Assembly: GCA_033297075.1 (NCBI GenBank)
Contig: MU858115.1
Span: forward strand, 1 to 64,000
Source of the DNA: Rhypophila decipiens
Lineage: Eukaryota > Ascomycota > Sordariomycetes > Sordariales > Naviculisporaceae
DNA: 64,000 nucleotides
Reading direction: 5' to 3'
How positions within the stretch are numbered: position 1 is the first letter of the stretch; the number at the start of each line of letters is the position of its first letter. The notes below the pieces were generated by a model. That model was not told the origin of the DNA. It was given only the letters and a program-made list of their open reading frames with translations, and ran no database searches. Made by a program: the position numbers and the translations under genes. This document shows positions 1 to 64,000 of this stretch, piece after piece.

Positions 1-92
1 ACGAGATAATGGCGGATTTGGATGAACCGAATGTAGTTAGCGTGCATAGGCCCTTTAGGCTCAGTGCCTCCGGGCGAAATAAATTCCATCCA
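1..92. repeat. 92-bp direct repeat, copy 1
   Basis: This stretch is identical over all 92 bases to 30123-30214, in the same orientation. It begins at the window edge, so the true repeat may extend further left. The match ends where copy 1 reads TCCATCCATCC and copy 2 reads TCCATCCAACC. No coding sense was recognised. Perfect identity suggests a recent duplication or an active repeat family. Confidence 0.95.
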
Positions 93-461
93 TCCTCCAC
101 ACGAGCGAGCGAGACGCGACGCTGTGCACTCTTCTAACTCGCACCAGAATTCCAAGCGAGCCGGTCGTGTAGTCATGAGCCAGAGCAGCAGACGGCGCGA
201 TTAGAACAGCAGGATGATTAGAGAGAAGTCCAAATAGAGTTTGTTGCATGTTAGCTCATATTTCGTGGTGCTCACCTGATTTTCCCCACTTTGATCCCTG
301 TTGAAGATCTGCATTGGGTCTGCCACCAGGGGACCCTGGCAAGCCTGGCTCCGGTAAACCCGCCCGAATGTCAGCCAGTCAAAGCCAACTCCATCGCTGC
401 AATCGGATCGACGAAGTTTTGCAAACAATCCAACACCTTCAACTTTATCCCGTCTTCAAGC

Positions 462-495
462 TTCGTTCCTCAAGGCAAGAGCCTTGAGGAACGAA
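462..495. repeat. Perfect inverted repeat (hairpin), copy A
   Basis: Arms of 15 bases (TTCGTTCCTCAAGGC and its exact complement) flank an AAGA loop. The same hairpin recurs at 6892-6926 and 9479-9540, always in the non-coding tail of a Helitron copy. It could be a subterminal structure of this Helitron family, a transcription terminator for the helicase, or a small nested element. Confidence 0.9.
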
Positions 496-782
496 AGGTC
501 TTTATGCCCCATCCCGCCGCCCACCCCCAAGCAGCCCCACAAACACTCGTGGATTTTGTTTCAGATGTAAGCACATGCTTTCGCCTGTTCTCGCGAAAAA
601 GGATCAATGGACTGCGTCTGGGATCACCGCCCCGGTTCGCGCCGGCCAGTAAGAAAGGCCACCAACATTATCCGCAACCGCTGCTGCCAACCCTGGCTCC
701 GGGTAGGTGTTTCATTCCTGTCGTAAATTTTCTTGGATTGGATCATTTCTCTTTTCTTCACCAGTCCCAGGCTTCTACCCCG

Positions 783-1625
783 CTAACGGTCGCCTGACTC
801 AGCTGTTCCGGTCGCCTGACTCAGCTGTTCCAGTCTTCTCTCAGCCGCTGCCATGCTTTCCGGTACGGTGTTTCCTACGACGTCCCGTTCCCGTGCCCTG
901 GACAGTAGCATAATACCGTCAAGAGACGGACACCGAGACAGCTGCACATATAGGCTGTATGGGTCGCATTGGCTGGGGACGGATTCCCCGTTGACCACCG
1001 TTGACCGTGTGCCGCGCAGTCCCAGCGCCACCCGGCCCAACGTCCTGCCTTGCACCTTGTAATCCGTGCAGGCGAACGCGGCCACGCACGGTAAACCTCG
1101 GCGGACGACGGCGTTCTGTTGCCAGGGGCGTTTTCTTTGGCGCTCTATTTTCGTACTGACAGGTGTCAATAGGATAGTGCCGGGCGGCATGCCAACAAAG
1201 TGAAAGTCTTTGGTTGTATCGGACGCCAGCAGAATGCCTGCCGGCGGGCCGAAGTGGAGGATAGTGTCGGCACTAATGCGGTGGCCCGGGTGCGCTTTGT
1301 CGAGAATGACGTCGAGGGCGGTGTAGCTGGCGCCGTTGACTAGCTTCAGGCCCTGGTGGGTGTTCTGGTTCACCACGACAGGCATGCCGGAGACGAACAT
1401 GAAAACAGCAGGCACAGAGATGGCACTGTCGTCCCCCTGGCTCAGCATTATTAAAGCCTCCTCTTTAGTCGGCTGACCATATTTCCAGTTGTGGTCCGAG
1501 ATAAAAATTCGGAGCAGGCCTTGCCGTTGTCTCGGAAGGACAGGGCCGCCTCGACGTTCAGGTTCCACCGGTTTCGGAAACGAGTCATGCCGGAACTTGG
1601 ATTCCATATCTACTTGGGTGTAAGG
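783..1625 (-). pseudogene. Helitron PIF1-type helicase, C-terminal fragment
   Basis: The frame matches the C-terminal third of the helicase at 9760-10893 almost throughout. Shared late helicase motifs include a TDYKVQGRTL-type motif and a YVQLSRC motif near the end. The N-terminal part with Walker A and B is absent. Compared with the other copy, one base is missing just upstream of the LLRIF segment (about 1520-1535), so the true frame shifts to another phase toward 1600. The fragment is both 5'-truncated and frameshifted and cannot encode an active helicase. Confidence 0.85.
788..831. repeat. 22-bp perfect tandem duplication
   Basis: The 22-base unit starting GGTCGCCTGACTC occurs twice in immediate succession (788-809 and 810-831). 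It lies at the 3' end of the helicase fragment and duplicates its last codons and stop region. This looks like a simple replication slippage product. Confidence 0.9.
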
Positions 1626-1739
1626 GCAATTCACAGTTTCCCATGTCTGCGCATACTTTGTAATACTAACTCTTTCGTATTCAGTAACGCTAGGAACCTT
1701 TATCCTCCTACTCCCAGGTCCAAATCTCTCTACCTACCA

Positions 1740-2063
1740 CTAACTATCCCAAAACCCCTTGCCTCCGTACTCATTTCCAATAAGGACCCTACACTCGCCC
1801 TTCCCCACAACCGTTTCTACCGAGTTGGTTGTCTGGTCGCTGATACGGATCTCCCTACGTAGGGCTGCCTCAGTGACAACATTGCCGAGGTGGACCCTTG
1901 CACGTTCCTCTGTTCTGATATCCTTGGCGGAATTCCTTCCCACAATCGCGTCGATTTTCTTCGCAGCCGCATCAGACATAGCTGCGTCGATCCCCCCCGC
2001 CGCATCCTTGAGTATTGTCAGGCTCGCCTCGTCCTCCACCTCTTCAATCTCGATCTCCGCCAA
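1740..2063 (-). pseudogene. het-s: HET-s C-terminal fragment with prion-forming domain
   Basis: The open frame corresponds to about the last 107 residues of HET-s: the end of the HeLo region, the linker, and the whole prion-forming domain (about 1958-1743). Both 21-residue repeats are visible, with cores VGRNSAKDIRTEERARV and QTTNSVETVVGKGECRV, followed by the C-terminal loop ending GGKGFWDS and a TAG stop. In HET-s these repeats stack as a two-layer beta-solenoid amyloid per molecule, which templates the prion state and triggers HET-S toxicity. No ATG starts the frame; it runs on from a decayed HeLo region upstream. The prion domain itself has no stop or frameshift. I infer a gene fragment, perhaps moved by the adjacent Helitron. 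Identification rests on remembered family sequence. Confidence 0.93.
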
Positions 2064-2440
2064 CTTGTGATATACGGCGTCAATAACCAGGTTCTTTTAC
2101 AGAAAGCGAGAAAGAATCCCAACAGCCGGGCATATAACTGGCAGCTTCGTCCAATCTGTTAAAAGACTTACCACATCTTCTCGACTTGGGACGGAGATTG
2201 CCCAACCACAATATCTTAAGTTCCTTGGACAACGGTAGGACGAGTTAAGCGAAGATGGCAATACTTACATCCGACCTCCCCGCTCGGCGGAGCGCTTGAC
2301 CATATTTCGTACAAGCTTACCCAGCGGTCTTTCTTTTGGAACAAGATGGTCAGACTGTTGGATCCCAGGCAGCACCTCCTCTCTTCATCTCGGCCTCGCC
2401 TATTGTCACCACAACTAATAACCAGAAATTGCCACAATCT
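2064..2440 (-). pseudogene. Decayed HeLo-domain remnant upstream of the HET-s fragment
   Basis: The frame of the HET-s fragment continues upstream as VIDAVYHKLAE, matching the end of the HeLo domain. It then meets a TAA at 2086-2088, where HET-s has a glutamate codon. Further upstream, about 2125-2220, a segment containing GWAIS lies in the same frame and may match the tryptophan-alanine region of the HeLo domain. About 2280-2360 another frame resembles the preceding helix (PLGKLVRNMVKRS). A GTAAGT at about 2270 could be an intron donor. The N-terminal HeLo start was not found. Alignment here is weak and the whole is best read as a decayed, non-functional pore-forming domain. Confidence 0.5.
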
Positions 2441-2964
2441 AGATGAAAAGAATCCGCCTTGCTACACCATCCGAAGAAGTGCCGGTGGGAATGGAGCTAT
2501 AGCGACTACCAAAACCGCCCAAGGCATGCGTAAAGAAGGCTAGGCTATCAGTAGGGCCTTACCATTGCAAGCTTTTGCAATGGCCGACCAATTACGGAAA
2601 TGCCTTGGCCACCGGTATGCACAAACCTAATAAACGATACCTAATGCCGTCAAAATCACAATGGACGGAGCAAGCGGCAAGACCGGAAGCATAAACGCTC
2701 GCCTGCTCGGTGGAGAACGGCAGCAGGGGTCGTCGTGGATGTGGGCAATAGCCTCCTAGTCGGAAAGAGACACTGGGGAAGGAGCCCGGTTCATATGCCT
2801 CCGTGGTTGGGCCGAAGTGTGTCAGATGGTTCTAACCCCATTTCCTGAAACCCTGGCGCAATTACGTGACCTAACCTGCCAGAGAAAAATGTCTGCCAGC
2901 TACGGCCGAAAATATGACGCTGCTAGCCGACAAGATCAACCAAAGTACCAACCCCTCCCAAAGA

Positions 2965-3140
2965 GGCAGCAGTCACATCCTTTCTGCCGGGAGTGGAGCC
3001 AGGGTGCGGACAGGCTAGCATGCTTTTCAACGGTGGACCTCAACTGGACATGACTTTGAGTCTTTGAGCGTGACGTGTCCAATCAGGTAACCAACAGCCT
3101 CGGTCGGTAATAGCGAGGGGGAATACGGCAGGAGAACTAG
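2965..3140. repeat. Diverged dispersed repeat, copy 1
   Basis: This segment aligns by eye with 4247-4424 in the same orientation, sharing the blocks GCTAGCATGCTTTTCAAC, GGACATGACTT and TACGGCAGGAGAACTAG. Several differences are transitions and there are small indels. The repeat is non-coding and unidentified. Confidence 0.8.
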
Positions 3141-4246
3141 GTTGGCTACAAGGATGTTTCGAGTCGTATAACCTCGGATCGCTGACTTTCCGGTGGGCAT
3201 GACGGTCTCGAATTGGGGGGAGGGGGTAATAGAACGCTAGTGGCGAAATGGAGACCTTGAGCTGCATCACCAAGCCAAAACGAGGCAGATTCTGGGATGA
3301 ATGCTTTGCTGTGGGCGGTGGCAACAAGCCCTAAGGGAGCTGGACCAAGACCGTTCTCCAAAGGATTATGGAAGGTTTGGTGAACGGGGTAAACACAGAT
3401 CAGGAATCTGTCGACTGCGGAAAACATACTGCCCGATGAATAGGAGAGCAGAATTATCGGAGAATAGGCTGGTGAGTATTTGGTTACTTGGAAAGATAGC
3501 TTCATACCTAAAGAATGCGCCAGTACCGCAATAATTCAGACCTGGAACGCAAAGAAGCCAGGGATTGCAGGAGATGGGAACATAGGAGTGGTTGCAACTA
3601 TCAAATGTCGAGTGGGGAAGAACGGAGCAGGGAAAAGAGCTCGACCTCGAAAGCGTGTCTAAAAGCTCATGTACAAGTCGTTATAGAACTATATAGATAT
3701 TCAAGAACTGCCAGAAAGTAAGTTTGACCCATCAACCATCAAGCCCTGTCCTCTCCAGCTCTAACGTCAACTCAGGCCCAGTCCCTCTCTGCCTTCTCCC
3801 CCATGCCCTGCCACTTCTCCCAAAAGTTCAAAAACTGCTTTGCATCGTCTTCGCATGTGCAAGATAGTGTTCTTCCAAGATTTTCATACCCCGTGTCACA
3901 GGCACCGATCCTGCACCAGTCTTTTTGGTATTGCGATAGGGTAAGCCGCCGTTAGATACTCGCTGTCTTGACTTAGACGCTAATATAGGTACAAGGCGTG
4001 CCAGGTGGTAGGCTGGAACGTGAAGGACCATAAGGCTAATTACTCGTTCATCACCGCCGTTTCATAAAGTTTCAACTTAAAGTGGCCATGACGAGTAGAG
4101 GAGCGCCACCACCGATGCCGGCCATCAAGGCAAACTTAAGGCTGGGGAAGGCGCCATATATGACCCACAGTTGAGAAAACCATATCCAAGGCCTAGAATA
4201 GTTTAGATCACAAAAAATTCCACTCACTGTGAGCAATAAGACCAAG

Positions 4247-4424
4247 GCAGCCATCACATCCTTTCCGCCGGGCCAGTGGATCTAGGGGGCCCAGGGTGCA
4301 GACGGGCTAGCATGCTTTTCAACCGGGGACCTCAAGTGGACATGACTTAGAGCGTGACGAGTCCAATCCGGGAACCAACAGCCTCAGTCGGTAAGAGCAA
4401 GGGATAGTACGGCAGGAGAACTAG
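4247..4424. repeat. Diverged dispersed repeat, copy 2
   Basis: Second copy of the element at 2965-3140, about 1.3 kb away in direct orientation. Both copies end at the sequence GGCAGGAGAACTAG, after which the flanks differ. Confidence 0.8.
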
Positions 4425-4789
4425 TAAATGGGAACATAGGAAAAGCCGTGAGAGGCTTTTCATAAGGCACCCGACCCCGGGGTGCCTGAACTTTATGCTA
4501 CCCCGAACACATTTTTTTATTTCTTTCTGAATAATCTTGTTTCTTGTTTCATTTACTCATTGTTTCTCAGCCTTGCTTTCTTAATCCCTGCGTGTATTGC
4601 ATCTGTGAACTTCATTAATAGCGGGTACCACCCGCAGCATCTGCGTCCATTTCCGTTTTCACAACACCCTGTCATTTTTCCCATTCCGCATCTGATTGCC
4701 CTTCACCGTCCTTCAATGGTGGGGGTCACACATTTTCCCAAATTTCGTATCCAAATCGAACAATCTCCCCATTACTTCGCGCAACTCCC

Positions 4790-5954
4790 TCACCCAAATC
4801 TGTTTCTGTTTCTCCCGCCGTTCCTTCTCCCCACCCCAATGCCGTAGATCGGCCCAACTTGCACGCCAGTGATGCTGGGTGCCCACGAACCAAACGCCGA
4901 GATGATCATCGCGATCGAGTAATTCCGTTCAGCCTTGGCCTGCTTCTTGTTGGACACGATGGTTTCAAGAATGGAAACACACTGGGGAACATCCAAAATC
5001 ACCGCCTTGAGATCGTCAAGAAGGACAATGAAATCCCCAGAGTCCATCTTGGCGTCCTCATCACAAAACTGGAAATCGGAGATGTGGTTCAACAGGCGGT
5101 TCTCCAAAGTCTTCAGCTCTGCCAAGTTCTGTTGAAATCTCGCCTTCCCCTTCCTCGAGAAGCCGAAGCTGAACCCCTCGTAGCGGGAAATCTCCCGGGC
5201 GACTCCTCGGCTCAGCGCTCTCAGGACCTCGACTGCGCCGCGATACTTGTTGAGAACCGTACCGCCGTTCTGGACCTCACTTCTGGCAGACTCGATGTCA
5301 GATTGTATCTTTTGAAGCTCTGGGGGTCCGGTCTTGAAGTCGATGTAGACGTCACTTTGGGAGCTCGCACGACTGTCGCCGGGGGTATACGGTGTCACGG
5401 CGTGGTCGCTGTCATTGGTGTTGCCGGGGTCGAACATTATGATGGAACTTCTTCGAGAGGAAGAGTCGCCGTGGTTGCTCTGTCCGTCGGCGTCTGAGTC
5501 AATGTCACCCCAGCGGTCTCGACCGCTTTGATGGTCCGATACTTGATAGAGCGAGCCGATATTAGCATGTAGACACCAGGAAGATTTGAAGCAGAATGTA
5601 AACTGAGATGCTCAACACCACTACCGACCTTGAGCTTGAGATTGTTCCTGTCCCATGTTGTTCAGCGGGGCACTTGAATATGAGTCTAGGATGTGGATAC
5701 CAGGAAGGAGAATGGACACAGATTTGAGGTCTTGGGATGGAGAATGACCGCTGTGTGCTTTAATACGCGCCAAACTGATGAGCTGCACGAAGTCTCCTGA
5801 CAACTTCTCATCAACCCTCACGAGACCTCCAAGGCTCGACTGACACATTCAAATTCAAGAGGGAATGGAGGGCAACAAGATAGGGAAGATTTGCCGAATC
5901 TATCTGCTGAGGTGTGTGTGCAACCACAGAAATTGGACGACGATGTCTTGCCAT
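4790..5954 (-). CDS. Helical protein of unknown function with C-terminal VQVG motif
   Basis: The main exon (5437-4790 from its first internal ATG) encodes 215 residues. The same frame stays open upstream to about 5590, so the exon probably begins at an intron acceptor near 5600 (CTCAG). A likely first exon starts with ATG at 5954 (MARHRRPISVV). The exact splicing between 5600 and 5850 is unresolved. The protein has an acidic, serine-rich N-terminal part, then a predicted helical middle (about 35-190), and a short hydrophobic C-terminal tail. The tail carries GVQVGPIYGIGVG followed by an arginine/asparagine/glycine-rich end. VQVG fits the core of RHIM-like amyloid motifs, as in the fungal HELLP proteins, but the rest does not clearly match a HeLo or HELL domain. 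I do not assign a function. Confidence 0.55.
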
Positions 5955-6410
5955 CGTACGATACGCCAGCCATCGAGCCCTCGAAACTTTATTGATTAGC
6001 TAGACGTGGGGCTCAGGTTTTAAGTAGTCCTCAATGGCAAATACCTATTTTCCATTGTTCAACTGGTTGTGGATGTGTGGTGTTATCTGAGCAGTTTCCA
6101 TTGGTTTTGAAGACGTGGTGTTATCTCAGCCGCTGCAGGACATCGGAGATCGACATGTCCTGGGATGATATGGAAGCTCAACCTCCACATAACTATTCCC
6201 CGAAGAAAGACCCAGGTAGTCATGGAAGGCGCCATGATGTTCTTGTTCATCAAGTTACTAGCTTCGGCGACGGCGCCACACTCCAGCGATGGCCTCTGAC
6301 AATTTGTGGGCTTGCAGGTTCTGGCCTCTGTTCGCTTGGGGCACCACAGGATGGAGAACAGATCTGGTCTGGGCGCCAGCGTGTTTGAGGAGTGACCCGT
6401 CTCCAACCTC

Positions 6411-6688
6411 CTAGCGTCCTGCTCTCATGAACCACACTACACTCGATATTACCCGGACCTCCTTGTATCTCAGTGGTATCTCCAGTTGGATTGTTTTTTC
6501 CGAGAGTAGGCAGCCAAGCTTTTCCACTATTCGCCTGGCCTCTTCGTACTCTAGGGTTGCAATTAGTGATCGGTTAGTAGAAACTAATAGTAGGTTATCA
6601 TACCGTTATCACTGGCCTTCATCGTTCGGCCATAGCTTTCGAGAGGAGCTCGATGCTGTCTCCTATCTCCATAATCTCTACTTTCCAT
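6411..6688 (-). CDS. Small two-exon gene, 74 residues, unknown
   Basis: Exon 1 is 6688-6604, starting with ATG (MESRDYGDRRQ). A 53-base intron (6603-6551) has GTATGA donor, CTAAC branch site and TAG acceptor. Exon 2 is 6550-6411 and ends in TAG. Together they give exactly 75 codons. The protein is charged and helical, with EYEEARRIVEKLGCLL suggesting a short coiled coil. I do not recognise a family. The canonical intron joining two open frames of protein-like composition is the main support. It could also be the surviving tail of a larger gene, since it sits between transposon scraps. Confidence 0.45.
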
Positions 6689-6699
6689 CCCTACCCGAG

Positions 6700-7060
6700 C
6701 CGGCTACATTCAGGTCGTCGACTGGTCAGGATTATAGCTCGAAAAAATGCGGGCCTACCAGGGACCCTGGCCTTGACATCCCTGAAACCAGCATTTTGAT
6801 ATAAGCCACTTAAAAAGCATTCTCTTCGCAGGAATCTAATGAACGAATTTTTGCTACACACATCCCAACGTCTTCAATACTCCCGTCCATCTTCGTTCCT
6901 CAAGGTCTTATGCCTTGAGGAACGAAAGGCTCTTATAGAGGACGCGAAAGGAAGGGAAAGCCCAAAAACCCTACAGACCCACAAACACTCGTCCTTTTTG
7001 TTTTGGTCATGTGTTTTCGTGTGTTTTCGTGTTCTTATACATCTTCTGCTTCATGTGCAA
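6700..7060. mobile_element. Helitron tail fragment, copy C
   Basis: A diverged match to the tail of Helitron copies A and B. It contains the CCAGGGACCCTGGC block, the shared hairpin (6892-6926) and the following CCCACAAACACTCG segment, in the same order and spacing as at 330-560. No helicase coding sequence accompanies it. It is an old fragment or a non-autonomous derivative. Confidence 0.6.
6892..6926. repeat. Perfect inverted repeat (hairpin), copy C
   Basis: Arms of 14 bases (TTCGTTCCTCAAGG and complement) with a 7-base loop TCTTATG. Same arms as in copies A and B, but a different loop. Confidence 0.9.
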
Positions 7061-7069
7061 CGCGTTTGA

Positions 7070-7798
7070 AACGTTATGAGAAACGTTACCCGCTTCAGAT
7101 CCCTTCATCGCTCTCTTGTCCAATCAACAGGGTTCTAATTCGGAACAAATTCTCGAGATTATGGGGGTGTTTTTATTGGGGTTGCCACACGTGACTTGAC
7201 ACACATCGGCTCCCGAAGCCGACAGCGAAAATGAGGGGTTTTCTCTCCTCCTGCATCTCGTCTCTGTGATCAGTATCGTCACGTTTCACACAGTCAAGGC
7301 GTGTCTTCTCCCTCCCTCCATCCCTCTGTACCCAAGTCATCACATACAATCGTACATAGACTTTCAATCTACAGACAATTTTGCCTCCCTGCTTAAGGGA
7401 GCGCGCACGGGGCCCATCTGACGCCCCGCTCATAAGACCGGGAGCGCCAGGTGACCCGTTGTGGCCAAACTACACTACTCTATCCTCTGCTCTTGAATGC
7501 GTGAGGTCACCAATAAAATACCCACTAAATGCCAATTGGGATTGAAGATGAAATCACCACTGCAGCTGGCCTCAGGCATCAAGCCAACGGGTGCGGGGGT
7601 AGATCAGGCATTCAAACATTCGCCCCTCACTTCATGCAACCTTCGCCCGATCTTGGGAATACCTAACCAGTAGGCAGTGCTTTTATGTCTGTCTATCCTC
7701 GAAAGGAACGCAATAGAAGTCAATATTTGCAAGTAGACTTCTCTGCTTATGAAATCTAGCCCTCTATTGTTTAATTCTCTGTTACTTCACAAGCCAAC
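7070..7798. other. Upstream region of the NLR gene
   Basis: No coding region is supported here. The stretch precedes the NLR start at 7799 and presumably held its promoter. No clear TATA element or known binding site was identified. Confidence 0.6.
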
Positions 7799-9052
7799 AT
7801 GGCCGACCCGTTCGGGATCATTGGCGTTGTCGGTGTCGCCACTCAGGTCATCCAGACGACTGTTCAGTTTGGGCTGGATTGGAAGGACGCCCCATCTGAG
7901 GCGAGAACTTTCATTGACGAACTTCAGGCTTTCAAGACAGTACTGTCTGAGACGAACATGAACATCATAGTTAACCCGGACTTTGAAGATGCATTTCGCG
8001 GTCGTCGCTCCACACTGCTATCGCAGCTTGGGCCGACGGCACAGAGCACAGACACGCAGCGCATGGTTTCAGACTGTCATGCAGAGATGCGAGTTCTCCT
8101 TGATAACTTAAAGAAGCGATCTCGGGGCCACAGAGTTGGATGGGAAAGACTCAAGGGGGCTTTTCTGTCGACGAAAACGAGAGAGGCAGTAGGGAACCTG
8201 CACCGGCAATGCCAGCCCTTAAACCAACTACTAGCGATCGACTCTGCGGCGTTGATAGCAAGCACTCATCGCGAGGTTAAGGAAGGCCAAAGGCAGCAGC
8301 AGCAAATCCATCGTGTTCAGTACCACGTCTTGGATCATATACGTCACCGCATTGATAGTCAAGATGCCAGTGTCGAACGAAAGACGATCCTTGAGTGGCT
8401 CACACCAATCGATTACACCTCTCAACAGATTGACTTCATCAAACGGCGGCAGTCTGGAACTGGCCAATGGCTTCTGGACTCCCGAGACTTTCAAGAGTGG
8501 CTAAAAGGCGGCCAAAAGACCCTCTTCTGTCCCGGTATCCCGGAAGCCGGCAAGACGATTCTCACCGCCGTCGTTATCGAGTATCTCATTAACCGGTATC
8601 ACAACGACCCGACTGTCGGCATTGCCTACATTTACTGTAACTTCCGGCAAACAGACAAACAAACACTCGATGACTTGCTTGCCAGCCTCCTCCGACAGCT
8701 TGCTGAGTCGCTGCCCCCTCTGCCACAACCCGTCACGGACCTCTACGAGCGCCACAAGACGAAGCGGACACGGCCATCCACAGCCGAGCTCTCAAAAGCT
8801 CTGCAAGGTATTAATGCTTTTTCAAGAGCATTTGTCCTTGTCGACGCTCTTGACGAGTGCCAAACATCCAATGAGTGCCGGTTGTGATTAATCGAGGAGC
8901 TTTTTGGTTTCCAAGCGCACTGCAAAGTGAACCTTTGGACAACGTCCAGGTTCATCCCCGAGGTCACCGACAAGTTCGGCCGCAATTCTTGCAAAATCCT
9001 TTCGAGGAGGCGTAACATGCCGCTTCATGCTCTTTGGGAGTATGCCGTATAA
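7799..9052 (+). pseudogene. HeLo-like/NACHT NLR, truncated
   Basis: N-terminal residues 1 to about 160 resemble the HeLo-like N-terminal domain of fungal STAND proteins (start MADPFGIIGVVGVA). A NACHT-type nucleotide-binding domain follows, with Walker A GIPEAGKT (about 242-249) and Walker B FVLVDALDE (about 348-356). The frame stops at TGA 8885-8887, directly after DECQTSNECRL. Reading past it gives LIEELFGFQAHCKVN and TTSRFIPEV, the normal next NACHT segment, so the stop is a break, probably CGA to TGA. Family resemblance fades after about 8980, and the frame ends at 9050-9052. No winged-helix, ankyrin, WD or TPR repeats follow. Helitron B starts about 110 bases downstream. Intact relatives sense ligands through C-terminal repeats and trigger cell death. 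Confidence 0.85.
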
Positions 9053-9478
9053 CGGCGAGAAACCGACTTCCGTACCTGCCATCTCTTTGTGCGGCTAGAG
9101 CTTCGGGCGACACCACTGGGAATATTGTGAATGAAGTTCAGCTCATCGGCCCCTTCCTGGCACCAGAATTCGAAGCGAACCGGTCGTGTAGTCATAAGCT
9201 AGAGCAGCAGACGGCGCGATTAGAGATAACAGGATGATTAGTTAGAGAGAAGTCCAAATAGAGTTTGTTGAATATTAGCTCATATTTCGTGGTGCTCACC
9301 TGATTTTCCCCACTTTGACCCCTGTTGAAGATCTGCATTGCGTCTGCTACCAGGGGACCCTGGCTCCGGTAAACCCGCCCGAACGTCAGCCAGTCAAAGC
9401 CAACTCCATCGCTGCAATCGGATCGACGAAGTTTTGCAAACAATCCAACACCTTCAACTTTATCCCGTCTTCAAGCTA

Positions 9479-9540
9479 CGTTCCTCAAGGGTCTTTAGGC
9501 AAACCGCTTGCGGTTTGCGTCTCCTGTGCCTTGAGGAACG
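9479..9540. repeat. Nested double palindrome, copy B of the hairpin
   Basis: The outer arms are 12 bases (CGTTCCTCAAGG at 9479-9490 and complement at 9529-9540). Inside lies a second perfect palindrome with 9-base arms, GCAAACCGC (9499-9507) and GCGGTTTGC (9510-9518). Copies A and C have only 4- and 7-base loops at this place, so the inner palindrome is an insertion or an alternative form. Confidence 0.9.
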
Positions 9541-9759
9541 AAAGGTCTATGCCCCACCCTGCCAACCAACACCCTAAACTTCCTTGAAACACTTGTCGGT
9601 TTTTGTTTCGAGGAAGCACGTGCTCACGCGCCAAACTCTCTCGCGGCCGCGTTCCGTTAAGGTCTCACCCACTGCTGCTAACTTTGTTTCTGCCGTGTTT
9701 CATTTGTGTCTTGCATTTCGCGGGAGGTTATTTCTGCCCCTCCTTCCTCCCTTCCCTCT

Positions 9760-12700
9760 CTACCAATCCCAAGTTTCTGCGTCATTGACGGTCTCCTCGC
9801 TCAAGCGTTGCAACCTCTTCTCCGCTGCCGCCATGGTTTCTGGTACCGTGTTTCCCACAACGTCTCGTTCCCGCACCCTCGACAGCAGAATGATACCATC
9901 AAGCGATGGGCATCTCGACAGCTGCACGTATAGGCTGTAGGGGTCGCACTGGCTGGGGACCGCTTCCCCGCTAACCATCGTCGTCCGTGTCCCACGCAGC
10001 TCCAGCGCTACTTGGGCCAGCGTCCTGCCCTGCACCTTGTAGTCCGTGCAGGCGAACGAGGCCACGCACGGCAGACCGCGCCGGATAACAGGGTTCTGTT
10101 GCCAGGGCCGTTTCCTTTGGCACTCTATCTTCGTGCTCACTGGTGTCAGCAGGATGGCTCCGGGCGGCATGCCCACAAAGTGTAGGTCCCTCGTGGTCTC
10201 TGACGCCAACAGGATGCCTGCCGGGGGGCCGAAGTGGAGGATGGTGTCTGCGCTAACGCGGTGGCCAGGGTGCGCTTTGTCTAGGATGACGTCAAGGGCT
10301 GTGTAGCTGGCGCCGTTGACTAGCTTCAGTCCCAGGTGTGTGTTTTGATTCACGACGACAGGCATGCCGGGGACGAACATAAAGATGGCGGGCACGGGGA
10401 TTGCACTGTCGTCTCCCTGACTCAAGATCATCAAGGCCTTCTCTTCCGTTGGCTGGCCATCTTTCCAATTGTGATTCGAGATAAAGATCCGAAGAAGGAC
10501 GTGGCGTTGTTTTTGGAAGGATAGGACCGCTTCAATGTTCATATTCCAACGGTTCCTCTTTAGAGGTGTCACCACCGTGATACCTGACTCCCACGGGATC
10601 CGTCGGCCCTCCTGGTAGCACCTGCTGTTCAGGAGGTCTACGTCGGTCTGATCTTGAACACCCTGGCGGATACGCCCAAGGAGCCGCCGCAGCGTCGGAT
10701 CTCCTGCCGCGCGGACTTGGTCCGTCAAAACGACCACGGTCGTGAACTTGTTCCACAGGGCGTGGGCCCTGTCGTGCTGACGCCTCTGCTCGACCCTGAA
10801 CGACTTGTCGTCCTCCCATGGGATAGCCGCGCTGGGGAGGAGAATCGACCGCTCTTGCACGGGACGAAACTGGCGGAAATCTCCGCAGAACATGACAATT
10901 GGGATACCACCAAAATCTTCCGCGCACCCGCGGAGCTTGCAGAGCTATTCGTTCACAGCGTATAACGTGCGCGCTCCAATCATACTGACCTCATCGATGA
11001 TGAGCAGGGATTTCTCTTGCCAATCCATCCGCGCCTGGCCATCTACGTACAGACCCGCTGTGCTTGAGCATTTGATACCGTCGACCATCTTGTTGGATCC
11101 GCCACGTGGCGCATCTTTCGAGAAGTTGCAGGCCGAGTGGATCGTCACTCCATTGATCCGCGCTGCAGCCGTCCCTGATTTTGCTGTCACAAGCAGACGA
11201 TGCGGGATCTTCTGACTTGAAAATAGCTCGGCGACAGCCTCAATCACGCGCGACTTTCCAGTACCGCCCTCGCCGCCGACAAACACGCACAGCTGGGCAG
11301 TTCCCCGCTCATCGCGGCGCAATCGATCCAGCTGGCGGCATATCAGCCTCAAGGCGATGCTCTATTTTCGATTGAGAGTGAAAGACTCCGCAACCCGCCT
11401 TCCCGCCCCTGTGAAAGACGTGGCAGGCCCGAACTGGATGCTTGCCGCCGGTGCCGTGCTCTGCACTAACCGCTCCGAGTCTGCATCCATCAGGTCGACG
11501 TCTTCCTCACCGAACCCGCTTAGGACGCTATACACGGCTGCGGCGTGGCCCGTCGCCATCTCTCTGTCGGGTCCCGGTCGGCTATGTATCCCCTGCATCA
11601 TGTTCTCCCTCTCTCGGGACACGCTCCTCTGCTGTGACTTGATGGACCTGAGCTGGTCCTGGTCTGGGGCTTCTGTCCCCTGGAACGACGTCGTTGGCGC
11701 CCTCTCTAAAATTACTGTCACCCGTAGCTCATTGGAAGAGTTCATTGTCGCCTGCTGGAACCGGAGGAGTTGGCGTACCATTTCGGAGATCTCCTTTGAG
11801 CCTGCGGTGACCTGGCTTCCCCCTGTGGTGTTTCTCAAAACATCAATAAGTCGTGTTGCACTGCCAACGTCGTCAGACCGGTACGCTGTTTCTTGACCCT
11901 CCCTGCCTTCCGCCAGGCCAAATTCATTCATATCGGGCGCTGCGTCGGTATCTCCGGAGACGCCCGCCCATTGCCTAGCGTCGCGCTTCACGTCTTCCGC
12001 AGACCGGCGGAGGAGCTGGATATTATCAGCGTAACTTAATATCCTCCGAGACAAAGTCCGCTTTCGCCTCTGCCAGATATCATTAATATCGCCATGCGTC
12101 TCTGACAGAAAGGACTCCCACGGAACAAACATGGCAACGTGTTGCACAGCCGCCCTACATCGCCGAAGTTAGCTTCGCCGGCTGCCCCCTCGTCCCCCTC
12201 TTTCACGGCAGGCGTACGTACCTCCTGTGATAGATCTCATCTTCTTCACTGAAGTTCATGCTCAGGTAACCATCCAGGCAGACGATGGCATGCTTACCCG
12301 GTTTTCGCAATGACTGTGCCCACATCTGGGAGGGTGGCCAGGCGCTGCTAAAGTCTATGTCCCCCCACGCCGTGACGCCACCGCCGCTCTTCCGCCGTAA
12401 CTTGACGATCGACATGTACTCATACAGCGACAGGTCCCGCAGGATCTCACCGCGGTGCGGGTATGCCTCTACCAAGGAGGTCCTCTGTCCGGCCTCCTCC
12501 AGCAGCACTGTCTCGTCGACTGGGTCCTCCAGGCCGTCCATACCAGCAGCACGCCGGAGATGGCGCCATTGCCGGAAGATGTGCCAATACAGCGACGATA
12601 CGTTTAGAAACGTCCACGCCTCGTTGTTCGCAAATTCCATACCGTAACCTAACAGGTGTGCTACAACCTCCACCTGCGACAGCGCCCGATCCGTAAAGAC

Positions 12701-14275
12701 CCGGTTCGCAATCCTCATCAGGAACTGCCGTGTTTTGTTGCGACGTCCGGCCTCCGCGGAATCCTGGTGCGCACCATCCACCGCCTGGCCCCCTCCGGTG
12801 GGATTCTCTCCGAGAGCGTCAACCAGCTCCGCTGCAGCGGCCGCCCGCTTCCATACCGGATCCTCGACCTTGGTTGCGTAGTTCGTTACGTAGTACACGA
12901 TCGCCATGGTTCGGCACTGCGTCGCGATGAACGAGATGTCGTGGTTATGCCGAAGCCCCACCGCGATAGCCTTGTTCCATCTGTTCACCAAGCTATGGCT
13001 ACGTCGAATCCGCAGCACGCCCTCCTCCGTAAACTCCGTCTTCTCGGCCAGCACCCATGGCGCCTTGAACCGGCACAGCTCGCCTCTCTTACTCCCCTGT
13101 CGCTTGATCGCGTATTTCACACACGTTGGGCTGTGCGTATGGATTTGCATAGCGCCGGCGCAGAAATTCGCCTCCTCGTCGAACGCAGCTGCGAACTGCT
13201 GACTGTTCTGCATTAGTCTCGATATATCGGACGTCACGGATCTCTCCGCCTGGATAGATACCGAAGCCTCTTGGTCCAGATCCTGTCGCCGGTCAGCGCG
13301 AGTCAGCGTCCGAGAAGCGTTACACTCAAGCACGGCGGTCCTAGCCGACAAGAACCTACCTCCGTCGGTCTCGTCGTTGGGGTTGGGTTTGCGCTTCTTT
13401 TCGGCGGAATTGGTCTGTGACAGTTCAAGAGAGGCGGGGCTACCTCTCTTCCTGTTGCTATCTGCGGTTACGCTCCGGCCCGCCGGCTTGATCTCACCAT
13501 CGTCAGCTGTAAGGTCGATATAGATCCTTTGGATGGGATTGGTAGCGACCGGAACGGAGTCGCTCCTCTCATCAATCGATGAAGGGACTCCCGGCATGGT
13601 TCCTTCGACCGCCCGGGAACAATTCTGGGATAATCGGACTAGTTCTGTGACATTGCCTGATGTTGTAGAAGATTCTGATCCAGGTTTCCATCCTTGAATG
13701 TCGACACCTAGAGGACCCCGAGACTCTGTTGCCGGCTTGGGCGGTTCAGGGCCACCGGGGTGCTGGGAGGCATCCGCGGCCTGATTAACAACTTGGGAGT
13801 CGGCCCTAGGGTCTAGATTGCCAGTTGCTGGAGTGACCTGGGACGCAGCTGCCGCAACTCCCTCGTGGTCGCCTTGGGAGTTCTGAACGGGCCCGGCAGC
13901 TACCACGGAGGTGCCAGAGGCATGCCTCTCGCACCCACCGACAATCGTTGGTGGATTCGATGGCTTGGCGGCTTGATCTGGCGCTTTATGATCCAGGGGT
14001 TGTTGTGCAAAGGCAGTCGTTGCTGGATCGGGGGTATGGGTCTTCTCTTCACTGTCGCCGCTTGCGGAGAGGAGAAGAACTTTGAGGGCAATGGTGTTTT
14101 CGGTGACAGTATGGTTATCGAGATCCAAAAGGCCCCACACGTTGGCCATGGCGGAATCGTTCAGCGCTGAGGAGTCGCTCTCGAAGATGCCGTCAAACAG
14201 ATTGGTCTCTGTCTCAGAGGCGGATCGCCAGGAAAAGGATGGAGTTGCCTCCACGAGATCCACACAGTCGAACAA
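9760..14275 (-). pseudogene. Helitron PIF1-type helicase gene with two premature stops
   Basis: Exon 1 (to 12222) is open back to at least 14275, with the first ATG at 14149. Its C-terminal third has the conserved segment between Rep and helicase, including HTHSPTCVKYA and YYVTNYATK. A 67-base intron (12221-12155) has GTACGT, CTAAC and TAG. Exon 2 (12154-9760) begins with the FVPWESFLSE region. It contains Walker A GGEGGTGKS, Walker B LLIIDEVSM, motif III CGDFRQFRPV and late motifs QGRTL and YVQLSRC. Two in-frame TAG codons interrupt it, at 11364-11362 and 10947-10945. Both sit where relatives have glutamine, so CAG to TAG. The N-terminal part (about 1-360) is serine/proline-rich and shows no Rep HUH motif. 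The gene is broken, though only by point changes in the helicase. Confidence 0.88.
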
Positions 14276-14384
14276 CTCAGAGATGTTGTTGACAAATAAG
14301 TATGGAAGTTCTGTTTCCGTCAGTAGTTGGGGGGGATAGGAAGCGATGAGATAGAAGAGAAGGTCGGGAGGATCAGTTTAGGGA

Positions 14385-14657
14385 ACGGAAGAAGTCCGAC
14401 AGATGAAGAGATCAGGGAGAAGAGAAGATCGAGGAGAAGGGGGGATGCCGGTAGTTTAAATAAGCCGCTGCAAGCTGCCTGCGACACGAAGCACGTGATA
14501 GACGAGAGAGGAAGAGAGGAGGGAGAGAATGTGGTCAGAGAAAGGAAGAAGTTCGATAGATGAAGAGATCCGGGAGAAGAGAAGATCGAGGAGAAGGGGG
14601 GACGTGGATGGTTTAAATAATCTGCTGCAAGCTGCCTGTGACACGAAGCACGTGATG
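14385..14657. repeat. 157-bp tandem duplication upstream of the helicase gene
   Basis: Sequence from about 14385-14500 repeats at about 14542-14657 with a period of 157 bases and a few differences. Each unit contains GATGAAGAGATC, a GA-rich stretch, a TTTAAATAA and CACGAAGCACGTGAT. The last includes the palindromic CACGTG. Position and content suggest a duplicated promoter block of the Helitron gene or an adjacent repeat. Confidence 0.85.
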
Positions 14658-14936
14658 GATACGGGAACCTCTTTCCAAGTAGCATGGAAAGAGAGCAGAA
14701 GGCGAGCAGGCGCAGTCTCCACCCCGCAAGCGTCGTAGGAGTTCGGCCGCGGAACCGAAGTACGACAATATGGAGCTGATTTCATTGACTTGACTGGGGA
14801 AGATGGGCTGGTGGTTTAGTAGACTCCGGATTGGAGGGAAGGATAGAGGTAGATACAGAATTTCAGATTATTCGCCGACTGCGATTGCGTTCCTAACCCT
14901 TTGAATCATCGTTCCATCTTTTTTAACTGCTAGTAG

Positions 14937-15203
14937 TTAGCTTACAGCTATGTTTCTTAACAAGTATGTCGAATGCTGCCGCCAGACGTGGCCAACGAAA
15001 TGCTCAAAGTTTGCAAGAATCCCCTGACAGCTCTCGTACCCGTACGGACATCGTACCGTCAGGGATGTGATAATTTTGTTGCACTTGTGCCCGGTCGGGT
15101 TGTCGGCATTAGCATAGCAGTCGCAGAAGGGACAGGTCAGTGTTCCTGTCGGAGTGGCGCTGTTGGTCCAGCAGGCTGGATACAGAACACCACAGCAACA
15201 CAT
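14937..15203 (-). CDS. Small cysteine/histidine-rich protein, unknown
   Basis: An ATG at 15203 opens a frame of 88 residues that ends in TAG. Cysteines and histidines are spaced CPFCDC, then HKC, then VRCPYGYESC, then HFVGHVWRQH, which suggests one or two zinc-binding sites of C2H2-like type. No family was recognised. It may be a fragment of a larger zinc-finger gene left in transposon-rich sequence. Confidence 0.35.
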   Translation of the reverse strand: MCCCGVLYPACWTNSATPTGTLTCPFCDCYANADNPTGHKCNKIITSLTVRCPYGYESCQGILANFEHFVGHVWRQHSTYLLRNIAVS

Positions 15204-15212
15204 TTCGATCAA

Positions 15213-17803
15213 CAGCCTCCACCAACAGTCCCCACTTCAAGTCGCAAAAAGAAGGCTCCAACTCTGCGGGTTTATCCCGCAGGGACGCTGAAGACACCAC
15301 CAGAGTGTCAAGAAAATAGCAAAAGCAGAGCGGGGAGTGAGTGAGTCAACAGCAGCGAATGTGAAAACCGGTTTTTGGAAAGTAAGGTAAATATTTGTCC
15401 AGCATCTCAGATTTTTTTTCGCGGGTAAAAGAAAGGGGAGGCTAAACCCCCTTCCCCTTTCCAACTAATAACTAAGTAGGTATATATACGATGTTTGTGC
15501 GGTGAGATGAAGCCGCGTAGCAGGAAAGGGGAGTTAGTTATTTTGAGAGGGGATCCTTTATTCTCCTGGCCTTTTTGTATTGTATTGTGTGGTGTTTAGT
15601 CTCCCCTGCCTTCTCCCACAGGAACCACAGAAGTCTCATTCCCTCCCCATCTCCATTCCATTCCTCCTTGGACAATTCCGAGCATTGAGAAAACCTTGAC
15701 CTGTCCTACGGCAAATCCAACACTCAAAGCTGAACAGAACCTTTCCTTCTTGACTCCGATCCAAGGTTCCCATCACATGTCCTGACTGGCAGGGCATGAT
15801 CGTGAGGCAAACATCTTGGTCTTACATCGAAGGCGGTCACAACTTGGTCGTGAGGTAGCGCAGCGCAGTAATCTCGTTCCCAGCGCTCGAAAATGTCCAC
15901 AACATATTACCTAAATAGGTGTTCCCCCTTCCATCAAAATCCATCTGCTCCGGAGAGTACCGAATCCTATGCAAGTGAACTAATGAAAGCCATCAGAACA
16001 GATTGCGGGCCAGAAGCAGAATCCGAGCCCTGCTCTTTGTCGACAACCAGTGCCTGCCGTGAAATTTTCTGCGCCCTCCTATTCCAGATAAGAGTTATGA
16101 TTAACGCTTCCTCGGCTAGATGAACTGTCTGAACCGGCCTCCGGGTAGTGTAAAAAATGGTGTGATTGTTGACTCATGGAAACCAGTCCGTGTTGAGCGG
16201 AATCAAACGCAGGCGAGAAGTTTCGCCTAACATATGCTGAGTGCGGTGCATATTTTTTCCTTTTCTCTTCTCTCGATCCAAAAGTCGGGTCCAACTCGTC
16301 GAAACGCGGTACTCCAACGTCAAGCTGGAGACGGTGCTAGGAAGAAGGGAAAGCCGATTGATGTCGCGAAAAGAAGAAAAGGAAATTCGTCATCGCATCC
16401 AGTGGGGTATATATCTTCGTGAAGGCTGTAAACATCATCCATGAAACAAAGAAAAAAGCAGAGCCCTCCGAGGGATGGTCGGATATGCCAGATATAACCA
16501 TGCGGCTCGAATCTGTTTTGGAAGCCGGCAACTTCCACCAGAGACTCCGTGTAGGGGAATGTTACAACCTGACACCTGGGTAGGTACAGACTGCAAGGCA
16601 GGACGCCTAACGGGGGTTGACAGTTGGAAAGGAGGTTGTACGCGGTAAGTACTGCAAGTACTGTCACTGATCAGGTTACTCTACTAAGAGCTTGTAGGAG
16701 TAAACAAGATAGTAGACAATGAACCGTAGAATGTTCAGAACTTGGAATGTGATTGTTGCGTGAGGAGTTTTAAGAATCCTCGGACGGAGAATGCGCAGCA
16801 TTCTCCTACTATATAGGAAACTGTCTGCTAGTAATGATTGTGGTCCCGGCGTCCCGACCGTTCCTCCTCGGGACTTCGGGACTGTCCCGAGCGTTCTGCG
16901 TCCCGGCCTCGGGACTCCCTTAAGCTGGGATCATGCTGATTGGCCACCCTTGGGCCCCGCACTGGATGCCTGAGGCATCACAGCGTCATGCACCGCGCGG
17001 GGTCATGACAGGGAAAAGGCAGTGGGTATCCTGTAAGAGAAGCCTTTCGAAGTGCAACAATCCAGGATAAGACTGGAATCCAAAAGAATAAGGCAGTCCC
17101 TTTATCCAACCAAGGGAAAATAGAATTCTGATCGATCTCTGCCGAGCAGGCGTGCATTGCTGCTTTTGCTCTTGAGTAATAAAAAGAAAAGACGAGAAAA
17201 AAAAGGCCGCCTGTATTTCGAGACCGTCCCGGCTGTAAATGCAAATCAGATATACCCGCCCCAGGACCCAGTCACTGTGAGGTTGAAAAAGGAGTAAAAG
17301 CTGATGACCGAGCTCGCGGTTGTGGTATCCGGTAATTCGGAGGAAAGGGGGAAAAAATCCAGACGCTCGCTTGGTAACCATGGAAAAAACAAAGGAAATA
17401 CACAAAGGAAAAGAAGAAGGAGTTTATGCGCTTCCCAAAACAATAATGCGATTCCCTTGATATCTCACTCCATGCCCCTATGCAAACGCCAAAATGCCTG
17501 TCCTTGGATGCTGGATGGTAAATGGCTCTCCTTGTATTCTGCTGTCGAAACTCCCATCGGCGGAGAGCAGACGGAATATCGAGGACGCCGGTCTCAAGAG
17601 GTTGTCATGACCGGATAGCTTGTTTCCGTGACGATTGATGGTTGTCACATAGTAGTCGTGTATTCTTGATAGCGATCCCAGCCGAAGGAGTTGCAGCCAA
17701 CCGAGACCCCACATTGAGATGCAAGCATGCTTGGGAGCGGAAGGTGTGGCAGAGGCGCTGTTACTACCGGAGAGCTGTAGAAAAGTCCGGCGGAGGAGTA
17801 TGG
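15213..17803. other. Gene-poor stretch, no supported gene
   Basis: Open frames here are short, overlapping on both strands and not protein-like. A GC-rich cluster of GTCCCG/CGGGAC words lies at about 16845-16915. No tRNA, rRNA or transposase was recognised. Confidence 0.65.
16845..16915. repeat. Clustered GTCCCG/CGGGAC words
   Basis: In about 70 bases the hexamer GTCCCG or its complement CGGGAC occurs at least six times, in both orientations and irregularly spaced. This can form alternative hairpins or serve as repeated binding sites. No known factor is assigned. Confidence 0.6.
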
Positions 17804-18095
17804 CTAGCTGAAGGACGGCGTTGGGGACGGCAGCTGGGCCTCACTCAAACCTATGCTTGCCCATATCGAACTTCCAGTGGAATCCGCCGAGGTCGACGTT
17901 ACACTCGGGCTTGACGAAAGCACCCTCCAGGAGTCGACGGGCGCGGGCAGTGACGACGGGGTTGTCGGCTGGGACCTCATGCTGGCGTTTGCTGGCGAGC
18001 TCGGTAGTAAAGGGGGCTGGCGGACAACATCGACGATCCTCGGCGGAGGCGGCAGCAAGGGCTTAATCAAGGCCATGACGCTGTTCTTGACATCT

Positions 18096-18620
18096 TTACT
18101 CTTTCCACACAGGAGTTCTCCTGCACCATCCTCTTCCAGTCTCCTCGTGAAGTTTCTTGCACTGCTGCTCCTTCTCCGACCAGTCGTAGGTGTTGGCCTT
18201 GGCATTCACACAGTGGATGTCTTTATGGTACTCGATCAGTGACTCGATGGTGTCAGGGGTGAGCTTGTAGGCAACCTCATTCCTAAGTACCATGTCGACG
18301 TGGACGATATATGCCTCAAGGTGGATGAGCTGGTAGTTGAAGATGGCCTCGATCAGCGGGTTGGAGTCCTTCTTGAGATCGGCTTCGGGCGCCTTTGGTA
18401 CCATCAAGGATGCGAGGGTCCATATCGCGTTGAGTGAGGACAGAATCTCGGTCAGACATCTCTGGTGCTGTACTACGCTATTGAGGGGCCTCTTGATTCT
18501 GTTGATGCGTTTGAGAGTCTGAGTAAGCCATGGCTCGACCTTGGAACCGAGCACAACGTTGACAGATGTTGCCCGAGGAGCAAAGGCCGCGGCCGAGGCG
18601 GGTAATAGCTGAGGAGGCAT
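18096..18620 (-). CDS. Conserved-looking protein of unknown function, possibly frameshifted
   Basis: An ATG at 18620 opens 174 residues ending in TAA. The composition is protein-like and helical from about residue 20, with no transmembrane segment. The overlapping frame at 18205-17804 continues in a protein-like way right where this one ends (EEDGAGELLCGKSKDVKNS, then a proline/serine-rich tail). The two may therefore be one gene split by a single-base shift near 18130, since no intron of normal size fits. Alternatively the gene simply ends here. No family was recognised. Confidence 0.5.
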   Translation of the reverse strand: MPPQLLPASAAAFAPRATSVNVVLGSKVEPWLTQTLKRINRIKRPLNSVVQHQRCLTEILSSLNAIWTLASLMVPKAPEADLKKDSNPLIEAIFNYQLIHLEAYIVHVDMVLRNEVAYKLTPDTIESLIEYHKDIHCVNAKANTYDWSEKEQQCKKLHEETGRGWCRRTPVWKE

Positions 18621-19657
18621 TATGATGACAGACTACGAGGTAACAGCAACACGACAGAAGAAAGGAAGAGGCGGGTAGTAAAAGGCGGTGGAGCGCTTGG
18701 GGAGGAGAGGCTACTGTGACGAAGATGGGAAGGGAAACGAATAATAATAAGAAACAAGGTGTGTAAGGTGACGGGGCAAGGCCGTCCCAAGACAAGGGAA
18801 CTAGCGTGCACGCCAGCAACCGCAAATGAGAAGAGAAGGGTTGAAGAGGCCCTCATGAGAATGAAGAAGGAGTGTGATGGCTCGTACCAGCGAGGGCGAG
18901 GACGGTTAAAGGCTGTTGGGAAACTAACACAACTCAAAGCCCTGTAATCCCAATTCCTAACGGCTTCCGTGCCTAGGAACAAGACTACAATAACTTTTTG
19001 ACAGCCGTTCAAAAGGGCACCAGCGTAGAACATTTGGTGCTCCAATCTTTGCTTGTCAAGCTAAGCACTCAAATCCCAGTCGCCCAGCAGCTCACCGATA
19101 GTCCAGATCTTAATGCGGCTATTTTTGACTGGAGCCAGAATCTAAGGTGTGGCAGCTCTCAAGTGCCAGTCAAGTATGACCCTGATCACTGAACAGTACA
19201 AGCTAATATTTAGTCCCTGGCAGAATTCATACTAAGACGCAAGATCCCGTTGCAATTGGAGCACAACCTCGGTCTGGTCTGCAAGAAAAGTCCCTTCCAA
19301 CGCGTTCTATAGTGAGGATTCCATCCTCGCATAGAGATCCTCCTCGACTCGCACGCAGAAGTCATTCACACACTCAACCACAAGTTGGCTTATCTTGGGA
19401 CCAGTACCTGAGGCGGCGGTATCAACGTTCAAAAGGCGAAAATCCCAACAACTGCGACGCTCAGTCTATCACCGAGGGCAGCAGAGGATGTTTCTAGGTA
19501 ATTACCTCACTCAGTGACTGCATTTATACTAAACTACTACATCTCTAGCGAAGTAGACCCAGAAATTGGTCCCATGTAAATATGATCAAAATTTGCCAAG
19601 AAAGAGGTTCTGGCGCCTGGTGAAGTAAACTGCGTCTTCAATACCAGTTCTATCAAC
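18621..19657. other. Intergenic, nothing recognised
   Basis: It separates two minus-strand genes, so it should contain the promoter of the 18620 gene and the 3' region of the ankyrin gene. No coding or RNA feature was seen. Confidence 0.65.
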
Positions 19658-21559
19658 TCACTCGCTATCACTTGTCTTTTCGAGTGACGACAGAGCCGCA
19701 TTGAACAACTTCTCGACATCATCTTCTCCCCGCGCGCTCCTTAAACCTTCAGTTAAAACAGCGCTATTCAACAGACTCCGCCTCAAGCCCGAAACATCGT
19801 AACCATCTGGCGCCATTTTCTCCAGTAATTCAGCAGTCAACCGAAGCTGCTCAGTCGACCAATTATTATTGACGTCCCTGAAAAAATTGCTCGTCACCCT
19901 TGGCTCCTCCTCTGCGGGGCCACCGCCGCCGACGGATCTATCCTGTCCTGCTCCTCGAGATTCAAAAGACGGGGCCTCAAACGTCATGCGCTCGCCAAAA
20001 TGCTCCCATGGCGGGGTCTGCTCGTCAGTGCACACGGGCATTGCTGTGGGAAAGACACTCAAGCTTGAAGGCAATTTTCCCGGCCACCGCCCAAAGACGG
20101 ACGTGTTTGGGATGTTGGGGATCTCGCTGGGCCAGGCCTGTGACTCCCTGTAGGCCACGGCGCGAGCGAGAACCGCAGTGGCGTTTTGGGAGCGCTCGCC
20201 GAGGATGAGGTTACTAAGCAATGGCGTCTGCCGCACCCCCTCGGCTTGCATGGTTGATTTGACGTCGGCGCCCGCATCGATGAGAGCTTTGGCGCATGAT
20301 TCAGTGCCTCTCATGGCTGCCGCGTGAAGGGGAGTGGCGCCGGTGTTCGGATCCGCAGCGTTGGGGTCAGCGTGCGCGGCCAGAAGTGCCTGGACGTCTT
20401 GGATTTGATCGCGCATGACGGCAAAGTGAAGGGGTCGCATGCCGGAACTTTTCTCCTGGGCGTTGACGTCGGCGCCTGCGGCGATGAGGATCTGGACTGC
20501 CTCGTGGAATTTGCTCACGATGGCGGACATGAGAGGTGTCCGACCACGGTCGTCGGGGATGTTGGGGTTTGCATCGTGCTGGAGGAGGAGGTTGATGGTA
20601 CGGGGTGTGACGCTGTGCTGCTGGTTGATGGCGGCGGCACCTAGAGGGGTGATGCCGTGTTCGGCTCGGCTCCAGTTGGGATCGGCTCCTTTGGAGAGAA
20701 GGCTCTCGACTTTGGCTTCGTGTCCTCGCAGAACTGCCATATAGATCGGGGTAAGACCATCGCTTGGGCGGGCTGCATTGGGCTCGGCGCCGTGCTCTAG
20801 CAGAAGGTTGACGATAGAGGCATCTTCGTCGCCCTTGCTGCACGCCAGGTGCAGTGCTGTATCCCCGTGGACGTTGGGCGGATTGGGGTCAGCCTTGAAC
20901 TGCAAAAGCAGATGGACAAGCTCCAGATTGTCTCCGTTAACCGCGGACTGGACCGCTGTGAATCCGTCGTTATCTGCTGCGTCCGGATCGGCGGATGACC
21001 TAAGAAGTTCCGCAGCGGCCTCGTTGGTTCCCATGATGCAACAGACAAGAAGCGGCGTGCATCCCACATTGTCCTTCGCCTCTGTGCAGGCTGGTGCATC
21101 TGATAACAGTGCGCGGACAACTTCAGCATGTCCTTGGTGGCAGGCATGGTGTAGCGGCGTCCACAGCTTGGAGTCCCGGACATCGACCCTGGCGCCTGCC
21201 ACAAGAAGCATTTGCGCAATGCTCAGATGGCCTCCCATGGCTGCCACAATGAGCGGGTAGAGTTCATGTTCCTCATGCAGCCTGCCAACACCACGAGAAA
21301 GCAGTTCCCGGACCTTTGGCTCATCCCCCGAAGTGATTGCTCCGTAGAGTTGCCGTTCGTCTGCCGAGAGTTCGCTGAAGTCGTAGAATATGGAGCGAGC
21401 GCGGGCGGCCATATCCGTCGAAGGGCTTTGGAAAAGCAAGGCTAGAAGACTTGCTTTCAAGCCATCATCATCGGACTCTGAGTCATGCCCATCTGCTGTT
21501 TCGCCCCATGGCGATGGCGAATGCTGATTTCGCGAGTGTACTGAATGGTGATTCCCCAT
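19658..21559 (-). CDS. Ankyrin-repeat protein
   Basis: Single-exon gene of 633 residues. The start MGNHHSVHS has glycine at position 2, so N-myristoylation is possible. Residues from about 70 to 440 hold around ten ankyrin repeats. Examples are TPLHHACHQGHAEVVRALL, DTALHLACSKGD and TPLHAAAMRGTESCAKALI. The last 190 residues have no repeats and are rich in proline, serine and acidic residues. No kinase, NACHT or lipase-like domain is visible, so this is a stand-alone adaptor or the sensor half of a split system. It lies 775 bp from the 3' end of the gasdermin-like gene, on the same strand. A role in that module is possible but only inferred from location. Confidence 0.9.
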   Translation of the reverse strand: MGNHHSVHSRNQHSPSPWGETADGHDSESDDDGLKASLLALLFQSPSTDMAARARSIFYDFSELSADERQLYGAITSGDEPKVRELLSRGVGRLHEEHELYPLIVAAMGGHLSIAQMLLVAGARVDVRDSKLWTPLHHACHQGHAEVVRALLSDAPACTEAKDNVGCTPLLVCCIMGTNEAAAELLRSSADPDAADNDGFTAVQSAVNGDNLELVHLLLQFKADPNPPNVHGDTALHLACSKGDEDASIVNLLLEHGAEPNAARPSDGLTPIYMAVLRGHEAKVESLLSKGADPNWSRAEHGITPLGAAAINQQHSVTPRTINLLLQHDANPNIPDDRGRTPLMSAIVSKFHEAVQILIAAGADVNAQEKSSGMRPLHFAVMRDQIQDVQALLAAHADPNAADPNTGATPLHAAAMRGTESCAKALIDAGADVKSTMQAEGVRQTPLLSNLILGERSQNATAVLARAVAYRESQAWPSEIPNIPNTSVFGRWPGKLPSSLSVFPTAMPVCTDEQTPPWEHFGERMTFEAPSFESRGAGQDRSVGGGGPAEEEPRVTSNFFRDVNNNWSTEQLRLTAELLEKMAPDGYDVSGLRRSLLNSAVLTEGLRSARGEDDVEKLFNAALSSLEKTSDSE

Positions 21560-21913
21560 ATTGGTAGCCGGGGACTCAGATCTTGTTGCCAGACTACTAG
21601 ATAATTACGGAATTGGTGAGCGTTCGAATGTTATCGCTCTTGGCGCTTGATTCCTTGTCAGGTAGTCCAGGAGGAAGCATCAAAGGATTTTTGTGGACCC
21701 GGACTGCAACTATTATGTAGGCTGCGTGGCCCGCTGTAGACTTGAGGTTGGCAAGTTGGCTAAAATTACAGCAACGGGGCGGGCAGAGACGCACCCAGAT
21801 GTGATAATGTGAGTTGCCTAGGGTGTAGCGAAGGTTCCAGACCACGGCGCAGGCCAGTGCATCACACACCACTCGAAGCCCATTTGCGGAGCGCAAGGCA
21901 GCGCGATCAAATC

Positions 21914-22000
21914 AGGCATAAGTCAGGAGACATAAGTCAGGAAATAGAAGCCAGGAGAAGAAATCCGGAGGCAGAAGTCAGGAGACAGAAGTCAGGAGAC
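21914..22000. repeat. 14-bp minisatellite
   Basis: About six imperfect copies of a 14-base unit (CAGAAGTCAGGAGA and variants such as CATAAGTCAGGAGA) in direct tandem. It lies between the ankyrin gene and the 3' end of the gasdermin-like gene. Such arrays vary in length between strains. Confidence 0.85.
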
Positions 22001-22334
22001 ACTGACTTCCTAGTGAGGCCTGTATTCCCCGCCATGACAACCGGTGCACCCAAGTACATCGGAAGTACCACGCCTTTGAGCCCGCGATGCATGCAGGCTT
22101 CCGTGGCGCCAGGACGATCTCAAACTACATGCATCATGACCTCTACAGTTCGAAAGTTTCAAATCAACAAAGGGAACAAGCACCACGGTCGACTCGGGCA
22201 AGATCTTGGGAGGTATGGCTGATAGCAGATTTGGCAAAGAATTACATGCAAGTAGCTGTCCAATCTTCCCGTTGCGCAAGATCCAAGATTGCCTCATACA
22301 AGATCAAACTTACCCTCATCGCGCTCCCAAATCC

Positions 22335-23371
22335 TCAGAGCTCAAGTCCCAACGAGAGCCATTTGCCGGTGTCGGAAGTTTGAAACTCCTGTGGGTTGAG
22401 GCTCCGGCTTGCATCATGCTTAGGCCAGACGTACACATCAGCATCCTTCCCGGTCTCCTCATACTCGTCAAGAATTTTGTCGAGAGTTTCCATTTCCGCT
22501 TCGACTTCTGGATTGGTAGAATGGAGTAAGTACCATGTCGACGTCGAGGTTCGCTCAACCTTCGCTCAAAGAGGAAATTGGGATGACGGGTCATACCTTC
22601 CATCTCATCAACGCCCTTGCTGCCCCCGAATATAGTTCCGTCACTGAAAGGTGTATGATTGACTATTTTAATCCTCGAATTGTAAAATATGCCGGGCGTT
22701 CCGATCTCGCGCCATTGGATTCCGATGACGTGCTCTTCGACGTATTTGGCCTTCATCTGCGCCATCTCGTTTTCCGTGTAGGTGGCCTTGATTTCGACAT
22801 TCATGCGTCTCAGAAGCTCAATTCCTGAAGCATCCGCGAGCAGGTCGCTGAAGGACACCGTTGCGCATTTCTCCGCGTTGATGGCCCGAATAATCTTGAG
22901 TTCTGCTTCCATCACCGTGATCATTCCGACTGCAAGGAACACACGAACCGATCTTTCCAAGATACTGCCCTTCAAATGCTCCAGCGCCCAGCTCTTTGCT
23001 TCCTTATCCTGTTCCATGAAGTGGTGAAGATAGTCTTGCTCTTGCTGGAGGGTGTAAATGCGTAGTGTTTGGGCATTAATGCTTCTGCCCTGCTGTTTGA
23101 CAGAGCCGAGGCAGCCGGAGACCAGGCTGTCCAGCTTTCCCTCCACTTTCTTCTCTCGCGCACGTTCGCTGAGCCATTCGAAGTTATCCACTTTGTTGAT
23201 TTCAGGGCGTGCCGTGGTCGTATATGGCGGAGCAGACCCACGCTGGGGACGAAAGTCCTGCAGTGGCTGGAGTGGATTGAGATGGAGACGTCCTAGGAAG
23301 TCGTGGAGCTCATTAGCAGGGGGCGCTCCCGTCAACGGCCCAATGAACAGATATTTCGCCTCGACGGCCAT
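22335..23371 (-). CDS. Gasdermin-like protein candidate
   Basis: Exon 1 is 23371-22597, an 89-base intron (22596-22508) has GTATGA and CAG, and exon 2 is 22507-22335. The spliced length is exactly 316 codons (315 residues). Splicing replaces an unlikely tail with an acidic one ending WLSLGLEL. The N-terminal part has FLGRLHLNPLQPLQDF, like the LG-x-I-x-DP start of fungal gasdermins. Later beta-strand-like segments are SVRVFLAVGMITVMEAELK and HVIGIQWREI, like the paired strands that form the pore barrel. Length fits known fungal members (about 250-300). The strongest support is context: a CHAT protease gene starts 757 bp away, divergently, as in many fungal gasdermin loci. The acidic C-terminal tail would be the expected cleavable inhibitory part. 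Direct sequence evidence for the family is moderate. Confidence 0.6.
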
Positions 23372-24128
23372 GATGTTTTGTTGAAGCGTGCCGTGCGGCA
23401 GGTGATTGAATAGTCAAGCAAAAGAGCAATGTAGAGGTGTCACAATACGTGAATCAGCTGGAGTTGGGGATGATCGCCGTCCGACGTCTGATAAACAATT
23501 TAAGAAACATGGGACCTGGAAGCTAACTGAGATGTTGACAAAATATATGCCACAGGTGAAGTATTGCAGGTACAAGTGGAATACACCTGAGTTGTCAGAA
23601 CGTGGGCACGACAGCCGTAGGCAGTACCACCGATCAGCACACTCACCAGCTGGAACCTGATGATGATGACCTGATGTGGCGTTGCGTGTCTTGCCAATGA
23701 GAGGTACCCAAATGCAAACTAATGCATGTACCCAAGTATCAGACAATGTCAGTAATAAAGTCTCCTGTTCTTCTGGCTCTATGCATCAAAGGAACCAATG
23801 ACAATGACTGTCAGGCGACGGACCACGATGAATGCAGACCACAGTGGCATGACAGATGCTTTTTGGGATTGACATTCTTTCTGTCCATGCTCAGGTTGTG
23901 TGCCTAGCCACACCTGAATCTCAATGGTGCGCCTTGGTCATCGTTACTTCAGAGATGTGGGGTTGGCCCTTGAAAAACCTCTTGCCGTTCTTCACATCCA
24001 AGTCATTTCCAACCCGAGCACTGGACCTCACGGTGTCTATCTCAAACTTTCATCATCGCCGCCTTGCGCAAATCTCGTTTATTGAGTTCAGTTTCTATAC
24101 AACCGAAGGGTTAACTGTTGCAGGAACC
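23372..24128. other. Divergent intergenic region between gasdermin-like and CHAT genes
   Basis: 757 bases between two start codons facing away from each other. It should hold both promoters and could allow co-regulation. The CHAT frame has no stop back to 23856, but that extension looks non-coding and ends in GTTAACTGTTGCAG, which could be an intron acceptor for a 5' leader exon. Confidence 0.6.
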
Positions 24129-27100
24129 ATGGTTGGAGGATGCCCACACGCAGTCCACGAGATCATCATTTCAGCAGTCGGAGACGACGGGGAGCAACTT
24201 AGCGTTCCTGTTCTTTCACAGGGGGTCCAACTTGGGCCTGTCAAAAGCCTAAATATTTCCACACTCCGTCAAGAGCAATGGGGTCTGAAGACAGAATTTT
24301 TGTACGAGGACTACATCCGCCAACCCCTACGGGTTGAGCGCGCCAATGAGTCAAAGGAGGTCCTGACGGGCTTTGCGAGGGAGGTCATCCGAGATTTGGA
24401 GTTGGGGGCGATCATCGAGGAGGCCATGCTCCACCAAGATACCAAGGTCATCATCAAGATCGAAGCCAGTGTGGAACGCTTCCATGGACTGCCCTGGGAG
24501 GTGCTGGAGAACCCCGAAGTTTGGAGGGAGGCAAGTGCGACACCGGGCCAACATGTCCCCGACATCATGGTGTGCAGATCGGTCACGGCATCTTCAGCGA
24601 CGGAAGAGAAAGTGGATGCAAGGGGCGTCACCGTACCTCACAGCTCTGTCGAGGAGATCAACATTCTTCTGGTTGTGGCACGGAAAAACGGACCGACCAG
24701 CGACAGGCCCGACATCAACTACCGACTCAACGCACTTCCTCTCACACAATTGGTGGACGAGATGGGACCGAAGGCAAGACTCTATATTGCGAGACCCGGC
24801 ACATATCAAAGCTTCAAGAGTGCACTTGGTGATAGGAGATACGACGTGGTGCATCTAGACTTGCATGGTCTGTCCGTGGCTGGAGTGTATGCCAAGCTGG
24901 GGTTTACAGCACCGACAGCCTCGCGAAGCGAGCGGGGCGAGGGGCTAGAATGGATTTCGGCCAGCGATGTCGCAGGTCATTTGGTTCGCAATGGAGTTCC
25001 CCTGGTCGTTGTAAACGCCTGTCAGAGCGCCAGCGGTGGGGTGGGCGTGTCGAATCTCGCAGCGGTTCTCGTGGGCCGTGGGGTTGAGTCCGTCGTTGGC
25101 ATGACGCATAGCGTTCACGAAGATGCTGTGCGCATCTTTGTCCCCAAATTCTACACTTCTTACCTCATCGACGGCCAGTCTGCCGTGGAATCGACCTATC
25201 GCGCCCGCCGAGCTCTCCAACGCAATCCCTTACGCAATGCCAAAACTTTCGGCATGGAGATTGACCTCAACGACTACATCTTGCCGGCCGTATTTCAGGC
25301 GCGTGGCCGAGTCGGCTTGGCAACACGCTGCGTGGTGGAAGAGCTGGAAACCGCGGCGGCACTGGCAGGTGAAAAACCCGACCCTGGACCGGAGCGAGGC
25401 GCACCTTCCCATGCCGACAACTTGAAGACGCCATTCTTCGGTCGGGACGCCGACATGTTTCAGGTTGAGAGGAAGTTGTTCCTTCGAGGACCGACAGGCC
25501 TTATCCACGGATGGGCCTGTGCGGGTAAGACGACTCTCATCGACCATCTTGCTGATTGGTGGCGGAAATCGGGCTTTATCTCCGAGGTACGACGAATCGT
25601 GGTCCCCGAGGGTGACGACGTTCGTGGCTTAGCAACTGAGCAAGCACAACTCGCTGTCCCAATGAGCTCACCAAAGTCCGACCCGTCATCGCCTGTTCTC
25701 CCATCCCTCATTGTCATTGAGCACTTGGAAGACTTGCCGCGAGATCGTTATCCGCAGTTAGTCCAGTATCTTGTTGACGCGACACGTCATCAGAAGGCTG
25801 TGGTAATCATGTCCAGCGAAGACCTCAACTTTCACAGCCACGCAATTGCGGCGGGATGTCCTATCTGGAACTACGACTTGGAAGGCTCGGACCCACGCGA
25901 TACGCTGAAGTATCTATCTTCGTGTCTGAAGCCGGCGGTATCGGCTGCAGCGGTAACGGGAAAGAACTCTACGTCTTCGACGGATCTTCGCTACCTGCGC
26001 CGAATTCTGCGTCTCTTCGACTACAACCCTGTTGCTGTCGTTGAACTTGAATCCTTTCTTCGCCGTACTGGCATGTCACCGAGCCAAGTATTCTGGCAGC
26101 TCCAATCCCACCCTCTTGGAATGACGTGGTCATCGCAGTCCGCCGCACGACTCGTGCAGGTGCTTCGCGGCAAGTTGCCCCTCCGTCCAAGTGGCTCACC
26201 TGCTGGATGGCTGCCCTGGCCCACGCTATCAGGTGGTCATTTCTTTTACCATCAGATCCGAACACCAGATACATCAAGCGATCCGAATATTACGCCGCCC
26301 ATGAGGGATTACTTGACCAGTCCCCAGGTGACACGTCACCCAAGGGATAAGGGTACCGATGTCCTTCATCCGTTGGTGGTCGAGTGGATTCGACAAGTAT
26401 ACGCGAACCAGGAGGCGAACAGAGACTCATCGATGAGAAACACGGTTACACACTACTTCAACATTTGCCGTGGGTTTTCGACATCAAAGGAGCGGCATAC
26501 ATGGCTCTCGGACGAAGAGTTCCTGAATTTGGTGGCTTGTATGGAATTCTGTCTCAATTTACAGGCATCTACAGCGGAGCCCGACGCTGGCATCATTCTG
26601 GATCTGCTGTGGGCCACATGCCTCCGCGCCCAGTGCGTCACGGCGACGGCACCGACTCAGCAGACACTCGAAGATCAGGAACTCCTGGCGGACTTGTCGA
26701 CAGCCGTGGTTATGGTCAGGCTGCCGCGATTCAGGCCCTTTGATAGCGATACGTGGGATGCTTACAATGGCGCCTGTCTGTCCGAGTACGCCACCAAATC
26801 AGCCCTCTCTGTCTTAGATACAGCAAGACTTGCTCTGCATTGCCTGTTTCTCGCAAAGTTCTCGGTTTCGTCCACTGCCACCGCACGGCCGTGGGTCTTG
26901 GCTTCGAAGCTTCTCCTCCAAGAAGTGGACCTACTTGGCTCGGAGGCGGGCGTGCATACACTGCTAAGGTTTCTGAAGTGCTCAGCAGTTGTCCTGGATA
27001 TGGAGCTTGGTTGCAAGAAGATGACACCACTCAAGGACCTGGTTGATCTGAGCCGCAAACTGAATTCGATTCAGCTACCCACGGCAGAGATGAAATTCAT

Positions 27101-28228
27101 TTCGACATGGACAAATGACTGCATATGTAGATTTGGCGGGAGCGTTGTTAGTCCCACCTCGCACGGCTTCGAGGAACGTCTTCAGTGCGTATGCGAGGCA
27201 ACCAGTGGGGTACGTCATTGCCCTTTCTTTGTCTTTACCATTTCGAGATCCAATTATGGTTACTGACAGAACCTGCAGCTCGATGAGCAGAGTCCTCATG
27301 TGGTTGCGTTCAGTTCAGCTCTCGACATATTGAATGCCAGCAAGGAGGATGGCAGAGGCAGTGCGACCCAGAAAGTAATGGTTGATAGGCAGATCCAGAA
27401 GTTGGAAGACAAGCTCGCAGACGCCATCTCTTCGGGCGAAATATCTTTAGAGACTGTCGTTCTGCGTCTTTTACTTCAAGTGAGCCCACCCTTCCCGGTT
27501 TGAAGCCTTGCTGCTCGACGAGACCTACTTCCCTAGCGCCGGAGTGTGGATGCGGGGTCCGTTGTGAACAGCGATTTAGTTACATGTTCTTCTAACACTC
27601 TCAACCCCAGGTACGACTCCACAGAGGCGAATGGGGAACCTCTCTGCTACTTGTCGATCGGCTCGAGTCTGCCCTTGGAGCGTCCGAGTTCCTGCCGGGG
27701 CTTTCGACGGATGAGCAAGTTCACAAACGCTGGGGAATTCGGTTCGAGAGAATCCGAGCAGAATGCCATCATTTTCTTGGCCACAGCGAAGAGTTCGAAC
27801 ATCACGCGGAAAAGCTGAGGCAGCTCCGAGAAGCCCGCGAGAGCAAGTGGACCTACGAGCATATGCGAGAAGAAGCGATTGCGAATGCCGTCTCTTCGAA
27901 CGTTGCCACGTTGCAGAGGGGTTTTGCAAAGCACGCACACGGCGCCTCGGGCCCCTCCGGATTACAGAACCAGAGATTGTTGAGAAGGGAGAAGATGACG
28001 AGGGAGATGCTGGACCAGAGGCTATCATCTCCTTTGGACAAGCTGGCGGACCCGGTGTTTTCCAAGATTTCCGACCAGCTGGAAAGCGCCGCCTCCGCGA
28101 CCTACAGCTTGGACATGGCAGTCGAGAGCCCGGATGTCGATTATCCCTCCATGTTCCTTGAGAGGTTCCAGCCCTATGCTATCGACCTGTTCTTTGCTTG
28201 TATTCAACGTCCGGGGGGAAGTGGTTGA
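24129..28228 (+). CDS. CHAT protease/NTPase (NLR-like) protein
   Basis: Three exons: 24129-27209, 27279-27479 and 27611-28228, all joined in phase 0, giving 1299 residues. Intron 1 has GTACGT and CTGCAG, intron 2 GTGAGC, CTAAC and CCCCAG. Residues about 1-390 form a CHAT domain: the LPWEVLENP segment, then the catalytic pair His246 (VHLDLHG) and Cys298 (VVVNACQSASGG). A P-loop NTPase follows, with Walker A GWACAGKTTL (about 461) and Walker B LIVIEHLED (about 527). The rest is helical without recognisable repeats and ends in charged coiled-coil-like sequence. CHAT proteases are caspase-like and cut gasdermins in bacteria and probably fungi. The layout matches an NLR with a protease effector, and the neighbour is the likely substrate. 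An upstream non-coding exon is possible. Confidence 0.88.
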
Positions 28229-29379
28229 CGTAACTGAATGTAACAGCCGGTAGAACCCAACGCCACAACGTCAGACAGCGCCCCATCTAAAACGCCAGCA
28301 GGCGGATGGGTGTTCACGGCCGTTGGACCTGGGACATGAGCACAACCCTTTAGTCTAGAATTTTAAATAGTGGAAAACCATCTCATGGGATGGTTCCCCA
28401 GAAGAACCGCAATACGCCCAGTCAACCACTAAGCCGCCCTCAACTAAAACCTGCACTTGGCGTTTACATTGATATTCTAGCCTCTTCGAGCAGAGGCATG
28501 GATGCGATTGCCTGGATGGGTAGAGTAGTACTAGGAGGTAGACGACGGTACATTGCACCCGGGCAGTTCAACCACAGAATACAAAAACCGCCCGAATCGG
28601 AACATCACCTAAACAGCGAGATGCAAAAACGCGCTTCCTCCAGGACAGGAGACGCGTTGGGGCCCAATAAGATGTCAAGTTTGTTACGGAGGAGGTGTCG
28701 TTGCGGATGCCCATGGGCGTGCCGCGTAGGTTGGAGCATCTTTGATCGAGGCATGGGAGGAGACTATTGTTGGCAAGCTCCCTGATTTGCTAGGAAAAAG
28801 GGCGATGATAGCTGAGTGAAGTGACGTTGGTAAAAGAAGGCTGGTGAAACCGGTGCAAACGGTTAGGAGAGGACGACGGGAGTTCCCATGTACCTACTAC
28901 ATAGAGGAGCTGGCAGTGGCAAAAAAAGAAAACATAGATTCGTCAGTCGTCACCGACCTGAGTACTAATCTAGCTATTGCTGGCTTATAGATGTGAGAGC
29001 GGACGGGATCCCGAGTTTTCCAATATCTATGGCCGTATGTCGCTGTCGGAACCTTTCCTTTTGTTTATGAAGTGCTATTCTCAAGCTTCCCTTGTCCCAC
29101 GAGTGTACAGTCTGCAACACGAATAGAAAACCATGGTTCTGGTAGCCAATTTCATAGAGAAAAGCAGTATTAGACATACCCGGGGACTGGATTACCTGTC
29201 TTTCTCGAAAAATGTGCACTATTGTAACCGTGAGCATTGTGCTCTGGATATCCCCGATCCTTTGCATCAGTGTGACATGCACGTAGCCGCTTCTCGTTGG
29301 TGACAGTTTGTGGATATTGCCGCTCCCATCATCGTGATGCTCACCACCTCCATCAACATCATTACCGCAAGACCTTTCG
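28229..29379. other. Intergenic, nothing recognised
   Basis: Sequence after the CHAT gene stop with only short non-protein-like frames. It leads into transposon debris at about 29380. Confidence 0.65.
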
Positions 29380-29800
29380 CCAGGTTCCCTGCGCGACAGC
29401 CGTCCGATGAAGTCTGTTCTTGTCATCCTCAGAGACATCCAGGTTCGGCACGCACACGTGGTTGAAGACCGTGGCGGGATCGTCTGGAATATAGAGAAAG
29501 ACGAAGACTTGTCCCGTACAGACGTATCCATACTCTATGGCCCTTGTCGACCATGTGGGAGAAGAGTTGGCTGACCACAGCGGCGGTGAGCGCCGTCGAT
29601 GGGGCAAAGCTGTTGGCGCCGCCTTCCTGTACACGCAAAACTGGTCCGCTCGGTTGCCTTTCCCTTTCACGGGGCGGCGCGGTTTTCGGATCGCTGCGGT
29701 CGTTGTGAGGGCCGTGTAGGCGAACGCGGCCACGCCCGGCAAACCCTGACGGACGACGGCGTTCTGTTGCCAGGGGCGCTTTCTCTCGCAGTCATTTCCC
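29380..29800 (-). pseudogene. Chimeric fragment: Helitron helicase piece fused to a conserved fungal protein piece
   Basis: On the minus strand, about 29800-29710 encodes CERKRPWQQNAVVRQGLP, a match to the late helicase region of copies A and B. It then runs straight into a different sequence. About 29640-29380 encodes AAVVSQLFSHMVDKG in one frame and YGYVCTGQVFVFLYIPDD plus CVPNLDV in another. Those motifs are typical of a large fungal family of kinase-related hypothetical proteins. The change of frame at about 29545 marks a frameshift. The piece has no start and is broken. It documents Helitron-associated gene capture or repeated rearrangement. Confidence 0.65.
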
Positions 29801-29855
29801 TCGCAGTCATTTTTCCTGGCAGTCACTTTTCCCCCAGTCATTTTCCTCCCAGTCA
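29784..29855. repeat. Short tandem array of CAGTCATTTTCC-like units
   Basis: About five imperfect units of 15-17 bases around GCAGTCATTTTCC in direct order. It begins at the edge of the helicase fragment, so it may mark a recombination junction. Confidence 0.75.
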
Positions 29856-30122
29856 GCTACCTCAAGGGTGTCACCGTCCTGCATCTCAAGCTGCGCATCA
29901 TTCAGGGACAACCCTGTGAAGCTCAAGCCGCTGAGAAAGGGCACGAGGCCGTCGTGCAGCTGCTGCTGGCGACAAAGAATATCGATAATGTTGTGTGTGG
30001 TGGCGATGTGGCGATGCTTAGACCTCGGTATCACATGCTAGGCCGCTGGGGTATATTTCCACCCGCCCACACACACATCCGAGGCATCGGGTGATCTAGA
30101 GGTGAAAAAGTAGAGGGCTTGG

Positions 30123-30214
30123 ACGAGATAATGGCGGATTTGGATGAACCGAATGTAGTTAGCGTGCATAGGCCCTTTAGGCTCAGTGCCTCCGGGCGAA
30201 ATAAATTCCATCCA
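30123..30214. repeat. 92-bp direct repeat, copy 2
   Basis: Identical to positions 1-92 in the same orientation, 30,122 bases away. The minus strand here is open (PMHANYIRFIQIR and neighbours) but no family was recognised. It is flanked by transposon debris on its left and by a 2EXR pseudogene on its right. Confidence 0.95.
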
Positions 30215-30519
30215 ACCGGCCATCTGCCCTAGATAGTTTCCTCTCTCCATGGCACAACAAACATCTTAGCTGCCACCTAAGGTTCGCCCCGTGACAAGGA
30301 AACTGCTAAACTATCACTTTATATAGGCGGCCTCTCCCTTTTCTTTGACTTATTCGTGATCTATTTTGTAGCAGGGTGCCCGGTAGTTCTCTGATCTTTA
30401 ATGAGAACATGGAACAGCCTCAGTGCTTGTTAAGCACGTAATGGCAGTAGGATCTGACCTTCCTGCGTGATCTTGGTCTCCAGAAGCCTCTGAACCTTTC
30501 GTATTTCTAACCCACCGAA

Positions 30520-31387
30520 TCACTGGAATTCTAGACCGAAATATTTCCTGCGGCCGAGGATACTTGGGAAGGAAGCGTCATATGTGATCCTGAAATCATC
30601 CTGCCTAAGCCTAATTGCTGCTCCATCGATATCGCCCCAATTGCTAGTTTCCCAGTCGCACGCTGGACAAATCTTCATTCCACGATCCCAAAATCCCGAC
30701 CAATCGTCAATCCGACAGTAATTGGAAGAAAGTACATTATGGTGATGAAGAGGCAATGATGCTGAAATTTTGATTCTGGCTCAGGACGAAATCCATCTTC
30801 GCTCCCCCATAAAAGTACCCATAACTCTTGAAGGTTGGTAAGGCCAGGATTGCGGCGAGAATAAATCAGGTCTGAAATATTTCCTGACAGTTTTGCGGGC
30901 AGAATAACATTCTTTAGCTGTTTAGCGAAAACCTGCGCCGGTTAATATGATATTCGCAACCCCAGCGGGTCTCGTAGCTCGAGTTGGGAGCCCCCGGAGG
31001 GCACGAAGTCTAGCGATGGTGTTCCAGTAATTAAGAAGAAGTCGCGGTCGAAATTGACAGGAAACTCGTGTTTCTTCCCTTCCCTTGGATTGCGTACATC
31101 TCGCCATTCTCATTGTCAACCTGATATATCCAAGCAGGTTCGTATAATACAAACACATCATGTAACTGTTTGTGATTCTTGTAGGATTTATAGCTCTCCA
31201 TACAGGCCAGTTTCAACACCTCTAGTGGGACAGAAAATTTAGCAAGCTGACCCTTGCGGTACTGAAGCTTAATAACTCTGGGAACATTATCGACGGCTAA
31301 CTCCCATATCAGTAAGCGAAGCTCGGCTGGGAGACGAGGAAAAAGCCTAAAACTAGTAAGCTCACTGGTTACTCGGGGCGTCATCAT
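30520..31387 (-). pseudogene. 2EXR-domain protein, broken
   Basis: Starts with two ATG codons at 31387 and reads MMTPRVTSELTSFRLF, then PRLPAELRLLIWELA, the hallmark of the fungal 2EXR family. The frame shifts near 31075, within a duplicated GGGAA. In the new frame the expected VNFDRDFFLITGTP continues. That frame then meets TAA shortly after LGLRISY (about 30950), where relatives would carry glutamine, and continues with QVFAKQLKNVILP. A further frame change leads to the end at 30520. At least three lesions make it non-functional. 2EXR proteins are numerous in Sordariomycetes and their role is unknown. Confidence 0.75.
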
Positions 31388-32625
31388 AGAGGCGATCGAA
31401 GATAGTACTTTGGTGAAGTCTCTGGAGATCGGAGGTATATAGAAGAGCGAAGTAGGGGTTGAAAAAGGTTACTCCTCCTGCGGTCGTTTGTCGTATTTAT
31501 AGACTGTTATAGGCTAGATATTGCCCTCCTGCAGAGATTTAGATCGTTGAGATGGCCGGAGAAGAGTCGGCCAAATAATAAACAGCTCACCTCAGGTGGT
31601 CAGGCAACCCCAAGATTCCAGTAGTACAGCGTAAAAATCACCTCTTAACAGCTACCTTTTTCTCTCCCTTACACTATCTCACGTCTTTTCTCGCTAAAGC
31701 TTTAAGACCTAGTCTTACTAGTAGGAGGTATCAACAAAAGAGTAGAGAGAAGAAACGGAAGGAGAAACAAACGAGTAATTTCTCGCGCGTCAGTAGACTA
31801 ATATTCAGGCCCACAAGCTATCCAAACATCCTAGCAGTAGTCCAGCTTCAAAAGTTTATACCCAGCGAGCACCCTATCGACCTTTACCCATAAAATGATA
31901 TTGCTTAACTGTCTTTTGCCGCCTGGTAGTATCTTTGCAAAAATGTTAATAATAATAGCCAACAAAATTAGCTGTGGTGGCGATAGGAGGGAGGAATGAG
32001 TGGCGGTTGTGAAAAGAATCGTGGATTTATTTTCAGAAAATAAAACTCTCGGCATTAATGCCAAGGAGTTGTGAGGCAAAAGGCAACAGGGGTATGTGGC
32101 CGGGGTGGGGGTAGGTTTAGGGTGGCTAAAACGACGCCTTGGAGGCGGTCAAAATCGGAGGAAAATTTCCCTCGAAACTATATTACACAGTCACGGTACT
32201 CAAGGAACTTGGAGGTAGATACAATTAGTCCGAACTTTTTCTTATCGCAGCTGCAATGTCTACTTGGAGAGTCTATGACGCAACAAATGTGATCCAGGAC
32301 GGCTTTGGTTGTTATCCTTCCAAGCATGACCTATGTCAGTGTGAACCAAATGCGAACTCTTGAATGGAGCGGGACATAATGGTCCGGGAAACGGGCAGAA
32401 AGCCCAACGGTTACTAACATAACTGGATATGCTTGGGAAGATGAAGGCGGACGTAACAGTCGTCCAAAAGAAAAGGTGTCGTAAAAGTAGCGACATGTAG
32501 CCGCATCCAATAAGGGGAAAAAAAGGGCGGATAAAATCCCCAGCAGTTCCAACAGTCCTTATATCTGCTCCGCCACAGACAAATCTCCGGCATGGGGCAG
32601 GGACACACCAGAGCCAACCTCAACA
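31388..32625. other. Intergenic, nothing recognised
   Basis: Partly AT-rich sequence with no supported coding region on either strand. It separates the degraded accessory part from the first intact gene to its right. Confidence 0.65.
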
Positions 32626-33381
32626 TCATCCGACATGAGGCTGACGGGGCGCTATCCCTGTAGCATCCGTCAATACCTGCACCAGACTTTTGGCGCCATT
32701 TCCCGTTGCCTTGGCCATTTCTCTGTGGAATTGATCCTCGAGTCTCTTCTTTTCCAGTCGCTTCTTTTTCTCCGGGTTCCCCGAACTCGATTCGGGTTCC
32801 TTATCATTCCACGTTGATAGAGCCAAGATTTTACCTCGCTCGAAGGCAAGTTTCTCATATTTGGTCTTGTAAGATTCATAATCAAGAGGCTTGAATTTTG
32901 GAATTGGATCCCGTAAAGGTTGCCCTTTGATTGATTCTTTCTGAAGGTGCGCAATCGTCTTTGACCATTCCTGTTCCAATCTTCTCTCTTCCTCGTGGAA
33001 CGTATGCAACAGGGAGGCGTTTAGTTCCCGCAGCGCGTCTTCGACAGCTTTGATGAAGTCGTCGCTTACGTTGTTTTTCTTCCAGAGTTCTCTGGTCTTG
33101 GACCTGGTGACATTTACGAACTTGTCCATCCATGCGCGTATGAAAGCCTCTCGAGAATTGTAGCAGAACATGGGATGTACAACCGGATCTCGGTTGTAGA
33201 AAGTTGTATCTAGGCATTTGCCAGAGGCTGCATTTGCTTGTGGACATTTGTAGAGGCGGTTCATGACTTCAAGACGAAGGCGTCCCTCGTGGTCCCACGA
33301 TCGAGGACCACCGAAAAGTTTGTCCCATTTTTCGGGGGACCCGGTCTGGCATAGGAAAAGATACTTTAGGAAACCGCACAT
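32626..33381 (-). CDS. Hypothetical helical protein
   Basis: The first ATG (33381) gives 251 residues starting MCGFLKYLFLCQTG. The frame is open for 30 more codons upstream but without ATG. Three cysteine-containing segments lie in the first 75 residues (YLFLC, YKCPQ, GKCLD), followed by a long charged helical part with probable coiled coil (about 105-150) and a lysine-rich region (about 210-225). No catalytic motif or membrane segment is visible. The length and uniform composition favour a real gene. Family not recognised. Confidence 0.65.
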   Translation of the reverse strand: MCGFLKYLFLCQTGSPEKWDKLFGGPRSWDHEGRLRLEVMNRLYKCPQANAASGKCLDTTFYNRDPVVHPMFCYNSREAFIRAWMDKFVNVTRSKTRELWKKNNVSDDFIKAVEDALRELNASLLHTFHEEERRLEQEWSKTIAHLQKESIKGQPLRDPIPKFKPLDYESYKTKYEKLAFERGKILALSTWNDKEPESSSGNPEKKKRLEKKRLEDQFHREMAKATGNGAKSLVQVLTDATGIAPRQPHVG

Positions 33382-34408
33382 GATGGAGTCGTGAAAAGAA
33401 ATATCGAAGGCTGGGCTTGGATGCAAAATTTTGCTCCCGGTATCCGACTGAACGAGTTGAGTATGATGCACTTGATGGTGCTAACAGAAGCAGATAAGTT
33501 GTCGGAAGTCGGGAATCTTTGTTGTGAGTGTTGTCAAAGATAAGAGCTTAATAACAGAATAAGAGGTCAGGATATGCAGTTTAAGGATGAAAGGGAAAGA
33601 TTTTGGAGAGAGCCTTTCCAGAACACGACCGGTTTTTATAAGTCTAGTCGAATATTTCCTAGGGGCTCATTGTCGCTTGTCCTTCTCCTGTTACTGTCAT
33701 GAGCCTAACACTGCGGCATTCAAATGACAAACGACGTCGGTGATCCATTCTACAGGTTGAGGTGTTTCATCCCGGTTTTGGTGCATGTGACGAACGGGGA
33801 GCAGCCTTACCTATCGTGAGTAAGGGATCAGATCAGAACAACCCAAGTTTTCTTAAGCTACAGCAAGCCAACTTGAAAGAGGCCGAAATACAGGCCCCAA
33901 TTCAACCATACCACTTGACTTGAACTAATTACTTGAACAACTTGAACGAGGGGATCAGTCATGCATAACCCTAACCCTACTACGACTATCCCCTTCGAAG
34001 ACTGGGAGTATACCCTCAGATTTGTATTCGCAGCACCGTCTTCAAGGTCAGAGCTGTCATGGCGGTTACACACAAGTAGTAGCTGATCATTTTGGCCGGT
34101 AAAACGGTATCCACGATGACACTGGCAAATTGTTTGTGGGTTATTGCATGTGCTCCAACTCACTGCGTCTCCAGTCTTGCAACATTTTGTCATCAGATTT
34201 AATACCTTTCTCAATGAAACATGGACTAACGTGTGATCACAGGTGCGTACATTTATTTCCTATGATAGCCACAGGCTACCTAACTCAACAACCAAGAACC
34301 CCAAGCTCGAGAAGCCGCGTGCCGCCCAGCCCGCCTTCAGAAACAATCATCATAAACCCATCATTCATGCATCATAAACATACCATCCTTTGCAAAAACA
34401 GCACCGCT
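33382..34408. other. Intergenic, nothing recognised
   Basis: No supported coding region. It contains AACCCTAACCCTAC at about 33967, two telomere-like CCCTAA units. This is too short to be a telomere scar and may simply be a telobox-like promoter word. Confidence 0.65.
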
Positions 34409-35602
34409 TTACTCACTCCAGATCAGAACCCTCCACCGCCAGCCCCTCAGAGCCTTCAGGTCCGCCTCCTCAATATCTTCCCCAGCTTCAACCTTGGAAG
34501 TCAACCTCTTAAGCCGCTTGGTAACAGACCGTCCAACCCGCAACGAGACCTCATTCTGGAAGACATACAACACGGCAAACACAAAGAATGCCACAGTCGC
34601 GATCCCCGGTCGCCTCGTAGCCGCAAGTACTCTCGAGATGAGGGACTTGCTCTTGCGAAATGCATACTCGGTATTATTCGAAGTCTCTGACTCGCGGTCC
34701 GGGCGAGGAAAGAGTCTCTTGACGATAGGGATAAACGAAGCTCTGCAGTACATGGCGTTAGCTTGTCCTGGGCATCACATATGTTTTGGGGTTATGTGGT
34801 TTGGGTTGGTTGTGGCTTACATGGCACCACCGACAAGGAACCGTCTCCAGCGATGGGATTCAGCATTATTGACCAAATCAGCAATCTCCTGTCTAAGGTT
34901 GTGCAACTCGCCTAGCACAGTGGAGGCCTGGTTCCGAAGACGATCCTCGATTCCGACCTCGCCCTTGGACTGGCGCCTCCGTAGCATGCTCATGTACTCT
35001 CGGAGGTTGGACTCAGCAGAGGCGAGACTGTGTTTGATGCCCAGATCCCGGTGGGCCAAGGACGACATGGGCAAAGGGGTCTCGGTGGCTATTGCCGTGG
35101 CGGTGCCAGCTGGGCCGACCATCTGCTCTACCGACGGCGGTTTCTGATACGACTGCTGCTGCGGTTGGTTTGGCGGAGGGGGGTATGACTGGATCCCGTT
35201 GGGACCTGGGACGTAAGACGGGAGCGGCTGCGGTGGTGGTCCGCCATAGGGAATGCGTGAGGGATCTGCTACAGTGTGGTATGCCAGGTCATTGGATAGT
35301 GGAGCTGGCTGGTAGGAGAGATCTGGTCCCTGCTGCGAGGGCTTGTAGAGCGAGGGGTCTTGGTTTGGTGGCAGAGGGCGGTAAGCTGAGTCGTCATATC
35401 TGGTGTCTTGCTTGGAACCATATGAGTCTCTCGGTGGCAGGGGCTTGTGTGATGAATCCTGGGCTCCCGGTGGTAGAGGTTTGTATGAGGGATCTGGGCC
35501 ATGCTGAGGTGGATCGTCGTATGCTGGGGTCGGAAGAGACGTTGGAGCTGGTGGGCCGTACGAGGTGATGCCCGTCGACGTTTGGGACTGGTTGGTAGCC
35601 AT
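34409..35602 (-). CDS. Proline-rich single-span membrane protein, unknown
   Basis: Exon 1 is 35602-34821, a 78-base intron (34820-34743) has GTAAGC, GCTAAC and CTGCAG, and exon 2 is 34742-34409. The product is 371 residues. The N-terminal 160 residues are low-complexity and rich in proline, tyrosine and glutamine, with repeated YKPLPP-like units. A helical region follows, then one membrane segment near the C-terminus (IATVAFFVFAVLYVF), with a short basic tail. This layout suggests a tail-anchored or organelle membrane protein with a disordered cytosolic arm. Family not recognised. Confidence 0.8.
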
Positions 35603-36814
35603 AATTTTCTCTAGATATCAATCTGTCGGCTTTGGCACTCTATCCAATCTCCATGTAGTGCGGAGGGTGAACAATATCATGCCCTTGAGGGCGTTTTGAG
35701 CTGAGGTTCAGACATGTCGTCAGATGGGCAGGGGAGGTTGGGATCGATGTGGCAGCATTGCGGGGCATGGACAAGGGTAGCTTCCCCACGTGTCTGCGTC
35801 GTCTTGGCCGCCCGTGAATCCCAAATGTCTCAGAAATGTGTAGATCGGTCACTCGCGATGTTAACCCACAACAGCGTTTGAGAGCTGTTATTGCAAAACG
35901 AGCTACCTGGACAAACGGGAGAAATTTACCGAGTAATCATCAAGTTATTAATAAACGCTAACAAGGCGTATTTCTGTTCTTCGGTCCTCAAACAGCATGG
36001 GGGTTGGGGTTCTGCGCACTTGGGCAGCTTTGGCACTGACCCTTGCCAAGACCCCTAAATTGACCAACCACATCTGGACAAAACAAAAGGTATGATATGC
36101 CATGTTACCTATGATTGTGGTCGAATTTCTTGTCCACACTGCCAAGAGTAGAGGCCGCCGTGAAATTGGTGGCGCTCATCGCCCGTTTTGTTGCAGCCAT
36201 CACCACTTCAGCTGTTTCTCTCTGTGCAATGTTTTCGCGATTCTCATCCTTGAGGTTCGTTCGCTTTCTTCTTGGCGCCTTTTGGTCGTGCAGAATCCCT
36301 TTGGCTGGTTTTAATGCCATTATTAGGCCACCCTCCTCCGTAGTTCTAAGGGGATTTTGGTGACAAGCCAAGCTCGCTTAGAGGGGCGTAGAGTGCCCTA
36401 TTAGCCTTCCAGGCGTTACTGGAGGTGTGCCTTAATAATGGATTAAGAGACTAAACCCATTCAGGCACTCCGGTGAACGAGGCAGCAGCCCCTGTCTGGG
36501 CAGTGTGGTCAAGAAAGCTCACCGTCCTGATTGGCCGCGTGTTCGTCAACGACTCTTTACTTCGCTGCCTGTGGGATGCTGAAGCCTGTTGTGACAAAGC
36601 TCAACCAGGTATAAGTATATCTGGACTCCCTTCCGAGTCCTCTCGAACTTCCCAATGCTCTTCACATTTCTCTCTTCTTACTTTCTTCAAACCGAAAAAC
36701 CTCGGTGAAGAGCGTCAACTCAATTTTCGATCCCTAGAATAAGGCAATTTCATCTCCCCACCCCGCCATCAGGAGCTTCAAAAGCATATCCTCCACCCAC
36801 GACAAGTTGTCGAC
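35603..36814. other. Divergent intergenic region
   Basis: Lies between the divergent genes at 34409-35602 and 36815-39477. No coding region is supported. A TATAAGTATAT-like stretch at about 36611 could serve the plus-strand gene. Confidence 0.6.
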
Positions 36815-39477
36815 ATGGACACCGTCCACAAGCAAGAGTATCGCATTCGCGACCTGTCCACTCGCTCCGTGACATTGTTTCCTACCCGGGCACAGGTTGT
36901 GCGAGAAATTAAGAATGTTTCTCTCAAGGTACGCTGCCCCATGTAATTTTCCCTTGCTCACAGTTTGCTAACCATCTGGTAGCCGGGCGCAAACGAGATT
37001 ATCGTGGTGGGCTTGACCCCTACCGCTGATCAAGAGTCCATCAAGGTTGAAGGCACAGGCTCTGCCATCATCACCGATATCACAGTTGAGCTCCTGCCCA
37101 ATCGGGAGATCTTCCAGGACATTTACCCTGATTCTGATGATGAGTCCGAGGATGACAAGGACGATGATGATGACGATGAAGAAGACGACGACGATGTCAA
37201 CCATGCCCTGGAGGGGGCGCGCGACAAGCATACCGAGCTGATGGACAAGCAGAAGGCCGCCAGGGAGATCATCAACAGTGCCGAGACTCGCCTAAAAATC
37301 CTGGACGCCCACGGTGAATCCCTCGACAAGAAAGACAGCATAAATGTGGATATTGGCGCCAGCTTGGGATCTTATCGTAGACAGCGGACAATGATCTTCC
37401 AGGATCACCTCGAGGGCACTCTCCAGGAGCGCGCCTTGCGCAAAGAGATTGCAATTGTCGAGAAACAGATCAGCCGCCTTGTCAGACAGCAAGCCAAGAA
37501 GGATCTCAAAGCCGCAAAGGCCAAGGCCAAGGTTAAGCGGGCAAAGGACAAGATCAGAACCAGCGAGACGCGCCGCGAAGCAGAGCGTCAAAAGGAGAAG
37601 CTCCGCATTCGAAAGGAGCGGGAAAACTTCTGGCCCCGTCTCTGCTACTCGGTCCGCATCACCCTCGACGCAGCCAGCTTCACGCCTTCCTCGTCGCGTC
37701 GCAGCTCTGTTGCAAGCGCCAGCGATGTCGTCAAAGTCGCCACAGGCAAGGAAGAGGAGCACAGTACCACCGCTTGCGATCTCTCCCTCACATATGTGAC
37801 ATCGTCCGCCTTCTGGTCACCAAGCTATGATCTGGCTTTGTCAACCACCACCAACACAGCCACCCTTTGTTTCGACGCCCAGTTGACAAACATGACCTCC
37901 GAGACTTGGTCCAACTGCAAGGTCATTCTCAGCACGTCCCAAACAACCTTCTCGGGCTTGCAGGACGAAATCCCTGCTCTGGTCCCATGGCGCGTGAAGT
38001 TGGCCGGGCGAGGCGGCGGTGCTCTCTCCACCGATATCATCGACAGCAGAGAGGAGCGTCTTGAAAAGGGCAACTGGAAGGCTGCTCAGACTGTGAATCA
38101 AATCCAGAAACCGAGGGCTCACCTCTTTGGGGTGCCTGATACAGACAGCCACGACGCAGCGGCTCGAGGAGCGCTGGCTCAAATGCAACAGCAAATGCAA
38201 CAGGCTCAAATGCAGGCTATGATGCAGGCTCAGGCGCAAAACCAGGCTCGGATGCAAATGCAGCTGGTGCAGCAGCACTCTCAGCAGCAACAGATGCAGC
38301 AATCTGTTCCTCCACCTCGACCTCCACCTCCTCCAGGTAAGTACAAACTACTGCTGTCTCCGTCGAGTCTCTTTTCCCCCGTATGTATCCACCAAGCTGA
38401 TGACGTGTACTAACAGGTGGTGGCGCTCAAGCTCCCTTGGTTGATACCCTCAGCTTTTACCGTGACCTGAACGCCGACGTCCCGCCCGCGCCCAACGCTC
38501 TCTACGCCAAGTCATCCAAAGCGTTTGGATCCACGAGCAACATATCCAATAGACTCGAGGGAGCAGGCAGCAGCCGCTACCGCGGGGGAGTCAAGAGGAG
38601 ATCGGCCGGTGGTAGGGATTCCGGCATTGACGAGGAATTAGGCGACAGCTTCGAAGAAGAACTGGAACAAGAATCCTTCCACGACGGCGCCACCATTCTC
38701 GAGCCTACTCCCTCCCTCGCCTTCCAGGAGTCATCCTTCGAAGAGACCGGTCTAACAGCCACCTACGACCTGCCTTCCCTCAAGACCCTCAAGCCCTCTT
38801 CCACAGCCTCCAAGCAGCGCGTGGCCCGCATCTCTTTCACCCATGTGCTCTTCTCCCACACCGTCATAGCCAAGTACAAACCGGTGGCCTACCTCAAGGC
38901 CAAACTGCGAAATACCTCGCCTTTGACTCTGCTCAAGGGCACAACTGGCCTCACACTAGATGGCACCTTCATGGGCCGCTCGAGCCTCCCTCGGTGCAGC
39001 GCAGGTGACACCTTCACGCTAAGCCTGGGCATCGACCCAGCGATCAAGGTTGCCTACCCGAAACCCGAGATCAAGCGAAGCACCACAGGCGTCTTTACCA
39101 AGGGTGACAATTCGGTCTACACACGCACCATCACGGTTGTGAATTCTCGTGCAGCAGGCGGCGCCAAATTCGTCAACATCACCGTGATGGATCAAGTGCC
39201 TGTCTCGGAGGACGAGAAGCTCCGAATCGACTTGAGTTACCCGCGCGGTCTTAGTGTCAACGGGCCAGTTGTCGCGACGGGCATTCCAGGCAAAGAAGGT
39301 AGCGCCACGGCCGCGGCCGGTGCAGCGGGCGAGAAGGACTGGGGCAAGGCGGTTGCGGTGCTGAAGAAGGCTGGTGAGGTCAGCTGGGATGTCCAGCTCG
39401 CTGCTGGTCGCAGTGTCAAGTTGTTGTTGCAGTATGAGGTTGTGTGTCCTAGTGGAGAGAGGATTGCTCAGGTCTGA
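36815..39477 (+). CDS. DUF4139/MuiA-like protein
   Basis: Three exons: 36815-36928, 36983-38336 and 38417-39477, total 842 residues. The ATG at 36815 is chosen because it gives SVTLFPTRAQVVREI directly before the conserved PGANEIIVVGLTP of the N-terminal DUF4140-type domain. An aspartate/glutamate-rich stretch follows (about residues 90-105), then a lysine-rich coiled coil (about 170-250). The beta-rich DUF4139 domain comes next, interrupted by a methionine/glutamine-rich low-complexity insert (about 440-485) that ends in a run of prolines. The family is named after bacterial mucoidy inhibitor A. Its molecular role in fungi is not known. All three exons join in frame with good splice signals. 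Confidence 0.9.
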
Positions 39478-40143
39478 TTGGAATTTTTCGAGTATGGTGG
39501 CTCCTTTTGTCCATTAGTCTGATGTTCGTGGAGTCCGTCTTTCTCTGTCTGATAGAATTTGGAAGAAAGAACGCATCGGTATCCGTGCTTCTTCTGGCCC
39601 TTCTTCTTCTTTTCGTCGTTCTTATTCTCTCTTTCAGGTAAGGAATAAAACACTAAATGAGCCCAAGAACAAGAACACAAATGTGGGACGGGAGTGATTG
39701 ATCTTGCGGTTTCCAGTGAGTTCGGAGTGCGGGAGGTGGGCGGGTCGTACTGGTCCTCCACTCGGCGAGGGCTTCGTTCCTTCCTCCGAACCGCATGGCG
39801 GGCCTCTTTTACGGGCGACGAGCCTACGGCGGAGTCCATTACGTAGCACATCTCACATGCAAACCCTCGAGGCGTGGAGCCGGCAGTCACTCCACTCTCT
39901 GATTTCCGTCATTGACTTTTGCCTTGGTCCAATTTCCTGCATCACAGCCCCGTTTTTATTGCACAAGTGGCGGCCGATGAAGGAATAGTTCTATCTTCCA
40001 AGAGATTCTAAGAAGTCCTACCCATGTACAAAGCAAGTCCTTCTATCCATACGCCCTAGTGCCTTATCCAATGTCCGGGATGTCCCTTTCCGTCTAATCG
40101 CCGACCCCCATATACCTATATACTGACGTCTTTAATGTCTCCT
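39478..40143. other. Convergent intergenic region
   Basis: Separates the 3' ends of the DUF4139 and rhodopsin-like genes. No coding region is supported. Confidence 0.65.
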
Positions 40144-41654
40144 CTATCCTTTAGCAACACCAATCTCGTCCGATACGGCAGTCCTTGGTACTTGCACGCC
40201 GTGGGCATTCTCATCCCCAAACTCAACCTGCCATTCGGTGTTCTTGGAGATGATCATCCGCTGGCTATCGTTGCTCTGAGTGCTTCCGCCATCGATGGAC
40301 ATGTTTCGGGAATTCCGCGACATGACAGCGACGCGGTAGTCTGCCCTGTCCCAACGAGTCACTGGTGCTGCCTCGGGATCATGTCGCTGCGCTGGGGTAG
40401 CCTCGGTTCGTTCCGTTTTCGATCTCTGCATCGATGACAGCGAATAGCTGTTATCTGACTTGGCCGTCGCCGCCGTCCTGCTAACCTTGGTACCTGGCGG
40501 TGTCCTCGTCTCTTTGGGTCCGCCGTAGTGGGTATTAAGAGCGGACATAAATGGACGGAGGCATGGTGTAGTCATGGCGATGATCGCAAAGCTTATCTGG
40601 ATTTGCATACAAAGGCTCGCCATGACTCCATGGAGCGGAGGGTCAGGTCCGAAGAACAGGGCGTCGAGGTACGTCAACCGAAGGACGGCGGGGATAATGA
40701 CACTATGCGATTACTTCTGTCAGCCTTGATGCCAATTCGTTTCGGAAGGAGGCCAGAGCTTACGGAAGTCGCAGTCCGAAGGCCAGCACTACCACCAACT
40801 TCTTGGAGACGCTTAGTTGCAGGCCTAGTGTCATGAAGAGGGCTACAGCAAAGAGTGCCAGCTCTGTGAAGATATCAAAGCTGACCGCCGCTTGCCATCT
40901 TCCGATCTGCTCTTTGTCAGCATGGAGCTCCCAGAGGACCCACACCGGGACCATCACCGGGGTTTTCTCACCAGTCCGGGGCATTTCTCTCCGATGAATA
41001 TCCATGGATGAGCCATATCGCACCGCAATGAGGTAATCAAGACTGAAAGCAACATGAAGAATGTCGAGACAGCGAGGCATATCCTCGCCAACATTATGTG
41101 GATTCGGTCGGGAGAAAGACGGATAAAGAGGAAGGCGATGGAGCATTTGGTAGCCCAGAGCGTAAGGAAGGCAAATATATCGCCGACGTATCCGATCTGT
41201 CCTTGACCATCAGTTCATTGTTGTCCATATCAGGGGCAACACCGGAGGTCTCTTTACCTTTTGCAACTCGACAAGGCCCGTTATTGATATGTCTTGCATG
41301 GTCTTTCCGAACCCGAATGACACAGCACCAAAGAACAATCCAGACTGTACTACAAAGAGTCCCTGTTTCCAGACCTTAACACAAAGTCTCCCAAAAGCCA
41401 TGCGCAATACTTACCAAGGCGAGCAAGGCAGCTGTATCATCCTTGGCAAACTCATTCTGGAATCTCGACCGAATAAACAGGCGAATGAAGATGGAAATGA
41501 AAGCGAAGATCAAGGCCAGGACTGCCGCTATTATCACGACACCTGTCTGGTCAGTGGCTGTGACGACAGTCAACGGAGGAGACTGGCCGGGCAGCAGTGT
41601 CGGGGTCGTTTCGTTGAGGAGGGACGATCCCGGATCCACTGAATCTGGGTCCAT
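40144..41654 (-). CDS. Rhodopsin-like integral membrane protein (fungal PTH11-related family)
   Basis: Five exons: 41654-41415, 41362-41258, 41196-40972, 40906-40764 and 40702-40144, giving 423 residues in frame. Seven hydrophobic segments are expected. Diagnostic pieces are GVVIIAAVLALIFAF, then SFGFGKTMQDIS, then LTLWATKCSIAFLFIRL, then FDIFTELALFAVAL and a final segment before a serine-rich cytosolic tail. These match the widespread fungal rhodopsin-domain family related to PTH11 receptors, thought to act in surface sensing. No retinal-binding lysine is claimed. Introns are short (52-65 bases) and canonical. No regulatory site was recognised. Confidence 0.85.
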
Positions 41655-43543
41655 GGTTAGGACTCGGCCGAGGAAGATGTCGAGCAGTCAAGTTCCGGCT
41701 GTGTTGCTTGTGCCGGTGACAAATGACAACTACAAAATCGAGTAAGGAGACAGCTAGGGCGTCGAGCCGACATGGGGATGGAGATTCGTATATATGATGG
41801 GATATTGGATAAGCAGCCCGACACGGCATCCAGTTCCATACCGCTGTACCTGCGCGGGATGGATGCGATCCGACAAATGACCTCGACTGATTCGTGTCAA
41901 GCGCGCGCTCGCGAGACCGGAAGGATGCTGTATGGCCACAATCGCATCGACATTGGACTGGAGAGGCGGGATCAGATTCAGGTCACGGCAAGAATCACCC
42001 AGAAGGGAGGCAAACAGAGCGAGGGGAAGAAAGGAGAAAAAGAACCAAGCAAGATGGAGACGGCAAGAAAAAGAAGCAATGTTGTCTCGAAAACAAGGGC
42101 CAGCTGCCCAGCAAAGTTTCACCGTTGCGCATGCGAGGGTGCTGCTGGTCTCGGTACCAGAGCCGGTGCTGTGCTTGGATTCACAAAGTCACATCCATAA
42201 ATTGACCCCCATTCGTCCACCAAGCCGTGTGGGTCTGAGACTGTCTTCGAGCATCAACACAGCTTTTTCGCGCTTTTTCGAGGTCGGAAAGGGCAAAAAA
42301 GCTCATTTGGGGAAATCAGAAAGAAAATCCGGTCACTTCCACCTCTGGCTTTCTCCAATCCTTTTTTGCTCTCATGTTATCTTTGGGATGTCTCTGTCCT
42401 ATATCTCGCATTGACTGACCGGGTTGTTCGTGGCTCGAGTATCCCTGGCCCTTGCATCCAGTTGTCTTGCCTTTCCAAGACGGCAGTCGATACGGTGCCT
42501 CCCCCACGCATTGTTCAACTAGCTCTACTGTGCCGTCAGCAAAAGCTTGATTTCGGAACATCCCACCACCCCCAGTTATCCGTAATTGGCGGCTTTTTTC
42601 TCTCCTGGTCCTATCGTGGTCGACCCAAGGGAATGGGAGCGAATGTGGGCACCCAAGGCCTGTGATTGGCTTCGGGGAAGTGTGTCTCGCTGCATTGTGG
42701 CGTCTGCATCTCGTCTCTGAAAGACTGATACGGATAATCTTGGCGAAACGGGAGATGTTGTCCTGCTTCCGTGGGCGAGAATATTGACCTGATGGCAGCA
42801 TCCACCTCTCCGCTATTGACCAATGGTTGACGCCGTCGACGTTTGTGGATGCAACCCGTCCGGGCCATCGCGGCCTCACTCTCATGAACGATTGGACAGT
42901 TCTCCCTCGCAAAAAGCAAAGATATGATGCTCACCAGCACGAGCCGGGACCTGGGGAGGTGCTGGAAATTTATGACAATACGACAACCCTAGGCACCATT
43001 ATTTCCGACCAAATTTCCATGATACCTACCTGATGTTATCAATGTTGCATCAGGAAATAATACCACTCGCCAGGGACCTCGAAATACTCAATTTCTCGGG
43101 GTCCCTGCCTGCAGGTCAAATGCAGTTGGCAGTTTGCCGCAGCAATCTATTGTTTCTACCCTTTACCAGAATCGGCGTTGTTATCTCTTGCGGTTCTTGC
43201 ATTGTTTTCCTTTTGGCTTTTGCTTTTCCTCTTGGTGCCAAGTAGCTGGATTAAGACACCCAAGAGGTGGCGGAAAAGTGCTCGAGGACTGTGCTGTTTC
43301 ACCCCCTTGGAAGATCAAAAGATTGCTGCTCAAAGAGCCGATTCTCTCCGCAGCTTCGTTATCGGATCTCTTCTCGTTTCTCTCCTTCTCTCGTTCGACC
43401 GAGTGGGCTGCTTCAAAGTAGGAACGAGACATCCTATGCTCCGTAATCCCCAGCATATTGCAGCTTCGTTATACCTGCCGTCCGGCCTCGTTTCATTTCC
43501 AGCACCGAGTTGATTCTCGCCCGCCTTTTCTCTCCTTTCAACC
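41655..43543. other. Divergent intergenic region, no supported gene
   Basis: 1.9 kb between two divergent membrane-protein genes. Open frames are short and overlapping. A pyrimidine-rich stretch precedes the permease start at 43544, as is common in fungal promoters. Confidence 0.6.
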
Positions 43544-45464
43544 ATGGGCTCTTCAGACAAGTCGTCGGTAGTCGAGGCGACGACGGCCGACAAGGCCGAA
43601 GCTGGCTATGACATGCCAACGGTGTCCAAGCTGGGCGGCACCGAAGCCGACGAGTATGAGATGCGCATGCTGGGAAAGACGCAGCAGTTGAACGTCAGTC
43701 TTGCATCGTCTCAGATCTTGGTCGCACAAGATGATTGCTGACAGTTTGTAGCGCAATTTTCGTTTCATCTCGACTTTGGGGTTTGCTTGTACGCTGATGA
43801 GCACATGGGAGATCGGCTTGATGTAAGTCAACCAACCACCACATCGTTAATTGACCCATAGAGTGTCCTGACACAAGATTGCTCAACCACAGGACGAGCA
43901 TGTTTGCTCTGTTGAATGGCGGAACAGCAGGTCTGATCTGGGGTTACCTTGTCGTCTGGATTGGCTACCTGATGGTCTTTGCTACCATGGCCGAGATGGC
44001 TTCGATGTAAGTCTTTCAAGACAGAACATGACTCGCTCAACAAGAATCTGTCGCTCACAATTGCAGGTCTCCAACCTCTGGTGGACAATACCACTGGGTC
44101 TCCGAGCTCGCCCCAGCAGGGACCCAGAAGTTCCTCAGCTACCTCACTGGCTGGGTATCTGTCATCGGCTGGCAGGTCGGACTGGCATCTCTCACCTTCC
44201 TGGTCGGGACCATGATCCAGGGCTTGATCGTACTCGGAAACCCAAGCTATCATCCTGAGAATTGGCATGGGACTCTACTTGTCATTGCCATTGCCGCCTT
44301 CTGCATCCTCTTCAATACATTTCTCGCCAAGCGGCTTCCCATGATCGAGGGCATGATCCTCATCTTCCACCTCCTCGGCTTCTTCGCCGTATTGGTCCCC
44401 TTGTGGGTGCTTGCCCCACGTGGTGATCCGCAGCAAGTCTTCACCCAGTTCCTCAACCTGGGAGGATGGCAGACCGACGGCCTGTCTTTTATGGTCGGAC
44501 TGCTGGCGCCCGTCTACACACTCATCGGTGCCGATTCGGCCGTCCATATGGCCGAGGAGATCAAAGATGCCTCCGTTGTGCTGCCTAGAGCCATCATGTG
44601 GGCTGCCGTCATGAATGGCTCGCTCGGCTGGATCATGAACATCACGTTTGCTTTCACCTTGGGCGACGTCTATTCCATCCTCGAAAGTCCAACCCACTAT
44701 CCCTTCATTCAAGTCTTCTACGATGTCACCAAGAGCCAAGCGGGCACGGCTATCATGACGGCCATCATCATTGTCAACATCACCTCGGCCTGCATCAGCA
44801 CTGTGGCCACTGTATCTCGTCAGACTTGGTCGTTTGCTCGTGATGGCGGGCTGCCAGGATCATCTTTTATTTCCAAGGTATGTGATGCCAAGCACACCCG
44901 GCAGCAGGCTATGACGATTAGCATGTCAACTAACCCTTGCTCGGAAATAGGTCAAACCAGGCTGGAACATCCCGCTGAACTCGGTCATGCTCACCTTTGT
45001 CATCACCGCTCTCTTGTCCCTAATCAACATTGGCTCGAGCGTCGCCTTTAACGCCATCGGCTCAATGGCTACTACCGCTATCCTCGGGACATATATCATT
45101 TCGTACGTTCTCTGCCAGTGCTTGTCACACCCATTCATCCCCAATCAGCCTTTAAAAATATCTAACCTGAGTTTATAGATTCACATGCATGGTCCTCCGC
45201 CGTCTACGCGGTCCACTGCCTCCCCGGCGGTGGTCCCTCGGCCGGTACGGAATCTTCATCAACCTCGGTGCCATCTCGTTCTTGCTCATCGTCTGGGTCT
45301 TCATCTTCTTCCCCATCTTCACAGGCGAGGCTCTTACGGTCGAGACCATGAACTGGAACTGTGTCATGTTTGGCGGGTCGATGATAATCGCTGTGGGGTA
45401 TTACTTTGTTGCTGGGCGCAAGAATTACACGCCGCCTGTTATGTTGGTCAAGAGGGACGAATAA
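43544..45464 (+). CDS. Choline/amino-acid permease (APC superfamily)
   Basis: Six exons: 43544-43693, 43752-43822, 43893-44006, 44067-44877, 44951-45102 and 45179-45464, giving 527 residues. After a polar N-terminus the protein has LNRNFRFISTLGFACTLM and SPTSGGQYHWVSELAP, hallmarks of the fungal choline, GABA and amino-acid permeases. About twelve membrane segments follow. The conserved loop VHMAEEIKDASVVLPRAI and the WSFARDGGLPGS segment are present. It should be a plasma-membrane proton symporter for a choline- or GABA-like substrate. The exact substrate cannot be told from sequence. All splice sites are canonical and every junction keeps the frame. Confidence 0.93.
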
Positions 45465-46860
45465 GCACTGATATGGGTACTACTGGGAGCGAGAGGGAGT
45501 TGGCTAGCTATCCCCAAGGTGGTGGTGTATATTCGAGATGTATTGCAGATTGGGTGGATAAAGTTTGTTGATCTTGGATCAACCGTGATATCTTGGATAC
45601 ATAGCAAGTAGATGGGGAAAGGACAGCTCGTTGTATCAAGCTGTTGTTGTTATGCACTTTACCTTGCCATTTGGTCTTCCGGTTGTTCACTTCCTGTGCC
45701 TGTATTTACACGGATTATTTATTGGAAGGATCGATCTGTAGCAAATCCGATTACCGTACGCGTAGGTACTGCCATCCGACGCAAGGACAATGGAATGTTG
45801 AAATGTTCTTGAGATTTCAGCTGGGTTTTAACCCGGAACCGTAATATTCACCGAGGATGAGACCGGTGATAGCCACAACAAGCCATCTTGATCTGGTGTG
45901 GTGACACTGGCAAAAACACCAAGTTGGTGACGGACCGGATAGGTATAATTACATAACAGCAAGCCATGAGTGCGTGATTGCTAGGATTCTGTCAGTTTAC
46001 GCTCCAACACAAGACATCATACGGATAACACAACACAACTGCTTCCTAGTTCAAAGACGGGGTTTATTTATGACATATGAGGTTTGACCTGTCGTTTGTC
46101 ATTTCTCTCCAGACAAGTGTTGAAGCAAGGTTCAGTCGGCTAAGGGATTCATTCGTTTTGTGATAATGCAATGGTTTCAATTGCAGTTGCATGTTGAAGA
46201 TTTCGGCGGCACCAACAAGACTAGTACGTATTCCGTCCGGTATGGTGGTGAACGAACAATCGGCTGAGGATCTGGGGTAACTCCAAGTGAGACATGGGAA
46301 AGCGGGAAGGGGAATTTTTGCAGAGAGGGTGCGGGCCGGACCCGGTCAGCGGCCCCTCGGTGGTGGGTGTGATGGAGTTTTTCCCCGTGGCCAACCAGAT
46401 CCCATCACTCAAAATGAAACAGCTGACGAAGGAGGAGAGTGAAGCCACAATCCCACCCCGCAGCTTACCATCAGGTTATTCATTTCGCCGAAAAGGCACT
46501 AGCTTGCGGTATTCGCAGCCAGCCAGTGATTATGTCGCGGTGAGGTCTAAAAGTTTTGTTTTCTTCCTCCAGATATGGGGGTGTGTACGATTCAGCCAAT
46601 CGCCGGCTCGTATTCGGGGTCGTGCCAGACTGCTGGTATGGGATGTTGAAGAACTTGCAAGAGCATCGGGATTTGAGAAGAAAAAGAAATCTTAAGACAC
46701 AGGTTTGACTCGATCTCATTAACACTAGACCAAGGACAGACAGCACACAATATAGAGTAGAACAATTTTATTCTAGATATTTATCTGCCCTCACGCCCCA
46801 TCAGAAAATGAGCAAACAGAAGGGAAAAGAAGGATAAGAAAAAGAGAGTAAAAAGGAATT
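45465..46860. other. Intergenic, nothing recognised
   Basis: No supported gene between the permease and the tRNA. Confidence 0.65.
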
Positions 46861-46976
46861 GGATGCACCCGGGATCGAACCGGGGACCGTTCACAAGATT
46901 GCATATCTTCTTGGCTCGTAAAGAACCTCGAAGGTGAGTATGCAAAGCGAAAATCATACCACTAGACCATGCACCC
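46861..46976 (-). tRNA. tRNA-Ala (anticodon TGC) with intron
   Basis: The minus strand folds as a tRNA. The acceptor arms are GGGTGCA and TGCATCC, the anticodon stem TTCGC pairs with GTGAA, and the T arm is CCCGG-TTCGATC-CCGGG. The anticodon loop reads TTTGCA before an intron of about 44 bases at the usual place after position 37. The acceptor carries a G3-T70 (G-U) wobble, the identity element of alanine tRNAs. Placing the anticodon one base later would give GCA (Cys) but would leave a pyrimidine at 37 and a poorer stem. CCA is not encoded. Confidence 0.85.
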
Positions 46977-47732
46977 GCTGTTGCTTGCTTCGATGATAAC
47001 TGACTCGTTTAGGGTTCTTATCGAGAGAAGTTTGCCCCTTCCTGGTGAGTAAGGTTGTGGAGCGCCGAGCGGATGGGAAGTCTAGAAGCTGGAGAACTCG
47101 GATTAAACTCGGTGCTGACATAATCCGTCTTCTCTGCCGATGAAACTTTACCATCTTTCGTTAGTAGGGAAGCTCCTGGTGTACAAGGCCTATCCATGTT
47201 ACTTGATCGGGGGGTATTACAATGTGTGTGACTGATATGACATGTCGTCCTGTTTCGCACTCTCGTACCGACATGTTGACACTGTCCGCATCGGTTGCTG
47301 CTGACTCGTACCTGTACTAGACGAAGAGTCGAAGAAGACAGACCCAGTTCCAACTCTCCAGGTGCCATCTGCAACCCAGGTCACATCGAGCCTGAGTGCC
47401 TCCCTCTAGGTGATGTCTTCTCCAGAGTTTCCTTCCGTCTTCCATCTGATGCAACCAACTGGGCGATGCATGCATAATGGTGGAAATTTTATCTCGCATT
47501 GGGGGAAGACGCCTCGGTGGGGGTGGTGAATGCACGTTGTTTCAACACATATCTTCAGCCCCGAAACCCCTGTGTCCAGAACTCGCTGACTCTCACACCT
47601 CACACCACGAGCCCCAAACCGATTTCTGTATGAGGTTTCTCCCGTGAGAGACTATCCAGACATCACATAGCCCCCTCGCAGTCTGTTCTTATTCGTCGCT
47701 TCTGATTCCCGCATATTGGAACGAAAGAAATC
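46977..47732. other. Intergenic, nothing recognised
   Basis: No supported gene between the tRNA and the seven-span membrane protein. Confidence 0.65.
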
Positions 47733-48991
47733 CTAGTCAAAAGTGATACCCATCATCTTTTCAGGATTGTCTGCCAACCGTCTTGTCATGTATCCTGCCC
47801 ACAAAATCAAAAGAGGTAGCCCAACAACTTCAACAACAAACACTGTCCAATATGTCATACGCATCCCAGGTAACACAAATAAATGATAAGGCCCGATCAT
47901 TATGTCTATGAGCAGCATGAGATAAACCAGGGCAAGGAAGACCAAAGCGATGAGTAGAACAACACCATGTGTTTTCAAAGTCTTTCGCTCACGCTTGACA
48001 AGGGGACAACAGAATCAGTTGTTGAAGCTTCTTTGGGTCTGGGAGAAAGGTGCTATGCAGTATGTACTTACCCCTGTTAAGATACCGGCCCTCGAGGCGT
48101 GGACTATTCGCCGGATTGTCCCCGTCGTGATAGCAAGCATGACGAGCGCGATCCAACCACAGAGGAGCCAATACAGAATAAATATTGCCCGTCTGTTCGG
48201 TGTGGAGGCGTCGTCATAGCTGTTAGGTAGGTAGGCAATATCTCCCAAGCTTCGCTTTAGCGACTCGATGCTGCAGCGTCTGGTGTCTTAGCAAGCTTAT
48301 ACTGTCATTATTTGTCGACGTTGTTTGTCGTACGGATTAATCGAGTAAAAAGGGACGAGCAGAGTCTTACTTACATCTCTTTTGTCAATACTATAGAGAA
48401 AGTAATCCATAGAAGAACGAGTGGGCCGACCCAAAACAGCCGCGCCCCATCTCTCGGCTGCCGTACATGCTTCTTCTCGGGAAGCAGTCCGATGAGAATA
48501 AGGGTGTTAAGTCGAGCCAGGGTGCCTATTCCAAATACAAACGAGGCAAACCCAAAACCATAGTAGACAACGTCGAGGCCGGTGTGAGATGGGAGAATTG
48601 GTACGATCATATCACCGACAAGTCCCCCATCATCCGGTCGAATATCTATTGACCAGATGGGCTGAATGAAATCGAAGCCGATGTGGGCTCCAGATCTAAT
48701 TATCACAGAAACCGCTCCTAAGAAGACCATGACTCTTGTGGTGAGGATAGCTCCCTTCCCAAATTCATGTGCTAGGTTAGATTGATGACCTCCTCCCCCC
48801 AGACGTTGTTGGGTTCTGGGACGATTATCAGCGCTCGCCGGGCTCTTTCTGGGATCTCGGACACGGTGCCATGTCACCAGAGCCGCTGTATAAATGGATA
48901 TTACTATCGCAACAACCTTAAACGTGATAATTAGGGGGACAGGCTGCTCATCAACACCCCGGGCCAAGGCAATTGAAATGACAAGTGGCAT
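47733..48991 (-). CDS. Seven-span membrane protein, unknown
   Basis: Three exons: 48991-48375, 48270-48072 and 47993-47733, giving 358 residues. Introns have GTAAGT with CTGCAG and GTAAGT with CAAG. Seven hydrophobic segments are visible, including FKVVAIVISIYTAALV, YYGFGFASFVFGIGTLA, FILYWLLCGWIALVML and VVLLIALVFLALVYLML. A hydrophilic loop lies between the first and second. The count and spacing would suit a receptor or a small transporter, but no family signature was recognised. The ATG at 48991 is the first in frame. Confidence 0.75.
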
Positions 48992-49640
48992 CGCAACGAC
49001 GGCTGTCGCTCGGAACCTAACTTTTTTCTAAGTTCAAATGTTAAAGGGAAGGGATAAGGGGTTCATCAACTTCTCAACATATGGTTCAATGCCTATGCGT
49101 GCAGAAAGCATAACCAGCGAATGATCCTCTGAACAGTCCCCAATGTCGCCGCGCGGCCGGTGAAGAAATCTGGGAGCTTCAAATTATCTTATATTTGACC
49201 TATGCGGGAAGTGTTCTCTTGGGGGCCGGAATTTGTCGGTGAGATTCCAACAGCGCAGTGGCCGTGTTGCCCAGGCGATGGTCGAGATTGAGCCAAGGCG
49301 GCACGGTACCGGTCATACAACCACAGTGCATGATTTAGCCTAGGAAGCCCTTTGGGGTGTATAGGAGTGTTGTAGTCGACTTAATATCGTCTAGGCAGTA
49401 ATGCTGACGCTTCTTGGCAAGGCATGAAGGGCGAGGGGACCAGAACATGCCGCAGGATTAAAATCTTAGCGGTCGGAGTCATTCGTACGGCACATACCAG
49501 ACCAGTGAATACCTAATATAGCGCTGTCCATCTTGCAGCTGAGAATCAGAAGGAAACATGAAGGAAGGAAAGATAATTTGGACGATCTGAATTCTCGGAT
49601 AGTTCAAGAGGGATCCAAGACTCACGAAGATACCAGTACC
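48992..49640. other. Divergent intergenic region
   Basis: Between two divergent membrane-protein genes. No coding or RNA feature was recognised. Confidence 0.6.
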
Positions 49641-51885
49641 ATGATCACAAAACCGACCGAGGTGGAGTCGAGACGGAAGCCACAAGCCCATGGCAGCTCA
49701 GTAATGGCAGCAATGGATGTAACAAGCAAGCGGATCAGCAGATGGCTCATAAGAAGATCGCGTACTTTGAACTTGGACGCCCTGAACAGATTTCGAGGGT
49801 GGCGCGGGACGCTCACGTTACTCTGTATTGTCTCATGGGTGCTAGTTGTCGCGGTTTTGGGCATTTCCATCTCTTTAACGGTCCATGGTGGAATTCACGA
49901 CGGTTACCTCACGACGGTTACCATCAAATCCGGGTCGTGTGCCGATATAAAATCAGCTGATACATGGATTCATCTTGTGATGAATATCCTGTCAAGCTGT
50001 ATGCTGGCGGCCACGGTAGGTCTCCCACCGTCATTCTAATCTGGCAACCCTTCACTGACTGGTATCCTTTCCCAATTAAGAACTTTGCGATGCAGGCCTG
50101 GTCCGCACCAACCAGATCCGACATCGATAAAGTTCACAGCAAGGGAGGGACCATCGACATCGCCGTTTCCTCAGTCTGCAACATGTTCCGGATTCGACCA
50201 GTTCGGCTTCTCTTCTGGGTCGTTATGTTTTTGGTTGCTCTCCCGCTCCACTTTGTCTTCAACTCGGCCGTTTACAAGACGAGCAGTGTCAATCTGTACA
50301 GCAACCTGCTTGTGACTCCAGAGCATATGCGCTCAGAACTCGCCCAAAACATCTCCAAATGGGTAGAATTACCCCTTGTAGCGCTTCTGGATCGTTACTG
50401 CAGTGAGCTGCCTGTTTCCTTTCGACATGCGATGTTCGTCTGGGACACTGTTGATACGACGCATGAGAACCTCCCTCGCCAAGAAGACGTCGATATTGAA
50501 ACAATTCTCACGCCGTATGCTCGAGTTCCCAGGGCAATCCACGGAGCAACCTTTGAAGGCGATTATTCCTGCGGTCATGCAAACAACATCTCTGCCCTTT
50601 GGTGGGATGAATTTCCACTGAAACACACGGCCTTCAGCGAGGTTTTCGAGCCAGAATGTCGACTTTTGGCAAATCCACTATTCTGGTGGCTGACTACTCT
50701 CTGTGGCCTCGCGATCGCCTGCTGTCTTTCAGGTATGATCCACTTTCAGCGATCCATGCCCCTTGTGACGATTGGAGACGCCGTCGATTCGTTTCTGAAC
50801 AAGCCCTCGGAGCAGATAACCAGGTCCGCGTGCTCATATGACCACACGTCGTTCAGAAACATGTTTCGACCAAAATTAGTGCCGAAGAGCTATCACCAAC
50901 ACGGGGCCCGTCGGCGGTGGTGGCAGGCTGTCGGTTTAACAAGATGGGGTTTGACCACGCTGTGGTTTTTGACCATCATTCTTGCACTAATCACGTGCTT
51001 CATGGTGGGTGTACAAAATAATGGCCGAAGAACTGATCCCAAGTCCTATATGAAGCAAATGTATGAGTCCCATCGCAGGTTCGAGAAGCCCCTGCAGGAA
51101 GCTGACCAAGCCTCACTATCCCTAGGTTCGCGTCCGACCTCTGGTCCGGACCAGAGAAGTGTACGGCTATTCTTGGAGAAGCCACCGCCAGGTCCATGAC
51201 AAGAGAGCTCAAGCTCGTCACGATTGCAAACACCCCACAGTTCATCACATCTCTGACCTATTTGTACTACAACATGGTAGTCACCCTCATGGTGGCGGAG
51301 CGCGAGTGGCACCGGATCGGGAGTGGGGACAAACGGTCAACTTCCTCGTATCTGCGGGTGTCGAATCCACGAGGGCGCCAAAGAGGGTCTTATTTCTTGA
51401 GTTTACCATACCGGTATGCCATCCCTTTGATGGCGATCACCATTGCCGAGAAATGGCTAGCCAGTGTGGGCGTGTTTTATTTCAACTTGGACCTGTGGGA
51501 CACCGAGGGTCGTAGAGTAACACTGGGTGAAGATAGACAGTTGGACGGGAGTATTTCCACCCTTGGATACTCAGCGCTCGCGGTATTCTGGATGATTATC
51601 CTCACGGCTGTGTCATGGATGGCCATTGTTCTGCTAGCCATCATCAGGCGTTATCCGCCGGGTAAACCGCTGATGGGGACTTGCACGGGTGTAATTGCGG
51701 CATCTTGTCACCTCTCGACGGTTGACAGGGTTAAGCAACAAGTTTTTGGCGAAGACATCGCGGCAGGAGCACTGTCCTGGGGCGTGATACGGCAAGTGAG
51801 CCAGGACGGGGAGGTTGAGCAATGGCTTGGATTCAGGTCGGGGAAGAAGGCCGAGATGCCAGTTGATGGCCAAATTTATGGATGA
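49641..51885 (+). CDS. DUF6536 multi-span membrane protein
   Basis: Exon 1 is 49641-50015, a 65-base intron ends at 50080 (AAG acceptor), and exon 2 starts at 50081. The junction gives LAATNFAMQAWSAPTRSDID, the family's conserved NYCMQCLSAPTR-like motif. RFRGWRGTL just before the first membrane segment also fits. Exon 2 stays open to about 51199, past the likely donor. The last exon, about 51126-51885, is in a different frame and has NTPQFITSLTYLYYNM and YFLSLPYRYAIPLMA, the typical C-terminal segments. The intron between them lies at roughly 51000-51125 with acceptor CCCTAG; the donor is unresolved. About seven membrane segments are present. These proteins are common in Sordariomycetes and of unknown function. 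Confidence 0.8.
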
Positions 51886-52108
51886 AAGAGATGTACAGAG
51901 AGAGGTAGAAGTATATTAGTCTTTGTTGTAAATAAAAAAAAATGTTGTTGTCCATTCGAAGAAGAGGGAGAGTGGGAAAAAAGTGCAGCTCATGAAGGCT
52001 GAAACAAATCAGTGACGTCATCCCGAAGGAACCATCACACCACAACTTCACAACTTCACAAGGCAAGAACGAAACCACCTTCCAAACATCACCACATCGA
52101 AAAGTGCC

Positions 52109-53368
52109 ATGTCCCGCAATTACGACAGAATCAGCCCACCGCCACTAAAACGGAGGAAGGTAGCACCCTCATCGATTCCGACTGAAGTCCCCACAACACC
52201 TGCATCTGCATCACCACCCAAGAGGACAATTCGCCTATTTTCATGGAATATCAACGGAATCAGCCCATTCGTGCCTTCCTCCTCGAAGAAAATCACTTCA
52301 TTCTTTGGGCCCTCCCAGCCCAACGGAAACAGCCTCAACAATGACCCACTCAACCTAGAGACCCAGGGTCCCTCCTTACGCGCCTTCCTTCGCCGACACA
52401 ACTGGCCCGAGATTCTATTTCTCCAAGAAATCAAGATAAAACGGGGCGACGATAAAACAGAGGCGTTACTTTTGTCTTCGCTCAACACGCCACTGGATTC
52501 AAGTGATGACCTTGGAGAAGATGGAACGAGATCATATACCCTGCACACGTCCCTTCCAAGGGATAAATACAACGCCAAGGGCTTCGGGGGCAAGTTATAC
52601 GGCGTAGCGACCATCATACGGCAAGACTTTGCCGAGCGCTTCGTCGAGAAAGTGAGATATCCGGACTGGGATCTCGAAGGGCGGGTTAGTATAGTTGAGA
52701 TGAAACGAACCCAAAATATCCCATCAAGCCGGCCGAGCGATATTGGGAATTCTGGTCCCTTTCCACGTCCTCACACTGAGCCAATCAAGCCCCTGGCCAT
52801 GATGAATATATACGCCGTAAACGGCACATCAGCGCCTTACCGATCCCCCAAGACAGGCATGGTAAGCGGGACACGCCATGACCACAAACTTGCCTTTCAC
52901 ACCCGGCTGCGGGATGAATGTCTGGATTTGGAAAGTAAACGGTTCCATGTTGTGGTGGCGGGTGATTTAAATGTCGCGAGGGGCCTCTGGGACGGGCATC
53001 CCAAACTCAGAACCTTTCCGAAGCAGCATTGCTTGAACCGGTCGGACTTTAATGTCAAGTTCTTTGGGGAGGATGATAACAAGAGGGCTGGGGCATATCT
53101 ATCTAAAAATGATGGGAAGAAAGGGACGGGCGAGAAATGTCTTGATGCAGTGGATGTCTATCGTGCTACCCATGGAGACAGAAGGAAGTATACTTGGATT
53201 TCGAGAAACGGAGAGTGGGGAAGCAGCTGTGACAGGGTCGACTTGATTTTTGTGTCCAAGGGGCTCTGGGAGGCTGGTCGTGTCGTAGGGGCCGATATTC
53301 TGGATTCGCCGTTGGAAAGAGGGCTGAGTGATCATATCCCGATCTGGATTGAGATAAATATGAGTTGA
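52109..53368 (+). CDS. Exonuclease III/AP endonuclease-type nuclease
   Basis: Single-exon gene of 419 residues. The core has the four endonuclease/exonuclease/phosphatase motifs: LFSWNINGI (43-51, metal-binding Asn), LFLQEIK (Glu107), GDLNVA (Asp287, Asn289) and LSDHIPI (Asp408, His409). The first 40 residues are basic and proline-rich with KRRK, a possible nuclear signal. These features fit a class II AP endonuclease or related DNA 3'-phosphodiesterase. There is an insertion of about 35 residues after the first motif compared with minimal ExoIII proteins. No C-terminal zinc finger is present, unlike Apn2-type enzymes. The start is the first ATG after an in-frame-free leader. Confidence 0.9.
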   Translation: MSRNYDRISPPPLKRRKVAPSSIPTEVPTTPASASPPKRTIRLFSWNINGISPFVPSSSKKITSFFGPSQPNGNSLNNDPLNLETQGPSLRAFLRRHNWPEILFLQEIKIKRGDDKTEALLLSSLNTPLDSSDDLGEDGTRSYTLHTSLPRDKYNAKGFGGKLYGVATIIRQDFAERFVEKVRYPDWDLEGRVSIVEMKRTQNIPSSRPSDIGNSGPFPRPHTEPIKPLAMMNIYAVNGTSAPYRSPKTGMVSGTRHDHKLAFHTRLRDECLDLESKRFHVVVAGDLNVARGLWDGHPKLRTFPKQHCLNRSDFNVKFFGEDDNKRAGAYLSKNDGKKGTGEKCLDAVDVYRATHGDRRKYTWISRNGEWGSSCDRVDLIFVSKGLWEAGRVVGADILDSPLERGLSDHIPIWIEINMS

Positions 53369-53745
53369 TCACAGCTTCTAGAGCAGCGAGCCATCTTTGG
53401 TGTTGTTTACTTCGAGCGCTGCGGTCTCATCTTTACTACGGTGAATTCAAGGTTCAAGCAGGCGCGTAAGGAAGCTTGAGAAAAACAAGGCAAATATATT
53501 GTGATCTTTGAATGTGTATAGAGGTACTATGTAGATGATCCAGCTAACTCGGGGGTAGCTGAATAAAAAAGATCCTCAACTCCGTGAAATCTCCTTCATA
53601 ATGTACCATCCATATCTGAGCCTATGGGGCCATTCAAATCGTTCAAATCATCGCAAAACCATAGAATAAATCACAAATACATCGCTCCATATCTCGCTCA
53701 CCATACGCCCGTTACCACCAAGCCAGAACCTGTATCTTCCTTCCC
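53369..53745. other. Convergent intergenic region
   Basis: Short gap between the 3' ends of the nuclease and RNA ligase genes, with nothing recognised. Confidence 0.7.
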
Positions 53746-55509
53746 CTACTTGGCCTCATCTTCATGTCCCTCAAAAAGCCAGTCAACGACATCCTTGTTG
53801 CGCTTCTTCAGATCAATCTTCTCACACTCCTCCTTCTCAGCAGCGGCTGCTCTATCCTCAGCAGTACCGTACCACTCCTCCCTCCAACGATCAAGAAAAG
53901 TCTTGACATCCTCATCATCATGCAGCTCGCCATCCTCATACCTCTGCAGCCACTCCTCCTCCGCGGCAGCACCAATATATCCCATGACTTCAACCTCCTC
54001 GATAATCCTGCCCGCGGCTTTGTCTTTGGCGACCAGAGCGGCGTGGTATGCCTTCTCACGGTCAAAGTTGCGAGAAAGGACCTTGAACCACCGGCCATCG
54101 GTGCAATTCTTGAAGACAAGGCCTTCGTCGCCGATTTGGAGATCAGCGCGGAGGAGGAGGTCTTTGTGGCTGCGAGCGATGTTCCAGATGGTGCTGTATC
54201 CGATGACAGGGACATGGCGGAGTTGATTCTCTGCAGCAAATTCTTCGACGGCTCGGGGATCCCAGCGCTTAGATCCGTGGATCTCAAAGACGGAGTAGAT
54301 GAGAAACTCGACCTCGCCCGCTGGGTAGTCGTACCAGTTGTCATGGATGCCGTCGCCGACGAGCTCGCCCTGGACGGCAATCGTTTGGCCCAGCTGGGGC
54401 AGCTTGACGTGGTAGTTCTGCGCGAGAGCGGCGCGCCAGTAGGCGTTGTCGGGGTCAAAGGGGAGGTCGCTGTTTTTGGAGCAGACCCCGAGTCTGCCGT
54501 TCTTGTGCTGCGTGTACTGTGCGCCATTGGGGGACAGGGGTGGCAGCATGGCGTAGTAGCGCGAGTCTTTGTGGACGAAGTAGATCGTCATGGAACAGCC
54601 ATCCATCTTGGTAGACTCCTGGAAGATTTTCTCCTTGTACTTGTCCTTGATGAAGAGATTGGGGCAGTTCTGGACCCGGTCTGTGTCGGTCTTTTTGATG
54701 AAGCTCGGGAATTTGTTCAGGCCGAGGACGTGGGCGGGCTCCGTCTCGTTGGTCCACTTGCGCACTCCCGGGCCAAGGAGCGACGTGTAGTCGACCTTGC
54801 CAATGTCCGTGGTGAATTCCTTGGCTGTTCCTTGGAAATTGTTCTTTCTCAGGCTGAAATCGACCCAGATGGGAGGAAAGTCGACGAGGGTAAAGATGTG
54901 GCCCTGCGAGATGACCGTCTTCTTGGTTGCCGTACTGATGCGGTGATAGGTGGCAACAAGATAGCCATCCTCGCCCTCGAAAGTAGTAGGGTTTCCCACC
55001 TCGGCAAAGAGAGGGCTTCCGCTGGCTGGGAGGAAGGTATCGACCTCTAGGAAAATGATGAAATCGCCTTGCTTGAGTTTCTTGCCCTTGGGCGCTCTGA
55101 CTGTCCATGCGTCAATGTGGATCAGATTGTTCTTGCTGTCAAAGTGCTCGACTGCATCGACCTTCCTGACGGTGACCAGCTTTCGGGTAAAGGGCTCGAT
55201 TGCCTGCGACGCCTCTGCAGAAATCTCTGGCGGTGACTGGATCTGGGGTTTCTTGTGCTTGTTCTTTTTCTTCTTCGGCTTGTTAGCCTTTGCGTTCTCG
55301 GGCGCTGTGGCCTGCTCAATGGCGGAAGCAGCCGTCTGCTCAATGGCGGGAGCTGCGGTCTGCTCAACAGGAGCGACTTTCTGCTCGGCAGTGGAGGGTG
55401 AGGGATTGTCCGGTGTCTCCTTCTTGCGAAGATCGGCAGAAGGACCAGCGTCCTTGATAGCTCCGTTCAGAAAGTCGGCCAGAGAGAGGAAATCAAGTTT
55501 GGACGCCAT
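53746..55509 (-). CDS. RNA ligase of the Rnl5 (DraRnl-like) type
   Basis: Single-exon gene of 587 residues. The first 105 residues are low-complexity with alanine/glutamate repeats and a KKKKNKHKK cluster. Residues about 107-250 look like the N-terminal OB-like module of this family (DAWTVRAPKGKKLKQGDF). The nucleotidyltransferase follows. Motif I is TKMDGCS, with Lys301 expected to carry AMP. QGELVG (Glu382), EGLVFKN (motif IV, 462-468) and RWFKV (motif V, Lys476) follow. The C-terminal 100 residues are acidic and helical. Such enzymes seal nicks with 3'-OH/5'-phosphate RNA ends, as shown for the Deinococcus and Naegleria members. The role in fungi is unknown. This is distinct from the Trl1 tRNA ligase. 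Confidence 0.85.
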   Translation of the reverse strand: MASKLDFLSLADFLNGAIKDAGPSADLRKKETPDNPSPSTAEQKVAPVEQTAAPAIEQTAASAIEQATAPENAKANKPKKKKNKHKKPQIQSPPEISAEASQAIEPFTRKLVTVRKVDAVEHFDSKNNLIHIDAWTVRAPKGKKLKQGDFIIFLEVDTFLPASGSPLFAEVGNPTTFEGEDGYLVATYHRISTATKKTVISQGHIFTLVDFPPIWVDFSLRKNNFQGTAKEFTTDIGKVDYTSLLGPGVRKWTNETEPAHVLGLNKFPSFIKKTDTDRVQNCPNLFIKDKYKEKIFQESTKMDGCSMTIYFVHKDSRYYAMLPPLSPNGAQYTQHKNGRLGVCSKNSDLPFDPDNAYWRAALAQNYHVKLPQLGQTIAVQGELVGDGIHDNWYDYPAGEVEFLIYSVFEIHGSKRWDPRAVEEFAAENQLRHVPVIGYSTIWNIARSHKDLLLRADLQIGDEGLVFKNCTDGRWFKVLSRNFDREKAYHAALVAKDKAAGRIIEEVEVMGYIGAAAEEEWLQRYEDGELHDDEDVKTFLDRWREEWYGTAEDRAAAAEKEECEKIDLKKRNKDVVDWLFEGHEDEAK

Positions 55510-57196
55510 TTTCGGTGGGCTAAGAAGTGTAAGGGAATAAGTATGATAATGGTAGAGTCGCGGAAGTCAGAAACCCCCGAAAGAATGTTGGTGATTCGGA
55601 AAAAGGCTTTCAAGAGTATGTCGTCGATGTGTCCAAGAGCCGACAGTAGTCCAGCCAAGTTTTAGGTCCGTAAGAGAACCTTGGAGGTCAGTCGAGGCAG
55701 GAAGGTGGTCGAGGGAGAAAGGTTGACGGAGGAAAGTCTTGTCGTAGGAAGGTCTTGTGGTAGGAAAAATGTCGAAGGAAAACGTAGTCGAATTACGTGG
55801 ATTTTTAAGAGAGGAAGGCTTTCGAGGGTAGAAAGGTTGTCGGGGAAGTAGGTTGACGAGGAAATCGTCGAGGAAACACCTGTAGAGGGCGAGGAGTTCC
55901 TAAACGAGGAAAATGTCGGAATACCGTGGAGAAGCTCGGCGACGCTTTGTGGTGGCGGAGAACTTGATGATCAAGGACGGATGAAGTTCAGGTTCCCGGG
56001 GAGGGGAAGATTTGACCGCGATGCTAAAGCAGCTCCAGCCCGGAGAAATCACTGCTTCCGGATGCCAGCTAAGGAGGCAGAGACCGCTGTTAATGGGTTT
56101 GTCAAATAGCATGGAAGAAGATAATCCAACCAAATGGGGAAACAGTCTGGAGACAAACAGCGGGCACCTTCTGGATAGGCCGGTGCGCGGAAAGGTGATG
56201 AGACGATCCCGGCAAGGTCACCCGTTGTTTGATGCGTTAGCTGCTTTGAGGTGTGAGATCCTGCTGGCTCGAAGTATTCCACTGGTGCTATCATTGAATT
56301 ACTGAACCTATACCGTCCGCCTGTCCATAGGAAGAGGTCTCTAATGGTAGAATCACTGATGTCGTCCCATGTTCTCACCGCCTCACCGCCTCGGCTTACC
56401 GGTATTATTTTGAGACTGACGGATGGAAAACACACACTGATGGAGTGAGAAAACATCCCCGAGTACTTTGACGGCGTTTTGGTCTGATATGAAAAGCAAC
56501 GGTGGTCCCTAGGGCCTAGGGGAACAAATAATCACAGTATAGTTCTCGCTGAAATAAGGTCTTTCAAGTCGCAAGCAAGGGCCCCAGTCAGGTAGCACAG
56601 GTCGACTATTTACCGTAGAATACTGTAGAACCTTTTACCCCTGAATCAACCCCTATTGATTCAGGGGTAAAGTAAACAAGTTTTGAAATGGTCAAGCTTG
56701 GCACTTTTTAGGCAAAAATATCCCGTTACGGGTTGTGTGACTATGTGAGTTACGTAAGCAGAGAACAGTGGGGCTGTTCGTTGGTTACCGAAGTTCTTCC
56801 GATGCAGCATTGGCGTTCCCCACTAAGCCAAATTGGATCTAGCGTGGTCCACGCTCGAACTGCGTGTCTGGGCGGCGGTCGCGTTTCGACGGGAAAGGAC
56901 TGAGATCCATCAAGATCACCAAAAGCTAAAATCTCAAGCCTGCCAATCCGCCCTTCCCATCAAGAGAACGTCCATTTTCAGCTCCACCACTCTTGCCATT
57001 ACGATATACCCGATCCTTGTTGCAGTCCGATTTGTCTTTGCTGAAGCCTACCTGTCAATTTGTTTTGACCTCGACCAGCCTCCTCCCTTGCGACAAGAGA
57101 GCTTGCCCCGGACTGTTGCGCATCCCACACAGCGGCATCGAACGACCTCGACCGGGATGAAATAACCATCGCGAAATACTTTGATACATAATCAAG
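55510..57196. other. Divergent intergenic region
   Basis: No supported gene. From about 55680 to 55920 it is purine-rich with many irregular GTCGAGGAA-like words. A perfect hairpin lies at 56634-56671. Confidence 0.6.
56634..56671. repeat. Perfect 16-bp inverted repeat with 6-base loop
   Basis: TTTACCCCTGAATCAA at 56634-56649 is followed by CCCCTA and the exact complement at 56656-56671. It stands alone in intergenic sequence, about 525 bases upstream of the SNF5-like gene. It could be a terminator-like structure, a factor-binding palindrome, or the core of a miniature inverted-repeat element. Confidence 0.95.
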
Positions 57197-59073
57197 ATGT
57201 CGGCGCGACCCGAATCGCAACAGGCCGTGCTTTCGAGCTACGGGCCGAGATTGCGCGTCTACAACAACTCCCTCCTCACGCCCATTCTCCCCAGCGCTGC
57301 CCCCGTGAACCCTCTTGCGCGCACAACCAAACGAGGTACCACAATCATCAACTATGCGGAGGATGGATATGATGACTACGACGATGATGACGACGATAGC
57401 CGGCGCCGTCCCACTGGCTTGCGCAGCCTTCGTCGGGACGACAGCGGCGCAAAGGGTGACCCGAGCGATAAGGTCGGCAAGGACACCAATGAGCCTGTCC
57501 AGGTTCAGGGAATATGGAGGGACTGGATGGCCAAGACGCGCGGCGCCAAATCAGACCTTCAGAACTACGCCCAAGCATGCTTGCCGCTGACCTTGATCCC
57601 GATCCGAATCGACGTCGAGATACCCTCCTTCATGCCCGCCACTCCGCTACCCATCAGCCACAATGTCGATCCAAACCACCCGTTATTCAAGTCGGGCGAG
57701 CTTACAGTACCCTACCGGCTCCGTGACACTTTCCTGTGGAACCTGCATGAGACGCTCATCACCACAGACCAATTCGCACTCACCCTGGTCCAGGACCTCG
57801 ACCTTCCCAACAGGCAGAACACGGCCGCGGAGATCAGCAAGCAAATACGCACGCAGTTGGAGGAATACGCCGGCGTTGCGCTCCACCCTCTGTTTTCCCA
57901 CCAACACCGCGCAAATGCTCCTCAAGAACCCTCCAAGAGTGCAAGCCGATTCGATGCCTCGACGCCTCTTCCAACCGCGCTCAGCCGGGCTGACACACCG
58001 CTGGGTGCCTCGACACCTTCAAGATTGCCCGTCCCCGCTACACCCGCCGTCGTAACGACAGCCACCGGGGAGGTCACTGCTGCAGCGACACCAATACCGC
58101 CTGACTCGGATGATGTCAGCCCCGACGACACGTACCGATGCATCATCAACCTGAACATCAACTTGTCCTCACAGGTCTACACGGACAAATTTGAGTGGTC
58201 GCTGCTTCATCCGCCGGGTACTGCCGAGATTTTCGCAAAGCAAACATGTGCAGACCTTGGTCTGGCCGGCGAATGGGTTCCAGCCATGACACATGCCATT
58301 TACGAAGCTGTTCTCAAACTCAAGAAGGAGGCTTGCGAATCTGGCGGATTAGTAACCGGGTGGGGAGCCACCACGCTCGGAGCCGGGACAGGCGGGGCCG
58401 AGTTCCCCAACGATGCGGCTGTGACAGCCGGTGGAGAAGGTGCCGGCTGGCGATATGACCCCGAACATCTCGCCGAGGACTGGGAGCCCAAACTCGAAAC
58501 TCTCAGTAAGGAAGAGATTGAGAAGCGGGAAGGTGATCGTGAGAGACAAATACGTCGGTTGCGGAGAGAGACCGCCAGGTTTAGCAGTAACACCGGCATG
58601 GCTGGTGGATTCCCGGTTGGCTTTGGTTTTGGTGGCTTGATTGAGGAGGAGACGGAACGAATGGGCCGCGGAGAGAGAAGCAAGAAGAAGAGGCGATTCA
58701 GGAGTCTGTCACCTCTACGGAGCGGAACGCCTGGTGGTGGGCGGTTCACGCCTGACGTGGGCGGCGGTGCAGGAGCCACGAATGGCGGGTATGGAGGCGG
58801 CGGTACGCTTGCCGACAACGAGAGGTTGACTTGGCGGTGTATGCATTGCAAGGTGTGGGGTACCAGTGTTTGGGCAGTACGAGATGGACCTCATGGACCA
58901 AGAGTATGTTCTGTTTCTTTTTTCTTTCTGTCTCGTTCAATCCAGTCTTGGCAAATACTAACAGCCCTTCCCGACAGACGCTCTGCAACAACTGCGGCTA
59001 TGCGTTTGAACGCGATAGGGCACTCCCACGCTGGACCAAACTGTTGCATGCGACGGATCCTCGGCCATACTAG
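57197..59073 (+). CDS. SNF5/Sfh1 chromatin-remodelling subunit with GATA-type finger
   Basis: Exon 1 is 57197-58903, an intron (GTATGT, CTAAC, GACAG) ends at 58977, and exon 2 is 58978-59073, giving 600 residues. After an aspartate-rich segment (about 55-67) the two SNF5 repeats appear: PYRLRDTFLWNLHETLIT and later INLNINLSSQVYTDKFEWSL, each followed by acidic/helical sequence. A low-complexity linker follows. The protein ends with CMHC-x20-CNNC, a GATA-type zinc finger created only by splicing. This layout is known for filamentous fungal SNF5/Sfh1 proteins of SWI/SNF or RSC complexes, which remodel nucleosomes in the nucleus. Which of the two complexes cannot be told here. Confidence 0.9.
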
Positions 59074-60517
59074 GAGTTGCAAGCACATCTGGAGCTGGTG
59101 CAGCACCTGGCCGCAGAGGATATCATTTACATTCTATTGGGATATATAGATTATCTCTTGGTCGTTGGGGGTTTGTTGTCATTGTGTATTTTATTCCCGC
59201 CGTCGTCTTGAGAGATGGCTCATCACCCCAACTGGGTGCCAGAAAAAGGTAGAAGGGAGTGGTTATTGGGTGTATCTTTGGCGGCCCTTTTCTTTGGATT
59301 TTCTTCATGTGAAGTAAGTGTAATGTTATCTAGCTTTCCCCTTTCCCGCTCTTGGGTTGGGTAGGATGAATAGAGGAGGAATGACTGACGCAAGGAATGG
59401 AATACTGTTGTGAGAACAGCAGACATTGTTTAGACACAGTGTACCTCTAACAAAAACAAGCCGAATCAAGGCTTGCATTATGTTCTTCAAGCTTTTCGTT
59501 GTGAGAATCATCTCCCCGTTGCGGTTGAGCCAACCTGCCTGGGTCACTGAGTTGACAGCTCGCTTCCCATAGTGCTCCGAAACCACGCATTCCAGCCCCA
59601 TGTAGCCGAACCCACAATTACATGACCACACCTCTACCAAAGGAGCTAGAACTTGGTTATCAAGTCGCGTTTGTGGTGATAATGGCAAAGAAAACTACAC
59701 CGATAATCTGCGTTCTGGTGTAATACCACCCATCATGATGGCTGGACTTCACGTACGGTTCAACCCGGGGAAGACTGAATCCCACCACTAGGAGCGAGCG
59801 AGCGATATTACCATCTCTGGTTTTCTCTGATGTAGAGAGAAGCTTTCTGATTGGCAATTTGAATATCATGATATCGGCTTTAGCTATTCGGGATTGGAAT
59901 GAATGTCTGGCGAACCGAGCACATGGGTTTGGGAGGCCAACGCCAGCCGTCCAGCGACGTCCGAATTCCACAACATGTAAAGTGCTTGATCGGTGTGGAA
60001 GTCGTACAGCTTACGAAATCCTATCCCATGTTTCCCTAATTAGCGAACCACTGGCATGATTACTTTGGATTCTATTTCGAGGTCAGTCATATTTGATCCT
60101 CCCCCGAGAACCCGCGAATAGGCAACAAGTACCGGGCATTTGCTGGTTACTTTTTACCTAATGGTCTTTACTTTGCCAATCGAAAAAAGGCCGAATGGAA
60201 TGTCGACGCGGATCTATCCGTCGGGAGCGCTGCCGCTGTTTCGGACCCTGAAGGGTTGAAAGAAATACGAGTACTCATGTAGGCCTGTTGCCCGACGAAG
60301 GCTCATTTTTATAAATAACCCCCATAGGTTCCGTCAGTGCATCTCCCTTGCCCACGTCAGTTATCAGCAACTTGAGCAAGGCCTTTGATCACCCAGAAAA
60401 CTACTTACCTTGGTACGTAGTACAGAAAGCTCCTCAAGCTATTATCTGCTCAGTTCAAAGTTCAAACCCAACTGACCAGTCAGTCTCGTTCACAGAATAA
60501 ACCTTGCTCCGCCTAAC
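59074..60517. other. Intergenic, nothing recognised
   Basis: Short frames only. Plus-strand TTCACGTACGGTTC near 59748 resembles one strand of a group II intron domain V, but the other strand is missing. A TATA-like element at 60308-60317 precedes the lectin gene. Confidence 0.6.
60308..60317 (+). promoter_or_regulatory. TATA-like element upstream of the lectin gene
   Basis: TTATAAATAA lies about 200 bases before the lectin start codon, in pyrimidine-flanked sequence. The distance allows a normal 5' leader. Confidence 0.3.
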
Positions 60518-61624
60518 ATGTCCAACTACATGAACATCACTCTTCCGCCCCGCAGCGCCGGGAAGCTGTCGCTAGCCTCTCTCCTCGGCCATGCCTCCAT
60601 CGCCGCCGTCTCCTGGGGCAAGTCCCGGCTCGACATCTTCAGCCTTGGCACCGACAACCAAATGTTCCACAAAGCATGGGACGGCTCCGCATGGCGGCCT
60701 GGCGTCAAAGACTGGGAGGCCATCGGCGGCGTGTTTACCAGCCCGCCCGCCGCCGTGTCGTGGGGCACCAACAGGCTCGACATTGTCGGGCTGGGCACCG
60801 ACAACTCGCTGTATCACAAGTGGTGGAACGGCGCATGGGGTCCGTCGACCGTCGGCTGGGAATATCTAGGCGGCGTGTTCAGCAGCCCGCCTGCCATGGT
60901 GTCTTGGGGCTCTGACCGGCTTGATATCTTCGGCTTGGGGACCGATAACCAGATGTTTCATAAAGCGTGGGATGGGTCGGCGTGGCGCCCTAGTCTGGTG
61001 GACTGGGAGGCTCTGGGTGGTATCTTTGTCAGCCCGCCGGCCGTGGCGTCGTGGGGACCTAATAGGCTGGATGTCTTTGGCTTGGGCACGAACAACGGCA
61101 TGTTCCACAAGGCTTGGGACGGGTCGGCCTGGCGGCCTCCTACCTCTGACTGGGAATATCTTGGCGGGGTGTTTAACAGCGAGCCGGCAGTGGTTTCTTG
61201 GGGCGCTAATAGGCTCGATATCTTTGGTATTGGCACCGATAACCAGATGTACCACAAGTGGTGGAATGGCGGCGCATGGGGACCGTCGACTACCGGGTGG
61301 GAGGCCCTGGGAGGGGTTTTTACAAGCACGCCCACGGTAGTCTCGTGGGGGCCGAATAGGATCGACATCTTTGGTTTGGGTACTGATAATGCTTTGTACC
61401 ACAAGGCTTGGGATGGGAATGCCTGGCGCCCGTCTGTCAGTGGATGGGAGTATCTCGGCGGCGTCTTTAGCAGCCCGCCGGTGGCGGTTTCTTGGGACAA
61501 CAATAGGCTGGATATCTTTGGACTTGGGACTGATAACCAGATGTATCACAAGGCGTGGGATACTTCGAGGTGGTATCCTTCTGTCACGGACTGGGAAGCG
61601 ATTGGCGGCGTGTTTAAGCCGTAG
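60518..61624 (+). CDS. Seven-bladed PLL-like beta-propeller lectin
   Basis: Single-exon gene of 368 residues. After a 25-residue N-terminus there are seven repeats of about 48 residues, each with a VSWG-x-NRLDIFGLGTDN core, then YHKWWNG or FHKAWDG, and ending WE-x-LGGVF. This matches PLL-type lectins (Photorhabdus, also fungal), which bind fucose and related sugars in pockets between blades. Blades 2 and 5 carry KWWNG with a shorter insert, the other five carry KAWDG or KAWD. No signal peptide is visible, so it is probably cytoplasmic, as for fungal defence lectins. The high internal repeat identity suggests recent blade duplication or ongoing homogenisation. Confidence 0.92.
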   Translation: MSNYMNITLPPRSAGKLSLASLLGHASIAAVSWGKSRLDIFSLGTDNQMFHKAWDGSAWRPGVKDWEAIGGVFTSPPAAVSWGTNRLDIVGLGTDNSLYHKWWNGAWGPSTVGWEYLGGVFSSPPAMVSWGSDRLDIFGLGTDNQMFHKAWDGSAWRPSLVDWEALGGIFVSPPAVASWGPNRLDVFGLGTNNGMFHKAWDGSAWRPPTSDWEYLGGVFNSEPAVVSWGANRLDIFGIGTDNQMYHKWWNGGAWGPSTTGWEALGGVFTSTPTVVSWGPNRIDIFGLGTDNALYHKAWDGNAWRPSVSGWEYLGGVFSSPPVAVSWDNNRLDIFGLGTDNQMYHKAWDTSRWYPSVTDWEAIGGVFKP

Positions 61625-62331
61625 ATGGAGGAAAGCGGCGAGTTACATGGAGAATTACTACAGTTTAGTTCAGTGCAATGCTCCCAAAATATGCAACGAA
61701 CTGGGTTCAATGATTGTGCAGACCGACATGTCACCAATGCAACTTTCAGGATATCATCAAAGAGACTGGTCATGTTAGCCAGGCGCCGGGGTAAACGTCA
61801 CCACGTACGATCACATACAAGAGGGTGCGAAACTGTCGGCGGAGAAGGCCTACCATTCACTTGTTCCTCCCTTCTTGGTGGCCACGTGTGGTGGCTTGAC
61901 GGCTTGCTCCGAGGATCGGCGGGACTTCGGACGTTGTTCGGGAAGGTCAGACAACCGAAGGGCTCAGGAATGCGCGGATTTCGGGCAGCCCAGAGAGTAG
62001 GCAACGTCGATCCTCAAAGCAGGAATAAAAGTTTGAGAGGAGATAAAAGACAACCATCTTGTTCAAGAACAATCACTCTCCCCGTTCATCGGTGTGTGGC
62101 ATGTTGGAGACTTTGTTCATACTATAGTAATAAGGTTGTCATCAATCCTCAAAACAAAGCATAAATCATATCACCGATGTCTTTTAAGCTTATTGTTGCT
62201 AATTAACGTTGTACCAAATTAAAATTCACTTCTGTATGGGAAAGTAACGTTATGAGAAAATTATGTTCTTTTTGAAAATGTTTATTATTATTATTCGCAT
62301 CAACTCCTTCGACTTACCTTTTCTATTCCCC
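61625..62331. other. Convergent intergenic region
   Basis: Between the 3' ends of the lectin and the membrane protein. Nothing was recognised; AT-rich around 62170-62290. Confidence 0.65.
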
Positions 62332-63105
62332 TCAAAACATCTCCAAAAACCTACTCACACGACCTACTACCTGAGCAGTGGGCTGGGGCCGAGCAACACC
62401 GTGACCTTCGTCATCAGCACCGCCGCCCCTCCCTCCTCGCCGATAAGCCGCCTCCTCCGTCATGAAAACACTCAGTCCGCTCAGCCTGCCCCACCCGAAC
62501 CCGGAGCCCAGCTCTAGGTCGATATAGTAAGGGTCTGACTGAACGGGTGTTAGCCGACGGAGTGGGATGTTTTGGGCAGGCTTTGTCTTTTTGGGGATCA
62601 AGCGGGCGACAAAACATCTCCATGAGTGGGACTCGCATCTTTTTTGGTGGCGCCGGATGGCCCATACGATCAGAGCGAGTACGAGGAAGGGTAGTATGAT
62701 TGCTAGGGCCACCAGGGCCACTGTTAGGGGGTTGTTGAAGAAGGGTAGTGTTTCTGTGTGGTTATGGGTGTTTGAGGGTGTGTTTGTGGGTGTCATAGAA
62801 CTTTCTACAACCGAGGTTGGTGTGATGCCAGTGGGCCTTACAAAGGGTTTTGGTGATGTTGTCCTGGAAGGAGTAGTAGTCATAACGCTCTCTGTAGGTC
62901 TAAGGGGGGCTTCTGGTGCAATGGTTGTCATGTTCACTGCAGAAGAATCGTGAGTCTCGTTCAGTAAAGGAGGAAGAGCTCCAGCATAAGGGGCGTCCGG
63001 GCCTCGAAAGATGGGTTTCATTGAAGACTCATTCACTGTCACAAACGCGGTAGCCATGGCTGCGCTCAAGGCCAGAGCCCTCAAAATAACCGTACCGACT
63101 TGCAT
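62332..63105 (-). CDS. Single-pass membrane protein with serine/threonine-rich ectodomain
   Basis: The first ATG (63105) gives 257 residues. A probable signal peptide (VILRALALSAAMATAFV) is followed by a threonine/serine/proline-rich region with several N-glycosylation sites (NES, NET, NMT, NHT). One membrane segment follows (ALVALAIILPFLVLALIV) with basic residues after it (RRHQKR). The cytosolic tail of about 95 residues has a glycine-rich stretch. The layout resembles fungal mid-like or WSC-type surface sensors but lacks a cysteine-rich WSC domain. Function unknown. Confidence 0.8.
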   Translation of the reverse strand: MQVGTVILRALALSAAMATAFVTVNESSMKPIFRGPDAPYAGALPPLLNETHDSSAVNMTTIAPEAPLRPTESVMTTTPSRTTSPKPFVRPTGITPTSVVESSMTPTNTPSNTHNHTETLPFFNNPLTVALVALAIILPFLVLALIVWAIRRHQKRCESHSWRCFVARLIPKKTKPAQNIPLRRLTPVQSDPYYIDLELGSGFGWGRLSGLSVFMTEEAAYRRGGRGGGADDEGHGVARPQPTAQVVGRVSRFLEMF

Positions 63106-64000
63106 GTTCACTCAGACGTAGTTGCTACAGGTTTGTTATCAGAAGATTCTCTATGGGATTCTTATGTTACTAGCCGCTCTACTCTCCGAGACGTATAATC
63201 CGGTCCAGGCTGTGAAGACTGTGTGACGAGAGAAAAACGAAACTGTCAACGATACGGAATGCTGCACCTTTTAAATACATGTTGCTGCCTGCTCGAACAA
63301 GTCAGGTATTTCGAGATAACACTCATGAGCAAAGTACACGATGCATATCCTCTTCCAAACAATGGCATTGTTCTCCACTCCGCGATAAAGAGGCGCTCTG
63401 TCTCGAGATCGGATGTAATGTTGTAAATCGTAGAACCGTATATGTAAATGACAATGGCATTGTTCATCAACAATCTCATTATATTGAGGTCAAGAAACAC
63501 CAAGAAACGCCCAGTGCGTGGCGAGCGGCAGAAACGCCGGTAATTACTGTCCCGGTTACCTCCCGGTATTGAGGTTCGGCAAAATGATAAGCGGAGGAAG
63601 CCACGTCTCCCTCCCGTGCGGTACCTCCCCGGGCTGGCGGGTGTGGATTTCCCGGCTTGTCGCTTGCTCCTGCCAGCAGGTCGAGAACCTGCCCGATTTG
63701 GTGGTTTCGCTAGCCGTCCCCGATAAAACTTGCTCACGAACCACTTCACTTCCAGGAAGGTACTCGGGCTTGGAGGCTCTTGGTTTCATTTGGAATTCAT
63801 GTCCTTTTTTACTACCATTTTTACTTGCCAACCTCCTCCAGTCCCTTCCTTGATCCGCCAAGTCAACAGCAGTCCACCACCGGCGAAATTTCTCGGAGTT
63901 ATCCAGAAAGAGAAACTCCTGTTTATAATTGTTTCAGCTATTTACGAACACACCAAAATATAATATGCATGCAATGCTTCACACCAATCTTTGTACAACT
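63106..64000. other. Right edge of window, nothing recognised
   Basis: The first part should contain the promoter of the gene at 62332-63105. Open frames near 63250-63860 lie on both strands and are not protein-like. Confidence 0.6.

Follow-up and report, generated by a model that had tools for sequence, protein, structure and literature searches.

A head-to-head gene pair of Rhypophila decipiens encoding a CHAT protein and a candidate divergent gasdermin

Introduction

Podospora anserina has a two-gene cluster whose TPR-bearing CHAT protease activates the gasdermin encoded next to it (Clave et al. 2022, as cited in the available part of PMC12881547). NLR and NLR-like CHAT proteins are also encoded beside gasdermin genes, in arrangements referred to as 'contracted pyroptotic-like pathways' in the accessible sections of PMC10197012 and PMC9815663. 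A short C-terminal part, ~5 kDa in HET-Q1, is described as keeping fungal gasdermins inactive (available part of PMC12881547). According to the accessible text of PMC10197012, ~63% of fungal gasdermin genes cluster with S8 genes and 19% with CHAT genes, and a protease gene is found at most 10 kb from ~80% of the published fGSDM genes. Gasdermin/protease pairs tie fungal self-suicide to animal pyroptosis and to bacterial phage defence.

Here we examine a pair of genes carried by a 64,000-nucleotide stretch of the genome of R. decipiens, a dung fungus of the Naviculisporaceae (Ascomycota, Sordariales) (contig MU858115.1, positions 1 to 64,000; hereafter the window), which a sequence-only reading had proposed to be a cell-death module by analogy with gasdermin genes that neighbour protease genes. 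The published precedent holds up, since CHAT/gasdermin pairs, NLR-like CHAT included, are in print; the literature searched contained no paper joining Rhypophila with gasdermins, a statement that we restrict to that search.

Results

Layout of the gene pair

The gene models put forward in the sequence-only reading were right down to their coordinates, as both spliced products match NCBI proteins. On the minus strand, the join of 23371-22597 and 22507-22335 yields exactly the 315-residue QBC37DRAFT_423654 (a hypothetical protein of Rhypophila decipiens, Sordariales; 315/315 residues identical). On the plus strand, a gene in three pieces, which runs from 24129 to a TGA ending at 28228, encodes the 1299-residue NCBI 'CHAT domain-containing protein' (P0004). 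The divergent orientation was likewise confirmed, with 757 bp between the two start codons.

22335..22507, minus strand: gasdermin-like gene, exon 2; acidic C-terminal tail, up to the TGA
22508..22596, minus strand: gasdermin-like gene, intron; 89 nt, GT..AG, GTATGA...CCAATCCAG
22597..23371, minus strand: gasdermin-like gene, exon 1; residues 1-258 plus one base, covering the whole predicted pore-domain part; the splice reproduces the NCBI protein
23372..24128, no strand: intergenic stretch between both start codons; 757 bp
24129..27209, plus strand: CHAT gene, exon 1; residues 1-1027, matching P0004 exactly
27279..27482, plus strand: CHAT gene, exon 2; residues 1028-1095, both ends placed to within one codon, matching P0004 exactly
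27614..28228, plus strand: CHAT gene, exon 3; residues 1096-1299, with the start placed to within one codon, running to the TGA

The intergenic stretch is presumably a shared divergent promoter. The gasdermin-like gene thus has a protease gene within the 10 kb typical of fungal gasdermins, in the form of the divergent CHAT gene 757 bp away.

It had also been suggested that both genes are under selection because they look intact among decayed neighbours. As a general statement about the neighbours this is not supported, and the argument was not borne out where it was examined: the gene that follows on the gasdermin side is open. This gene, a 633-residue ankyrin-repeat ORF (19658-21559, minus strand), lies directly downstream of the gasdermin-like gene on the same strand. 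Elsewhere in the window, an ORF at 7775-8884 (plus strand) carries an NPHP3_N domain, which we take to be the STAND-type NTPase domain of fungal NLRs, and is perhaps a second NLR-like gene or a piece of one. A 382-residue frame at 60476-61621 (plus strand) contains seven stretches of DUF346 and also has a match to a fungal lectin.

The 1299-residue protein has an NLR-like layout

By its sequence, the 1299-residue protein is a CHAT protein of NLR-like layout; we do not call it an NLR because it displays a Walker A motif only, with no NTPase family over the Pfam cut-off and no recognised C-terminal repeats. The features concerned are all on the plus strand; invariance refers to an alignment of four of the 16 CHAT proteins found, namely P0004, the metagenomic P0005, one protein from Staphylotrichum (a fungus) and one from Actinospica (an actinobacterium).

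24483..25238, plus strand: CHAT peptidase domain PF12770; residues 119-370 of P0004, E=1.3e-16, 61.3 bits (cut-off 24)
24864..24866, plus strand: His246 (HLDLHG), predicted catalytic; invariant in 4/4 proteins
25020..25022, plus strand: Cys298 (NACQS), predicted catalytic nucleophile; invariant in 4/4 proteins
25509..25535, plus strand: Walker A (P-loop) motif GWACAGKTT; residues 461-469, with G461, G466 and K467 invariant in 4/4 proteins

The CHAT protease domain announced by the sequence-only reading is therefore well supported (PF12770, E 1.3e-16), with both His246 and Cys298 kept, and the Cys298 that it had singled out is the cysteine of the NACQS motif, conserved in all four aligned proteins. 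The catalytic role of these two residues is predicted from the CHAT family. The proposed P-loop NTPase stood in part: the Walker A motif is present from residue 461, but no NTPase family (NB-ARC and NACHT included) reaches its Pfam cut-off in P0004, and the threonine that follows the Walker A lysine is replaced by alanine in the closest relative, P0005 (GKA versus GKT). A PDB profile search with the four-row alignment returned three weak matches, the best of which (E 0.11) was the P-loop of an adenylate kinase. Regarding C-terminal repeats (WD40, TPR, ANK), no Pfam repeat was found in P0004 at E<=5.

Five fungal gasdermins in the same genome as a yardstick

As a start query we used an 80-residue generic motif based on the gasdermin family pattern. 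When compared with the PDB, this motif retrieved RCD-1-2 (E 0.00013), HET-Q1 (E 0.00098) and RCD-1-1 (E 0.017), five of the 15 rows being fungal gasdermins; the third row was an unrelated surface protein (E 0.0054). Four places were matched in the genome, and their follow-up led to five fungal gasdermins.

Contig C363: stretch L024
Contig C163: stretches L029 and L042
Contig C347: stretches L030 and L040
Contig C92: stretches L031 and L035
Contig C345: stretches L025 and L032

These five, along with RCD-1-1, RCD-1-2 and HET-Q1, make up the reference profile of eight fungal gasdermins. Each of the five matches the profile of the other seven with an hhalign P <= 1.1e-13, and the C363 gasdermin matches RCD-1-2 in the PDB at 2.6e-10 over residues 15-218. 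S8 (subtilase) protease genes adjoin the C363, C163 and C347 gasdermins, the last of which is by eye the most HET-Q1-like in the genome; around the C92 and C345 genes, stretches of 9.9 and 7.5 kb showed no protease (three ORFs were analysed via Pfam and the others by eye). These neighbours fit the clustering statistics given in the accessible text of PMC10197012.

Two other matches were dropped, one on C213 (E 0.13), where no gasdermin-like frame was seen by eye, and one on C64 (E 0.68). The genome also contains CHAT genes with TPR-like parts (by eye) and with caspase-domain (PF00656) genes within a few kb, as follows.

L014:3698-5890 and 6655-8775 (contig C166)
L015:4151-6379 (contig C257)
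L023:6103-8205 (contig C69)

Two pieces on contig C304 (L020) resemble these genes and have no Pfam match.

The 315-residue protein eludes standard searches

The 315-residue protein (P0001) gave no match in Pfam, NCBIfam or PDB sequence searches, and a PDB search with a three-row profile of it returned nothing of note. It does not match PF04598 (Gasdermin, animal-type) either; this family is not diagnostic for fungal gasdermins, since it has zero matches across a whole genome that holds five of them, and the gasdermin frame of C363, the sole one of the five scanned with Pfam, is also without a Pfam match. A sequence and profile search among 5.8 billion proteins (E<=10), in which candidates need shared exact 5-residue words and a similar size, recovered the protein itself and two metagenome relatives, P0002 (71% identity over 79% of the query) and P0003 (58% identity over 57% of the query). 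Prokaryote and viral contigs scanned with the three-row alignment contained no relative, nor did prokaryote contigs scanned with the C363 gasdermin as the query.

The lack of a recognisable family in Pfam, NCBIfam and the PDB, and the mere two homologues at E<=10 among the candidates from 5.8 billion proteins, are what one would see if the protein were an orphan, lineage-specific substrate or effector of the CHAT protease that resembles gasdermins by chance, in which case the two genes would form a protease-effector module all the same, but one that acts in another way. This possibility is weighed below against the profile comparisons.

The acidic tail noticed in the sequence-only reading is real: the last 58 residues, encoded almost wholly by exon 2, comprise 16 D/E versus 5 K/R. 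Acidic residues outnumber basic ones in the tails of the five other gasdermins of the genome too (tail borders drawn by eye). By analogy, the 58-residue tail is a natural candidate for proteolytic removal.

Direct comparison with fungal gasdermins

We compared the reference profile with a query profile made of the first 250 columns of the P0001, P0002 and P0003 rows, column shuffles serving as the null; several variants of the shuffle test were run, and the counts are uncorrected for multiple testing. The global score was 11.6, a value reached by 0/200 shuffles (mean 2.9, max 9.4), with 3.8 for the reversed alignment. By contrast, the local score (16.8) was not significant, being reached by 22/200 shuffles and exceeded by the reversed alignment (20.5). 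As decoys, 18 blocks of 250 columns from the CHAT alignment gave global scores <= 8.2 (two more blocks were dropped for gaps). Among single rows, P0001 scored 9.4 (40 shuffles, max 6.3) and P0002 1.5, under its null mean. The score of the C-terminal half of the query was reached by 0/100 shuffles in the global mode but by 9/100 in the local mode.

The HMM search envisaged in the sequence-only reading gave a divided answer. A gasdermin HMM run over 4550 sequences ranked P0001 first and P0003 fourth, but the E-value of P0001 was just 0.13 and P0002 came 107th. In the reverse search, with the query HMM, seven of the eight gasdermins ranked between 65 and 1637, RCD-1-2 being absent from the results. 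Pairwise comparison of the 315-residue protein with the C363 gasdermin gave a BLASTP E of 0.056 and an hhalign P of 0.059.

The eight known gasdermins, scored by leave-one-out, reach 74-161 versus 11.6 for the 315-residue profile, which is therefore far out from them. So great a divergence would suit a protein that is a gasdermin by descent but has lost or remodelled its membrane hairpins and, no longer making pores, may act as a decoy or a regulator of other gasdermins; the region of residues ~63-95, charged by eye and without confident structure in the model described below, points in the same direction. We regard this as improbable, given that the frame has been kept open, that the 71% relative is probably still CHAT-linked in a second fungus and that the acidic tail is present.

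A bridge gene beside a CHAT fragment

We scored every ORF of 100 residues or more, from the window and from the stretches fetched at the other CHAT loci, with the gasdermin HMM and read those of 170 residues or more by eye, a procedure in which intron-split genes could be missed. Besides the 315-residue gene, a single ORF stood out, on contig C279.

L021:1085-1786 (C279), minus strand: bridge ORF; decayed-looking, head to head with a truncated CHAT fragment
L021:1860-2396 (C279), plus strand: truncated CHAT fragment; 88.6% identity over 166 residues to the CHAT part of the C319 gene

The CHAT fragment looks like a relic because its upstream part is missing (by eye) and its His motif is altered. 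A 39-residue stretch on contig C306 (L039) shares 90% identity with the beginning of the bridge ORF.

The C279 ORF resembles both sides. It occupies the second and third places (two fetched copies) in the gasdermin HMM search of the 4550 sequences, and it is the best outsider of the 315-residue query HMM (E 0.1; best shuffle 0.63). The 315-residue protein matches it by BLASTP with an E of 0.003 over residues 26-89. In hhalign comparisons, 0/100 shuffles, in the local and global modes alike, reached the score of the N-terminal half (P0001 and P0002) against C279, and the same holds for C279 against the N-terminal half of the gasdermins. Without C279, the N-terminal half against the gasdermins was not significant (68/100 and 55/100 shuffles). 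When C279 was added to the gasdermins, the 315-residue profile (250 columns, three rows) scored 23.3 in the local mode (null max 22.8) and 21.3 in the global mode (null max 13.9), with 0/100 shuffles in each case. A comparison of the joined 315-residue and C279 sequences with the gasdermins also gave 0/100 in both modes; it was set aside, as C279 alone may carry the result.

These data bear on whether the 315-residue protein is an orphan effector. The local profile tests, not significant when the bridge is left out, agree with that explanation, whereas the global test (0/200), the bridge tests (0/100 each way) and the fact that the bridge gene too adjoins a CHAT fragment argue against it, as does, with the bias described below, the place of RCD-1 at the head of the fold list. 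On balance, we consider an orphan effector unlikely, though deserving more weight than the other alternatives.

Fold model

An AlphaFold model of the 315-residue protein made with gasdermin rows in the alignment had a pLDDT of 38.8, and gasdermins headed its list of structural matches, with RCD-1 first (PDB 8JYZ, 8JYY and 8JYX; 12-13% sequence identity in the structural alignments). In a negative control made from the three close homologues alone, without gasdermin rows, the pLDDT was 32.2, too low for a usable model, and there was no gasdermin match. The comparison with RCD-1 and HET-Q1 to which the sequence-only reading had looked thus came out in favour of RCD-1 with the gasdermin rows, but not without them, and at low pLDDT; the match to the RCD-1 fold is of low confidence and biased by these rows.

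Probable linkage in a second fungus

P0002, the 71% relative of the 315-residue protein, and P0005, which is 63% identical to the CHAT protein, both list a longest contig of 16,942 bp. Because the two lengths are identical, the simplest reading is one contig with both genes, and the pairing has probably been kept in a second fungus. This probable linkage is a better argument than a decayed neighbourhood. It also bears on whether the CHAT protease gene happens by chance to lie head to head with a gene unrelated to it: linkage instances number only two, the second resting on equal 16,942-bp lengths, but the coincidence would have to extend to both closest relatives and to the related gene that adjoins a CHAT fragment on C279, which makes chance adjacency highly improbable.

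Discussion

Taken as a whole, the evidence makes it probable that the 315-residue protein is a gasdermin, as the sequence-only reading had supposed. The global profile test, the bridge gene and an alignment-dependent, low-confidence model speak for this identity; Pfam, NCBIfam, the PDB sequence search and the local profile test do not. We infer the homology at twilight significance, next to gene structures, a CHAT domain with its Cys and His, and a proximity of the two genes that are directly observed. It is likely, too, that the two genes together constitute a module for regulated cell death, of the gasdermin/protease kind seen in fungi.

In such a module, the 315-residue protein would be a highly divergent fungal gasdermin, with a pore-forming part (residues ~1-250) kept inactive by its short acidic tail. 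The 1299-residue protein would be a one-piece sensor-protease, in which an N-terminal CHAT domain is followed by a P-loop region and then by a large C-terminal part without a recognised repeat. Upon a trigger, the sensor would switch on its own CHAT domain, which would cut the acidic tail off the 315-residue protein; the freed N-terminal part would then oligomerise in the membrane and kill the cell. The trigger, tail inhibition, cleavage, pore and death are all modelled on precedent.

It is an even question whether the 315-residue protein and the C279 relic represent a clade of CHAT-linked fungal gasdermins that evolves fast, has gone unrecognised and escapes profile searches. If they do, the published counts of fungal gasdermins are too low, genes annotated as 'hypothetical' next to a CHAT or S8 protease merit gasdermin screening, and the 1299-residue partner would combine a receptor and a caspase-like protease in one chain, so that two genes would encode the whole pathway from sensor to pore. 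Were the CHAT protein indeed a one-chain receptor-protease, the pair could serve as a testable, small-scale model for a contracted inflammasome-caspase-gasdermin path. A member missed by standard searches suggests that current catalogues understate the size of the gasdermin family. The most useful part of this work is that a CHAT or S8 neighbourhood combined with an intermediate (bridge) sequence may find gasdermins that profiles miss.

As in the P. anserina TPR-CHAT/gasdermin cluster, the CHAT gene adjoins the gasdermin-like gene; unlike that TPR-CHAT protein, the one studied here bears a P-loop motif and no Pfam TPR, and its partner's assignment as a gasdermin is far less secure (comparison with the available part of PMC12881547). 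The HET-Q1/HET-Q2 system of P. anserina resembles the proposed module in having a gasdermin with a short C-terminal tail under protease control. However, HET-Q2 is a subtilisin-like serine protease, unlike the CHAT protein, and HET-Q1 and HET-Q2 are alternative genes at one locus, as opposed to a head-to-head pair (same part of PMC12881547). The structures that best match the low-confidence model of the 315-residue protein are those of RCD-1 from Neurospora crassa; the trigger of RCD-1 is described in the available text of PMC12881547 as the meeting of two alleles, with no protease.

With the NLR-like CHAT systems covered by the accessible sections of PMC10197012 and PMC9815663, the pair has in common an N-terminal CHAT domain, a nucleotide-binding motif that follows it and a gasdermin-like neighbour; it differs from them in that its NTPase passes no Pfam cut-off and no C-terminal repeats are recognised. 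The layout is one already known in fungi, and the pair is most likely a very divergent member of that kind; its novelty lies in the distance that separates the putative pore protein from its relatives.
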